This document shows, in pieces, positions 1 to 64,000 of a stretch of DNA of 64,000 bases; positions within the stretch are counted from its first letter, which is position 1; each line of letters opens with the position of its first letter. The stretch spans positions 1-64,000 of the forward strand of contig JAATFL010000012.1 of NCBI GenBank assembly GCA_015655215.1, written 5' to 3'. The DNA is from Coriobacteriia bacterium. GTDB lineage: Bacteria; Actinomycetota; Coriobacteriia; Coriobacteriales; RUG033. The position numbers and the translations under genes are program-made. A model generated the notes under the pieces. That model had not been told where the DNA came from. It saw only the letters and a list, made by a program, of their open reading frames with translations, and did not search any database.

Positions 1-541
1 ACGCGTGGGTGACTACGAGCGCCATCTGAGGCTCCCGGTGACGGATGGCCGCATCGAAGGCGATGCGGAGCAGGATGCGCTCAAGACCTTCGTGTTCGAG
101 CGCCATCACGGGACGGGTACCGTCGGCAAGGGGTTCGTCAAGGGGTTCGGCATCAAGCGGGGTGCCATGGCTCAGACGGTTGCGCATGACGCGCACAACC
201 TGCTGGTGGTCGGTTCGAGCGATGAGGATATGGCCTTGGCGGCCAACACCCTCGTGGCGTGTGGCGGCGGCATGTGCGCGGTGCAGGATGGGGCGGTGTT
301 GGGATGCGTCTCGCTGCCCATAGCGGGGTTGATGTCCGACAAGGGCGTCCAGGACGTGTCCGAGGACGTGGCGCGTCTCGAGGACGCATGGGGGAAGCTG
401 GGCTGCGACCTGCCTTCGCCGTTCATGACCATGGGGCTCGTCGCTCTGGCCTGCCTGCCAAAGCTGCGCCTCACGAATCGCGGCCTGGTGGACTGCACCA
501 CGTTTCAGTTCGTGCCGCTACTGGTGGAGGGGGAGTCATGA
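1..541 (+). CDS. ade: Adenine deaminase, C-terminal part (5' truncated by window edge)
   Basis: Motifs AHDAHNLLVVGSSDEDMALAAN...GGG...LPIAGLMS typical of the adenine deaminase C-terminal domain; ORF open to window start. Confidence 0.8.
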   Translation, partial: RVGDYERHLRLPVTDGRIEGDAEQDALKTFVFERHHGTGTVGKGFVKGFGIKRGAMAQTVAHDAHNLLVVGSSDEDMALAANTLVACGGGMCAVQDGAVLGCVSLPIAGLMSDKGVQDVSEDVARLEDAWGKLGCDLPSPFMTMGLVALACLPKLRLTNRGLVDCTTFQFVPLLVEGES

Positions 542-1953
542 CGCGCAAGGCGGAGAGGGGCCTCGAATGGGAACGGGGAACGGAGGCGTCCGGCACTCGG
601 ATGATCAACCCGCTCTTCACCCAGCCCGGCTCCATGGAGTCCGTCCCGCGCTGGACGCTGCCCCAAGACGAGATGCCGCCGGAGACGGCGTACCAAATCG
701 TCCATGACGAAATCCTCCTGGACGGCAACGCGCGCCAGAACCTCGCAACGTTCGTGACGACGTGGATGGAGCCGCAGGCCGACAGGCTCTACGCCGAGAC
801 GTATGACAAGAACATGGTCGACAAGGATGAGTACCCGCAGACCGCGGCCATCGAGCAGCGCTGCGTCCACATCCTCGCGCATCTGTGGAACTCGCCCGAG
901 GCGAGGACCACGCGCGGCACGTCGACCACCGGCTCGTCCGAGGCGTGCATGCTCGGCGGGCTTGCCTTGAAGCGCCTGTGGCAGCAGAAGCGCCGGGCCG
1001 AGGGCAAGTCGACCGAGAGCCCCAACATCGTCTTCGCATCGTCGGTTCAGGTCGTGTGGGAGAAGTTCGCGAACTATTGGGACGTCGAGATGCGCGCCGT
1101 CCCCATCACCAGGGAGCGGCCGTACCTCACGCCCGAGGCGATGCTCCAGTCCGTCGACGAGAACACCATCGGTGTCGTCGCCGTTCTCGGCGTGACCTAC
1201 ACAGGCCAGTTCGAGCCGGTCAAGGAGCTCGCCGCGGCCCTCGACTCGTACCAGGCCAAGACGGGCATCGACATACCAATCCACGTCGATGGTGCGTCGG
1301 GCGCGTTCGTCGCACCGTTCCTGCAGCCGGAACTCGAGTGGGACTTCCGACTGGAGCGCGTCCACTCGATCAACACGTCGGGTCACAAGTTCGGTCTCGT
1401 GTACCCGGGGCTTGGCTGGATCGTGTGGCGCAAGAAGGGGTATCTGCCGGAGGACCTCGTCTTCAACGTAAGCTACCTGGGTGGCGAGATGCCCACGTTC
1501 GCCTTGAATTTCTCGCGTCCCGGTGCTCAGGTGCTCTTGCAGTACTACAACTTCCTGCGGCTTGGCAGGTCGGGCTACGAGCGGGTGCAGCGGGCTTCGT
1601 CCGAGATCGCCCGGTTCATGGCCGGCGAGATCGGTAGGATGGAGATGTTCTCCCTCGTCACCGACGGCAGCGACATGCCCCTCATCACATGGGAGTTGAA
1701 GTCGGGTCACACCGACAAATGGGACCTCTACGACCTTTCCGCGAAGCTTCGCGAGCGTGGGTGGCTCATCCCGGCCTACCCGATGCCCGTCGGCATCGAG
1801 GATATGACCGTCATGCGCATCGTGTTCCGAAACGCCATGTCGATGGACCTCGCGAACCTTCTGCTCGAAGATATCAGAGGCGCCGTGAAGTACCTCGATG
1901 GTCTGGACGGCCCGCTTCCACGCGAGGGTCGTCCACAGTCGTATCACCACTGA
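538..1953 (+). CDS. gadB: Glutamate decarboxylase (PLP-dependent)
   Basis: GTSTTGSSEACMLGG, HVDGASGAFVAPF, INTSGHKFGLVYPGLGW (PLP lysine region); ATGA overlap with upstream gene supports start at 538 rather than 259. Confidence 0.93.
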   Translation: MTRKAERGLEWERGTEASGTRMINPLFTQPGSMESVPRWTLPQDEMPPETAYQIVHDEILLDGNARQNLATFVTTWMEPQADRLYAETYDKNMVDKDEYPQTAAIEQRCVHILAHLWNSPEARTTRGTSTTGSSEACMLGGLALKRLWQQKRRAEGKSTESPNIVFASSVQVVWEKFANYWDVEMRAVPITRERPYLTPEAMLQSVDENTIGVVAVLGVTYTGQFEPVKELAAALDSYQAKTGIDIPIHVDGASGAFVAPFLQPELEWDFRLERVHSINTSGHKFGLVYPGLGWIVWRKKGYLPEDLVFNVSYLGGEMPTFALNFSRPGAQVLLQYYNFLRLGRSGYERVQRASSEIARFMAGEIGRMEMFSLVTDGSDMPLITWELKSGHTDKWDLYDLSAKLRERGWLIPAYPMPVGIEDMTVMRIVFRNAMSMDLANLLLEDIRGAVKYLDGLDGPLPREGRPQSYHH

Positions 1954-2003
1954 GCCGGGAAGCATGGAGTGCCGGGAGCAGGACTAAGTTCGAAGGAGGC
2001 AAC

Positions 2004-2438
2004 ATGAGGGTACTCATATGTTTCAAATCGAAGTATGGTGCGACGGGACGCTATATGCGGTGGCTCTCGGAGGAACTGGGAGCGGATATAAAGACCTTCG
2101 ATGACATCGACCGAAGCTACGACTTTCACGATTATGATACGGTCGTCGTCAGCTCCGGCACCTACGCGGGTTTCATGTCCTTGAACGGATTCCTGAAGCG
2201 GCATTGGAACCAGCTGGAGAGCAAGGACGTGATCGCCGTCGCGGTCGGTGCCGCTCCCGCAGACGACCCTTGGAGCCTGAGGTCGTACAACCGGATACCG
2301 GATAGGATACGGGAGAAGATACGGTATATCAAGATAATCGGAGACAGCGCGGGGTCGTCTCGAGTGGCCGATTATCAGAGCCCCGTCAAAAGGGAGAACC
2401 TCGACGAGGTCATCGACATGGTCAGGGGAGGCGAGTAG
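2004..2438 (+). CDS. Flavodoxin-domain protein
   Basis: N-terminal MRVLICFKSKYGATGRYMRWL (flavodoxin FMN-loop style) preceded by SD GGAGG; ORF track start at 1689 is too long. Confidence 0.8.
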   Translation: MRVLICFKSKYGATGRYMRWLSEELGADIKTFDDIDRSYDFHDYDTVVVSSGTYAGFMSLNGFLKRHWNQLESKDVIAVAVGAAPADDPWSLRSYNRIPDRIREKIRYIKIIGDSAGSSRVADYQSPVKRENLDEVIDMVRGGE

Positions 2439-2474
2439 CACCGCCTCCCCTGACCATGTTATCTGCGGCGTGCG

Positions 2475-3326
2475 CTACTTCGTGTACTTGTAGAAGCCCT
2501 CGCCGGTGGCCACGCCCAGCTTGCCCTTGTCGATGTAGTTCTCCTTGACGATCTTCGAGAAGGCGATGATCTCGGGATCGGATGACATGGCCATGATGTT
2601 GTAGGCGGTCTTGAGACCTACGATGTCGAGGATCTGGAATGGCCCGGCAGGGGCGCCGGTGGCGATGCGCCAGGTAGCGTCGATGTCGGCCGGCTCGGCA
2701 TAGCCGCCACCGAAGAGCTTCGACCCCGCATTGAGGAGGGGGATCAGCAGCGAGTTGAGGAGATAGCCCGCCTTCTCCTTCTTGATCTGGATGGGTACCA
2801 TGCCGGTTTCCTTGGCAAACCGCACGAGCTCCTGGTAGACCTCGGGCGAGGTCTCGGAGGTGCCCATGATCTCTGCGGTGTTGTGGGTCCAAACCTCGTT
2901 GGCATAGTGCAGTGCGATGAAGCGGTCGGGGCGACCGGTAAAGGGCATGAGACTGCTGGGGAGCAGCGAGGAGGAGTTCGTCGCGAAGATGGTCTTCGCA
3001 GGCGCGATGGCGGCAAGTTCGGTATAGGCCGTCTCCTTCGTCGCCATGTCCTCGGGCAGCGCCTCGATCACCATGTCGGCATCCTTCACCGCTTGCGCGA
3101 GGTCTGAACTGTAGGCGATGTTGTCGAGTCCTGCCTGGATCTTCTCGGGGGTGGCGTCGGGAAGGTCGTTCAGGTAGCGAGTGGAGAGGGCGGAGATTCG
3201 CTCCCGGGCCTTGTCAAGGCTCGTGGCACGGACGTTGTACGCCGTCACCTTGAAGCCGTGATAGGCGGTCTGATAGATGATCTGCGATCCGAGAACGCCG
3301 GTGCCCAGTACCGTGATGTTCCTCAT
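2475..3326 (-). CDS. 3-hydroxyacyl-CoA dehydrogenase (NAD-binding)
   Basis: MRNITVLGTGVLGSQIIYQTAYHGFKV Rossmann motif, PEDMATKETAY, ATNSSSLLPS, GYLLNSLLIPLLN. Confidence 0.88.
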   Translation of the reverse strand: MRNITVLGTGVLGSQIIYQTAYHGFKVTAYNVRATSLDKARERISALSTRYLNDLPDATPEKIQAGLDNIAYSSDLAQAVKDADMVIEALPEDMATKETAYTELAAIAPAKTIFATNSSSLLPSSLMPFTGRPDRFIALHYANEVWTHNTAEIMGTSETSPEVYQELVRFAKETGMVPIQIKKEKAGYLLNSLLIPLLNAGSKLFGGGYAEPADIDATWRIATGAPAGPFQILDIVGLKTAYNIMAMSSDPEIIAFSKIVKENYIDKGKLGVATGEGFYKYTK

Positions 3327-3536
3327 CTTCGATTCCTCTCTGTCGGAAGCTTCCGTGTGACGAACGGCCATAGGTTGATATGCGATATATCGTTTACCTT
3401 TCAAAGACTAGCATGATGCAGGTGCACATCCAGCTGTCACCGATGGACGGTGGGCATGGGACGGGGAAGTGAAGACCGTCCGTTGCCGCTGGTTGTCTTG
3501 AGATCCTCGAGGTGTGGGTGGCTATCGTTCCCGGGC

Positions 3537-4553
3537 TCAGCCGCCGTAGACGTACGTGAGGTGGCGACGCGCGACCTCGGCCAAGTCGCGCAGGGTCGTC
3601 GCCGAGGTGGCCGCGCGGTTCCTAAGCTTGTAGTGTGGTACGAATCCCTCCAGGTGCAAGGGGATGTCCCTGTCAACCGAGGCGATCCAGGAGGAGAGTC
3701 GCTCCATTTCATCGGGACTGTCGTTGCCGGGAAGGGCATCGGCGCCGATGCCACCGGAGGCACCTGCCGGTACGATGAGCGTGCTCACCTCGACATGCGT
3801 GATGTCGCGGGCGATCTCGATGCTTCGCTTGACGACATCGAGGCCATCGGGGGCGCCAAGGCGAGCGTAATACTCCGGAGTGAACGCCTTGAGGTCGACG
3901 TTGACCGCATCGATGGATCTCAGGAGCGTGGACCAGGGTCCCTCGCAGGCGTAGCCGTTGGTGACGAGGACGGTCACGAGGTCCTCTGCGTGGGCGAGGC
4001 GTGACACATCTCGCACGTACTCGCGCGAGATGGTGGGTTCGTTATAGGTGAAGGCGACGCCCACGCACCCTTTGGGCTTGAGCTCGACGGCTTTCGCGAC
4101 GAAGTCGCTGGGTGACAGGTAGGTCGCACGCGCCCTGGCCTGCTCGACCTCCAGGGATATCTCGCTGTTCTGGCAAAACGGGCAGCGCAGGTTGCAACCC
4201 CAACTGCCCCATGACAGCACCATCGTCTTTGGGTGGAAGTTGGCAAGCGGCTTCTTCTCAATGGGGTCGAGCGCAAGGGATGTGGTCATGCCGTAGTTGT
4301 CGCACACCACGACGCCACCCTTGTTGCGTCGAGCTTGGCATGCGCCCAGGGCATCGGGAAGCACCTGGCAGAGATGCGGGCAGAGCGAGCACTGCGAGGG
4401 TTCGGGTTTGGACTCGGATGACCCGACCTCCGTGCCGCGCAGTCGGCGATAGGGGGATTCGGGGGAGGTGGTATGCCAGATGGTGGGGGTGTCGGCCGCT
4501 CCCGAGGTGGCCATGCGTGCGGCTTTGCGTTCAATCGAAGTCTGCTTCACCAT
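3537..4553 (-). CDS. amrS: AmmeMemoRadiSam system radical SAM enzyme
   Basis: CSLCPHLCQV...GACQARRN...CNLRCPFCQNSEIS radical SAM CxxxCxxC; directly downstream of the Memo-AMMECR1 fusion. Confidence 0.88.
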   Translation of the reverse strand: MVKQTSIERKAARMATSGAADTPTIWHTTSPESPYRRLRGTEVGSSESKPEPSQCSLCPHLCQVLPDALGACQARRNKGGVVVCDNYGMTTSLALDPIEKKPLANFHPKTMVLSWGSWGCNLRCPFCQNSEISLEVEQARARATYLSPSDFVAKAVELKPKGCVGVAFTYNEPTISREYVRDVSRLAHAEDLVTVLVTNGYACEGPWSTLLRSIDAVNVDLKAFTPEYYARLGAPDGLDVVKRSIEIARDITHVEVSTLIVPAGASGGIGADALPGNDSPDEMERLSSWIASVDRDIPLHLEGFVPHYKLRNRAATSATTLRDLAEVARRHLTYVYGG

Positions 4554-4669
4554 GTTCTCGGAATCCTCACTCGTGCACGAGGGGCCGCGGGCCCCGCTTC
4601 GGGCGATACCTTGCGACAGACGAGTCTAACGCACTTACGTGCTGGCGAAGTTTCTCATACGGGCGAATC

Positions 4670-6064
4670 CTATGTATGTCGTACCACCTCGAACCGTGAG
4701 AGGTGGTATCGTTCGTCGGGGTGGATACCCGCCTTGCGTCGTGCGATGTCCACCTGGTCCTCGGCCGTGTCGACGCCGTCGAGGTCGGGGAGCAGCAGGC
4801 CGCTACGCTGTCCGAGAGAGACGATGACACCGTAGCGCTTTGGATCGAGCCGACCGAGCCCTTCGACGGGTTCGGGTACGCCCAGCACGTCCACGTTGTA
4901 GACGAGACGAGGCAGTTCTGACGGGCTCACGATGTCGAAGCGTGGATCGCCGGTGCCGGCAAGCACCGCGTTGCGCAAGATCTCCTCGCCAAGGCATGCA
5001 CGCTGTGGCTCGATGGTGCCGATGCACCCGCGCAACTCGCCATCGAGGTGCAGGGAGACGAACGCCCCTGCCCTTTGCGCAGATGCTTCCGGGGGCAGTG
5101 CGCTGCACAGGTCATCCGACAGGTCATGGGGGAATGCGAGGGAGTGCCCGTGCAGGACGTACTGCTCGAGCGAGAGACGTGCGAGGCGGACGTACGGGTC
5201 TGCGTCGGACGTTGGTTGGGAGATGCCCCCGAAACGGCGTTCCGGGGCACTTCCCACGGCACCGGGCACGAACCACCCCACACCATAGCCAACGCCGAAC
5301 GGTCCCTCGTAGGAGAGCCAGTCGCACTCAACCGTGCGCCCGTCGAGCGTGCCCGCCATCGTGACGAGGGAACGAAGCCCGCATTCGCCGGCGGCTTCGC
5401 AGAACCCCTCGTCGAGGTCGAGCAGGACCTTGAAGTCTCCGCTGGCGAGCGCGGTGGTCACCTGTTCGTCGAAGATCGCGCCCTCTCTCGCGAGACCGTA
5501 TGGACCATCCTCCTTGAGACGATGCGAGAGGTCCCCGCTGGCGACGAAGACGATGCGACGGTGGGCCTCCTCGGCCGCCTGGACGATGGCCTCTCCCAGG
5601 TGATAGTGCGTGAGGATTGACAGCCCGGAGAGACCGAGTCGAACGATACGTGGTCGTGGCAGGTACGTGGTGATGAAATGGAGCGGCACGAGGGTCCCGT
5701 GGTCAAGGTCAAGCTCGCGACCGCGTCCTCCGCTGGTCGTGATGGGTATGTCGCGCAGTGCGGCCTGGTCCGCTATGCGGGAAACCAGGTCCTCGTCGTA
5801 CGTGACGGTGGTGCCGTCCTCGCGGTCGCCGAACTGTGAGAAATCGCCATGGGCCTGCGCACCGGGCGAGATGTGGAAGCGATCGAGGTACGCCGGCGCA
5901 TGTGGTGACATGATCACGACCGTGTCCGGGTCGAGCGTGGCGATGCGTCGCGCCACCTCATTGTAGGCATCGATGGTGGTCTGGATCTTGCGTTCCTCCC
6001 CATGGCCTATCCCTGGCACGATGATGGGCGGGTGGGGGACTGCGCAGCAGGCGAGCAATGGCAT
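4670..6064 (-). CDS. AmmeMemoRadiSam system fusion: Memo-like (AmrB) N-terminus plus AMMECR1 (AmrA) C-terminus
   Basis: Memo-like CCAVPHPPIIVPGIG...SPHAP...VASGDLSHRLKEDGP followed by AMMECR1-like GAFVSLHLDGELRGCIGTIEP...ISVLGVPEPVEG-type region; SD GGAGGAGCC before ATG at 6064. Confidence 0.88.
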   Translation of the reverse strand: MPLLACCAVPHPPIIVPGIGHGEERKIQTTIDAYNEVARRIATLDPDTVVIMSPHAPAYLDRFHISPGAQAHGDFSQFGDREDGTTVTYDEDLVSRIADQAALRDIPITTSGGRGRELDLDHGTLVPLHFITTYLPRPRIVRLGLSGLSILTHYHLGEAIVQAAEEAHRRIVFVASGDLSHRLKEDGPYGLAREGAIFDEQVTTALASGDFKVLLDLDEGFCEAAGECGLRSLVTMAGTLDGRTVECDWLSYEGPFGVGYGVGWFVPGAVGSAPERRFGGISQPTSDADPYVRLARLSLEQYVLHGHSLAFPHDLSDDLCSALPPEASAQRAGAFVSLHLDGELRGCIGTIEPQRACLGEEILRNAVLAGTGDPRFDIVSPSELPRLVYNVDVLGVPEPVEGLGRLDPKRYGVIVSLGQRSGLLLPDLDGVDTAEDQVDIARRKAGIHPDERYHLSRFEVVRHT

Positions 6065-6333
6065 GGCTCCTCCTTCTCGAAGCGCGAGGCGACACGGACG
6101 AAGCGGAGATGGCACGATGCGCGTGCATATCGACCATACTCGGCTGCGAACGTCATTGCAATCGGTGGACCCACGATGGTTGAGTCGCCGATGCGGTTCC
6201 CCCAAGGCGTGCTGTCTGTCAGCGGGGGTGGTATCGTATGGAAACACGCCGGTGGAGTTGATCTGACGGGCTTATCGGTATGCGCGCACATGGGTTCAAC
6301 CTGGTACAGCATCCGCACGAAATGGGGTTTTGA

Positions 6334-9025
<2,692 letters not shown>

Positions 9026-9199
9026 ATCGCGGGACCTGTGGGGCACCCCGTCCCGTGCGCGTCAGAAGGACGTTCACGCACCTCGCCTGCCCTCACCGTT
9101 CTCAAGTGGGGGGCGCAAGCGTAAAATCACGGGGTCACACCTCGTTTGCCACGCGCGCCCTTTCCGGCGCCTGCGTTTCCTCGAAAGGATGAGCGCCCC

Positions 9200-9496
9200 A
9201 TGCCTTTAAGCGAGAGCGATGTGCGCGCCATCGCGGACTACGCCCGCATCGCCTTGACCGATGAGCAGGTTCCGCAGATGGCCGTCGACCTCAACAGCAT
9301 CATCGACAGCCTCGACCCCATCCGGCGCATCGACCTCGAGGGCGTCGAACCGACGTTTCATCCTATCGGCGACCTCTCCAACGTGTTGCGCGAGGATATG
9401 ATCGCACCTTCGCTCGACCGTGACTTCGCGCTTTCCGATGCCGGTGCCGTCGAGGATGGCCAGTTCCTCGTCCCCTCCATCATGGGAGATGAGTGA
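9200..9496 (+). CDS. gatC: Asp/Glu-tRNA amidotransferase subunit C
   Basis: VRAIADYARIALTDEQV...SIIDSLDPI..IDLEGVEPTFHPIG...LREDM; followed by gatA. Confidence 0.93.
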   Translation: MPLSESDVRAIADYARIALTDEQVPQMAVDLNSIIDSLDPIRRIDLEGVEPTFHPIGDLSNVLREDMIAPSLDRDFALSDAGAVEDGQFLVPSIMGDE

Positions 9497-11076
9497 GCAT
9501 GGTCGTGACGAGAGGGGATGCACCCATGCCCGTCGACATCGCAGCGCTCTCCGCGGCTCAGATACGTGCCGGCATCATCGCCGGGCGCTTCTCGGCGCAT
9601 GACGTGGCCGACGCCGCCTACGCCGTCATCGCGACGCGCGATACCGATATCCATGCCTTTCTGGAGCTTACGCCCTCGCTCGCCTATGCTGCCGCCGAGA
9701 GGGTCGACGCGGCCAAGGAGGCGGGGGAGGAGCTCCCCTCGCTCGCCGGTGTGCCGGTGGCCTTCAAGGACAACATGAACCAGGTGGGTACCAAGACGAC
9801 CTGTGGCTCGAAGATGCTCGCCAACTACGATTCGCTCTTCACGGCCACGGCCGTCGAGCGAATGGTCGACGCCGGCGCGCTGCCACTCGGCAAGCTCAAC
9901 ATGGACGAGTTCGCGTTCGGCTCCTCCACCGAGACCTCCTTCTTCGGTCCCACGCACAACCCATGGGACCTCGAGCGCGTGCCCGGGGGGTCGTCGGGCG
10001 GCTCCGCCGCTGCGGTTGCGGGCGGTCTCGCCACCATCACGTTGGGAAGCGATACGGGCGGATCCATCCGTCAGCCGGCGAGTTTCTGCGGCATCGTGGG
10101 CTACAAGCCCACCTACGGGCTCGTCTCCCGCTACGGCATCGTCGCGTTCGGGTCCTCGCTCGACCAGGTGGGACCTTTTGGCAAGACGGTCGAGGACGTG
10201 GCCTTGGCGACCAACGCGCTCGTGGGCCGCGACGAGCGCGACTGCACCTCGCAGGATTGCGGCACCGACTTCACCGCCAACCTGCACGCGGGCGTCAGGG
10301 GCATGCGCATCGGTGTCGTCACCTCGATGAACGATGCGCCCGGCGTGCAGCCCGAGGTGGTCGCCGCACTGCATGAGGCGGTCGAGAACCTCAAGGGCCT
10401 TGGTGCCGAGGTGGTGGAGGTGGACCTGCCGCACATCACCGCGGCCATGTCCGCCTACTACGTCATCGGACCGTGCGAGGCCTTCTCCAACCTCTCCCGC
10501 TTCGACTCGGTGCGCTATGGCTACCGCGAGCCGGGATGCGAGCTGCTGTCCAGCCAGGAGAGCCTCTCGCGTGCGGTCGGCTTCGGCGAGGAGGCGAAGC
10601 GGCGCATCCTGCTGGGTAGCTACCTGCTTTCGAGCGGTCCCTACGAGGAGTACTACGTGCCTGCCCAGAAGGTGCGTACGCTCATCACGCGCGATTTCGT
10701 CCGTGCCTTCGGAAGCGTGGATGTGATCATCTCCCCCACGAGTCCGCGTGCGGCGTTCAAGTTCGGCGAGATATCCGACCCCGCCACGATGTACCTATCC
10801 GACCTCTTCACCATCGCCATCAACATCGCCGGTAACGGTGGCATGTCGCTGCCGGTTGGTCTTGGACGGGATACCGGCCTGCCCGTGAGCGTGCAGCTCA
10901 TCGGCCCGCAGTTTCGCGACGAGAACATCTTCCAGGCTGCCGCGGCGCTGGAGACCTGCTATCGCATCGAGCATGTCGCACCCATGGCACGGCCCGGTGC
11001 AGTCTCCCGAGTGGTCGAGCCCGTCATGACGATAGGTTCCCCGACTCCCCCTGCCACCATGAAGGGGGGCGAGTGA
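9493..11076 (+). CDS. gatA: Asp/Glu-tRNA amidotransferase subunit A
   Basis: Amidase signature LPLGKLNMDEFAFGSSTETSFFGPTHNPWDLERVPGGSSGGSAAAVA; GTGA overlap with gatC. Confidence 0.97.
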   Translation: MSMVVTRGDAPMPVDIAALSAAQIRAGIIAGRFSAHDVADAAYAVIATRDTDIHAFLELTPSLAYAAAERVDAAKEAGEELPSLAGVPVAFKDNMNQVGTKTTCGSKMLANYDSLFTATAVERMVDAGALPLGKLNMDEFAFGSSTETSFFGPTHNPWDLERVPGGSSGGSAAAVAGGLATITLGSDTGGSIRQPASFCGIVGYKPTYGLVSRYGIVAFGSSLDQVGPFGKTVEDVALATNALVGRDERDCTSQDCGTDFTANLHAGVRGMRIGVVTSMNDAPGVQPEVVAALHEAVENLKGLGAEVVEVDLPHITAAMSAYYVIGPCEAFSNLSRFDSVRYGYREPGCELLSSQESLSRAVGFGEEAKRRILLGSYLLSSGPYEEYYVPAQKVRTLITRDFVRAFGSVDVIISPTSPRAAFKFGEISDPATMYLSDLFTIAINIAGNGGMSLPVGLGRDTGLPVSVQLIGPQFRDENIFQAAAALETCYRIEHVAPMARPGAVSRVVEPVMTIGSPTPPATMKGGE

Positions 11077-12620
11077 CCATGCGGAGCGTCGAGCAGGTGC
11101 TGCGCGATTGGGAGGTGGTCATCGGCCTCGAGGTCCACTGCGAGCTCACCACCCTCAACTCCAAGATGTTCTGCGGCTGTGCCCTCCAGCATGGGGCCGA
11201 ACCCAACACCAACGTGTGCCCCGTGTGCCTCGGCCTTCCCGGCGCGCTGCCGGTGCCCAACAAAGCCGCCGTGGAGAGCATCGTCCTTGCAGGTCTCGCC
11301 ACCAATTGCGAGATCGAGAAGCGCACGATGTTCTACCGCAAGGGTTACTTCTACCCCGACATGTCCAAGAACTTCCAGACGACGCAGGGGCCGGTCGCCT
11401 TCTGCATGCGTGGTTGGCTCGACCTCGAGCTCGATGGGGCGGGTGCCGCCGAGCGTGCCGATGTGGAGAAGGATCGGGACGGTTCGTACACCACGCGCAT
11501 CGCCATCACGCGCATCCACATGGAGGAGGACGCCGCCAAGATGATCCACGTGGGTGGCACCGACGGCCGCATAGCGGGTGCCGACCATTCGCTCATCGAC
11601 TACAACCGTTGCGGCGCCCCCTTGACCGAACTCGTGACCGAGCCTGACCTCCGCACGCCGGCCGAGGCGCGTCGTTTCATGCAGAAGCTGCGTCAGATAT
11701 ACCTCACGTTGGGCATCTCCGACTGCTCGATGGAGGCCGGCTCCATGCGGTGTGACGGCAACATCTCGCTGCGCCGTCGCGGCGAGACCGCCCTCGGCAC
11801 CAAGACGGAGCTCAAGAACCTCAACAGCTTCAAGTCGCTTCATGACGGTCTCGCCTACGAGATCGTGCGCCAGGCACAGGTGCTCGAGGAGGGTGGCACC
11901 GTCAAGCAGGAGACGCGCCATTGGGACATCACCAGGAAGCGGACCGTCGTGATGCGCACCAAGGAGACGGCCGACGACTATCGTCTCTTCCCCGAGCCCG
12001 ACCTCGCCCCATACGACCTGTCCGACGAGTTCATCGACAGCGTCCGCGCGAAGCTGCCCGAGCTACCGGAGACCAAGAAGGCCCGCTATCAGGCAGACCT
12101 CGGGCTTCCGAGCCACGACGCGCTGCTGATGGCCGACGATGCGATGCTGGGTGCCTTCTTCGAGGAGACGGTCGCCATCGCCGGCGTCCGTCAGGCTCGT
12201 GCCGTGGCGAACCTCCTCCTCAACGACCTCGCCGCCCTGCTGAACGCGAGCGACGAGGTGGAGGCTTCCACCGAGGACGCCAGGATCACCCCCGCCGCGC
12301 TTGCCGCGCTCGTTGGGCTCATCGACGACGGCACGATCTCGAGTGGGCAGGGCAAGCAGGTGTTCGCCACGCTCGTGCGCGAAGGTGGCGATGCGCAGGC
12401 CGTCGTCGAGGCCGAGGGCATGCGGCAGGTCTCCGACGCCGACGCCATCGAAACGGTGGTAGACCAGGTCCTCGCCGGCAATCCCGACAAGGTCGCCCAG
12501 TATCGCGACGGCAAGAAGGGTCTCAAGGGCTTCTTCGTGGGTCAGGCGATGAGGGCGATGCGTGGTCAGGGCAACCCGAAGGTCATCAACGAGGTGCTCG
12601 ATCGCAGGCTGGAGGGCTAG
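11073..12620 (+). CDS. gatB: Asp/Glu-tRNA amidotransferase subunit B
   Basis: VIGLEVHCELTTLNSKMFCGC...YPDMSKNFQ..., C-terminal GatB/YqeY domain; GTGA overlap with gatA. Confidence 0.97.
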   Translation: MTMRSVEQVLRDWEVVIGLEVHCELTTLNSKMFCGCALQHGAEPNTNVCPVCLGLPGALPVPNKAAVESIVLAGLATNCEIEKRTMFYRKGYFYPDMSKNFQTTQGPVAFCMRGWLDLELDGAGAAERADVEKDRDGSYTTRIAITRIHMEEDAAKMIHVGGTDGRIAGADHSLIDYNRCGAPLTELVTEPDLRTPAEARRFMQKLRQIYLTLGISDCSMEAGSMRCDGNISLRRRGETALGTKTELKNLNSFKSLHDGLAYEIVRQAQVLEEGGTVKQETRHWDITRKRTVVMRTKETADDYRLFPEPDLAPYDLSDEFIDSVRAKLPELPETKKARYQADLGLPSHDALLMADDAMLGAFFEETVAIAGVRQARAVANLLLNDLAALLNASDEVEASTEDARITPAALAALVGLIDDGTISSGQGKQVFATLVREGGDAQAVVEAEGMRQVSDADAIETVVDQVLAGNPDKVAQYRDGKKGLKGFFVGQAMRAMRGQGNPKVINEVLDRRLEG

Positions 12621-12622
12621 GC

Positions 12623-13660
12623 GTGGTCGCCACCCCCTCGCCTTCCGCGCCCGGACGGGCGGAAACGGCTAGAGACGTTCGCGATGCCGCCCTCCTACCC
12701 GTCGCATGCGAGCTTTGCCCGCGGCGCTGCCATGCCAACCGCGCGGCCGGCCAGGCAGGATGGTGCGGGGCCGATGACACGCTGCGCGTCGCTCGCGCGG
12801 CGCTGCACATGTGGGAGGAGCCGCCCATCTCGGGCGTCTCGGGCTCGGGCACGGTGTTCTTCTCCGAATGCACGATGCGATGCGTCTACTGCCAGAACGC
12901 CGAGATAGCCCGCGGCGAGGTGGGGCGGACCGTCAGCGTTGGACGGCTTGCGCAGATCTTCTGCGAGCAGCAGCGACGCGGCGCCAACAACCTCAACCTC
13001 GTGACGCCCACGCACTACCTGCCGCAGATACGGGCCGCGCTGCATCAGGCGAGGACCGCCGGATGCACGCTGCCGGTGGTGTACAACACGAGCGGGTACG
13101 AGACGGTCGAGGCAATACGCGGCCTGGTCGACCTCGTGGACGTGTACCTCACCGACTTCAAGTACGTCTCCTCCGAGCTCTCGGGGCGTTACTCCTCGGC
13201 TCCCGATTACCGCGACGTCGCGATCGCGGCGCTTGACGAGATGGTCGAGCAGGCGGGCGGGTACGTACTCGGTGGCCTGGACGCAGGGTCGATCGCCCAT
13301 CCGCTACCTGCCCACGAGGACCCCGTCCCACTCCTCACCCGGGGAGTCATCGTGCGGCATCTCATGCTGCCAGGCCAACTCGAGGATTCCAAGGAGGTGG
13401 TGCGTCTGCTCCATGGGCGCTTCGGCGACGCGATCTGCCTGTCGCTCATGAACCAATACACGCCATTGCCCTTTGTCGCCACTTGGCCAGAACTCGATCG
13501 GCCCGTCTCCGACGAAGAGTACGACGAGTTGATCGACTACGCGCTCGACCTGGGAGTCTCGAACTCGTTCATGCAGGAAGGCGTTACCGTGGGAGAGAGC
13601 TTCGTCCCCGACTTCGACTGCGAGGGCGTCGACCCCGACGGCGATGGCTCCGTGGGTTGA
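12623..13660 (+). CDS. Radical SAM protein, PflX-like (COG1313 type)
   Basis: CELCPRRCHANRAAGQAGWCG...GTVFFSECTMRCVYCQNAEIARG; GTG start 2 nt after gatB stop; ORF track start at 11921 lies inside gatB. Confidence 0.82.
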   Translation: MVATPSPSAPGRAETARDVRDAALLPVACELCPRRCHANRAAGQAGWCGADDTLRVARAALHMWEEPPISGVSGSGTVFFSECTMRCVYCQNAEIARGEVGRTVSVGRLAQIFCEQQRRGANNLNLVTPTHYLPQIRAALHQARTAGCTLPVVYNTSGYETVEAIRGLVDLVDVYLTDFKYVSSELSGRYSSAPDYRDVAIAALDEMVEQAGGYVLGGLDAGSIAHPLPAHEDPVPLLTRGVIVRHLMLPGQLEDSKEVVRLLHGRFGDAICLSLMNQYTPLPFVATWPELDRPVSDEEYDELIDYALDLGVSNSFMQEGVTVGESFVPDFDCEGVDPDGDGSVG

Positions 13661-13860
13661 CATGTCGGGGGCACGTCGACGGCGTCGGGCTATCGACGTG
13701 GCGAGCTTCAGGCGCAGCGCCTGCGGGTGTATGATGATGCAGGGCTGTTCGTCGTACATCTCATGTTCTCCTGTCGTCGTGCTGCGACGTCCGTCCTTCG
13801 ATGCGTTACCATGGGAGTTGACCGGTAACGATATCCAGATGCATAAAAAGGGAGGTTGTT

Positions 13861-14319
13861 ATGACGATCATCGATATTCATGACGAAAACGAGGCTACTC
13901 ACTCAGAGAAGGGCGAGCCTGCGGCCTCCAAGGTCACCCACCCGTTCGAGACGACCCCTGCGTTCGTAGCCGAACTCGGGGCGACGATGATGCCGGAAGC
14001 CCAACCGGACGTCGATGTCGAGCAGCGTGCGGATGACGTCGAGGACGGGCAGGCTACCGACGACGTCGATGTCGAGTTCATCGGCGCGGAGGATTTCGTG
14101 GACGTCTACGATTACGATGAACCTCGCTACGAGGTCGCCGCCGCACTCATCGTCTCGCAGGACGAGCAGGGAATGACGAAGAAGCAGTTCGCCGAGGAGC
14201 TCGGCCTCAAGAAGAGTCAGCTCAAGAGACTCCAGTGTGCCGAGGCCGACATCACCCTCGGCGAACTGCAGCGTATCGGCGCGCTTCTCGGCAAGGAGCT
14301 TCATATCGAGTTTCGATGA
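13861..14319 (+). CDS. Protein with acidic N-terminus and C-terminal XRE-type HTH
   Basis: QGMTKKQFAEELGLKKSQLKRLQCAEADITLGELQRIGALLGKEL is HTH-like; SD GGGAGG upstream. Confidence 0.7.
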   Translation: MTIIDIHDENEATHSEKGEPAASKVTHPFETTPAFVAELGATMMPEAQPDVDVEQRADDVEDGQATDDVDVEFIGAEDFVDVYDYDEPRYEVAAALIVSQDEQGMTKKQFAEELGLKKSQLKRLQCAEADITLGELQRIGALLGKELHIEFR

Positions 14320-14518
14320 TCCGGGCATCCCGTGTCCATCATCGTCTTTCTGCAGAGGTCCTCGACGGGTTCGGGAGCTGTCGTCGCATGACCGCGGGGA
14401 GACGTGCCTCCACCCCTTCACTTTGATTCCACAGTGACGAAGCCGCAGGAGTGGTATCATTCAGGGCTTAGAGTTACAAGCGGCATCATGAGGAGCCAGT
14501 CGACATGGCTGTGAGGAT

Positions 14519-15913
14519 GTGCTGTTTACCTGCGATGCCAAGGGCAAGGAGAACCCATTGAGTTTCATTTCCGCCTATAACCTTGCGATATTTCTCATCT
14601 TCATGCTCTGCTACACCTATCAGGTATACTACGTGTATGTCGCACTGCGCTATAAGCCCCAGCAGTACGTCGCCCATGACCAGCACCGCTTCGCCGCCAT
14701 CTCCTGCGGTCGCAACGAGGCTGCGGTCATCGGTCAACTGGTGAAGAGCCTCAAGTGTCAGGACTACCCCTCGGAGTTGCTCGACGTGTTCGTCGTGGCC
14801 GACAACTGCACCGATAACACCGCGGTCATCGCCGAGCAGGCCGGTGCGATCGTCTTCCGACGCAACAACAAGGTCGAGGTGGGCAAGTCCTATGCCCTCG
14901 ACTACGCATTCAAGCGCATCATGGACGAGTATGCCGACAAGGGTTACGAGGGGTTCTTCGTCTTCGACTCCGACAACCTCGCCGACTCCCACTTCGTCTC
15001 CGCCATGAATGCGGCATACGACAACGGCGAGCAGATTCTCACGAGCTATCGCAACACGAAGAACTTTGGCTCCAGCTGGATATCCTCCAGCTACTCGCTC
15101 TGGTTCCTTCGCGAGAGCCGGTACATCAGCGGAGCCCGTTCGGCGCTCGACACGAGTTGCCTCATCGGAGGCACGGGTTTCATGGTGTCGGCGCGTATCA
15201 TCGAGGAGAACGGCGGCTGGCCCTATCACACCCTCACCGAGGACATCGAGTTCTCGTCCAGTTCCGTCGTCAAGGGATACAAGATCGGGTTCTGCAACGA
15301 TGCCGTTTTCTACGATGAGCAGCCCACGACCCTCTCCGCTTCGTGGACACAGCGCTTGAGGTGGGCCAAAGGCTTCTATCAGGTGGCGCTGCGCTATTGC
15401 TCCGCTCTGCTCAAGGGGGTCTTGGGCGGTGTCAAGACCACGCAGGTTTCCGAGGGGGAAGGCGACGGCATCCGTCTTTCCACCGAGAGACGTCGTCGTT
15501 TCGCCTGCTATGACGTCTTCATGACCGTTGCACCCTCCATACTGCTCACTCTCGCCACGCTGGTGGTCAACACGGGCTATCTCGTCGTCGGAGCCCTCGG
15601 CGGCATGTCCGTCGGCCCGGTTGAGACGCACACTGCGGTCGAGGCCCTGCTGATGTGCGGGGTCACGAGCTATCTTTCCCTCTTCGGCATGGCGGCCCTT
15701 GCGGCTTATACCGAGCACGAGCGCGTCGACGCCACGCCCAGGCAGCTCTTGCGCGCGACGCTGCTGTTCCCGTTCTTCATGCTCACGTACGTTCCCATCT
15801 CGGTCCAGGCGCTGTTCACCACCCCGCAGTGGAAGCCGGTCAAGCATGTCATCGTCGCATCGATCGATGAGTTCGCGGCGCTGCCTGCCGCCGAGAAGGT
15901 CGTGACCAAGTAG
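14519..15913 (+). CDS. Membrane-associated glycosyltransferase family 2
   Basis: N-terminal TM, SCGRNEAAVIGQLVKSLKCQDYP, DSDN, TEDIEF, QRLRWAKG, C-terminal TM helices. Confidence 0.86.
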   Translation: MLFTCDAKGKENPLSFISAYNLAIFLIFMLCYTYQVYYVYVALRYKPQQYVAHDQHRFAAISCGRNEAAVIGQLVKSLKCQDYPSELLDVFVVADNCTDNTAVIAEQAGAIVFRRNNKVEVGKSYALDYAFKRIMDEYADKGYEGFFVFDSDNLADSHFVSAMNAAYDNGEQILTSYRNTKNFGSSWISSSYSLWFLRESRYISGARSALDTSCLIGGTGFMVSARIIEENGGWPYHTLTEDIEFSSSSVVKGYKIGFCNDAVFYDEQPTTLSASWTQRLRWAKGFYQVALRYCSALLKGVLGGVKTTQVSEGEGDGIRLSTERRRRFACYDVFMTVAPSILLTLATLVVNTGYLVVGALGGMSVGPVETHTAVEALLMCGVTSYLSLFGMAALAAYTEHERVDATPRQLLRATLLFPFFMLTYVPISVQALFTTPQWKPVKHVIVASIDEFAALPAAEKVVTK

Positions 15914-16010
15914 CACGCCATCGCCATGGCGATCGATGCCGGATGCATGCAGGATGATGCGCCTGCGTCCCCTTTAGATACGGGATGGATGATATCTGCC
16001 CACGGCGGGA

Positions 16011-16910
16011 TTACGCCTTGAGGTCTCCCGGGTCTTGCGTGGCTGCTCGAAGGCCCAGGATTGCGACGGTCTCGTCGACCGAGGACGCACGCATGGCACC
16101 TCGGTCCAGAAGTCCCTGCGCCCAACTGACCTCACCGCAGACGCGTTCCAAGAGGATGACCTTGCGTCCCATCGCGAGGCCGGCCTCCGCCTGAACGCGG
16201 GTGCCGCTTTGCTCGTGGGCCTCGATGATGACGGTCGTATCGGCGAGGGCGGCCATGGTCACGTTGCGCTCGCGAAGGAAGGTCCGGTGCACGTCACCTT
16301 GCGCACCGTCGAAGCCGAGGAGTGGAACTTGCGTGATGAGGAGATGCTGGTTGCCAACCTCGTCTTGGAGTTCGCGGTTCTCCTTGGGACGGTATCGGTC
16401 GATCGGCGTGCCGAGAACCCCGATCACCCCCCCACGGCCTTTGAGGACGCCGTTCAAGGCGGCGGTGTCGATTCCGGCCGCCATCCCCATGACCAGGCAC
16501 GTGCGGGCATGCGCAAGGACCGCGCCCAGCGAGCGGGCGTCGGCGCATCCGACGGCGCTCGCATCGTGTGAACCCACGAGCGAGACGGCAGGTAGATCGA
16601 AGGCCTCGAGGTTGCCTCGGTAGTAGGTGAAGGGAAGGGCGTCGGGGGCCTGGAGCAGACGAGGGGGGAAGCCCGGTGCCCCGGCCCAGCAGGTGAGAAA
16701 GGTGCCGAGACGCCGGGCGACGAGAGGTCGGATACGACCGAGCACAGCCTTGTCTTCGATGACGTCGTCAAGTGCGCATGCGGGCGTACGTCCGGCAAGC
16801 AGCGCCGACAACCGCGAACGCGTCATGTCGGGGAGCGTGGCGAGCATCTCGAAGGCGACGAGTTCATCAAAGGGCGTATGTGACGTTGACGGCTGCGGTG
16901 GGATGGTCAT
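16011..16910 (-). CDS. DprA/SMF-like Rossmann protein
   Basis: VSLVGSHDASAVG...VMGMAAGIDTAALNG...TFLRERNVTMAALADTTVIIEAHEQSGT resembles DprA/Smf; shorter than typical DprA. Confidence 0.68.
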   Translation of the reverse strand: MTIPPQPSTSHTPFDELVAFEMLATLPDMTRSRLSALLAGRTPACALDDVIEDKAVLGRIRPLVARRLGTFLTCWAGAPGFPPRLLQAPDALPFTYYRGNLEAFDLPAVSLVGSHDASAVGCADARSLGAVLAHARTCLVMGMAAGIDTAALNGVLKGRGGVIGVLGTPIDRYRPKENRELQDEVGNQHLLITQVPLLGFDGAQGDVHRTFLRERNVTMAALADTTVIIEAHEQSGTRVQAEAGLAMGRKVILLERVCGEVSWAQGLLDRGAMRASSVDETVAILGLRAATQDPGDLKA

Positions 16911-17007
16911 CGATGCCCCTCTCGGGGATGGTCGTAGGCGGATGCATATGGTCGTGCTCGCGCAAGGCCGCCCATCACGTGGACTCTGTCAGACGGGCGC
17001 GGAAAAC

Positions 17008-18783
17008 CTACTCGCACGTGTCTTTCCGGACCACCATGCGGTCGCGCGCGATGAGGGCGGCACCCAATGCCCCGCACACCTGCGGGTCGGAGGGTACCTG
17101 TACGGTGGAGCCGAGCCTGGCTGAGAGTGCGGCGACCACTCCGGCGTTCTGGGCGACGCCACCGGTTATGAGGTAGACGGGCTCCTCACCCACGCGGGAC
17201 ACGAGCGCCGCCGTCTTCACGGCGACGGACTTGTCGATCCCATGAACGATATCGGATGTGCGCTTGTTCTGCGCGATGAGGGAGACGACCTCGCTTTCGG
17301 CAAAGACGGTGCACATCGTGGAGAGCGCGATGTCCTCCTCCCATGTGGTGCCCATCCGTGCAAGCTCGTCCACGGATAGCTCGAGCGTGCGTGCCATGGC
17401 CTCGAGGAATCGTCCCGTTCCGGCTGCGCACTTGTCGTTCATCGCGAATCCTCGCACGCTCCCATCGGGTCCCAGTCGAATGGCCTTGCTGTCCTGTCCG
17501 CCGATGTCGATGACCGTGCGGCATGCGGGTGCCACCTCATGCGCACCGCGTGCGTGACAGGTGATCTCGGTCACCTCCGCATCGCCGATGCCGATTCCGT
17601 CGCGCCCGTATCCGGTCGCGATGGTGTAGGCGAGATCATGCGGTGCGAGCGCGGCTTGCGCGAGGGCGTCATCGAGTGCGGATCGCGCGCTTTCAAGGGC
17701 ATGGGCGCCGGTCGAGCGCACGACATGCGCGACGACGTCGCCCGTTTCGTCGACGATCACCACGTCGGTCGAAGTCGAGCCGCTGTCGATTCCCGCAAAG
17801 TGATGGGCGTGGGGTACAGGGTCCCCGGACGAGGATCCCGGGGCTTCGGACGGGCGGGGCGCAGAAGAGCTTGGTCCAAACATGGTGAGGTTCCCTTCGG
17901 CATGGGTCAGGTCGAGACTTTCGATCAGTGCATCCACGCGGGTGGCAAGCTGTCCCGAGCCCTGGTCGTTCCAATCGGTCTCCAGACGGGTGATGGGCAC
18001 GATGAGCTGCGAGGCAAGCTGGGTGAAGTCGTACGAGTAGAAGTCGCAGAACTTGAGCCCGTGATAGATGACGCCGGCAAGATGCGGGTCGAGCGCGAGC
18101 GTGCGTCGGTCGTCGGGCACGCTCATGCGCATGCAGCCGGGTTGGGCGAGAAGTGCGCCGGCATACCAGGAGAGGAACGCATCGACGTCGGTGCGTTCCT
18201 CGGGTGGCACGGGTCCCACTCCTTCGCAGCCCACGCACGTGAGGTCACGTACCGGAAGCGGGCTTCTGTCGCAGATGCGACGATAGAGGTCTCCCTCCAT
18301 CCGCGCTCCCACGATGGCGAGGTACGGACCGGTGGGTTGTGCTGGCGCGACTCCGACGCTTGCGACGGCGGCCCCGAGGTCGAAGGTACGTCCGGTCCTT
18401 TGGGAGTAATCCTCGAACACGTGCTTGATCTGCATCGTATAGCGCTCGACGGCGCACGCCGAGTCGCAGTGGGGGAGGTCGAGGATACGGAGGTAGGAGA
18501 GCTCCCCGTAACCGTCGATCGCATCGGCGGTGCGTCGCATCGAGTCACAGCAGGAAGTGAGCAGCAATTCGTCGACGTCGTGGCGCTGGGTGCTGCAGAT
18601 GATCGCCTTGCAGTAACTGCAAAGGTTGGGATGTGTCAGCGCTTCGCCGCGCGTGGGGTCGCCGATGTGGGGAGAGAGCCTCGTGGACTCTACGCCGAAG
18701 CCTGCCAGCACGGCGATGGGGGTGTACTTGCACACGTAGCCGCAGCCAGAGGTCACGGATCCTTCATCGGCATGTTCACGCAT
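17008..18783 (-). CDS. Fusion of 2-hydroxyacyl-CoA dehydratase-like domain and acyl-CoA dehydratase activase (ASKHA ATPase)
   Basis: C-terminal FAGIDSGSTSTDVVIVDE...IDIGGQDSKAIRL...NDKCAAGTGRFLEAMA...ITGGVAQNAGVV is HgdC-type; N-terminal Cys-rich SGCGYVCKYTP..CSYCKAIICS..CCDSMRR HgdB-like. Confidence 0.85.
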   Translation of the reverse strand: MREHADEGSVTSGCGYVCKYTPIAVLAGFGVESTRLSPHIGDPTRGEALTHPNLCSYCKAIICSTQRHDVDELLLTSCCDSMRRTADAIDGYGELSYLRILDLPHCDSACAVERYTMQIKHVFEDYSQRTGRTFDLGAAVASVGVAPAQPTGPYLAIVGARMEGDLYRRICDRSPLPVRDLTCVGCEGVGPVPPEERTDVDAFLSWYAGALLAQPGCMRMSVPDDRRTLALDPHLAGVIYHGLKFCDFYSYDFTQLASQLIVPITRLETDWNDQGSGQLATRVDALIESLDLTHAEGNLTMFGPSSSAPRPSEAPGSSSGDPVPHAHHFAGIDSGSTSTDVVIVDETGDVVAHVVRSTGAHALESARSALDDALAQAALAPHDLAYTIATGYGRDGIGIGDAEVTEITCHARGAHEVAPACRTVIDIGGQDSKAIRLGPDGSVRGFAMNDKCAAGTGRFLEAMARTLELSVDELARMGTTWEEDIALSTMCTVFAESEVVSLIAQNKRTSDIVHGIDKSVAVKTAALVSRVGEEPVYLITGGVAQNAGVVAALSARLGSTVQVPSDPQVCGALGAALIARDRMVVRKDTCE

Positions 18784-20191
18784 CTCGTTCCCTCCGGCTT
18801 CCCTGCTTGGCTCTTGAGGAGCCATCGTGTGCGTCGATGAGCTCGGCAAACGCCTCCAAGCGTGTGCGTACCTGCCCATCGGAGGTGTTGCCGGGATCGC
18901 AGCCATCGCCGTCGAGCGCAAGGAGGGGGATATCGGCTTCGGCGGCGAGGTCGGTGATGATGCGTGTAAGACCCGAGGTATTCCGACATCCCCAGTGACA
19001 GAAATAGACGATGCCGTCGGCATGGAGACGCTTCGCCTGGTCGATGAGCATGGTGCAGCGTCGGTCGCCTGCCCCGTTCCAGCAGTTGTCAACAAGCCGG
19101 TGTGCCATCGACTCGTATGGGTGATGCGGGTCCATCGCAGACAGGCTGTCGAACGTCGTGTCGGTGCAGAGCAGCTGGTTGGCTCGTGGTGCGCCGACCG
19201 TGAGGTCGATCTCGGTTCCGGATCCCCATCCCTCGGAGAACCACGCGCGCACTGGCTGCTGGTAGTACGGTATGACGTGCGCCCAGAGGATGCGTCGGGG
19301 AGGTACGTGCTCGGGATTCGTGGCGACGAGGAGGCGCCCGTCATCGTCGATGTCGAGGGAGGGGGAGGCGAGTGCATCGGCGGCGAGCTGCTCGCAGAAC
19401 GCCTCGGCCTCAGGGGATCCGAGCAGTACGTGCAGCATGAGCACGGTGTACATCTCGCTCGTGGGGTCGTTGCGCATCGTACGGCGTGACAGCAGCTCAA
19501 GGTAGCGCTGATACGCGCGAATAGTCTTACGGCTTCTCTCGACCGAGGTGCGCAGCGCTTCCTCGTCGAGCTTCTCCCCCATCACCTCCTCGATGAAGGC
19601 GGTCAGGTCGTGCAACTGGTGGGCCACGTATCCTATCGCATCATCGGCGGTGGGATCGCTGGGCACGTCGATGGTGAAGTGCGGCACGTCGTAGTGCTCC
19701 GCGAGCAGACGAAACGTTAGTTCGTTGGCATCGCACAGCATGGTGGTGTTGGCGATGAAGCGCGGGCGTGGCAGCGTATCGGAGAGTGCCATGCCTGTGA
19801 GGATGCGGTGGTACGAGCAGAGCGTCTCCGGCGCACCGGCCCTCGCCGCCACCTCGAGAAAGGGCCGCTGCGCCTTGGAGCCGGTCATGTAGCATGACAA
19901 CCCCTCGGCTACCTGCGGTGAGATACCCATGGCATGCAGGGGCTCGCAGGGGAGAAAGACGTTCACCACGGCGGCTCGTCTTGGGTGGGCGAGGGGGTTG
20001 CGCACCGAGTCCATGGCCGTCACGGCTTCCTGGGCTCGTGCGGGTAGCAGACGCTTGGACGGCAGGTGTTGCTGTGCCTGCCGCATCGCATCGAAGCCCA
20101 CGCGAAGTACCTGACGTGCGCGTTCGGGTTTTCCATCAACGACAAGTCCGCCCACGAGGGCGCCGAACCGTTCGACGACGCCACGGCTCAT
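18776..20191 (-). CDS. 2-hydroxyacyl-CoA dehydratase (HgdB-family) subunit
   Basis: VNVFLPCEPLHAMGISPQVAEGLSCY...TTMLCDANE...WNGAGDRRCTMLIDQAKRLHADGIVYFCHWGCRNTSG; overlaps the activase-fusion gene by 8 nt. Confidence 0.83.
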   Translation of the reverse strand: MSRGVVERFGALVGGLVVDGKPERARQVLRVGFDAMRQAQQHLPSKRLLPARAQEAVTAMDSVRNPLAHPRRAAVVNVFLPCEPLHAMGISPQVAEGLSCYMTGSKAQRPFLEVAARAGAPETLCSYHRILTGMALSDTLPRPRFIANTTMLCDANELTFRLLAEHYDVPHFTIDVPSDPTADDAIGYVAHQLHDLTAFIEEVMGEKLDEEALRTSVERSRKTIRAYQRYLELLSRRTMRNDPTSEMYTVLMLHVLLGSPEAEAFCEQLAADALASPSLDIDDDGRLLVATNPEHVPPRRILWAHVIPYYQQPVRAWFSEGWGSGTEIDLTVGAPRANQLLCTDTTFDSLSAMDPHHPYESMAHRLVDNCWNGAGDRRCTMLIDQAKRLHADGIVYFCHWGCRNTSGLTRIITDLAAEADIPLLALDGDGCDPGNTSDGQVRTRLEAFAELIDAHDGSSRAKQGSRRERDA

Positions 20192-21081
20192 ACGTGCTCC
20201 TCGGGCGTGGGGTTCTCGGCTGCAGTCGCCATCGAGGTTTCCGTTCCGGTCATGTCGTGACGGGCGATGAGCCTGTCCATCGCATCCGGCTCGAGGAGGA
20301 TGGTCCCCTCGTACAGGCAGTTCTCCACCTGCGTGCCACGCTGCCCCTCGGGAAGACGGGTCGCGGTGGGGTGATGCCCCAGCACCATGGCCTCGGCCTC
20401 GATGGACGCGAGGCACAGCCCGCAGTCGATCTGCTGCAGATGGTTCATCACGCCCCTGGCGAGAAGGGGTGGCTTCTTGCGCCAGATGCTCACAAGGCCA
20501 TCCTCGGGTGCGATCCGCCAGGGCTGCTTGTTCATGGCCGATGGCGCGACGCGCCCGGCGTTGACGAGTGCGATGGCCTTCTGCGTGTCGGTGAGTTCGC
20601 CATCGGGCGCGACGAGGACGGCACCAAGCGGCAATCGGTCCGATTGGTTGGGCTCATCGTGCAGGATGATGTCGTCCCGTTGGTATCCAAAGGCAATGGT
20701 GATGGCATAGGGAAGGCCGAACGTCGAGGAGGACTTGGGGCGCATCGTGCCCAGAAAGCAGGTGCCCAGCCCCTGGGAGGCAAGGGTGAGCGCGATGCTT
20801 CCACCAAGACGACCCACATCCACGAGGGCATGGGGCGCATCCTGCGCGAGGAGGGCGAGGTAACACGGTGCTTGCACACGGTCCGGTTTCGCGTAGACCT
20901 CGGCCACGTCGTCTGCGGGAATCAGTTCGGCACCCACGTCCGCGCCGGAAACCCCTGGCTGGAATCGATCGACTGCCGCCGCGATGAGATCTCCGGTCTC
21001 ATCGGGAACGGCATGCTTGAGGTCGTAGTTGCGCACGCTGCGACGCCGGAAGACGACCTGCTCCATCGAATAGACTGTCAT
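20188..21081 (-). CDS. Nitroreductase-family protein
   Basis: VVFRRRSVRNYD...SIALTLASQGLGTCFLGT...NAGRVAPSAMNKQPWRI; ATGA overlap with downstream dehydratase gene. Confidence 0.8.
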   Translation of the reverse strand: MTVYSMEQVVFRRRSVRNYDLKHAVPDETGDLIAAAVDRFQPGVSGADVGAELIPADDVAEVYAKPDRVQAPCYLALLAQDAPHALVDVGRLGGSIALTLASQGLGTCFLGTMRPKSSSTFGLPYAITIAFGYQRDDIILHDEPNQSDRLPLGAVLVAPDGELTDTQKAIALVNAGRVAPSAMNKQPWRIAPEDGLVSIWRKKPPLLARGVMNHLQQIDCGLCLASIEAEAMVLGHHPTATRLPEGQRGTQVENCLYEGTILLEPDAMDRLIARHDMTGTETSMATAAENPTPEEHV

Positions 21082-21272
21082 GGTGTGTGCTCCTTTTGTG
21101 GCGGGGGCGTGGGCGACGCCCGCCCGTTCGCGTATCCCTACGATGTGGGAAAAACAATGGGTGTCAAGACGACAAGAGGTGCGGCTTTCGCTACACTGGA
21201 AGGACAAGCGGCGCACCTTCACCCAACTGATGCTCCGCATCGATGATAGCGCTTCTGATAAGGATGGTTCAC

Positions 21273-21752
21273 ATGGGTTCGACCAAATCCCCCTTCTCGC
21301 ACATAACCGTCGACTCTCTGGCCTCCGAGGATGTATCTCAGGAGGGTGGACCTGCGAAGGATGACGACGAGGTCATCGAGGTCGGGTACCCATCGGGATC
21401 CAACAAGTCCACCCCAAACGCACGCCTGGGTTCCAGGTCCTCGGTCGATGAGGGCGTGGAGGTTGACGCCGATGCCGCCACATCCGGGTCCTCCCGTATG
21501 ACAGCGCCCGTCGAAGACGTCCCCCTCCCCGACGCTTCGGCATCGGAGGTCCCCGTGTCCCCCGGTCCCACTTCAGATGACGACCTTCCCGATTACTCCG
21601 TGGATGACCTTGACGCGATGCCCCTGACGCAGAAGATCGTGATAGCCGTACTCGTCATCTGCCTCGTCTTCGCTGCGCTATACATCCTCGACTATTATGG
21701 AGTCGTGGACATCTGGCTGCTGCACAACCTCTCCCTGCCAACGAGCCTTTAG
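21273..21752 (+). CDS. Acidic protein with one C-terminal TM helix, unknown function
   Basis: Low-complexity acidic N-terminus, TM KIVIAVLVICLVFAALYIL; SD-like AAGGATGG before ATG. Confidence 0.55.
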   Translation: MGSTKSPFSHITVDSLASEDVSQEGGPAKDDDEVIEVGYPSGSNKSTPNARLGSRSSVDEGVEVDADAATSGSSRMTAPVEDVPLPDASASEVPVSPGPTSDDDLPDYSVDDLDAMPLTQKIVIAVLVICLVFAALYILDYYGVVDIWLLHNLSLPTSL

Positions 21753-21824
21753 GCATCATCTCAACAGAAGCCCGGCCCCAACCGCGTATCCCATCGGGGT
21801 CAAACGCCTTGCCGAAGGAGTGTC

Positions 21825-22628
21825 ATGGTCAACGTCGATCAACCCAGTTCCGAGCAGATAGCTCGCTCTCGAAAGCTCAAGCGCAAACTTGTCATCGCCA
21901 TCGTCCTGCTCGTCGTCGTCATCGGAGGGCTCATCGGTGGCGCCGTCTATCTCTACCGGACACGGGTTGCCGATGTCGCTGCCCAGGGTCAAAGCTCATC
22001 TTCCCTTGTCAACACGACCATTGCCGACGGCGAGTCCGGTTCGAGCAGCGCGACTCCGGAGAAGATCACGTCCATACCCGCCCTCTCCTCGCTTCTGGGA
22101 CTCACCGTCGACCAGGCGATCGCCAACCTGGGCTCATCTGCAACGGTGACATCGAGTGCCGTAGCCACGGACGAGGGCAATGCGGCGATCGTGTCGCTTG
22201 CCAAGGTGACCATCACGACCACCGACGACGATGCAACCTCGGAGCCGATACTCTATCTATACTGCAACGACCAGGGAAGCATCATCGAGACGTACTATTC
22301 GGTCGACTTATCGCAGCTTGGCACCAAGTTCGAGGATTACGGGGCCGTCATCGGCGATACGGGTACCCTCACCTCCTATCTGAAGGATGCCGGGCTGGAC
22401 ACCGGTTCCATCTCGTTGAATGCTCCGGATGACTCCTCGATCACGATGAAGTACACCAATTCATCGAGTGAGAAGCAACTCGTCGGCGAGGAGTACACGT
22501 ATTCGGGGGATATGAGCGGTACGGCGGTCACCCATTGGGAACTCACCGTCTCCTACGACTACACGCTTTCGAATGTGACCGGTACCGTGACCGACACGGT
22601 TCGCACGCTCACCATCCTGCTCAGATAG
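21825..22628 (+). CDS. Single-pass membrane-anchored extracytoplasmic protein, unknown function
   Basis: N-terminal TM KLVIAIVLLVVVIGGLIGGAVYLY followed by Ser/Thr-rich domain. Confidence 0.6.
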   Translation: MVNVDQPSSEQIARSRKLKRKLVIAIVLLVVVIGGLIGGAVYLYRTRVADVAAQGQSSSSLVNTTIADGESGSSSATPEKITSIPALSSLLGLTVDQAIANLGSSATVTSSAVATDEGNAAIVSLAKVTITTTDDDATSEPILYLYCNDQGSIIETYYSVDLSQLGTKFEDYGAVIGDTGTLTSYLKDAGLDTGSISLNAPDDSSITMKYTNSSSEKQLVGEEYTYSGDMSGTAVTHWELTVSYDYTLSNVTGTVTDTVRTLTILLR

Positions 22629-22696
22629 GCGAAGTCACCAAGGATGCCCTTGTCCGGGCACGTTGATGGCACGCTCACCCTCACGACGCGGCCGTA

Positions 22697-22745
22697 CAAC
22701 CTGAAGCGACATGCGAATGTGTCATAAGCGTGCCGCTTCAGGTTG
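22697..22745. terminator. Inverted repeat, 12-bp perfect stem (terminator or operator) upstream of macA-like gene
   Basis: CAACCTGAAGCG (22697-22708) / CGCTTCAGGTTG (22734-22745), 25-nt spacer. Confidence 0.5.
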
Positions 22746-22883
22746 GGTGTACCCATGGATAAGATATGATGGTCCCATGCTTGAAATGCGGTTTTTCCAA
22801 GTTTTAGCCTACGTATGGACCTCGGTCTCTTGAGATGCAGGTGCATCCGACCATGGACGTACGTACCAAGACGGGAGTAGAAC

Positions 22884-24365
22884 ATGGACGAGCAGGGAAC
22901 GGGTCACCAGGTGGAACGAGAGGGTGCATCGGGAGCGGACACCACCACAGGCCTTCCTGCGGTCGCTCCGGAGACGCTCCCCGGGATGTACGCGTCCGCA
23001 GCCCCTCAGGGTGAAACGGCCGACCAGCCATTCCGTGCCCTGGAGGCCCAGAGGGCGCAGCGCCGACGCAAGCGCTCCATCAAGATCATCGCGACGGTCG
23101 TCATCGTCGTGGTCATCGCCTTCGCGGGGGCGTTGGCGATCCGCGCCAAACTCCTTTCCAATGCGGCCGCCGCCACCACCGTCTCGACGGGCACCGTGAC
23201 TAGGGGCGACTTCGACAAGGAGGTGAGCGGTACCGGCAAACTCAATCCCGTCAACTCCGTCACCGTCACCCCCGAGGTCACCGACGGGGTCGTCACCTCG
23301 GTCAGCGTGGCACAGGGGGACACCGTCTCGGCGGGGCAGGTTCTCTTCACGATGTCCTCCGACACGATCAGCAAGACGATGACCACGGCGCAGCAGGGGC
23401 TCGACTCGGCCAACCTCGCACTCAAGCAAGCGCAGGCAGGTGTCTCGTCGGCGCAGAGCGCCGTCACCCAGGCCGAGAGTGCCCGTCAGTCGGCCATCGA
23501 TACCTATGACGGCAACCTGTCGACAGCCCAGCAGCAACTCGCCGCCGCGCAGGCCGCAGGGGATGCGGCGGCCATCGCCAAGGCGCAGGAGTCCCTGGCG
23601 TCGCTCGGTTCCCTCAACACCTCCTCGCTTGACTCAGCGGTCGACTCGGCCACATCCGGTGTCACCAGCGCGCAGAACGCCGTCGACACCGCCAGTCTGG
23701 CTCAGTCCCAAGCTAAAAGCTCGTATGACTCCGCCGTGGCCGCTTCCGACAAGCTCAACGTCACGGCCTCTATCTCGGGGCAGATAACCGTCCTCAACGT
23801 CGAGGTGGGCACCTCGCTTGCGGCCCTCACCACCGCCGGGAAGACGGCCTGTCAGATCGCCGACCTCTCGAAGATGGTCATGACGTTGCCGGTCAACGAG
23901 ATAGATATCAGCACGGTCGCGACGGGGCAGGCCGCAATGGTCGAGGTCGATGCCATCACCGGCCTCACGCTCAACGCAACGGTGGACAAGGTTGCCGCCA
24001 CCACCACCTCGTCGAGCACCTCGTCCGCGACCTCATCCCTGAATACGACATCGGTCGGGGTGGTCACCTACGACGTCAACCTGCTCATCTCCAACCCCGA
24101 CCCTCGCCTCAAGCCAGGCATGTCCGCGACGGCCACCATCCTGTTCAAACACTACACCGACGTGCTCCAGGTACCCCTCACGTCATTGCAAGGTTCGACG
24201 GGCGACCAGCACGTCACCGTGCAGGACGCCGATGGAACCACGCATGACGTACCCGTCACGGTTGTGACGAGCGACGATCTCACCGCGGTGGTCGAGGGCG
24301 ACCTCGCCGACGGTGACACGGTCACCACACCGTTCGCCACCTCCTCCTCGACCTCACTCCTTTAG
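22884..24365 (+). CDS. HlyD/MacA-type periplasmic adaptor-like protein
   Basis: GTVTRGDFDKEVSGTGKLNPVNSVTVTPEVTDGVVTSVSVAQGDTVSAGQVLF biotinyl-lipoyl motif; coiled coil; followed by ABC ATPase and permease. Confidence 0.86.
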   Translation: MDEQGTGHQVEREGASGADTTTGLPAVAPETLPGMYASAAPQGETADQPFRALEAQRAQRRRKRSIKIIATVVIVVVIAFAGALAIRAKLLSNAAAATTVSTGTVTRGDFDKEVSGTGKLNPVNSVTVTPEVTDGVVTSVSVAQGDTVSAGQVLFTMSSDTISKTMTTAQQGLDSANLALKQAQAGVSSAQSAVTQAESARQSAIDTYDGNLSTAQQQLAAAQAAGDAAAIAKAQESLASLGSLNTSSLDSAVDSATSGVTSAQNAVDTASLAQSQAKSSYDSAVAASDKLNVTASISGQITVLNVEVGTSLAALTTAGKTACQIADLSKMVMTLPVNEIDISTVATGQAAMVEVDAITGLTLNATVDKVAATTTSSSTSSATSSLNTTSVGVVTYDVNLLISNPDPRLKPGMSATATILFKHYTDVLQVPLTSLQGSTGDQHVTVQDADGTTHDVPVTVVTSDDLTAVVEGDLADGDTVTTPFATSSSTSLL

Positions 24366-24373
24366 GGGTTGAC

Positions 24374-25303
24374 ATGAACCCAATCGTCCTCGATGCACGT
24401 AATCTGCATCGCATCTACGAGACCAAGGCGGGACAGACCCACGCACTGCGCGGCGTCACGCTCAGCGTGCGCCAAGGTGAGTTCGTCGCCATCATGGGGC
24501 CGTCCGGGTCCGGTAAGTCCACGCTCATGAATACGCTGGGGTGTCTGGACACACCCACCTCCGGGCAGTACTTCCTGGAAGGCGTGGACATCGCGGCCTA
24601 CACGGCAGACGAGCTTGCCGACGTGCGTGCTCACCGACTTGGCTTCGTGTTCCAGTCATTCAACCTGCTGCCTCGCGCCACGGTGCTGCGCAACGTGATG
24701 CTCCCGCTCATCTACACCGACATTCCCGTACGTGAGCGTGAGGCGCGCGCACTGCGCGCCCTTCAGGGCGTTGACCTTCAGGAGGACTACTACGACCATC
24801 GTTCCAACGAGCTCTCCGGTGGTCAGATGCAGCGTGTCGCCATCGCCCGAGCCTTGGTCAACGACCCGGCGCTCATACTGGCCGACGAGCCCACGGGCAA
24901 CCTGGACACCGCTACGGGGGATATGGTGCTCGACACGTTCGAGCGCTTGCGCTCCGAGGGCCGTACCATCGTCCTCATCACGCACGAGCCCGGCGTCGCC
25001 GCCCACGCCGATCGTACGGTGCACATCCGCGATGGCCGGTTGTGGGATGCAGCCACCGGTCTCTTCCTCGATGCGGTCGTCGCCCCCGATGTCCCCGGTG
25101 GGCCGCAGCGTGTCTTCCTCTCCGCCGATGGCGCGGTCGCGGCACCTGCGAGGGGGGACGTCGCCGACCGGCGGGTCATCGATGCCGTGCCTTCCGTCGC
25201 GCAGGTGGGTGTCGAGGGCGGTCCCGGGGTTCTCGGCGCCGTTCAGGTCGATGCACCCGTCGGCGTTCGTCCAATCGCACCCAGAGGAGGTGACGTTCGA
25301 TGA
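24374..25303 (+). CDS. ABC transporter ATP-binding protein (MacB/LolD-type)
   Basis: Walker [13 protein letters not shown], signature [16 protein letters not shown], Walker [13 protein letters not shown]. Confidence 0.94.
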
Positions 25304-26508
25304 AGATCAGGGACCTGTCGTATGAGACCTTCTCGGCGCTCGGTGCCAACAAGTCCCGTTCCGCGCTCACCATTCTGGGGATCGTCATCGGCATCGCGGC
25401 CGTCATCGCCATGACGTCTCTCATCGGTGGCATCCAGCAGAGCCTCGTGAGCAGCATGGGGCTCTCGCAGGCCCATTCCATCTACGTCTACACCACCGAC
25501 GTGGCCACCCCTCTCACGACGGATGTCCTCGCCGACGTGAAGGACAGCGTCTCCAACGTCGATTTCGTTACCGGCACGGCTTCCGCGTCAGCCGCCGTCA
25601 AGTCGGACAGCGCCTCCTCGAGCATATCCATAACCGGTGCCGAGTCGACGTACTTTACCGCCGAGGGCTCCAAGCTCACGTTGGGCAGGTTCATCTCCGA
25701 CGAGGACGACCTCGCCGCGCGTCGCGTGATCGTGCTCGGGACCTCTACCGTCAAGAGCCTGTTCGGGTCGGAGGATTACAACTGCGTCGGCAAGCAGGTC
25801 ACGATCGGCTCCGACAAGTACACGGTCATCGGTGTGGTCGATAGCAGCTCATCGAGCTCGTTGAGCTCCATCTCGGGAGCTGCGTACATCCCTCTCAAGA
25901 CGTTGCAGCAGCGCCTTACCGGAACCACGACGCTCGACCAGGCCATCGTCTACGCCTCGGAGGGTGCGAACACCACCACGGTCACCAACGACACGAAGGC
26001 ATTCCTCACCACCCGCCTCCATCTCACCGATGTCGACAAGCAGATCACCGTCATGTCGATGCAGCAGATCGCATCGAGCCTTGACTCGCTCATGACCGCC
26101 TTCTCGGTGCTCATGGGGGCCATCGCCGGAATCTCGCTCTTCGTGGGTGGCATCGGCATCATGAACATGATGCTCACCAACGTGACGGAGCGCATCCGGG
26201 AGATCGGGCTGCGCATGTCGCTCGGTGCCCGGGGTCGCGACATCACGATGCAGTTCCTCTCGGAATCGATCGTGCTTTGCGTGATCGGGGGAATCCTGGG
26301 TATCATCGTGGGGTATCTGACGGCGTGGATGCTCGGGTTCCTCGTCACCCTCTTCGAGCCGAGCATGTCGAGTTTCGCGCCGGCCATCTCATCCACGGCC
26401 ATCGCCGTCGCCGTCGGGGTCTGCGTGCTCATCGGCATCGTGTTTGGCTACTACCCGGCGAAGCGCGCGGCGAAGCTCAACCCCGTCGAGGCACTGCGCT
26501 ACCAGTGA
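25300..26508 (+). CDS. ABC transporter permease (MacB/FtsX type)
   Basis: LGANKSRSALTILGIVIGIAAVIAMTSL, FVGGIGIMNMMLTNVTERIREIGLRMSLGA, YPAKRAAKLNPVEALRYQ. Confidence 0.94.
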   Translation: MKIRDLSYETFSALGANKSRSALTILGIVIGIAAVIAMTSLIGGIQQSLVSSMGLSQAHSIYVYTTDVATPLTTDVLADVKDSVSNVDFVTGTASASAAVKSDSASSSISITGAESTYFTAEGSKLTLGRFISDEDDLAARRVIVLGTSTVKSLFGSEDYNCVGKQVTIGSDKYTVIGVVDSSSSSSLSSISGAAYIPLKTLQQRLTGTTTLDQAIVYASEGANTTTVTNDTKAFLTTRLHLTDVDKQITVMSMQQIASSLDSLMTAFSVLMGAIAGISLFVGGIGIMNMMLTNVTERIREIGLRMSLGARGRDITMQFLSESIVLCVIGGILGIIVGYLTAWMLGFLVTLFEPSMSSFAPAISSTAIAVAVGVCVLIGIVFGYYPAKRAAKLNPVEALRYQ

Positions 26509-26580
26509 CGACGTGCCTCTAGGGGGACGCGACGTACCTGCACGATGGAGTACGTGTCCGACGTCGCGACGCCCTGCCGC

Positions 26581-27780
26581 CTATCGGGTGAGGCCGCGTC
26601 TCGCCCCGGCCTCGACGAGCCGAGCCAGGCTCTCCTCGATGATCGCGGTGGGGGCGGCGAGGTTCCAGCGCTCGAACCCGCTGCCCCCGGTCCCGAAGAG
26701 GGTGCCCTCGTCGAGCATCAGGCCCGCTTCATCGAGCATGAAACGTCCAAGCTCCTCGGCGCCCATCCCGAGCTTGCGCCAATCGTTCCAGGCGAGATAG
26801 GTTCCCTCGAGCGGGAAGCAGGCCACCTGCGGGAAGTGCTCGTGAATGGTCGTGGTGAGGAGTTCGTCGTTCGTGCGGATGAGGTCGAGCAGGTCGGCGA
26901 CCCAGGGTGCGCCCTGGGTGTAGGCCGCTATCGTGGCGACGCGCGAGAAGTAGGGTATCCCATAGGGAACCGTACGCCCAGCCTCCCTCGCATAGACGTT
27001 GCGGAGACCATCGTCCGGGATGATGATGTTGGAGTTCACCAGACCGGCAAGGTTGAACGTCTTGCTCACCGCGGTGCAGACGATGCAGTTTCCCGCAGCC
27101 TTTTCGGTAAGGGTACCCATCGAGGTAAGCGGCGTCTCACCTAAGATGATGTCGCCGTGGATCTCGTCGGAGACGATGACGACCCCGTGCTCGAGGCATA
27201 TGGCGACGACGTCCTCGAGCTCCGTGCGCTCCCAGACGCGGCCGACCGGGTTATGGGGGTTGCACAGCAGCAGCAGCTTCGAGCGGGGGTCGGCCGCCTT
27301 CCGCTCGAGGTCGTCGAGGTCCATGCGATAGCGGCCCCCTGCCCCAACCACCAGGGGGTTCTCCACGATGACGCGGTCGTTTTGGCGTGGTGCTGCCAAA
27401 AAGGGGTAGTAGACGGGTGGCTGGACGATGACGCCGTCCCCTGGCTGCGTGAACGCGCGTATCGCGAGTTTGAGTGCGACGATGACCCCGGGTGTCGTGA
27501 CGATCCAGGATGGTCGCACCTCCCAATCGTGTTGTGTGCTCATCCAGTTCACCACCGCGTCCTGGTAGATGCCGTCGGAGTCGGTATAGCCGTAGATGCC
27601 GTGGTGGGCCGCCTCGCAGATGGCATGCTCGATGCAAGGTGCCACACGTAACTCCATGTCGGCGACCGAGAGGGGAGGGTATCCGGCGACGGAAAGCGCG
27701 TTGGGGCGAGCGTCCCACTTGGCCGATCCGGTGAAGCTGCGATCGATACGTGAGGTGAGGTCGAAGGTGTGTGCGGGCAT
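26581..27780 (-). CDS. PLP-dependent aminotransferase/cystathionine beta-lyase, MalY/PatB type
   Basis: KWD...NALSVADMELRV..CIEHAICEAAHHGIYGYT, NPHNPVGRVW, SDEIHGDIILG, TAVSKTFNLAGL. Confidence 0.9.
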   Translation of the reverse strand: MPAHTFDLTSRIDRSFTGSAKWDARPNALSVAGYPPLSVADMELRVAPCIEHAICEAAHHGIYGYTDSDGIYQDAVVNWMSTQHDWEVRPSWIVTTPGVIVALKLAIRAFTQPGDGVIVQPPVYYPFLAAPRQNDRVIVENPLVVGAGGRYRMDLDDLERKAADPRSKLLLLCNPHNPVGRVWERTELEDVVAICLEHGVVIVSDEIHGDIILGETPLTSMGTLTEKAAGNCIVCTAVSKTFNLAGLVNSNIIIPDDGLRNVYAREAGRTVPYGIPYFSRVATIAAYTQGAPWVADLLDLIRTNDELLTTTIHEHFPQVACFPLEGTYLAWNDWRKLGMGAEELGRFMLDEAGLMLDEGTLFGTGGSGFERWNLAAPTAIIEESLARLVEAGARRGLTR

Positions 27781-27890
27781 GGCATTCCTTTGCTGGCGGG
27801 ATCGGCATCGATGGTGGTCGGTGCGACGACCGTACGTGAGTTTGACGGGTACACTGTAGCATCCGTTCGCCGCGTGGGGCGAGGCCCTTC

Positions 27891-27919
27891 TCGACAAAGC
27901 GACGGTCGCCTGCTAGTAT
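27891..27919 (+). promoter_or_regulatory. Predicted sigma70-type promoter for infC operon
   Basis: TCGACA (27891-27896), 17-bp spacer, TAGTAT (27914-27919) ahead of the infC leader. Confidence 0.5.
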
Positions 27920-27976
27920 TTCCCCTTGAAGTGAAGTCATTCACGACTTCCACCTTTCGGCACAGGTAGGCCGTCT

Positions 27977-28043
27977 GGTCAAGAACGAATATCTCGAGAG
28001 AGCATTCGCTTTGACCTGCCCACCATGTGGCGCAGGTTTTTTT
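27977..28043 (+). promoter_or_regulatory. infC leader attenuator (antiterminator/terminator hairpins)
   Basis: GGTCAA...TTGACC hairpin (27977-28016) overlaps the 5' arm of terminator ACCTGC-CCAC-CAT-GTGG-C-GCAGGT followed by T7 (28014-28043). Confidence 0.65.
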
Positions 28044-28088
28044 CATTCGTCGAGACGGCTATCGCCGTCGCCAAGGAGGTGAGCGGCA

Positions 28089-28637
28089 ATAGCCAATCAA
28101 GAGACCCGGATCAATGAAGAGATTCGCATCTCGAAGTGCAGACTCATTGGCGTAGATGGAAGTCAGCTTGGTATCTTCGCCCTTGCCGACGCACAGCGTG
28201 TTGCCGATGATCAGGGACTCGACCTCGTCGAGATCGCTCCCTTGGGCGATCCACCCGTATGCCGCATCATGGATTACGGGAAGTTCAAGTACGAGCAGGC
28301 CATGAAGGCCAAGCAGGCTCGGAAGAACCAGACGAAGATCGAGCTCAAGGAGATGAAGTTCCGGCCCAAGATCGACGTCGGTGACTACACCACCAAGAAG
28401 AAGCACATCGAGCGCTTTTTAAGCGATGGCAACAAGGTCAAGGTGACGATCATGTTCCGTGGCCGAGAGATGGCGCATCCCGAACTCGGTCTCAACATCC
28501 TCGAGAAACTCGCCGCCGAACTGGTCGAGAAAGCGAGCGTGGAAGCACAGCCCAAGCTTGAGGGCCGCAACATGCACATGCTTCTCACTCCAGTCGCGAG
28601 CAGGAAAGACGATGTCTCGGCATCAGGGAAAGCATAA
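28089..28637 (+). CDS. infC: Translation initiation factor IF-3, with apparent AUA start
   Basis: (AUA)[34 protein letters not shown]..., conserved [26 protein letters not shown]; in-frame TGA at 28080-28082, SD AAGGAGG upstream; ORF track begins at 28242. Confidence 0.9.
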
Positions 28638-28650
28638 AGGAGAGAACGAC

Positions 28651-28845
28651 ATGCCAAAGATGAAGACCCGCAAAAGCGCGGCCAAGCGTTTCCGCACCAC
28701 CGGCACGGGGAAGCTCATGCGAGCCAGGGCGTTCAAGAGCCACATCCTCACCAAGAAGTCACCCAAGCGCATCCGCGGTTTCCGCAAGGAGAGCGGTGTC
28801 GCTGCGTCCGATGTCAAGATGGTTTCTCGTAACCTCGGCATCTAA
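28651..28845 (+). CDS. rpmI: 50S ribosomal protein L35
   Basis: [42 protein letters not shown]. Confidence 0.96.
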
Positions 28846-28887
28846 CCGCCACGTAGTCATCTGTTGTCGATAGAGGAGTGAAGCCAT

Positions 28888-29241
28888 ATGCCCCGCGTAA
28901 AGCGTGCCGTCAATGCCCACAAGAAGCGCCGTACCGTCCTCGCCCGTGCGAAGGGTTATTACGGTGCAAAGTCCCGCAGCTATCGCAAGGCGAAGGAGCA
29001 GGTCCAGCACTCGCTCCAGTACGCCTATCGCGATCGTCGCAACAAGAAGCGCGATATCCGTCACCTCTGGATCATCCGCATCAACGCCGCCGCACGTCTG
29101 AGCGGCTTGTCGTACTCCAGGTTCATGAACGGACTCAAGAAGTCCGGCGTCGTGCTCGACCGCAAGGTCCTCGCCGAGATGGCCGTGAGTGACCCTCCTG
29201 CCTTTGCCGGTCTGGTCGAGGTTGCCAAGAAGGCTCTCTAG
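28888..29241 (+). CDS. rplT: 50S ribosomal protein L20
   Basis: [62 protein letters not shown]. Confidence 0.97.
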
Positions 29242-29322
29242 CATCTTCTCCTCGTGAGAGAGAGGATGTCGTGGCGAGTGCCATGTGCGCTGTCGTGAAA
29301 CGCCGCTGGAGATGCGTCATTC

Positions 29323-29352
29323 CGTATCGGCCCTCATATGAGGGCCGATACG
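29323..29352 (+). terminator. Perfect 30-bp palindrome downstream of rplT
   Basis: CGTATCGGCCCTCAT/ATGAGGGCCGATACG; 15-bp arms, no long T tract. Confidence 0.6.
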
Positions 29353-29488
29353 TATCTCTACATACATGTTGGGAAATGACGTGATACAGTAAGTTCGCAA
29401 TGGTTTCAGGCATGGTTTCGTGCGCGCTCACGATGGCCGTGCGCCTATGGCAACGATGGCTGCGATGCGTCGAGAGGATGTGTGAGCA

Positions 29489-29809
29489 GTGGCGAATCGC
29501 GAATACCGCCCCCAGCCCCGCAAGCGTTCTTCAAACGATGGGCGCACGATGGAATCCCATCTTGACTCGGCATACTCCGATTACAACAGCCATGGCTACT
29601 CGTTGCATAGCCCGCTCCCGGGAAGTTCGAACGAGCTCCCGCGTCAAAGCCCCATCCTCTGGCAACCATCCAACGCGAACAAGGCTCGCGTCTTCACACG
29701 CCGCCATGTACCCAAGCTGCTCATCTTCGTCCTGGTGCTGATCGCCGTCGCCATCGGCGTCGTCTACTTCGTCCTCCGCAGCAAGGGCATCATCACGGTG
29801 AACCTGTAG
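29489..29809 (+). CDS. Small single-TM membrane protein, unknown function
   Basis: C-terminal TM HVPKLLIFVLVLIAVAIGVVYFVL; hydrophilic N-terminus. Confidence 0.5.
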   Translation: MANREYRPQPRKRSSNDGRTMESHLDSAYSDYNSHGYSLHSPLPGSSNELPRQSPILWQPSNANKARVFTRRHVPKLLIFVLVLIAVAIGVVYFVLRSKGIITVNL

Positions 29810-29826
29810 AAGCGGTCTGCTCGCGA

Positions 29827-30015
29827 CTAGTGCACAAGGGTCACGAGCAGATACACGCAGCCGAGATATCCGCAGGCGAGGACGATGATCACCGCCGTGG
29901 TGTTCATGAGTGCGTGGTCGTGTCTGCGTGCACCCACGATGAATACGATGAAGGTGATGACGATGATAGCCGCTACGACGATTGCCGACCATATGCTCAG
30001 GGTTTTGATGTCCAC
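29827..30015 (-). CDS. Small two-TM membrane protein, unknown function
   Basis: GTG start with SD GGGAGG; VDIKTLSIWSAIVVAAIIVITFIVFIVGARRHDHALMNTTAVIIVLACGYLGCVYLLVTLVH. Confidence 0.5.
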   Translation of the reverse strand: MDIKTLSIWSAIVVAAIIVITFIVFIVGARRHDHALMNTTAVIIVLACGYLGCVYLLVTLVH

Positions 30016-30060
30016 TTGCGCCTCCCAGCTTTCCAACTGCCTATTCTCGACTCGATTCAC

Positions 30061-30066
30061 TATAAT
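30061..30066 (+). promoter_or_regulatory. Candidate -10 element (TATAAT) for dlt operon
   Basis: Exact TATAAT about 60 bp upstream of the dltA start; no clear -35. Confidence 0.4.
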
Positions 30067-30128
30067 GATTCGCATCGTCTCGGTGCTTGCGCCGGAAACG
30101 GCCGTCCCTCGAATCACAAGGATGCACG

Positions 30129-31808
30129 TTGAATCTACTTCATGAGATAGCTTTCAATTCGATGCGTTTCCCCCAACGGGTTGCCGCGACGAACACGACC
30201 GAATCGATGACCTATCGTCAACTCTGGAGCGCCTCCGACCTCCTCGCAACACGACTCGACGAGCTGTTGGGCACCCAGGACCTGACGCCCATCGTGGTCT
30301 ACGGACACAAGTCCCCGATGATGCTCGTCTGCTTCCTCGCGTGCGCCAAATCCGGGCGAGCCTATGTTCCCACGGATGTCTCCGTGCCTGACCAGCGTGT
30401 CCTCAACATCATCGACCAGGTAGGTCCCCGCATCGTACTCTCAACCGTGGCGTGGGAGGGTGGAAAGGCGGCCCTCGTGTCGCAGGCACCCGCTCCACAC
30501 CTCGTGGGCCGTGACGAACTCGACACCCTTCTCGATCTCGCCCTACGCGGCGGGCAGGTGCCGACCTACCCCGTTCAACGGCAGGTCTCGGGCGATGATC
30601 TCTTCTATCTGATCTTCACTTCCGGATCGACCGGGGAACCCAAGGGCGTGATGGTCACCGCGGATTGCGTGGACGCGTTCTACCCCTGGGCGCTTTCGCT
30701 CGCCACGGCTCAATCCCAGCAGACGTCGCCGTTCACGTTCCTCAACCAGGCCCCCTTCTCGTTTGACCTTTCCGTCTACGAGCTCACGATGTCCCTCGCC
30801 TCGGGCGGAACGCTCTTCTGCCTCACGGCCGATCACCTGGCGCATATGCGCCAACTCTTCGACGCTCTCGCTCGCTCCTCGGTCGACGTCTGGGTGTCCA
30901 CGCCCTCGTTTGCCACGATGTGCCTTGCGGACCGTTCGTTCGATGCGACGCTCTTGCCCAGGTTGCGTACGTTCATCTTCTGCGGCGAGTCGCTTCCCAA
31001 CCAGACGGCGGCCAAGCTGCTCGTACGGTTTCCCGCTGCTCGCGTCGTCAACTCCTATGGTCCCACCGAGTCCACCGTGGCCGTGAGCGCCGTCGAGATC
31101 ACGGCCGAGATGGCCGCTGCGACCCAACCGCTGCCGGTGGGCTATCCTCGCCCTGGCACGCGCATCGACATCCTCGAGCGCGGGGCCTCTACATCAACGG
31201 CCGTATCGTCCACCGGCTTGGTGGGCGAGGTGCTCATCACCGGTGACACCGTCGCAAAGGGGTATTGGGGTCGAGACGATCTTACGGCGGAGGTGTTCTC
31301 CGCCGCTGGCATCGATGTCCGGAAGGCCCCCGAGGTCGCCGATGGTGCCATGTGCCATGATACGGAGAGGTCCGGTTTGATACCGGCGCTTGCCGCCGCG
31401 ACCGCATCGGTGCGTTCGTATCGCACGGGCGATCGTGGATGGTTTGACGAGAGCGGGATGTTGCACTACCTCGGCCGCATCGATTCCCAGGTCAAGATGG
31501 ATGGCTATCGGATCGAGCTGTGCGAGATACAAAGCCAGCTTGAGCGGTTGTCGTATGTTCGTGCCGCGTGCGTGGTCCCGGTGATGCGGAACGGCATCGT
31601 GAGTCGGTTGGCCGCCGCGATCGAACTCGATGGTGACATCGCGCTTCTTGGCGATACGGAGCTTGCAGCCAAGCTTCACGTGAAGGAGGATCTCAGGCTC
31701 GTGTTGCCACACTACATGGTACCGAGGACCATCGCGTTCATCGACGAGATGCCCATGACGCCCAACGGCAAGGCCGATTGCAAGCGGCTTTCCGCGCGTT
31801 TCAAGTAG
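30129..31808 (+). CDS. dltA: D-alanine--D-alanyl carrier protein ligase
   Basis: AMP-binding FYLIFTSGSTGEPKGVMVT, NSYGPTESTVAVS, SYRTGDRGWFDESGMLHYLGRIDSQVKMDGYRIEL; next to dltB/dltC; probable TTG start. Confidence 0.92.
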   Translation: MNLLHEIAFNSMRFPQRVAATNTTESMTYRQLWSASDLLATRLDELLGTQDLTPIVVYGHKSPMMLVCFLACAKSGRAYVPTDVSVPDQRVLNIIDQVGPRIVLSTVAWEGGKAALVSQAPAPHLVGRDELDTLLDLALRGGQVPTYPVQRQVSGDDLFYLIFTSGSTGEPKGVMVTADCVDAFYPWALSLATAQSQQTSPFTFLNQAPFSFDLSVYELTMSLASGGTLFCLTADHLAHMRQLFDALARSSVDVWVSTPSFATMCLADRSFDATLLPRLRTFIFCGESLPNQTAAKLLVRFPAARVVNSYGPTESTVAVSAVEITAEMAAATQPLPVGYPRPGTRIDILERGASTSTAVSSTGLVGEVLITGDTVAKGYWGRDDLTAEVFSAAGIDVRKAPEVADGAMCHDTERSGLIPALAAATASVRSYRTGDRGWFDESGMLHYLGRIDSQVKMDGYRIELCEIQSQLERLSYVRAACVVPVMRNGIVSRLAAAIELDGDIALLGDTELAAKLHVKEDLRLVLPHYMVPRTIAFIDEMPMTPNGKADCKRLSARFK

Positions 31809-31813
31809 CGCCG

Positions 31814-32986
31814 ATGAACTTTTACGTCGACCAGTCCTTCTTCCTCGTCCTCGCTGCCGTCGCCATCCCGGCCGTGGTGCTGGGCGTACGCGGCAAGCAT
31901 ATCGCCCCCTACGGCTTCGCGGTCTCCCTCCTCTTCTTGGTGTTGCTGTTCTACAAGGATGTGGGAAGTGGCGTCCATCTGCTCATCTACATCGCCCTCG
32001 AGACGGTGATCGCCTTCATGGCCTTGCGGTATCGTCGACGTCACGGCAAGAGGCAGTCGCTCTTCTACCTCGCGGTCATCCTGAGCATCGCCCCGCTCGT
32101 CACCTACAAGGTGGGTGCGGTCTTCTCGGCAAGCCTGCTGGGATTCCTGGGTATCTCGTACATCACCTTCAAGTCGGTCCAGGTGATCATGGAGATCCAC
32201 GATGGCCTCATCGAGAGGATGTCCCCTTACGAGTATTGGGGATTCCTCCTGTTCTTCGCATCGTTCACCTCGGGACCCATTGACCGGTCCCGTCGCTTTG
32301 ACGAAGAGATGCATCGCACCTATGAGCGTAGCGAGTACCTAGACTTGCTCTCAAAGGGTCTGTTCTGGCTGTTGCTTGGCGCTGTCTACAAGATGGTGCT
32401 CTCCGGGTTCTTCTATCAAAACTACGTGCCGGTTGCCTTCGATGTGACGGCGGTGGGCCCCAGTATCCTCGATGCGATCAAGAACGCATACGCCTATGGG
32501 TTCTATATGTTCTTTGACTTTGCCGGGTACACGCTCATGGCGATGGGTGCCGCGGCCATCTTCGGGGTCCATCTGCCGGCTAACTTCAAGTACCCCTTCA
32601 AATCACTCGACATCAAGGATTTTTGGAACCGCTGGCATATCACCCTTTCGTCTTGGCTTCGGGACTTCGTGTTCATGCGCATCGTCCGTACCTCGGTGCG
32701 TCACAAGTGGTTCGCCTCGCGTATCACGACCGCCTGCCTGGGCTACATGGCCAACATGACCCTCATGGGGTTTTGGCACGGCATCACGCCCGACTACATC
32801 ATCTACGGTCTCTACCACGGCGTGCTCCTTTCGGCGACCGAGGTGTACCAGAAGAAGTCGAAGTTCTATAGACGCCATAAGGATTCCGTGATGTATCAGC
32901 TGGCCTCATGGTTTATCACCATCAACCTCGTTATGCTGGGATTTGCGATCTTCTCCGGCGAGTTGGCGAAGCTCATGACGGGGTGA
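31814..32986 (+). CDS. dltB: MBOAT protein DltB
   Basis: GISYITFKSVQVIMEIHDG, FKYPFKSLDIKDFWNRWHITLSSWLRDFVFMRI, MGFWHGITPDYIIYGLYHG. Confidence 0.95.
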   Translation: MNFYVDQSFFLVLAAVAIPAVVLGVRGKHIAPYGFAVSLLFLVLLFYKDVGSGVHLLIYIALETVIAFMALRYRRRHGKRQSLFYLAVILSIAPLVTYKVGAVFSASLLGFLGISYITFKSVQVIMEIHDGLIERMSPYEYWGFLLFFASFTSGPIDRSRRFDEEMHRTYERSEYLDLLSKGLFWLLLGAVYKMVLSGFFYQNYVPVAFDVTAVGPSILDAIKNAYAYGFYMFFDFAGYTLMAMGAAAIFGVHLPANFKYPFKSLDIKDFWNRWHITLSSWLRDFVFMRIVRTSVRHKWFASRITTACLGYMANMTLMGFWHGITPDYIIYGLYHGVLLSATEVYQKKSKFYRRHKDSVMYQLASWFITINLVMLGFAIFSGELAKLMTG

Positions 32987-33040
32987 TGCTAGGATTGTAC
33001 CGACGGGATGCCGTCTTGACGACGCGACGATGGAAAGGAC

Positions 33041-33295
33041 ATGCTCACGATGGAGAGGAAAGCGTTCGAGCAGGAGATGCTCGACATGATCGTGGACGTC
33101 TGCGGTGATGAGGCGGCCGTCACGGAGCGGGACATGGACCTGTTCGAAGCAGGTTTCCTCGACTCGATGGCCGCGATCGAGCTTCTCGTGTCGATCGAGG
33201 ATCACTTCGGCGTCTCGATCGCACCCACCGAGCTTGAGCGTGAGGCCATGAACACGACCAACAGGGTCATCGAGCAGGTCTGGAAACGGATGTGA
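33041..33295 (+). CDS. dltC: D-alanyl carrier protein
   Basis: Acyl-carrier fold with DLFEAGFLDSMAAIELLVSIEDHFGVSI (phosphopantetheine Ser in LDS). Confidence 0.93.
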   Translation: MLTMERKAFEQEMLDMIVDVCGDEAAVTERDMDLFEAGFLDSMAAIELLVSIEDHFGVSIAPTELEREAMNTTNRVIEQVWKRM

Positions 33296-33543
33296 GCACC
33301 GCGACCTCGGTCCTACACGATAAGGGGAAGTCCGATAGGGGGAAGTCCCCCGATCGGCTCACGGCCCTATGGCTTCTCGTACGGGCGAAGGTGCTGTCTT
33401 GGGCGACACGCGTGCAAGGCCATGGCCGAATCATGTTCTGCTTGCGCGTGCTGGTGTATCTGGCGCTGATGTGGGCGCTCTTCTACTTCACCGTGCTCAC
33501 GAAATCCTCAGCACCCACGACGTTCGTATACGACCAGTTCTAG
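33292..33543 (+). CDS. dltX: DltX-like small membrane protein
   Basis: Single TM plus C-terminal FVYDQF matching the FxYxxF tail of DltX; overlaps dltC by 4 nt. Confidence 0.72.
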   Translation: MSTATSVLHDKGKSDRGKSPDRLTALWLLVRAKVLSWATRVQGHGRIMFCLRVLVYLALMWALFYFTVLTKSSAPTTFVYDQF

Positions 33544-33604
33544 GCAGTCGCGCGATCGCGTGGAACGGGGAACCCGAGGGGAGGGTACGCTCGGGCGCTT
33601 GGGT

Positions 33605-34147
33605 TCACCTGAAGATCACCCTTCGATAGAGGATGAAGTTCCATGACACCACGCAGCCCATGGTGAAGAGCTTCGCGACCATCTTGGGCCAGGCGAACGA
33701 GGTGACGAGTACGCCGATGGCCACGGTGGTGAAGGCGATATCGAACGTTTGGAGCACGAGGTAGAGCATCAGGGCACGCCTCATGTTGCTCGCACCCTCG
33801 AAGGTCCATTGGCGGTTCGCGATGAAGTTGATGGTGGTGGACGTCAGCACGGCGATGACGTTGGCGAACCGTACGTCCATGCCGAGGAGGCTGGCGAGCA
33901 CCCAGAACAGCACGAGTTCGATGCCGGCGGTGAAGAAACCCACGACCAGGTAACGGGAACCCTGTTTGACAAGAGCTTCGGAGTCCTTTACATCCCCGGG
34001 TTTTTTGGCTGTAGTCCCGGAGGTCTGTGCAGCTTCTTCATCGGATGTGGTGTTAGCATTCGTGCGTGATGGTACCGCGGGAGTAAGCTTGGTGATATCG
34101 CTCGTAGGTTCTTTGTCCTGCATCGGCACTCCGGGTTCCAGTTTCAT
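33605..34147 (-). CDS. GtrA-family membrane protein
   Basis: RYLVVGFFTAGIELVLFWVLASLL...ANVIAVLTSTTINFIANRQWTF...KLFTMGCVVSWNFILYRRVIFR. Confidence 0.86.
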   Translation of the reverse strand: MKLEPGVPMQDKEPTSDITKLTPAVPSRTNANTTSDEEAAQTSGTTAKKPGDVKDSEALVKQGSRYLVVGFFTAGIELVLFWVLASLLGMDVRFANVIAVLTSTTINFIANRQWTFEGASNMRRALMLYLVLQTFDIAFTTVAIGVLVTSFAWPKMVAKLFTMGCVVSWNFILYRRVIFR

Positions 34148-34559
34148 CGGCTCACAAGAATCGCACGATCGTCGTTGGTTTGCAGCATATGTGCTACGGC
34201 AAGGCACTGTACACTATAAAATGTGAGAACCGAGTGCTGTAACGATGTCCATCAGCAACTCCTCGTAAACTATCGGTTAGTGTCCATCGTACGATTGCGT
34301 CTCTCTACACCTCAGACGATGCTGTCATTTGTTCGTTGGCGATGTTTGCCCTTCCCGTCTCGACGGTTACACACCGTGTCAATGAGGGGAGACAATGGGC
34401 TTTTGAAGCGTCATACTATGAATGCCCAAGAATCGTACTCGCTGTGTCCGATTTGTTGCTTTACCACGTTCATGTCTGTGATCTCCTGGACTTCGTATCA
34501 TCTTTTACCTGCCCATCTTGCTCGAAGTACATCTGAGAGCTTTACAGAATGCGAGTTAC

Positions 34560-35558
34560 ATGAAAGTCGCCATTCTCATCCCGTGCTACAACGAATCGAT
34601 TACCATCGCCAAGGTCGTGGATGATTTCAAGCATGTGATGCCCCAGGCGGATATCTATGTGTACGATAATAATTCGACCGATGGGACGGGAACCATTGCC
34701 CGGGAGCATGGGGCAATCGTCCGATGTGAGTTGAGACAGGGTAAGGGCTTCGTGGTGCGCTCGATGTTTCGCGAGGTGGACGCTGACATATATGTCATGG
34801 TCGATGGCGATGACACCTATCCGGCGGAAACGGCGCCTACGCTCATCGCTCCTATCCTCGCAGGTGAGGCCGATATGGTCATCGGAGATCGGCTCTCCAA
34901 CGGTACCTATGCGCAGGAGAACAAACGTGTGTTCCATGGCATGGGAAACTCGATGGTGCGCGGTATCATCAACGGCCTCTATCATGCCAACATCCACGAC
35001 ATCATGACGGGATATCGGGCCTTTTCCCGTCTCTTCGTCAAAACGTATCCGGTGCTCGCCAAAGGTTTCGAGATAGAGACCGACCTCTCCATCCACGCGT
35101 TGGACAAGGACTTCATCGTTTCCGAGGTTCCCGTCGATTATCGCGACCGTCCCCCAGGGAGCTTCTCCAAGCTCAACACGTTTTCGGACGGTATGAAGGT
35201 ACTGGTCACGATCCTGGGCCTGTTCAAGGATTACAAGCCGATGGCTTTCTTCTCATGGTGTTCGCTCATCTTCTTCACCTTTGGGCTCATCGTGGGCATC
35301 CCGGTCATCTCGGAGTATGCACGCACGGGGCTCGTGCCTCGTTTTCCCTCGGCGATTCTGGCCATGGGGCTCGTCTTGGTCGCCCTGCTGCTGTTCATCT
35401 GCGGGCTCATTCTCGACACCACCGTCAAGGGTGCTCGGAAGAACTACGAGCTCACGGTGAACGAGGTGTACGAGCGCGACCGTGCCCGCTACGATGAATC
35501 TGTCCGACAGCCACGTTTCGGGACTCAAAGCCGAACGGATGAAGCGGGCCCGCATTAA
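34560..35558 (+). CDS. Glycosyltransferase family 2, DPM1/undecaprenyl-phosphate sugar transferase-like
   Basis: MKVAILIPCYNESITIAKVVDDF...DNNSTDGT...MVDGDDTYP...DIMTGYRAFSR, two C-terminal TM helices. Confidence 0.9.
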   Translation: MKVAILIPCYNESITIAKVVDDFKHVMPQADIYVYDNNSTDGTGTIAREHGAIVRCELRQGKGFVVRSMFREVDADIYVMVDGDDTYPAETAPTLIAPILAGEADMVIGDRLSNGTYAQENKRVFHGMGNSMVRGIINGLYHANIHDIMTGYRAFSRLFVKTYPVLAKGFEIETDLSIHALDKDFIVSEVPVDYRDRPPGSFSKLNTFSDGMKVLVTILGLFKDYKPMAFFSWCSLIFFTFGLIVGIPVISEYARTGLVPRFPSAILAMGLVLVALLLFICGLILDTTVKGARKNYELTVNEVYERDRARYDESVRQPRFGTQSRTDEAGPH

Positions 35559-35604
35559 GCTGGGTGTTGACCGATGTCCACGCTCACAAGGCTTTTAACC
35601 ATTG

Positions 35605-35629
35605 CCAGCACTTTGTTTCAAAGTGCTGG
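35605..35629 (+). promoter_or_regulatory. Perfect 11-bp hairpin just upstream of the glpA-like start
   Basis: CCAGCACTTTG-TTT-CAAAGTGCTGG immediately followed by GGAGAAAGGGA SD. Confidence 0.55.
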
Positions 35630-35644
35630 GGAGAAAGGGACGTC

Positions 35645-37156
35645 ATGCTCGAGCGGTTTGATGTGGTGGTGATCGGTGCCGGCATCGCTGGGTGCGCGGT
35701 GGCACGTGAGTTATCGAGGCGGCACCTCTCGATAGCCGTCGTCGACAAGGGCCATGACGTCGCAAGCGCCACGACGCGCGCCAACAGCGGTATCGTGCAC
35801 GCCGGATACGATCCACAGCCAGGCACGCTCAAGGCGCACTACAACGTCGCAGGTTCACGAATGTACCCACAGCTCGCGCGGGACCTGCACTTCGGCTATC
35901 ACAACAACGGCGCATTCGTCGTGGCCTTCTCGGCCGACGAGCGTCCTGTCCTCGAGGTGCTGCGTGAGCGCGGTGTCGAGAACGGCGTGCCCAATCTCGA
36001 GATCATCGATGCCGCCGAGTTGCGCCGCCGTGAACCTCATATCGGTTCAGAGGCCGTCGCGGCGCTCTGGGTCCCCACGGGTGCGATCTGCAACCCCTTC
36101 AGCGTCGCACTCGCCTACGGGGAGAACGCCGTCTCGAATGGGGCCGTGTTCTCGCTTGGCACCGAGGTACTCGCCATCGAGCGCTCGCGGGATGGCTTCG
36201 TCATCACGATCGCGTACGACGGCGACCCTGTCTCGCCCTTTGCAGGAGAGGATGCTTCCAAGGCGGGTACCACCAGGCGCATCGAGGCACGCTGCATCGT
36301 CAACGCGGCCGGTGTGTACGCCGACACCGTCAACGACATGGTGGCACGGCACCGCTTCTCCATCACGGCACGCGAGGGCGAATACTGCCTCTACGATACG
36401 GGATACGGTTCGCTCTTCTCATCCACGATCTTCCAAACGCCCACCAAGGCGGGCAAGGGCGTGTTGATCACACCTACCGGAGGCGGTAACCTGCTCGTGG
36501 GACCCAACGCCGTGGCTCGCGACGACCGGGAGGATACCGACACGTACGCCGACGACCTCGACGACCTCCTCAAAGCTGCCAAGCGCACGTGGAACGGGGT
36601 GTCCGGGCGCGGCATCATATGCAACTTCGCCGGCCTGCGCGCCTCGGGTGACACCGGGGACTTCGTGATAGGGGAGGCGCCGGACGTCCCCTGCTTCTTC
36701 AACATCGCCTGCCTCGAGTCGCCGGGCCTCACCGCGGCACCGGCCATCGCGGTCGATGTCGCCGCCCAGGTCGCCGAACGCCTGGATGCCGAGGAGAACC
36801 CCGACTTCGACCCGTATCGCACCGGCACGCCCAGATTCGGTAAGCTGGACGATGCGCAGCGCGACAAGCTCATCGCCGAAGACCCTCGCTGGGGGCATCT
36901 CATCTGCCGGTGTCAGGAGGTCCCCGAGGCCGAGGTGGTCGCAGCGGTGCACGGTCTCATCCCCGCTACGACCGTCGACGGCGTCAAGTGGCGCACCGGT
37001 GCCACCATGGGCCGTTGCCAAGGGGGCTTCTGCATGCCGGCCATCGCCGCCATCATCGCCCGCGAACGCGGCATCGACATCACCGAGGTCACCAAGCGCG
37101 GTGGTGACTCACCTCTCCTCGTAGGGGCCATCGAGGGAGGTGCGGCCCATGTCTGA
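35645..37156 (+). CDS. glpA: FAD-dependent glycerol-3-phosphate dehydrogenase-like, with BFD-like [2Fe-2S] domain
   Basis: FDVVVIGAGIAGCAVARELSRR...TTRANSGIVHAGYDPQPGT...WGHLICRCQEVPEAEVVAA...RCQGGFC. Confidence 0.82.
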   Translation: MLERFDVVVIGAGIAGCAVARELSRRHLSIAVVDKGHDVASATTRANSGIVHAGYDPQPGTLKAHYNVAGSRMYPQLARDLHFGYHNNGAFVVAFSADERPVLEVLRERGVENGVPNLEIIDAAELRRREPHIGSEAVAALWVPTGAICNPFSVALAYGENAVSNGAVFSLGTEVLAIERSRDGFVITIAYDGDPVSPFAGEDASKAGTTRRIEARCIVNAAGVYADTVNDMVARHRFSITAREGEYCLYDTGYGSLFSSTIFQTPTKAGKGVLITPTGGGNLLVGPNAVARDDREDTDTYADDLDDLLKAAKRTWNGVSGRGIICNFAGLRASGDTGDFVIGEAPDVPCFFNIACLESPGLTAAPAIAVDVAAQVAERLDAEENPDFDPYRTGTPRFGKLDDAQRDKLIAEDPRWGHLICRCQEVPEAEVVAAVHGLIPATTVDGVKWRTGATMGRCQGGFCMPAIAAIIARERGIDITEVTKRGGDSPLLVGAIEGGAAHV

Positions 37157-38870
37157 GAGGGCGGGCATCTCGGCCACCCGGCATCGTAGCGTCGACGTGC
37201 TCGTCATCGGAGGGGGCTCGGCCGGCATGGCTGCCGCCGAGGGTGCGTACGAGGCAGGTTGCCGCTCCATCCTCATCCTGGAGCGTGACCCCGTGCTCGG
37301 CGGGATACTGAACCGCTGCATCCACAACGGCTTCGGCCTACATCGCTTCAACGAGGAGCTCACCGGTCCGGAGTATGCCCATCGTGACGTGGAGCGGGTG
37401 CTCGGGCTCGATGGTGTCGAGATCCTGCTCGACACCACGGTCACCTCGTTTACCGGCGGTCGTCAGGTGGTCGCGATCAACCCCGAGTTTGGCGTGCTCA
37501 AGATAGCCGCCAAAGCCGTCGTGTTGGCCATGGGCTGTCGTGAGCGTTCCCGTGGGCAGATAAACATCCCCGGATCGCGCCCTGCGGGCGTGTACACCGC
37601 CGGAACGGCCCAAAGCTTCGTGAACCTCTACGGTCGCCTTCCCGGGCGCAAGGTGGTCGTGCTGGGCAGCGGCGACATCGGTCTCATCATGGCACGTCGC
37701 ATGGTGTGCGAGGGCGCCTCCGTCGTGGGTGTGCTCGCCCGCAAGAACTACCCTGCGGGCTTGAGGCGCAACATCGTGCAGTGCCTGGACGACTACAACA
37801 TCCCCCTCCTGCTCTCGCATACCGTCACGGCCGTCCACGGACATGACCGTCTTACGGGAGTGACCGTGGTGGAGGTCGACCAGGAGACCAGACGTCCCGT
37901 GCCGGGTTCCGAACGTGAGATCGAGTGCGATACGCTGCTCCTCTCCGTTGGGCTCATCCCCGAGAACGAGCTGTCCCACATGGCCGGCGTACGGCTGTCC
38001 CCGCTCACCAACGGGGCCGAGGTCGACCAGTCATTGCAGACGAACATCCCCGGCTTCTTCGCGTGCGGCAACGTGTTGCACGTGCACGACCTCGTCGATT
38101 TCGTCTCCGAGGAAGGAGAGCTCGCCGGCCGCCAGGCGGCGCGGTACGCCATGCACCCCGACGTCGAGCCAGACTCGTCCCCGGCGATTCCCGTGATCGT
38201 CTCCGGTGGCGTGCACTACAGCGTCCCGCAGCGCATCACCTCGGATGCCACGGGTGACATCACCGTGCGCTACCGCGTCGACGGCGTGTACCACGACGCC
38301 GCGGTCATCGCCCGCGCGGGTGACGAGGTGGTCGCCAGGCATCGGGCGTTGGTGCTGGTGCCCAGCGAGATGGGAACGCTCACGGTGCCGGCCGACAAGG
38401 TGCTTGCGGCTCGAGGTCTCACGCTCACGCTCGAGGTGGGGGAGGGAAAACCGGCTACCAAGCATGCCGGCAAGGAGCTTGCATCTGACGATGCCGCATT
38501 CGCCGATGCCGACGAGGTGCGCCACTTCACCTGCATCCGCTGCCCCATGGGTTGCGATCTGGATGTCGCGGTCAGGGGGGGAGAGGTCACCGCCGTCTCC
38601 GGGGCGACGTGCGGCCGTGGCGTCAAGTACGCTCGCGAGGAGGCGGTCAGCCCCACGCGCATCGTGACGGCGCTCGTCGAGGTTGAGGGGAGTGTCGAGC
38701 CCCTCTCGGTCAAGACCGCCGAGCCCGTTCCCAAGGGGAGGATCATCGACCTTCTCCATGCCCTGGCAGAGGTCCACCCCGTCGGTCCCGTCCATATCGG
38801 CGACGTGGTGCTCGCGGACGCATGCGGCACCGGTGTGGACGTGGTGGCGACCAAGGAGATACCTACCTAG
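37140..38870 (+). CDS. FAD-dependent oxidoreductase fused to DUF1667-like domain
   Basis: VDVLVIGGGSAGMAAAEGAYEAG...LAMGCRERSRGQINIPGSRPAGVYTAGTAQ; C-terminal FTCIRCPMGCDLDVAV...GATCGRGVKYAREE matching DUF1667. Confidence 0.82.
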   Translation: MRPMSERAGISATRHRSVDVLVIGGGSAGMAAAEGAYEAGCRSILILERDPVLGGILNRCIHNGFGLHRFNEELTGPEYAHRDVERVLGLDGVEILLDTTVTSFTGGRQVVAINPEFGVLKIAAKAVVLAMGCRERSRGQINIPGSRPAGVYTAGTAQSFVNLYGRLPGRKVVVLGSGDIGLIMARRMVCEGASVVGVLARKNYPAGLRRNIVQCLDDYNIPLLLSHTVTAVHGHDRLTGVTVVEVDQETRRPVPGSEREIECDTLLLSVGLIPENELSHMAGVRLSPLTNGAEVDQSLQTNIPGFFACGNVLHVHDLVDFVSEEGELAGRQAARYAMHPDVEPDSSPAIPVIVSGGVHYSVPQRITSDATGDITVRYRVDGVYHDAAVIARAGDEVVARHRALVLVPSEMGTLTVPADKVLAARGLTLTLEVGEGKPATKHAGKELASDDAAFADADEVRHFTCIRCPMGCDLDVAVRGGEVTAVSGATCGRGVKYAREEAVSPTRIVTALVEVEGSVEPLSVKTAEPVPKGRIIDLLHALAEVHPVGPVHIGDVVLADACGTGVDVVATKEIPT

Positions 38871-38929
38871 CAGTGGATGCTATACTTACGTGGAGTTCAC
38901 CGTCCCGCATCGCGGGACGCGATGATTGA

Positions 38930-39280
38930 CAACCGCATCGAGGCCATGACGGAGAAGGTTTCGTGCATCGGCGCATCAAGCAGAGAGAGACCTCCTGGCT
39001 GAAAGGGTCCCGGATGCGCGCACGGCGTTCGCTCCACCAGCTGTGACCTGAAGGGATGGGATGAGTCGGGGACCCCCGGCCATGTGTCAGGGCCCATCCT
39101 GCGTAGGGAATCCGGTCTGCCACCGTTATCCGGCGCAATGAAGCGGGTCTCCCGGCTTTGGCGTCGCGTATCGCCTGCCAGCGGGGAGACCAACCAAGGT
39201 GGTACCGCGAGAGACCCTCTCGTCCTTGGCAGGTGTCGCGCGACAGCGTGGCTTCCTGCAGGGCGGAGGGCTTTTTTATG
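38930..39280 (+). promoter_or_regulatory. T-box leader upstream of pheST (tRNA-Phe sensing)
   Basis: Core AAGGTGGTACCGCG at 39196-39209, AGAGAGAG and CTGGCTGAAAG stem I motifs, candidate UUC specifier at 39028-39030, terminator ending in T6 at 39272-39277. Confidence 0.9.
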
Positions 39281-39362
39281 CCCCGGAGGGACCGAGCACA
39301 TGAAGTGGGGATGGAAACGGCATCCGCGCCTTGGAGTCGTCAACGCGAGAAGGGACCTGGTC

Positions 39363-40424
39363 ATGGAGATCGTCAGTCAGCTTGAGAGGCTGCGCACCGA
39401 TGCGTACGCCGCCATCGAGGGTGCATCCACCACGGCTGCGCTCGAGGAGGTGCGCGTCGCATTCCTGGGCAAGAAGGGCTCGCTCACGACGATCCTACGC
39501 GGCATGGGGCAACTCCCCACAGAAGAGCGTCCGGCGGCGGGCAGGGCGTCCAACACGGTGCGCGACGCCATCGAGGAGGCCCTCTCGACGCGTGGCGACG
39601 AGCTCGCCCGAGCGGAACTCGCCCACCGCATGGCTGCCGATGCGGTGGACGTGACGCTACCTGGCCGGAGCATGCCCATCGGCTCCCGTCACCTCATCAA
39701 CTCCATCCGTGACGAGATATCCGAGATATTCGCCGGCATCGGCTATCGTGCGGTCGATGGCCGTGAGGTCGAGACCGACTACTACAACTTCACCGCCCTC
39801 AACACGCCACCTGACCATCCTGCGCGTGGTATGCAGGACACGTTCTATGTCGTCGACCGCTCGGGTGGTCAAGCTGCGGTGCGCGGCGAGTCGAACGTGC
39901 TTCTCCGCACGCAGACGTCCGGCGTGCAGGCACACATCATGGAGGAGCAGGAACCACCCATCTACATCATCGCCCCCGGCAAGGTGTATCGCCGAGACGT
40001 CGCCGATCCCTCCCATCTGCCCCAGTTCAACCAGATCGAGGGCCTTGTGGTGGACAAGGAGATCACATTCGGCGATCTCAAGGGAACCCTCGACTACGTG
40101 TGCAAGCAGATATTCGGACCCGACCGTGAAACGCGCTTCCGGCCGCACTTCTTCCCCTTCACGGAGCCATCGGCTGAGGTGGACGTGAGCTGCGGCATCT
40201 GCCACGGCGAGGGATGCCGCTTTTGCAAGGGTACCGGTTGGCTCGAGATCCTCGGCTGCGGCATGGTCGACCCCAACGTGTTCGTCTACGCGGGAATCGA
40301 CCCCGAGGTCTACTCCGGGTTCGCCTTCGGGATGGGAGTGGAGCGCATCGCCTGCCTCAAGTACGACATCCCCGACTTGCGCGTGCTCCTCGAGGGGGAC
40401 ATGCGTTTCTTGCGCCAGTACTAG
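39363..40424 (+). CDS. pheS: Phenylalanyl-tRNA synthetase alpha subunit
   Basis: FLGKKGSLTTILRGMGQL, RHLINSIRDEISEIFAGIGY, LNTPPDHPARGMQDTFYV, FRPHFFPFTEPSAEVDV, GFAFGMGVERIACLKYDIPDLR. Confidence 0.97.
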   Translation: MEIVSQLERLRTDAYAAIEGASTTAALEEVRVAFLGKKGSLTTILRGMGQLPTEERPAAGRASNTVRDAIEEALSTRGDELARAELAHRMAADAVDVTLPGRSMPIGSRHLINSIRDEISEIFAGIGYRAVDGREVETDYYNFTALNTPPDHPARGMQDTFYVVDRSGGQAAVRGESNVLLRTQTSGVQAHIMEEQEPPIYIIAPGKVYRRDVADPSHLPQFNQIEGLVVDKEITFGDLKGTLDYVCKQIFGPDRETRFRPHFFPFTEPSAEVDVSCGICHGEGCRFCKGTGWLEILGCGMVDPNVFVYAGIDPEVYSGFAFGMGVERIACLKYDIPDLRVLLEGDMRFLRQY

Positions 40425-40475
40425 GCGCACGCCTCGTCTGTCCGCCCCGTCCGTTCAACGTGAAAGGTCGCGATC

Positions 40476-42950
<2,475 letters not shown>

Positions 42951-42983
42951 AACCACCAAATCCCAGCATCAAATCGATTCCGT

Positions 42984-45914
42984 TTAGATGCTGATGATTT
43001 CCTGATGTGCCGTGTCGAGTGCAGAGGCCAGCCCTTGGAGCAGACTCGAGTATGCCGGCGCGTTGGAGAGAATCGTGAGTAGGTACGGGTGACCATCGCA
43101 CTCGACAAGTGCCGAGTCGTTGTCAGCCGTGTAGGGGTACGACTGCGGATACCAACCCGCCTTGTTGTGAACGGTCGCCTTCCAGCCGAGGGCGTCGCGT
43201 ATGGGCGAATAGCAGGTGTCCTCTGTGAGTTCGCTGATCCAGGAGCCATTGCTCGATGAGGAGAAGTAGGAGCTAATCTGATTCCACATCTTGCTGAGAT
43301 CGCGCGCGGAGTACCAGTTGTAGTTATTGTAAGAGAAGCTGCCACTGTCCCCGGCGTCCTCCAGCCATGAGGCGTAACCGTCATACACCCACGAGTAGTT
43401 CTGGCGCAGGGAGGCGTAGGCGTCGTTACTGGACCAGATGATCGTGTTCGAGATGAGGTCATAGGCAGTGCTGTCGATGATACCGTAATCCATGAGATGC
43501 AGCAGATACGTGCAGAATGGCGCCTTCACGGTGGATGCCGAGTAGAACGAGCCATCCGCGTCGTAGGTGACGCCCGAGCCCGTCGTCAGGTCTTCCATCA
43601 CAAAGCCGACGGAATAGCCGTTGCTCGTGAAGGCATCGATGGCGCTGTCGATGGCATCGGTCGTGCTTTGGCTGAGCGAGCTAACGCCGCCGATGAGGTT
43701 GATGCCATCATGATTGCGATCGCAGCCTGATTGGATGAGGTCACGGATGACCGTGAAGGCGTCGAACGTGCTCGAAGAAGCACTCCAGAGTTGGGCCACC
43801 GCATCGCTCGCGGCACTGATGCAGACACTACTTCCACTGGAGGCGATGGCATCGTCCACGGTAGAGAGGTTGAGGTCGCCAAGAGCTGACTTGATGACGA
43901 GTCCACCGCTCTCTCCAATCGAGATACTCCAGCGCTGCGCCGACGAACCGTTGCGCAGCCACTGCTGCACGGTAGTACCCGATGTGGCGGACGCTCCCTC
44001 TACGTCGAGCACGTCACCGGAACGGACGGACGTGATGGAGTAGAGACCGTCCCCCATGCTCTTCACGGCCCACTTCTGCGCGTTCGAGCCATTTGCGTCG
44101 TAGAGCTGCACCGCCGTGCCCTCCACGAACGAGCCTCCTGGAACGTCAAGGCATTCCGAGGAGTTCGTGCGTGAGTAGATAACATAGTAGCCGTCTTCGA
44201 GCGCGACCGTCCCGATGGGCCGCCACGATTGGACAGCAGTGCCATTCGCAACATATGTCTGTACCAGCGTTCCCGCTGCGGTGATGCCGCCGGCGAGATC
44301 GATGACCTTTCCTGACGAGACGCTCGTAAAGACGAGACCACCCGTCGTGCCTAGAGAGAGCCTCCATCTGAATGCAGTCCGGCTCGTCGGCTCCTCCTGC
44401 GCGACGCTGCCCGAGTCGTCGGTCAGATAGAGGCCGGAATTCGCGTTCATGAGCGAGTAGGTGCCGTCATCGTCGAGGGTGATGACCCACTTCTGCGCGA
44501 GCGTGCCATTCTTTTCCCATACCTGCACCGCGGCGTCGCTGGTCGTCGAACCCCCGCTCACGTCGACGACAAGTGAGGCGTCCTTTCCACTCGCAAGCTG
44601 ATAGAGACCATCGCTGAGCAGGTTGGTGACGGCAGTCAGACTCCAATGCTGAGCCGCACTGTCATTGGGGTCCCACATCTGTAGACGCTGACCGTCGGAT
44701 GCGTTGGCGCTAGGGGTGTCGATGACGAGGCCGGTGAGTGCGGAGACAAATGTCACCGTTCCATCAGAGTTGCTGCGGATGCTCCAGAGCTGGGCCGCGG
44801 TGCCGTTCTTGGCGTACTGCCACAGACCGGTTCCTTCCGAGGTGTTCGCACCGGGAATATCGATGACGTCTCCCGAGACGGCCGCGCTGACGACATAATA
44901 TCCATTTGAATCGTCATAGGCGACGGACCACTTCTGCGCAATCGAGTTGTTGGCAGTGTAGAGCTGGACATTCGCGCCGTTGTCGAACGAGCCGCCATCG
45001 ACGTCGATGAGCTTGGTCGTGTCGACGGTGGACCCGATGATATAGACACCGTCGCTCACGGTGCTCTTGACCTGGGAGAGAAGCCAACATTGCGCAGCTG
45101 TACCATTGTCGGTGTAGACCTGCACGTTCGTGCCGGCCGTAGAACTAGCGCCGGCCACATCGAGCATGAGCCCGCTGAGAACGGAGCGAAGCGAATAGCC
45201 GCCCGACGAGTTTTTGACGAAATCCCAGAGCTGAGCTGTCGTGCCGTTCGGGGAGTAGGACTGTACGTTCGTACTAGGAGCCATGTCAGCACCTTCAACA
45301 TCGAGGGCGTTTCCCGTGATTGCGTTCACCACGCAGTAGGAGTCGCCAGACTTCTCGATGCGCCAACGCTGCGCCTGAGTTGAGTTGTCATCCCATATCT
45401 GCACGTTTGCACCGCTTGCGGTGCTGCCATCGGCGATGTCGAGGGCTTCGCCGGAAATGGCGGACGTTATCTCGTAGACCCCCTCTTCAACACCCGGGGC
45501 GGCATCCTCCGTAGTGTTGGTGCCAGCGGCAGCATCCTTCGTGGAACCGGAAGTGGAAGTGGGGATGCTGCTGGTCCCGGTCGCGGTTGTCGTGGTAGGC
45601 GAAGTCTCCGTGGTGTCTGGTGGGCTTGCGGCTTTCCCTGACGTGTCTGCAGCGGCAGATTCACCCTCTCCCTCTGAGTTTCCTGACGTGGCGCTGATGG
45701 AACCCACCGTCGTGCTATCCGTCGTGGCCGTGGTGGTCGCAGCAGTGTTGGCCGTGGTGAACACCGACTCTGACAGGGTGCTCTGCGTGGCCGATTCACC
45801 CTCTCCTGCGACGGCATCGGTTGCGAACGCCTGCACAGGGCTCACGGAGAGCATGCAGATGAAGACCGCCAGGCAGATGAACCTCGATGGAATCGGTCGC
45901 ATGATAAACATCAC
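42984..45914 (-). CDS. Secreted RICIN-repeat protein with C-terminal serine hydrolase (beta-lactamase/DD-peptidase-like) domain
   Basis: Signal peptide; about 12 QxW-type repeats (AQRWRI, AQLWDF, AQKWSV etc.); C-terminal SASTVKAPF (SxxK), WSSNDAYASL (SxN), HNKAGW (KTG-like). Confidence 0.87.
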   Translation of the reverse strand: MMFIMRPIPSRFICLAVFICMLSVSPVQAFATDAVAGEGESATQSTLSESVFTTANTAATTTATTDSTTVGSISATSGNSEGEGESAAADTSGKAASPPDTTETSPTTTTATGTSSIPTSTSGSTKDAAAGTNTTEDAAPGVEEGVYEITSAISGEALDIADGSTASGANVQIWDDNSTQAQRWRIEKSGDSYCVVNAITGNALDVEGADMAPSTNVQSYSPNGTTAQLWDFVKNSSGGYSLRSVLSGLMLDVAGASSTAGTNVQVYTDNGTAAQCWLLSQVKSTVSDGVYIIGSTVDTTKLIDVDGGSFDNGANVQLYTANNSIAQKWSVAYDDSNGYYVVSAAVSGDVIDIPGANTSEGTGLWQYAKNGTAAQLWSIRSNSDGTVTFVSALTGLVIDTPSANASDGQRLQMWDPNDSAAQHWSLTAVTNLLSDGLYQLASGKDASLVVDVSGGSTTSDAAVQVWEKNGTLAQKWVITLDDDGTYSLMNANSGLYLTDDSGSVAQEEPTSRTAFRWRLSLGTTGGLVFTSVSSGKVIDLAGGITAAGTLVQTYVANGTAVQSWRPIGTVALEDGYYVIYSRTNSSECLDVPGGSFVEGTAVQLYDANGSNAQKWAVKSMGDGLYSITSVRSGDVLDVEGASATSGTTVQQWLRNGSSAQRWSISIGESGGLVIKSALGDLNLSTVDDAIASSGSSVCISAASDAVAQLWSASSSTFDAFTVIRDLIQSGCDRNHDGINLIGGVSSLSQSTTDAIDSAIDAFTSNGYSVGFVMEDLTTGSGVTYDADGSFYSASTVKAPFCTYLLHLMDYGIIDSTAYDLISNTIIWSSNDAYASLRQNYSWVYDGYASWLEDAGDSGSFSYNNYNWYSARDLSKMWNQISSYFSSSSNGSWISELTEDTCYSPIRDALGWKATVHNKAGWYPQSYPYTADNDSALVECDGHPYLLTILSNAPAYSSLLQGLASALDTAHQEIISI

Positions 45915-45930
45915 CCTTTATTCATCTTTT

Positions 45931-45971
45931 ACAGAGTACACCCGCTCCTTTTCTACAGAGTAAACCCGCTC
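45931..45971. repeat. Tandem 17-mer direct repeat in promoter region
   Basis: ACAGAGTACACCCGCTC (45931-45947) and ACAGAGTAAACCCGCTC (45955-45971), one mismatch, 24-bp period. Confidence 0.75.
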
Positions 45972-46224
45972 TTTGCTATATTTAATGGGGAAAACAGGGG
46001 AAGGACATGATCCGGGTGTATGTGGGTGCCGGCGGTCTTGTGCGAAACTTTCCACTTTCCAAAATAACCTGAATAGCAACTAACACACCTTCGGATTGGA
46101 GGAGTGATCCCTGCTCACTTTATATAGCCGCTATCTGAGGGGCGGTTGCCTCTCGATGCCGGCAGTGCTAATCTCGCAGGGAGTGGTATGTATGTTCTGT
46201 AAATTACATTCTTGTGGAGTAGCT

Positions 46225-48717
46225 ATGAAAACCCGCTTCCTTCCACTGCTTGCGTTTCTCTGGGCGATGCTGTTCATCTCAGCTTTTGCGGCCACGATGG
46301 CGTTCGCGGTGGAAGGGGACACCTCTCCGGTCGCGACTGATGCGAATGGCGACGTCTATGACTCGGCCACCACCACCCCGCCTACTGCCCCTGTGCACCT
46401 GAACGCTCGCACCACTGCGAGCTTCTCCGACTTCTTTCCTGACGCGGGCGACGGGACTCAGCCGATAGTCAGCCTCATGGCCCAGACGACGAGTTCGACG
46501 TTCTACGACGTCCTCTCGTTCGCCGAGCAGTATGAGGGATGGCCCTATATATGGGGTGGACGTGATCCCAGTCAGGGCGGCTTCGACTGCGCGGGCTTGG
46601 TCATGTACACCTATAACCAGGTATGTGGCACCGACCTCGACGTACAAAACACCAATGCATCCAGACTCTACAACTGGTATTGCACGCCGATAGATGCGGC
46701 CGACGCGCAACCGGGTGACCTGGTCTTTTTCCAGGGCACCTACGGAGACGACCCAGACTATATCTCGCACGTGGGTATCTACTGCGGAGGTGGCATCATG
46801 TTCGATGCCGGTGACCCGATTGGATACGACTCGATTTACGATATCGAGAACCAGGTTACCGGTACTACGGCAACGCCGGTCTTCGGGCGCCTGGTCAGCA
46901 TGAGCGATACGACCAAGGCCGCCTTCCATGACCTTGCACCTGGCGTCTATACCATCTCCTCTGCCTTGGATTCCGACTTGGTGCTCGATATCACCGGTGC
47001 CTCTACAGATGACGGTGCCGCCCTGCAACTCTACACTGCAAACGGGACCGACGCTCAAAAATTTGATGTCGAGTATCTCGGCAACTCCTTCTACAGCATC
47101 ACCTCCGTGAACTCCGGCAAAGCGCTCGATGTTGCTGGAGCTGGTAAGGAGGATGGCACGCGCGTTTGGCAATATGCCGCCAACGGCACTGCCGCTCAGC
47201 AATGGCTGATCAAGTCCACCGGCGATGGATACTACCAACTCGTCTCGCGTTGCGACTCCCTGCTCTTGGACGTACGGAACGCAAGCATCTCCCCAGGGAC
47301 AATCCTGCAGATGCACGCTTATAACGGTAACGATGCCCAGAAGTTCAAGTTCAACCAGGCGACTGTCACGCAGAGCATCGCCGATGGGGTGTACAGCATC
47401 TCCTCTGCACTGGACGACGACCTCGTCCTTGATATCGCGAGTGCCTCGTCAGCTGACGGTGCAACCGTGCAGCTCTACCAGTCAAACGGGACCGACGCTC
47501 AGAAGTTTTCCACCACCTACCTGGGGGGCGGGTATTACGCAATCGCATCGCTTCGCTCGGGCAAGTGCTTGGACGTCGTCGGCGGAAGCGATGCGGAAGG
47601 CACGCGCGTGCAACAGTACACTGCCAACGGTTCGGCGGCCCAGCAATGGCTGGTCCGCGATGAGGGCGATGGATACTTCAGCTTCGTCTCGGCTTGTAGC
47701 CAACTCAATTTGGACGTCACGGCGGGGGTGGCACAAAGTGGGACCGTTCTGCAGACCTACCCCTACAATGGCAGTGCCGCGCAAAAGTTCAAGCTCACCA
47801 GCGTCGTGGCTTCCACTCCGATCGAAGACGGCACCTACACCATCGTCTCGGGTATCGACTCCGGGCTTGCCTTGGATAACTCCGGAACGAGTTCGGATAC
47901 GGCCATGGGCATCAACCTCTGGTCCACAGCTGGCGATGGAGTGCAGGGTTTCACCCTTACGCAGGACTCCGATGGTTACTACACCGTCATCGACAGCGAT
48001 ACAGGCAACGCACTCGACGTGGCAGATGCGGGCACGGCCGATGGCACGGCCGTTCGGGAGTGGACTCCCAACGGCACTGCAGCCCAGCAGTGGTATATCG
48101 AGGATGCGGGTGATGGGTACTATCGTCTCATCTCACGCTGCAACTGGCTTGCTTTGGACGTCATAGGGGGAGTGGATGACAATGGAGCCGGTCTGCAGGT
48201 CTTCCACCTGAATGGCACCAGCGCTCAGGAGTTCAAGCTCGTCGACTCTTCTACGCCTGCACCGAGCACCCAGGATGTCGCCAATGGCACGTACACCATC
48301 GCCTCCGTACTGGACCCGAATCTGGTATTGGACATATCGAGCGCTTCGACCTCTGACGGGGTCAGGCTGCAACTCTACACCGCCAATAGGACCGATGCCC
48401 AAAGATACACCGTCGCCTACCTTGCCGATGGACGTTACAGTATCTCGCCGAGCTGCTCAGGGAAGATGCTCGATGCTGCCGGAGCTGGCTACAAGAAGGG
48501 TACGATCGTCTGGCAATACACACCTAATGCCACGACGGCGCAACAGTGGTACCTTGAGCCAACGAGCACTGACGGGGAGTACACCATCGTATCGGCTTGC
48601 AACAATTTGTGTCTCGATGTGCCGGCTGCCGATGCTTACATCGGAACTGGTTTGCAACTCTATCTACCCAACGGAACCGCCGCTCAACGGTTCACGCTCA
48701 GCCTCGCCACGTCATGA
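46225..48717 (+). CDS. Secreted NlpC/P60 endopeptidase-like protein with RICIN repeats
   Basis: Signal peptide MKTRFLPLLAFLWAMLFISAFAATMAFA; YIWGGRDPSQGGFDCAGLVMY (catalytic Cys) and ISHVGIYCGGG (His); about 12 QxW-type repeats. Confidence 0.88.
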   Translation: MKTRFLPLLAFLWAMLFISAFAATMAFAVEGDTSPVATDANGDVYDSATTTPPTAPVHLNARTTASFSDFFPDAGDGTQPIVSLMAQTTSSTFYDVLSFAEQYEGWPYIWGGRDPSQGGFDCAGLVMYTYNQVCGTDLDVQNTNASRLYNWYCTPIDAADAQPGDLVFFQGTYGDDPDYISHVGIYCGGGIMFDAGDPIGYDSIYDIENQVTGTTATPVFGRLVSMSDTTKAAFHDLAPGVYTISSALDSDLVLDITGASTDDGAALQLYTANGTDAQKFDVEYLGNSFYSITSVNSGKALDVAGAGKEDGTRVWQYAANGTAAQQWLIKSTGDGYYQLVSRCDSLLLDVRNASISPGTILQMHAYNGNDAQKFKFNQATVTQSIADGVYSISSALDDDLVLDIASASSADGATVQLYQSNGTDAQKFSTTYLGGGYYAIASLRSGKCLDVVGGSDAEGTRVQQYTANGSAAQQWLVRDEGDGYFSFVSACSQLNLDVTAGVAQSGTVLQTYPYNGSAAQKFKLTSVVASTPIEDGTYTIVSGIDSGLALDNSGTSSDTAMGINLWSTAGDGVQGFTLTQDSDGYYTVIDSDTGNALDVADAGTADGTAVREWTPNGTAAQQWYIEDAGDGYYRLISRCNWLALDVIGGVDDNGAGLQVFHLNGTSAQEFKLVDSSTPAPSTQDVANGTYTIASVLDPNLVLDISSASTSDGVRLQLYTANRTDAQRYTVAYLADGRYSISPSCSGKMLDAAGAGYKKGTIVWQYTPNATTAQQWYLEPTSTDGEYTIVSACNNLCLDVPAADAYIGTGLQLYLPNGTAAQRFTLSLATS

Positions 48718-49085
48718 GCAAAGGCTTCCCTCTCCATGCAGTGTCCTTGCCGTGAGGGATAGTGATTCCAGATGCATCCTTGCCCATCGCGGAAGGTGTT
48801 GATGAGCATTGAGCACTCGATTTACATCAATTCTTCAAATCATCTGGCGGGCCGTGCCGTAGACTATCCTAAACAGGCTGTTTACCAGGTCATACTATCC
48901 ATGGCTGTGAGTGGTGCCTGTCCTGTTGGTATGGTACTGTTCGTGTTCAGATATTTTCTTTGAAGATGAAAGATGCAGTATGGAGAGGATTGGATGTTTG
49001 ACAAGCTTGGCGGTACTCTTGCGCATCCCATGTTCCGACCTGTTTCTTCGCTCCGATTTGTTATCGATGAGGAAGGATACTTGAC

Positions 49086-52000
49086 ATGAGAACACACCCT
49101 GCAATCACACCGGTCATAGCCTGTGCCCTTTCGTTCCTCATAGCCTTCTCATCGTTGTCGGCGACGCTCTCCATGGCCTATGGCGACACGTCGGTTACGA
49201 ATACGCTGACTAAGAATACGACGACGAGCGTGGTGTCGACAACCGACGCAGCATCGACCAGTGCTTCAACAGATGGGAATGAGGCAGCAAACACCACCGT
49301 ATCGGATTCGGCAGACGAATCAGATGTTGCCATCGGTACTACCGCCACGGCCTCGACCGATACTGCAGTCAGCACATCGACAGCGGCGGTCTCGTTCGAG
49401 AGCCTTGCTGCTGCATCATCGGCATCGGTGTCCGATGGGACCTACACCATCTCATCGGCCCTCGATTCGGATAAGGTCCTCGATGTCGCCGGCAGGTCAA
49501 CAGCGGATTGTGCCAACGTGCAAGTCTACTCATCGAACAGCACCCGGGCACAACATTATGAGATCACCTCACTTTCCGACGGCTACTATCGGATTATCGT
49601 ACAGGGCTCTGGCAAGGCCCTTGACGTATGTGGCTCAGGAACCTCTGCGGGGACGAATGTCGACCAGTACACGGTGAACGACACGGCTGCGCAGGAGTGG
49701 TACTTCGAGGATGCAGGTGATGGCTATTACTATATCGTTTCCCGTTGCAACGGCCTCTATCTGGATGTAGCAGGTGCAGGGACCTCAAACGGCACCAACG
49801 TCGACGTCTACACGTCGAACCAGACCGCCGCGCAGAAGTTCTTACTCACCGATGTGACCTCAGCTTCCACATCGGTTTCGGCTGGTACCTATAGCATATC
49901 ATCGGCACTTGACTCGAACCTGGTGCTCGACGTCACCGGAGCATCGACGGCAAATGGTGCCAACATCCAAATCTACACATCGAATGACAGCGAGGCCCAG
50001 ACGTTCTCCCTTGCGGCAAGTGACGACGATGGTTACTACACGATCACGAACGAGAACTCGGGGCAACTACTTGATGTCGATGGTGCCGATCGCGCCGATG
50101 CGACGAATGTCGACCAGTATGCATCCAACGGGACGTGGGCGCAGGAGTGGTACTTCGAGGATGCAGGTGATGGCTATTACTATATCGTTTCCCGTTGCAA
50201 CGGCCTCTATCTGGATGTAGCAGGTGCAGGGACCTCAAACGGCACCAACGTCGACGTCTACACGGCGAACCAGACCGCCGCGCAGAAGTTCACGATCAAC
50301 CCTGCATCCGAAACGCTTGCCGATGGTACCTATACCATCGCATCCTCCATCGATACGAGTGCAGTGCTCGATGTGGCGAATGGTTCGGTACTGGATTCCG
50401 CGAATGTCCAGCTCTATACAAGCAATGGGTCCAACGCACAGAAGTACCGTACCGTCTATGACAGTTCGACGGGGTCCTATACGATATCGTCGGTCTCTTC
50501 GGCAAAGGTGCTTAATGTCGCCGGCTCGGGGATGACCAGCGGAACGAACGTCGACCAGTACACCTCCAATGGGGGCGATGCGCAGAAGTGGTATCTCGAG
50601 CCAACGGGTACCGCCGGTGAGTACTACGTGATATCGAAGTGCAACGGGCTCTATCTCGATGCCGTTTCCGGTCAAACGTCCGATGGGACCAATGTCGAGG
50701 TCTACACGGCAAATCAGAGCGATGCACAGAAATGGGCGTTCACCCAAACCGATCCTGCCCAGGTGCTCGATGACGGCATCTACTCCATTTACTGCAGTAC
50801 CGACACGGATATGTCGCTCGATGTCGCTGGAAGCTCGACGAGTGATTTGGCAAATATCCAGCTGTCCACCGCCAGTACGACCGACGAGGCACAGAAATTC
50901 ACCTTCGCCTACCAGGGAAACGGGTATTACACCATCGAAAACGTGAATTCGGGGAAGTTGCTCGATGTCGATGGTGCGGCGACGGCCAACGGAACGAATG
51001 TCGACCAATACATCGCCAATGGAAGCGACGCACAGCTGTGGCAGCTCGTCGACGAGGGTGACGGTACCTACATCGCCATCTCGAAATGCAATGGTCTGGC
51101 ACTCGATCTTGCTAGTGGCGGTACGGTTGATGGAACCAATGTGGACGTGTATGCGACAAACGGTTCGTCTGCGCAGACGTTCCTCATCAGACCCATGGCA
51201 CCAGGTAGCTATACGATCGTCTCCGCAGTCGATACGAGTGGCGATAAGGTCCTCGATATAGCCGGCGGGTCATCCGCTGATGGCGCGAACGTCCAGCTCT
51301 ATGATGCCAACGACTCGGATGCGCAGATGTTCACCCTCTCCTACGATGCGGATGGGTATGCGACGTTCGCCTCTCTGTGCTCATCGGGTAACGCGGTCCT
51401 CGACGTAGATGGCGGGTCATCCGCTGACGGCGCGAACGTTGACCAATACACCTCGAACAATACCGATGCCCAGAAGTGGAAGATCGAGTACGATGATGAT
51501 GGATACTACTATATCGTCTCGGCATGTGGTGACAAGCTCTGCCTCGACGTGGCCGGTGGGTCCTCGAGCAATGGTACCAACATCGATGTCTATACGGAGA
51601 ACGGAAGCGACGCACAGAGGTTCGAATTCGAGGACACGACCTACTACAGTACGGGAATCACGCTTGCCAAGGCCGTAGATGCGGAATTGGGAGCAAACAC
51701 CGACAGCAGTGGGGACTACACGTCCGATGCATCGTACATCCTCTCGTGCATCGATCCCGCCGTCATCCTTGCAACCAGCTACAAGCGTTACGAGTTTTTG
51801 AACATCGCATCCGGTTATTCCGGGATGACCGCCGGTGAGATCAACGCCTTCATCTCAAGCACCACCAAAGGAGCGAATGGTTCCCTTGCAGGTATGGGTG
51901 AGTACTTCGTCGAGGCCTCGAAGCTATATGGTGTCAACGAGGTGTACCTGGTCGCCCATGCCATCATCGAGACCGGGTGGGGTAGTTCGACGTTGGCTTC

Positions 52001-52352
52001 GGGCATCTACTCATCAAGCACCGGGCTCACCTATTACAACTTCTTCGGTATCGGTGCCTTCAACGACAGTGCAGTCACTTCGGGCACAGCGTATGCGGTG
52101 AAATACGGATGGTCATCCCCCGAGCTCGCGATACTAGGTGGGGCACAATGGATCGCAAACAATTATATCTATGGTACCTACAGCCAAAACACACTTTACA
52201 AGATGAAGTTCAACATCGTCTCGGGAACGGCAGTGCACCAATATGCCACGGGCATCACCTGGGCGGCAAACATCTCGGCGGTCATGGCCGAGTGCTATGA
52301 GTACGCTTCTTCGACCACTGCGACATACTGCATCCCCGAGTACTCTTCATAG
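49086..52352 (+). CDS. Secreted RICIN-repeat protein with C-terminal glucosaminidase (GH73-like) domain
   Basis: Signal peptide; about 15 QxW-type repeats; C-terminal YFVEASKLYGVNEVYLVAHAIIETGWGSSTLA...YYNFFGIGAFN. Confidence 0.87.
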   Translation: MRTHPAITPVIACALSFLIAFSSLSATLSMAYGDTSVTNTLTKNTTTSVVSTTDAASTSASTDGNEAANTTVSDSADESDVAIGTTATASTDTAVSTSTAAVSFESLAAASSASVSDGTYTISSALDSDKVLDVAGRSTADCANVQVYSSNSTRAQHYEITSLSDGYYRIIVQGSGKALDVCGSGTSAGTNVDQYTVNDTAAQEWYFEDAGDGYYYIVSRCNGLYLDVAGAGTSNGTNVDVYTSNQTAAQKFLLTDVTSASTSVSAGTYSISSALDSNLVLDVTGASTANGANIQIYTSNDSEAQTFSLAASDDDGYYTITNENSGQLLDVDGADRADATNVDQYASNGTWAQEWYFEDAGDGYYYIVSRCNGLYLDVAGAGTSNGTNVDVYTANQTAAQKFTINPASETLADGTYTIASSIDTSAVLDVANGSVLDSANVQLYTSNGSNAQKYRTVYDSSTGSYTISSVSSAKVLNVAGSGMTSGTNVDQYTSNGGDAQKWYLEPTGTAGEYYVISKCNGLYLDAVSGQTSDGTNVEVYTANQSDAQKWAFTQTDPAQVLDDGIYSIYCSTDTDMSLDVAGSSTSDLANIQLSTASTTDEAQKFTFAYQGNGYYTIENVNSGKLLDVDGAATANGTNVDQYIANGSDAQLWQLVDEGDGTYIAISKCNGLALDLASGGTVDGTNVDVYATNGSSAQTFLIRPMAPGSYTIVSAVDTSGDKVLDIAGGSSADGANVQLYDANDSDAQMFTLSYDADGYATFASLCSSGNAVLDVDGGSSADGANVDQYTSNNTDAQKWKIEYDDDGYYYIVSACGDKLCLDVAGGSSSNGTNIDVYTENGSDAQRFEFEDTTYYSTGITLAKAVDAELGANTDSSGDYTSDASYILSCIDPAVILATSYKRYEFLNIASGYSGMTAGEINAFISSTTKGANGSLAGMGEYFVEASKLYGVNEVYLVAHAIIETGWGSSTLASGIYSSSTGLTYYNFFGIGAFNDSAVTSGTAYAVKYGWSSPELAILGGAQWIANNYIYGTYSQNTLYKMKFNIVSGTAVHQYATGITWAANISAVMAECYEYASSTTATYCIPEYSS
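49689..49841 (+). repeat. 153-bp intragenic direct repeat, copy 1
   Basis: Identical to 50139-50291 except position 49815 (T vs G); offset 450 bp. Confidence 0.92.
50139..50291 (+). repeat. 153-bp intragenic direct repeat, copy 2
   Basis: See 49689-49841. Confidence 0.92.
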
Positions 52353-52406
52353 GCGATCATCAAACCTACTCGGTGGATGAAGAATCAGAACAGGTTTGAT
52401 GATCGC
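52353..52406. terminator. 15-bp perfect-stem hairpin after glucosaminidase gene
   Basis: GCGATCATCAAACCT (52353-52367) / AGGTTTGATGATCGC (52392-52406), 24-nt loop. Confidence 0.65.
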
Positions 52407-52496
52407 GAGGGGCCGGAGAAAGTCGGGAGATGGACCAGGGGTCCAACCGGGGTCCTAGACCAGGAGAAATCGACCCTGAGCGTGTGCACTCTCCAT

Positions 52497-52506
52497 GGGG
52501 GGGGGG
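52497..52506. repeat. Homopolymeric G10 tract
   Basis: ccatGGGGGGGGGGcatg read directly. Confidence 0.85.
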
Positions 52507-52576
52507 CATGACAGGCCATCAGCAAGCTAGAATAGTCACTGAATAGGGGCAACGAGAATGTCGCAAAACAGATCAA

Positions 52577-54901
52577 TCAATGGGAGAGGGCATCTCGTAC
52601 CTTTCGGGGTAGCCAGGTAAGGACCCGGCCGACTTTCCATGTGGTCGACTGCTCAATATCCTGTATGCGAGAGGTCAATTCATTGCCATGAGCAGTGAGG
52701 ACATCATTCTCTGCAACAAGGTTCTGCATGCGTTGGTCGAAATGTATCTTCTCTCGCTGATCTTGTTGATATTTGAATGATTGGATAGTATGTGAAACTT
52801 CCCACACCGGCAGAGCGGCCTGCTGGGTGATCTTCATTTCAGTCAACTGCAATAACCCCATCAGAGCAGTCCACCGTTCATTGCGGGAGGTGGGACGGGG
52901 GATATCCACAACGCGTCTTCGATGTGTGGTACGTTCATCTGCCAATGCTGCCGTGAGTGTGTCGATGGCTGCTCGGATAGCCACTTGGGCACTGTCTGTT
53001 GCGAGAAGATTCGCGCATGGTGAAGGGATGGGGTGGAAAGGATAAAGGATACATACTGGCTTTTCACCCAGGCAGGCCATAAGTATCGGCATGAGCTTCT
53101 CGGCGTGTACCACTAACACTACATCAACTGCAGTGAGTTGCGGAAGATTATGGATCTCAATGGAGTCGATCGATTCGATGGAGGATTCTAAGTCCTCAGC
53201 TATAATGAAATTGCAGAGTTCTTGCTGAGTGGCTTCAGGGCCATTATAAAAGATATGGACAGTTGGAACTTTCCTTATGATATTTGAAAGAATATCAATT
53301 ACCTCGCCAGCCGGAACGTCTGTTCCATCGTCTATGCAGACGATGGAACAGGAGAATCTGGGTATTTCTGTAGATAAGCCTGTATTACTTGCAAGGAAAA
53401 CCGTTTGATTGTAGTCGTATAAGAAGCCGGCATCGGCTTTGGACCAAGCGAGCAGGGCATCAGGTAGACCATACATGCTTGGGGAAACGACTTGATTTTG
53501 GATGCTGAAATCAAAGTGCGTTGAAAGTAAATCTCTTGCTACGAACAAGCACGGTTTCTTCATCGATTTAAAGAGCATCAGATGGGAGAGAAAACAGTTG
53601 TCTGCCGGAGAAAGATAGATGATAGTGTCGATTCTGCGGGTTTGGATGAGATGCTCAAGTGCTGTTATATTCATCGAGATGTCTTCAGGTGTGGGGGTTT
53701 GCAAGAGAGGTAGTGAAACGACTTCAATATTCTGATCGGTATGCCGTGCGGGATGCGCAGGATCAGCACCATCTAGGATAATCGTTATCCGATAACCATT
53801 GCTCGTCAGGTTGGATATCCATACAGAGAGGGGCGAGCCACCTCTGAGTTCGGTGGAATCGTGAGTGAGGATTGCAACTTCCTCTATGGAACGGGGCGTG
53901 TTGATGGTAGAAAGGGAGTTCGAGGTACCGAGAAGTCGAACCACTTGCTCTGGTGAATGCCAAAACCGCTTTGCAAATTCTGAGATAAGGTCCCTGGCAT
54001 TCCAATAAATGAAAAGTATATCGTATGCAGCTGGGGCATCTTCTATCGGTAATGAGGTGAGGAGTAGGTTGACGCAGTCACCTACCATATTTGAGACGAT
54101 CACCTGATAAGCAGTTATATAATACCCCGAAAGGTTATTGCGCGTGATAAAAGATAAAATAGCCTTTGCTGTTTGTGACGAGTCGCAGTTTGATTCAAAG
54201 CCAGGTAAACTGACCGAGTCATGCCCTGACTGACCTGCTCCGTAATAGTAGTTGTAGTAGCTGTGATTAGGTAGACTTCTATATGACTGAGCATAATAGC
54301 TGATGATGAAGTAGCAATATGCATCGTCAAAACGCTGTCCGGTGTGGTCGGATGCTTCCTGGAAAGCTCGTTTCCCGACCTTGGTTGAGATTATCTTGTT
54401 CCAAAGGCTCCAGGCATAGAGTCTATCGATAAAGCAACCTGTAAAGACTTGCTCTCCTGTCAATTCGCCTTCATAGGGCGCAAGAGTGTTTTTGACATCA
54501 GCGAGGACGTGTTGAGGTATGGGGCTAACGGGAATGACAGTACATCCAAAGTGGAGAATATCCACAGGGTTCTCTTGCATCGATGCATATAGTTCAGAGC
54601 AGGCGTTCGATGTCAGCTCGTCATCGCTATCAACATACATGAGGTAATCGCCGGTAGCCGCGAGAGTTCCTGTCCTTCTCGCCTGGGCTCCATGGAGATT
54701 GCGTTCATGTGTGAGGACACGGAACCTGCTGTCAAGCTCACGGTAGTGCTGCAGGATCTGAGCTGATTCATCCGTGCTCGCGTCGTCGACGGCGATGATC
54801 TCGATGTCCTTTAAGGTCTGTGCACGTAGGCCGTCAAGGCATCGCCGCAGTGTCTTCTCGCCATTGTATACAGGCACTATGATTGAAATCTTAGCAGTCA
54901 T
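52577..54901 (-). CDS. Large glycosyltransferase with N-terminal GT2 domain
   Basis: MTAKISIIVPVYNGEKTLRRCLDGLRAQTLKDIEIIAVDDASTDES...YLMYVDSDDEL. Confidence 0.85.
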   Translation of the reverse strand: MTAKISIIVPVYNGEKTLRRCLDGLRAQTLKDIEIIAVDDASTDESAQILQHYRELDSRFRVLTHERNLHGAQARRTGTLAATGDYLMYVDSDDELTSNACSELYASMQENPVDILHFGCTVIPVSPIPQHVLADVKNTLAPYEGELTGEQVFTGCFIDRLYAWSLWNKIISTKVGKRAFQEASDHTGQRFDDAYCYFIISYYAQSYRSLPNHSYYNYYYGAGQSGHDSVSLPGFESNCDSSQTAKAILSFITRNNLSGYYITAYQVIVSNMVGDCVNLLLTSLPIEDAPAAYDILFIYWNARDLISEFAKRFWHSPEQVVRLLGTSNSLSTINTPRSIEEVAILTHDSTELRGGSPLSVWISNLTSNGYRITIILDGADPAHPARHTDQNIEVVSLPLLQTPTPEDISMNITALEHLIQTRRIDTIIYLSPADNCFLSHLMLFKSMKKPCLFVARDLLSTHFDFSIQNQVVSPSMYGLPDALLAWSKADAGFLYDYNQTVFLASNTGLSTEIPRFSCSIVCIDDGTDVPAGEVIDILSNIIRKVPTVHIFYNGPEATQQELCNFIIAEDLESSIESIDSIEIHNLPQLTAVDVVLVVHAEKLMPILMACLGEKPVCILYPFHPIPSPCANLLATDSAQVAIRAAIDTLTAALADERTTHRRRVVDIPRPTSRNERWTALMGLLQLTEMKITQQAALPVWEVSHTIQSFKYQQDQREKIHFDQRMQNLVAENDVLTAHGNELTSRIQDIEQSTTWKVGRVLTWLPRKVRDALSH

Positions 54902-55023
54902 TGTCTATCTTCCAAGTGTGTGAAAAACTATGAACACTTCCTGGTACACGACACTTCCTAGTTTACACCAAGGTTTGAAAAGCGAGGGGGAGTGGGAGGT
55001 GGATGCAAAATCTTACGATTTTC

Positions 55024-55740
55024 TCAATGTCGCAACCTAGCTCCATCCAGTTTCAGAATTCTAGGTCCATTAGCTTGGTTGATGAGGTCAAACTTACCTG
55101 CCACTCCATTGTATCCTGTGCTCCTATCATGTCTAGGCGCTTTTTGGCTGGTCCTTGGTCTGTACGTCCTGAGTAAGCGCAGTAGGGCACAAGGAACAAG
55201 AATATCGAATGTCTGCAGGAGCGCTACTGTATCTACACCATAAAAGCTAATTGTCCATGGGGCTGTATCCTTCGTGCATTCCGCAAAGAACACCACTCTG
55301 GATGTTAACAGGAATGCACCGAGGAGGGTGACAAATGAGAATACCCGATAGTGCCATATGGCACTATCGGGTATTCCCTAAATAGAGCGATGCCAAGAAC
55401 CGCAAATCCTGTGAGGGCCATGGCCGCAAGCGGATACCCTAGTATCTGATAAACTTTGACAACCGTGTTTGAAACGAGCAGATATGGATCCATCCTCCGC
55501 TGTCCGTGCATCATAAACCGTGAGAAACGTCGATTCCAATGGCATTGGAGATGGCTCGCTGTCTTTTAGGCAAGGGTGATGGGATGGGCCACTTGCCGGA
55601 GAAGCTTGCTCTTTGACAGGAACCGGTGCCGTTGGGTATTTCAACATGTACCGGGTCTCTAGATATTGTATCTCGGTACCATGACTCGGATTCCAGACAT
55701 ATCCTCCATCCAATAGTCCGAGCATACAGGTCTTGAGCAT
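55024..55740 (-). pseudogene. Probable remnant of a membrane protein gene (several broken minus-strand frames)
   Basis: Successive short minus-strand ORFs, with TM-like YQILGYPLAAMALTGFAVLGIALF and VTLLGAFLLTS, separated by a 38-bp palindrome and frame breaks. Confidence 0.45.
55339..55376. repeat. Perfect 38-bp palindrome
   Basis: GAATACCCGATAGTGCCAT/ATGGCACTATCGGGTATTC, 19-bp arms, no spacer. Confidence 0.92.
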
Positions 55741-55894
55741 ACGAATACGATGACAGCGAATCTTGATTTCCTATTCCAGCATTTGGTTGGGATTCCTGCG
55801 GTAGTTAAGAGTCCCGTAAGCCTTCTGGGCAGGTCTATGATGTTATCCTATAGTTTATTATTCAGATGGGAATCTGACAAACATTGGAGTGCTC

Positions 55895-58306
55895 ATGCAG
55901 GTTAGAGTCAATGGAGCGTGCCGAGGCGACGGTTTGGGTTATGTCCGAATCATGCTCCATGATGTGGCTGCGGATAGTAAGTTAAAGGTTTCTGTTCAAT
56001 TGGACACCGGAGCTCCCGTTCCCTGCGAGCTATTCAGACTTGCCACTAGCGCAGGTTCTTCCACGGGATCCTATACCGTCGTGTTCCCGCTTCTCCATGT
56101 AAGTGCAGTGTTTCTCGATGTTAAGGAGATAGGGGCTGGCGGGAAGGTCTCCTCATCTGCGATCAAGAGAATATCGATGGCACTTCTGAAGTGGCAATCA
56201 AGATTCAACTATCGAGTGCATCCCAGTTTCTGTAAATCGATGAGGGACATCGAGAAGCGGGATGCTTACACTCAACCTAATCCCAAGCTCTTGGTCTTTG
56301 TCGAGAACAATGATAATTATCTCATCAAGGCCTCGAGTACGTTTCCTATCAAGACTTCCGGTGTCACTATCTCATTGATTGACAGCACGGGGGTCGGTTT
56401 GAAGGGTTTTGACTATCTTATTACAGGAACCCGCACGGTGACGGATGGGTGTTTTCCTTTTAAGGAAGTGAATTTCTCTTTCAGGGTTCCTAAGGACGGA
56501 AATGATTATTACCTTGTCATTACCGACAAGGATGACGAAGGGGCTCAGGGTATTTTCGTACTTGACCAGCAAGCTTCCGGTGTCTATGCGTCGCAAGCTA
56601 AAGATGTCTCATTTTCCGCTGATACCGATTCTGACTATGGTGCATGGCTCAGAGTCCACCAAGTCACCCTGAAGTCGCTTGATACTCAGGAAAAGATGGT
56701 TTTCTCGTACACTCCCTTGATTTCGCTCGTCGTTCCCCTGTTCAACACGCCTGTCACATGCTTGCGTGAACTGGTGGCTTCGGTTTTAAAGCAAAGCTAT
56801 CCTCATTGGGAACTCATATTGGTGAATGCGACTCCAAGTAATACCGATTTGATTGCCTGTATCAAGGCTTTTGCTGACAGACGTATCAAGGTTGTCCCCT
56901 TGGAGAAGAACTTGGGGATTGCCGGTAATACGGTTGAAGGTTGTAAGGTGGCATCGGGGGATTTCATCGGGTTTGTCGATCATGATGATACGGTTGAGCC
57001 GGATATGCTGTTCCAGTATGTCACCGCTATCAATGATGAACCCGCTGTAGATCTCTTGTATTGTGACGAGGATCATCTCGACGAGGATGGTCAGTACTTC
57101 AACCCCCATTTCAAACCTGATTTCAATATCGATCTCCTGCGTTCGTACAATTACATCACACATCTCCTTATGCTACGCAGGACGTTTCTTGAGGACATCG
57201 GATATCCTCGTTCCGAGTATGACGGGGCTCAGGATTATGATCTGGTGTTACGTGCATCGGAGCATACATCCCATATCGTCCATATCCCCCGTGTTCTCTA
57301 CCATTGGCGGGCAAGCGAGGGTTCTACAAGTACAAACAGTGCAAGCAAACCGTATGCCAATGAAACGGGTCGTCGTGCGCTGCAGGCGCACCTCGATCGG
57401 CTCCATCTGAAGGCGACAGCGGCTGATACTGAGCGTAGCTTCATCTATCGGGTCACCTACACGCTCGAAGAGGATTCGCTTATCTCGATCGTCATCCCCA
57501 ACAAGGATGAGTCTGAGATGCTCAAGGTCTGCATCGCATCGATTGAGGACAACTCCACCTATGATAACTATGAGATTGTGGTGGTTGAGAACAACAGTAC
57601 GGAGGATGAGACCTTCGCATGTTACGAGATGCTCCAGGCTCAGTATCAAAACGTGCATGTGGTGATGTGGGACAAGGAGTTCAACTTTTCAAAGATCATG
57701 AATTTCGGTGTCGACCAGGCAAAAGGTGAATATGTGTTGTTGCTCAACAACGATACGGAAGTCATCACCCCTAGTTTCCTGGAAGAGATGCTCGGGTATT
57801 GTCAACGAGAGGATGTTGGTATCGTCGGCGCCAAACTACTGTATCCTGATGGAAGCGTACAGCATGCCGGTGTAGGAGCAGGCATATGTGCAGGCGCCGG
57901 GCATCTCGCGAAGTTCCTCGATCGGGAGAATCCTGGATACTATCTTCGAGCTGCAGTCCCCCAGGACCTCAGCGCGGTAACGGCAGCTTGCATGATGACC
58001 AAGAAGGCGGTCTACGAGGAGGTTGGAGGCTTTTCGGAGGACTTCCCCGTTGCCTTCAACGATGTCGATTACTGTCTAAAGGTTCGGGACACGGGGAGAC
58101 TTGTCGTGATGGACCCCTATGCCGTGCTCTATCATTATGAATCGGTCTCGCGTGGTTTGGACGATGACAAGGTGTCTATCGATAAGCAAATCCGTTTTCA
58201 TAAAGAAGTCGCTCTACTTAACTATCGTTGGGCTAAGTACTTTGTCGTCGGAGACCCCTACCTCAGCCCCAACTTCAACCGAGGGACGCTTAACTACACG
58301 TTGTGA
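55895..58306 (+). CDS. Large glycosyltransferase with two GT2 domains and N-terminal extension
   Basis: LISLVVPLFNTPVTCLRELVASVLKQSYPHWELILVNATPSN...GFVDHDDTVEPD and LISIVIPNKDESEMLKVCIASIEDNSTYDNYEIVVVENNST...LLNNDTEVI. Confidence 0.88.
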   Translation: MQVRVNGACRGDGLGYVRIMLHDVAADSKLKVSVQLDTGAPVPCELFRLATSAGSSTGSYTVVFPLLHVSAVFLDVKEIGAGGKVSSSAIKRISMALLKWQSRFNYRVHPSFCKSMRDIEKRDAYTQPNPKLLVFVENNDNYLIKASSTFPIKTSGVTISLIDSTGVGLKGFDYLITGTRTVTDGCFPFKEVNFSFRVPKDGNDYYLVITDKDDEGAQGIFVLDQQASGVYASQAKDVSFSADTDSDYGAWLRVHQVTLKSLDTQEKMVFSYTPLISLVVPLFNTPVTCLRELVASVLKQSYPHWELILVNATPSNTDLIACIKAFADRRIKVVPLEKNLGIAGNTVEGCKVASGDFIGFVDHDDTVEPDMLFQYVTAINDEPAVDLLYCDEDHLDEDGQYFNPHFKPDFNIDLLRSYNYITHLLMLRRTFLEDIGYPRSEYDGAQDYDLVLRASEHTSHIVHIPRVLYHWRASEGSTSTNSASKPYANETGRRALQAHLDRLHLKATAADTERSFIYRVTYTLEEDSLISIVIPNKDESEMLKVCIASIEDNSTYDNYEIVVVENNSTEDETFACYEMLQAQYQNVHVVMWDKEFNFSKIMNFGVDQAKGEYVLLLNNDTEVITPSFLEEMLGYCQREDVGIVGAKLLYPDGSVQHAGVGAGICAGAGHLAKFLDRENPGYYLRAAVPQDLSAVTAACMMTKKAVYEEVGGFSEDFPVAFNDVDYCLKVRDTGRLVVMDPYAVLYHYESVSRGLDDDKVSIDKQIRFHKEVALLNYRWAKYFVVGDPYLSPNFNRGTLNYTL

Positions 58307-58328
58307 TCCAGGGTGGTAACCACCTGTT

Positions 58329-58391
58329 CTACGGTTTCAGAATATCCTTAATCGTACGAAGGGGCTTCGTGATCCGAAAGCTGGTCGAATT
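58329..58391 (-). pseudogene. 3'-end fragment (about 21 codons) of the RgpF-like gene
   Basis: Matches 60829-60891 (offset 2500); encodes the terminal [16 protein letters not shown] stretch only. Confidence 0.85.
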
Positions 58392-58494
58392 GGACATGTG
58401 GACCGGTTTGTAATGATTGCCCATTTGCAGGGTGATTGAGATACCGTTTCAGTGGGTGCGGGAGTGCGGGCATTCCACTGCAATAGATTATGCC

Positions 58495-58633
58495 GTCATC
58501 TCGCTCCACGATCTAGTTGAACACGCATGGTATGATATCATCGTTCAGTCCTTTCTTGTCCCTGTGGTTTCGACGCCATCAGGATATAAGAGAGGACTGA
58601 CACTATCCATCAACTTACCAGGTTAGCAGAACC
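58495..58633 (+). repeat. Left arm of imperfect inverted repeat flanking DUF2142-type gene
   Basis: Reverse complement of 60310-60450 aligns end to end, roughly 85% by eye, with a few 1-bp gaps. Confidence 0.85.
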
Positions 58634-58697
58634 AATAATAATATCAAAGCAAACTTCACGGGGAAGTGGATAGGCTTTAGCAGGGGAGATACTGCGA

Positions 58698-60290
58698 ATG
58701 TCGCACATCAAGTATGCCAACTGGAAAAACGCGAAATGGGCGACCGTGTTCTTCCTCGCTACGGCTGGTGTCCTCTTCTGCGTTGTTGCCCAGTCAACTC
58801 CTGAAATTGCGAGTCGGAAGGTCCTTCTCGGCTTTCCCGTTGCACTCTGCGCCATAGGATGCATCCTCCTGGTGCGTATCATTTCAGAAGAAGAAAGCGG
58901 GAAGTTCTCCCATACCAAGACGGTGCAGCACCTTTTCTTGGTCATCTACGTATGCGGTGGGTTGCTTGCCATGGCGGCAATGCCGCTTGGCTCGGGATAT
59001 GACGAGGGAGAGCACTTCATGAGGGCCTATCAGGTTCTTCAAGGTGCCGAGACCATCAGAAGCCCCGAGGGTACGACGAAGGGAACGGATAGCCTGGGCG
59101 CGATGCTTGCCGACAATTCACGCCCAACCGTCTTTGATGTCTACCAGCCAGACATCACATTTCCCGTGTTAATTGACAGCATGGACGCCGACCACGTCGA
59201 TTCTTCGGCGCAGCAGTATTACGGATTCTTCAACACTGTTCTCTATACGCCTCTGACCTATGCCCCCTACTATCCGGGAATGATAGCGGTTGGACTTTCT
59301 TCATCAAATTCCCTTGCTATCGCCTATGGCGGAAGGTTCTCCGCATGGTTGATCTTTGGCATCATCCTCTTCTTTGCCATCGGGAGATTCCCGTATGGGA
59401 AAGAGGTTGCGGCGCTGGTGTGTCTTCTTCCCTCGACCATTATGTTCTGCGTTTGCTGGTCAGGCGATGGTCTGGTATTTGTGGCCTCCCTGTTCCTTCT
59501 GGCCGAGGTTCTGAGGGCACGCGCCTCACTAAAACGGCTTTCGTGGCTCAATATCGTCGGCTGCTGGGTCCTCGTTTTATTGGTTGGTCTTTGCAAGATG
59601 GCCTACATGCCCATATGTCTTCTCATCCTGCTCATACCCAAACGATGTTATAAGACAAGGGCGTCGTATGCCATCAACGTGCTTGGTTGTGCAGCCGTGG
59701 GCCTGACGCTGTCGCTGCTATGGATGTACTCTGCGACCGCACTTGAATCTGGCGTGTCGTATGTCAACAACGCAAACAGCGGTGAGCAGCTTCGCTTTGT
59801 CCTAGCAAACGTGCCTTTTTTCGTGAGCGCATGTGTGCTGACGGTCTTGGACTCAACTCTGCCTTGGCTCGCCGGCCTTGTTGGCTCTTCCGTCGTCCAG
59901 CATTCAGCATTGCTCGGTCTGTCGTCGGCCATCGTTGGTATCGTTTTCATCGTGGTAGCGACGCTCGATGCCAAGCACAGAAGGGGACAGATTGACATCT
60001 GCGCCAAAGTGTCGCTAACCATTATCGTTTTCCTCGTGTGCGGACTCATTTTCGCCGGCGAATACATAACGTTCACTTCTGTGGGGGCGTCTCGCGTCGA
60101 AGGGGTTCAGGCGCGGTACTTCATCCCCCTCCTCATGCCTGCGATCATGGCTTTGCGACCTTCGCGACGTGTGGACTCCGCAGAGTCTCCGGAGCCCGCA
60201 GAGCCTGCTCTTGATTTCAGGGTGTTGTGGGAGCTTGAACTCTGTGCTTTGGTGGTCGAGTTCTCGGTAGTGATGGTAAGCGTTTGGTGA
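58698..60290 (+). CDS. DUF2142-type polytopic membrane protein
   Basis: MPLGSGYDEGEHFMRAYQVLQGAETI motif and about 10 TM segments. Confidence 0.78.
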   Translation: MSHIKYANWKNAKWATVFFLATAGVLFCVVAQSTPEIASRKVLLGFPVALCAIGCILLVRIISEEESGKFSHTKTVQHLFLVIYVCGGLLAMAAMPLGSGYDEGEHFMRAYQVLQGAETIRSPEGTTKGTDSLGAMLADNSRPTVFDVYQPDITFPVLIDSMDADHVDSSAQQYYGFFNTVLYTPLTYAPYYPGMIAVGLSSSNSLAIAYGGRFSAWLIFGIILFFAIGRFPYGKEVAALVCLLPSTIMFCVCWSGDGLVFVASLFLLAEVLRARASLKRLSWLNIVGCWVLVLLVGLCKMAYMPICLLILLIPKRCYKTRASYAINVLGCAAVGLTLSLLWMYSATALESGVSYVNNANSGEQLRFVLANVPFFVSACVLTVLDSTLPWLAGLVGSSVVQHSALLGLSSAIVGIVFIVVATLDAKHRRGQIDICAKVSLTIIVFLVCGLIFAGEYITFTSVGASRVEGVQARYFIPLLMPAIMALRPSRRVDSAESPEPAEPALDFRVLWELELCALVVEFSVVMVSVW

Positions 60291-60309
60291 GATAGACCAG
60301 CAAACAAGA

Positions 60310-60450
60310 GGTTCTCTTAACCTAGTAAATCGATGGACAATGTCAGTTCTCTCCTGTGTCCTGATAGTGTCGAAACCGCAGGGACAAGAAAAGACTACTC
60401 AATGGATACCATACCATGCGTGTTCAACCAGATCGTGGAGCAGAGATGAC
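60310..60450 (-). repeat. Right arm of imperfect inverted repeat flanking DUF2142-type gene
   Basis: See 58495-58633. Confidence 0.85.
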
Positions 60451-60500
60451 GTACGATGTCTTTCGCACTTTCAGAATTGAGCGCATCCAGAGATAAAGGC

Positions 60501-60815
60501 TGGTATCGTCGGCGCCAAACTACTGTATCCTGATGGAAGCGTACAGCATGTCGGTGTAGGAGCAGGCATATGTGCAGGCGCCGGGCATCTCGCGAAGTTC
60601 CTCGATTGGGAGAATCCTGGATACTATCTTCGAGCTGCAGTCCCCCAGGACCTCAGCGCGGTAACGGCAGCTTGCATGATGACCAAGAAGGCGGTCTATG
60701 AGGAGAAGTTGCTCTACTTAACTATCGTTGGGCTAAGTACTTTGTCGTCGGAGACCCCTACCTCAGCCCCAACTTCAACCGAGGGACGCTTAACTACACG
60801 TTGTGATCCAGGGTG
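60501..60815 (+). pseudogene. Truncated, internally deleted copy of the GT2 gene 3' end
   Basis: 60501-60705 matches 57817-58021 (offset 2684); the following part matches at offset 2500, implying a 184-bp internal deletion (frameshift). Confidence 0.92.
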
Positions 60816-60828
60816 GTAACCACCGGTT

Positions 60829-62664
60829 CTACGGTTTCAGAATATCCTTAATCGTACGAAGGGGCTTCGTGATCCGAAAGCTGGTCGAATTCCTCATATC
60901 GTCCAGCTCATGGTTCTTGTCGATCAATTGATGCTCCAGGTTGGAGATCCGGTCTTCCAGTTCCTCAGTGCTCGGTCCTGCGGGGACTGGTATCTGCTGA
61001 TGAACCCATGACCATGAGCTCAATGCTTGGCGTGTCGTGGATTCGGCAACACACCAGCCGGATAGGTATCCCTCGCTCTGTACGAAGAGAGGGAGGGCAA
61101 AGTCATCTTCGGGGCAAACGGCATCTGCATGTTCGTAGAGTGAATATCCAAGGTAGCTCCTCAGGAGCTTGCCTCGTACCCAATACATATGTGCGAGCGC
61201 CGCTACGGGTGGTTTGCTGATATCGGTTTTAACCGTGATGCCAATCTCTCGAATCCAAGCCTCCGTCTTCTCGAAGGTGGTCCTCCATCGCCTTTCCAAC
61301 TCATCACTTAGCCCTGGGACAACGGGAGGTTGTGGGGACAGGAACCCGAGACGTGGCATGTCCGCAAAGAGATTCACCACCCCCTTCACCGCCTCTGCGG
61401 TGCCTGCGATGGTATCAAGTGTTTGGGTGTACCCCGAGTACTCGTTAATCGAGGGGATGTCGTCGTGGTCGATGTCGTGGAGAACGCATACCAATTCGTT
61501 GTCTTGGATAGTCTGCAAAAGCGCCTCGTGGTACCTATTAGTGCCTTCTGTCAAGGTATGTTCACCATCGATAACGTAGAATGTGACCGTCTCTTTGGTG
61601 TTGAGATTTGTGAGAAGTTCCTCACGGACACCTTCACTGCACATAATGGCCACTGTGCCCAACCGTGCAAGGATATTGAGACGTTGCGGCCAATTGAAAG
61701 CACTGTCACACTCCTTCACCTCGACGAAGAAGGCCAATCGGTGTGAAGAGGATGGCTCTTGTGCAGGATGGGAGGGAATCATGTACGAGAGGGTCAGCCC
61801 ATCTGCGATATCCCTTTGATTACATGTCCGCAGGAGGTTCTCAATGATGAGGTCCGAGTCGTAGCAGGTGTTGGTATCGATGTATCGAAGCGATTCATAT
61901 TCATCATTGCGCGCGATAGGATAGATTACACGCATCTCCTCATGGCAGGAGATGAACTTACGCTTTATCAGCGGGCTTCCTTTGAATCTCAGACAGTCAT
62001 ATGGCATTATCTGGAATGGGTCGGCAGTCAGTTCCTCAAGGTCGTTCAAATCGAGGAAACTATCCCATCGGAAGCCTTCATCGCTGAGGTATTGGGTTAG
62101 ACGGGTTTCAAACAGCCCAACGGCCTCATCATGGGTGACGATAGGGGGGAGGGTGTCCCAAAAAGAGCGAAATGCAGGGGAGCTGAGAACCTTGTCACGA
62201 AAAACAATGAAGAACGTCTGTATGTGTGGGGGAAAGATTCCAGAAGGACTGTATCCTATCGGGTCAAAACTAAATCCAAAGTGCTTGCTGATTCCCCAAA
62301 AATCCAGCTCTGGCCGCTGTTCCATGGAGGCAAAGACCGAATCGAATCCGTAAAAGGGGCCGTATGTCGTGAGATTGGTTAAGACAAGCTCGCGGCACAA
62401 GGTGATAGACGTCCATCCCAGTGCCTCGATGCCGGTCTTGTAGGCCCAAGCATCATAGCCGATGTTCTCCCGTACGATGACACGTTGGGTATATGATTCG
62501 AGAATCTCGACGGTTCGGGGAGACGCGGGCCCGTTGCACACGATGACGAGTGTATCGAGGTTACGGGAGAGTTCATCGAGGTAATACTGTGCATAACGGT
62601 CTATGATACCCTGCTCGTCGAAGAAGACGCATACTCCAAGCCGTTTGGCGCCGGGTTCTTCCAT
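60829..62664 (-). CDS. Rhamnan synthesis F (RgpF)-like glycosyltransferase
   Basis: [37 protein letters not shown]...[21 protein letters not shown]...[13 protein letters not shown]. Confidence 0.88.
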
Positions 62665-62955
62665 CGCGTCCGCCTCATGATTCCCCCATTTGGATGGGTG
62701 TCAGTATCGCACTCTTGTCTTGATGGATCTATTCTAGCGCATGGGCAAGGGTTGCGTTATATGATCCTTTTGCGGGGTGATCGAGATACCGTTCCCAGCG
62801 TACAGGTGGACGTGTCACAGGATACTGTCACGGAGTTGGATGGGAACCTTGCGCACAATTCCTGGTATGATTGCATACCGGTCAGAATGGATTACAGATG
62901 TTGCTTACAGGCTTGTATTTCTACACAGGGAATATGGGCTATTGGAGGTAATCAC

Positions 62956-63852
62956 ATGAAAGGTATCATCCTTGCTGGCGGTTCGGGCACGCGTCTGTAC
63001 CCGCTTACCACGGTGACATCCAAACAGTTACTGCCGGTTTATGACAAGCCGATGGTCTACTATCCGCTCTCCACGCTCATGCTCGCAGGTATTCGTGACA
63101 TACTCATCATATCTACACCACAGGACCTGCCGAATTTTAAGTCTCTCCTCAAGGATGGCTCCGAGTTCGGCATTAACCTCACCTATGCCGAGCAGCTGAG
63201 CCCCGATGGTCTCGCGCAGGCCTTCGTCATAGGTGAGGAGTTCGTCGCCGGAGACGCCTGCGCATTGGTATTGGGAGATAACATCTTCTTCGGTAACGGC
63301 TTGGGTAGGCACTTACGTCGTGCGGCGGGCATCGAACGCGGTGCGACGGTCTTTGGCTACTACGTTGACGATCCTGAGCGCTTCGGCGTTGTTGAGTTCG
63401 ATGCGAGCAACCATGCTATTTCCATTGAGGAGAAACCTACGCATCCCAAATCGAATTATGCCGTGACCGGTCTCTATTTTTATGATAGCCGTGTCTGTGA
63501 ACTCGCCCATCAGGTCAAGAGATCCGCCCGCGGAGAATATGAGATTACCGACCTCAATCGTATGTATCTCGAGGCAGATGAACTTGATGTGGTCACGCTG
63601 GGACGTGGCTATGCATGGCTTGATACGGGCACCATGGAGTCACTGTATCGCGCCGGAGAGTTCGTGCGCGTGGTTGAGGGGCGAGAAGGCCTCATGATCT
63701 CCGCCATCGAGGAGATTGCCTATACCAATGGGTGGATCGACCGCGATACACTACTGATTTCAGCTCAACGTTATGGCAAATCGCCATATGGCGCCCATCT
63801 TATGAAGGTTGCCAATAATGAGATTCTCAGCAGTGCGGAGGGCGTGCTTTAG
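62956..63852 (+). CDS. rfbA: Glucose-1-phosphate thymidylyltransferase
   Basis: [62 protein letters not shown] upstream. Confidence 0.97.
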
Positions 63853-64000
63853 ATGCGGATTCTGATAACGGGGGCGCAAGGCCAACTCGGCAACGAACTG
63901 CGTCGCCTTCTTACAAGCGGGCAAGCTGAGATAGGCCCCATTCCCCTCGCCTATGAGGGAGCCGAGGTAAGTTACGCGAATCATGGATCACTCGACATCA
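63853..64000 (+). CDS. rfbD: dTDP-4-dehydrorhamnose reductase, N-terminal part (truncated by window edge)
   Basis: Translation MRILITGAQGQLGNELRRLLTSGQAEIGPIPLAYEG...; follows rfbA. Confidence 0.85.
   Translation, partial: MRILITGAQGQLGNELRRLLTSGQAEIGPIPLAYEGAEVSYANHGSLDI

Follow-up and report, generated by a model that had tools for sequence, protein, structure and literature searches.

Inverted repeats beside a DUF2142 gene in a coriobacterial polysaccharide locus very likely derive from decayed IS1595-type insertion sequences

Tn7560/ISApl4 is described as a pseudo-compound transposon of the IS1595 family, in which cargo lies between two copies of the insertion sequence (IS) (PMC12561309). 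DUF2142 genes are reported to be variably present in the rgp loci of Streptococcus thermophilus (PMC9746298), and those in lactococcal cwps loci are proposed to encode polymerases or transferases (PMC12599335).

The locus considered here, from a Coriobacteriia bacterium (GTDB lineage Bacteria; Actinomycetota; Coriobacteriia; Coriobacteriales; RUG033), has a DUF2142 gene between two inverted arms. It lies in the window, which is the whole analysed stretch of 64,000 nucleotides (contig JAATFL010000012.1, positions 1 to 64,000, forward strand) of an assembly of 38 contigs that is 79% complete (GCA_015655215.1). The features of the locus are as follows.

55889-58306, plus strand: intact gene for a two-domain family 2 glycosyltransferase (Pfam PF00535), whose 3' end opens the direct repeat
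57817-58391, plus strand: direct repeat copy 1, comprising the glycosyltransferase 3' end and an rgpF-like 3' tail (the rgpF part on the minus strand)
58392-58491, no strand: spacer between direct repeat copy 1 and the left arm, part of which resembles the rfbA upstream region
58492-58633, minus strand: left arm, putative 5' end of a decayed IS1595-type element, with its tip at 58633; the transposase would run leftwards
58610-58633, minus strand: left terminal inverted repeat GGTTCTGCTAACCTGGTAAGTTGA, a match to the tip pattern
58615-58642, plus strand: promoter-like hexamers TTACCA-16-AATAAT, upstream of the DUF2142 gene, partly in the IS tip and partly in its flank, not above shuffle expectation
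58698-60290, plus strand: intact DUF2142 membrane protein gene (PF09913, 530 aa), single copy in the genome
60310-60453, plus strand: right arm, putative 5' end of a second decayed IS1595-type element, with its tip at 60310 and a possible transposase start ATG at 60446-60448
60310-60333, plus strand: right terminal inverted repeat, decayed (GGTTCTCTTAACCTAGTAAATCGA, three mismatches)
60454-60500, no strand: short spacer past the presumed transposase start codon
60501-60891, plus strand: direct repeat copy 2, without 183 bp that match about 58021-58203, continuing into the intact rgpF-like gene
60829-62664, minus strand: intact rgpF-like gene (PF05045)

The DUF2142 protein matches PF09913 with an E-value of 1.5e-33 and 116.6 bits, against a gathering cut-off of 30.1. 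Among its neighbors, RgpF and rfbA were recognized by profile, and rmlD-, rmlB-, and rmlC-like genes and an ABC transporter pair were recognized by reading the translations by eye; this gene content is that of a cluster for rhamnose wall polysaccharide. Elsewhere in the order, distant relatives of DUF2142 adjoin glycosyltransferases and flippase-like genes. The protein is probably a membrane polymerase or transferase in the assembly of a surface polysaccharide. Elsewhere in the window, positions 46156-52352 encode two large adjacent proteins that by eye appear to be built of lectin-like repeats, with an NlpC/P60-like part at the N-terminus of one and a glucosaminidase-like part at the C-terminus of the other. 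About 33 bases of the left spacer (58413-58448) are repeated upstream of rfbA (62761-62793), a resemblance that hints at a further rearrangement.

The original prediction of imperfect inverted repeats of about 140 bp is borne out: when 58494-58633 is aligned locally to the reverse complement of 60310-60451, 84% of 142 columns are identical, with two gaps of one base each, and the score is 165, compared to 27 for the best of 500 mononucleotide shuffles. The DUF2142 frame does lie between the arms, with gaps of 64 bp to the left arm and 19 bp to the right arm, and the statement that the segment 58495-60450 carries no transposase or recombinase also holds, no such open reading frame being evident there. 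An intact gene surrounded by inverted arms naturally invites the reading, also proposed in the original prediction, that the DUF2142 gene changes orientation through recombination of one arm with the other, but the absence of an evident recombinase frame in the segment is one of several points against it. The left and right arms are 83% identical to each other, compared to 89% and 81%, respectively, for their identities to a copy in cas9 described below, so that each arm is as close to copies elsewhere as to its partner, and there is no sign of gene conversion. The differences are mainly transitions, with 12 transitions and no transversions between the left arm and the cas9 copy and 20 transitions and three transversions for the right arm. 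These star-like relationships suggest independent decay without homogenisation, and a divergence of about 17% between unhomogenised arms argues against frequent or ongoing inversion. Moreover, the gene has a single promoter-like site upstream, most of which falls within the tip of the left arm, and this site does not rise above shuffle level. Inversion is, collectively, a reading that we find hardly credible.

The arm sequence, for which the original prediction suggested a search elsewhere in the genome and in relatives, occurs at four places in the genome. Besides the left and right arms, a third copy, right at the terminus of contig C38, sits within a type II cas9 gene, in its 5' part, and breaks the reading frame after about 110 residues (TIGR01865, 120 bits; L005:5453-5920, at the C38 end); a search of the genome showed that the remainder of cas9 is missing from the assembly. 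A partial fourth copy is located near the end of contig C32, next to an unrelated gene. The same search in relatives found no copy in any of 398 further genomes of the order, nor was the arm found in plasmids, phages, or viral contigs. A 20-base arm pattern gave two exact matches in 257 billion bases, both in distant bacteria, one a planctomycete and the other a Salinivibrio, which is about the number expected by chance. These copies bear directly on a further suggestion of the original prediction, namely that the right arm is what remains of the promoter region of a second, inverted DUF2142 copy that has since been lost. The gene does have one arm upstream and an inverted one downstream, but the same sequence sits inside cas9 and beside an unrelated gene, its tip is an IS end, and the DUF2142 gene is single-copy, so that this origin can practically be dismissed.

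A multicopy insertion sequence has the tip of the arm, GGTTCTGYTAACCYRGYAAGTTGA, as its terminal inverted repeat. All three arm tips read GGTTCT(G/C)(T/C)TAACC, and a 24-base tip pattern finds five genome sites within 3 mismatches (C21, C25, C38, and the two arms), compared to zero for the reversed pattern used as a control. The sequence GGTTCTGTTAACCCAGYRAGTTGA is present both at the arm-type end (C38) and at a transposase-type end (C21 and C25). Reading of the contig ends showed that C21 and C25 end in one common sequence of about 139 bp beginning GGTTCTGTTAACCCAGCAAGTTGA, which on the other strand runs into ...RKELAIKHIASGSYDTKWREYKDTPYPFGDYYGWAA-stop, the C-terminus of a transposase; this shared end resembles the 3' terminus of an IS present in several copies that the assembler collapsed into one. 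Several contig ends (among L035, L041, L044, L064, L070, L089, L097, L098, and L101) share other identical sequences of 138-141 bp, which probably represent additional multicopy repeats or insertion sequences collapsed in assembly. Each copy of the present IS has a single end in the assembly, and the far ends of all copies are lost, hence the 8-bp, A/T-rich target-site duplication typical of the IS1595 family is not visible. Because no full-length copy is assembled (a search of the genome with NF033547 gave none), the joining of the arm-type end to the transposase-type end rests on the shared terminal repeat and on the behavior of the assembly. The outer flanks of most tip sites are A/T-rich, which would fit the description of an IS1595-family element (PMC12561309).

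The assignment to the IS1595 family comes from the tip-sharing element, whose transposase C-terminus (36 aa) is 41-55% identical to the C-termini of relatives in nine other genomes of the order; it has no match in Pfam and is absent from the plasmids searched. The one relative checked at full length, a multicopy element in genome G324, has an open frame of 348 aa that matches the IS1595 family transposase profile NF033547 (E=1.1e-34) and contains an IS1/IS1595 zinc domain. This element carries GGCTGTGTTAGACCACTGTTGACA at both sides, on the same plan as GGTTCTGTTAACCCAGYRAGTTGA here, and its end GGCTGTGTTAGACC is of the same kind as the present tip. In this relative, about 95 bases of leader separate the tip from the start codon; in the arms, which themselves lack a transposase, the distance from the tip to an ATG that follows a G-rich stretch (GTGGAGCAGAGATGACG) is about 135 bases. 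As far as sequence comparison goes, each arm is thus best read as the 5' end of an IS1595-type element, truncated near where the transposase begins.

The left, right, and C32 copies end inwards at nearly the same point (CGTCATCTC/ATGACG), and the two complete copies measure 142-144 bp. A common inner boundary and a constant length could also be explained by two 142-bp non-autonomous elements (MITEs) that were moved by an IS1595 transposase and inserted independently beside the DUF2142 gene. A MITE requires terminal repeats at both ends, but the inner arm end aligns with the IS end no better than shuffles do (32% of shuffles are as good), and the boundary falls at a plausible ribosome site and start codon. 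With the inner terminal inverted repeat lacking, this candidate was rejected as improbable.

The homology of the arms, their extra copies, and the terminal repeat in common with a multicopy element are observed directly, as are the orientation, the decay, and the bracketing repeat discussed below. We consider it very likely that the arms represent the terminal inverted repeat and untranslated leader of two decayed, oppositely oriented IS1595-type copies that flank the DUF2142 gene with their tips inward. A transposon tip is the outer edge of the element, and DNA beyond the tips stays outside it. Since both tips point towards the DUF2142 gene, the gene would lie outside both elements, and the pair of arms could not excise it as a transposon. 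Accordingly, the earlier idea of a mobilised cassette stands as regards the mobile origin of the arms, which are IS ends, but not as regards movement of the gene by these repeats.

In a narrower form of this explanation, the DUF2142 gene was the passenger of a composite transposon, of which the two inverted IS1595 copies are remnants and which moved as a unit. A single gene lies between two inverted copies of one IS end, and IS1595-family elements are known to bracket cargo, though the copies in Tn7560 are directly oriented (PMC12561309). However, intact outer ends and an outer target duplication are missing, no further terminal repeat besides the two arms being found within 3 mismatches in the whole window, so that a composite transposon, if ever present, is dead. 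The right arm is also more decayed than the left, suggesting different ages. We therefore regard this form as possible but rather unlikely.

The left arm folds as a long hairpin (CAGTCCTTTCTTGT...ACAAGAGAGGACTG) with a z-score of -4.5 on the strand antisense to the transposase. The cas9 copy gives z-scores of -2.8 and -3.7 on its two strands, and the right copy gives no hairpin. Most changes in the stem retain pairing via G-U on the antisense strand, not above shuffles, and covariation among the three sequences is likewise not above shuffles. A structured RNA was rejected as the identity of the arms on this shuffle-level covariation and on the lack of any Rfam family for the arm sequence; the hairpin of the IS leader is perhaps a trace of a regulatory RNA.

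A second repeat, absent from the original prediction, encloses the arms and the DUF2142 gene. The 575 bp at 57817-58391 recur directly at 60501-60891 with about 98.5% identity (6 mismatches in 393 compared positions) and with a 183-bp internal deletion in the right copy. The 3' ends of two genes make up the repeat, that of the upstream glycosyltransferase and that of the rgpF-like gene convergent with it; the left copy belongs to the intact glycosyltransferase gene and the right copy to the intact rgpF-like gene. The longest identical stretch between the copies is shorter than 141 bases, which is the contig-end overlap in this assembly, so that the assembler should be able to tell the copies apart. 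Direct repeats of this kind would permit RecA-dependent loss or amplification of the block, not inversion. That the DUF2142 block is a module whose presence and absence switch naturally through these repeats is a slim prospect; if it were, RecA-mediated loss of about 2.5 kb would leave the glycosyltransferase and rgpF intact, and loss or amplification would yield a mixed population with different surface polysaccharides.

The direct repeats are far less diverged than the IS ends (1.5% versus 11-19%), implying that the decayed IS-DUF2142-IS block predates the duplication of the glycosyltransferase/rgpF junction, unless the repeats have been homogenised. In a plausible history, two IS copies would have landed on either side of the DUF2142 gene, either separately in time or origin or as parts of a former composite transposon, and both would then have lost the transposase and far end. 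The decayed block may subsequently have been placed between two copies of the junction by homologous recombination, for example through single-crossover integration of a circle carrying the junction or unequal exchange with a donor allele. Today, the block would be static as to its arms, and only RecA acting across the direct repeats could delete or amplify it.

The overall arrangement appears to be ordinary genome wear and tear. A striking inverted repeat could thus be explained without a new system, its IS ends being presumably inert here, while the direct repeats, which had been overlooked, lead to the prediction that a polysaccharide gene can be lost. In addition, a probable IS1595-type element that is not assembled is identified, which has interrupted cas9 in the same genome.

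The remnants resemble the IS1595 family in the GG(C/T)T(C/G)TGTTA... type of terminal repeat found in the relatives' elements, in the related transposase C-terminus, in their A/T-rich flanks, and in insertion both within genes and in intergenic DNA, but differ in that the copies here are one-ended and transposase-less, none being assembled at full length. The locus shares with Tn7560 the placement of cargo between two IS1595-family copies; those of Tn7560 are intact, directly oriented, and mobile (PMC12561309), whereas those here are inverted, truncated, and diverged, and the whole block here is bracketed by a chromosomal direct repeat. Compared by gene content to the S. thermophilus rgp and lactococcal cwps loci, it likewise has a polytopic DUF2142 membrane protein clustered with rgpF and rhamnose genes; unlike here, a DUF2142 gene between IS remnants is not described in the available excerpts of those reports (PMC9746298, PMC12599335).
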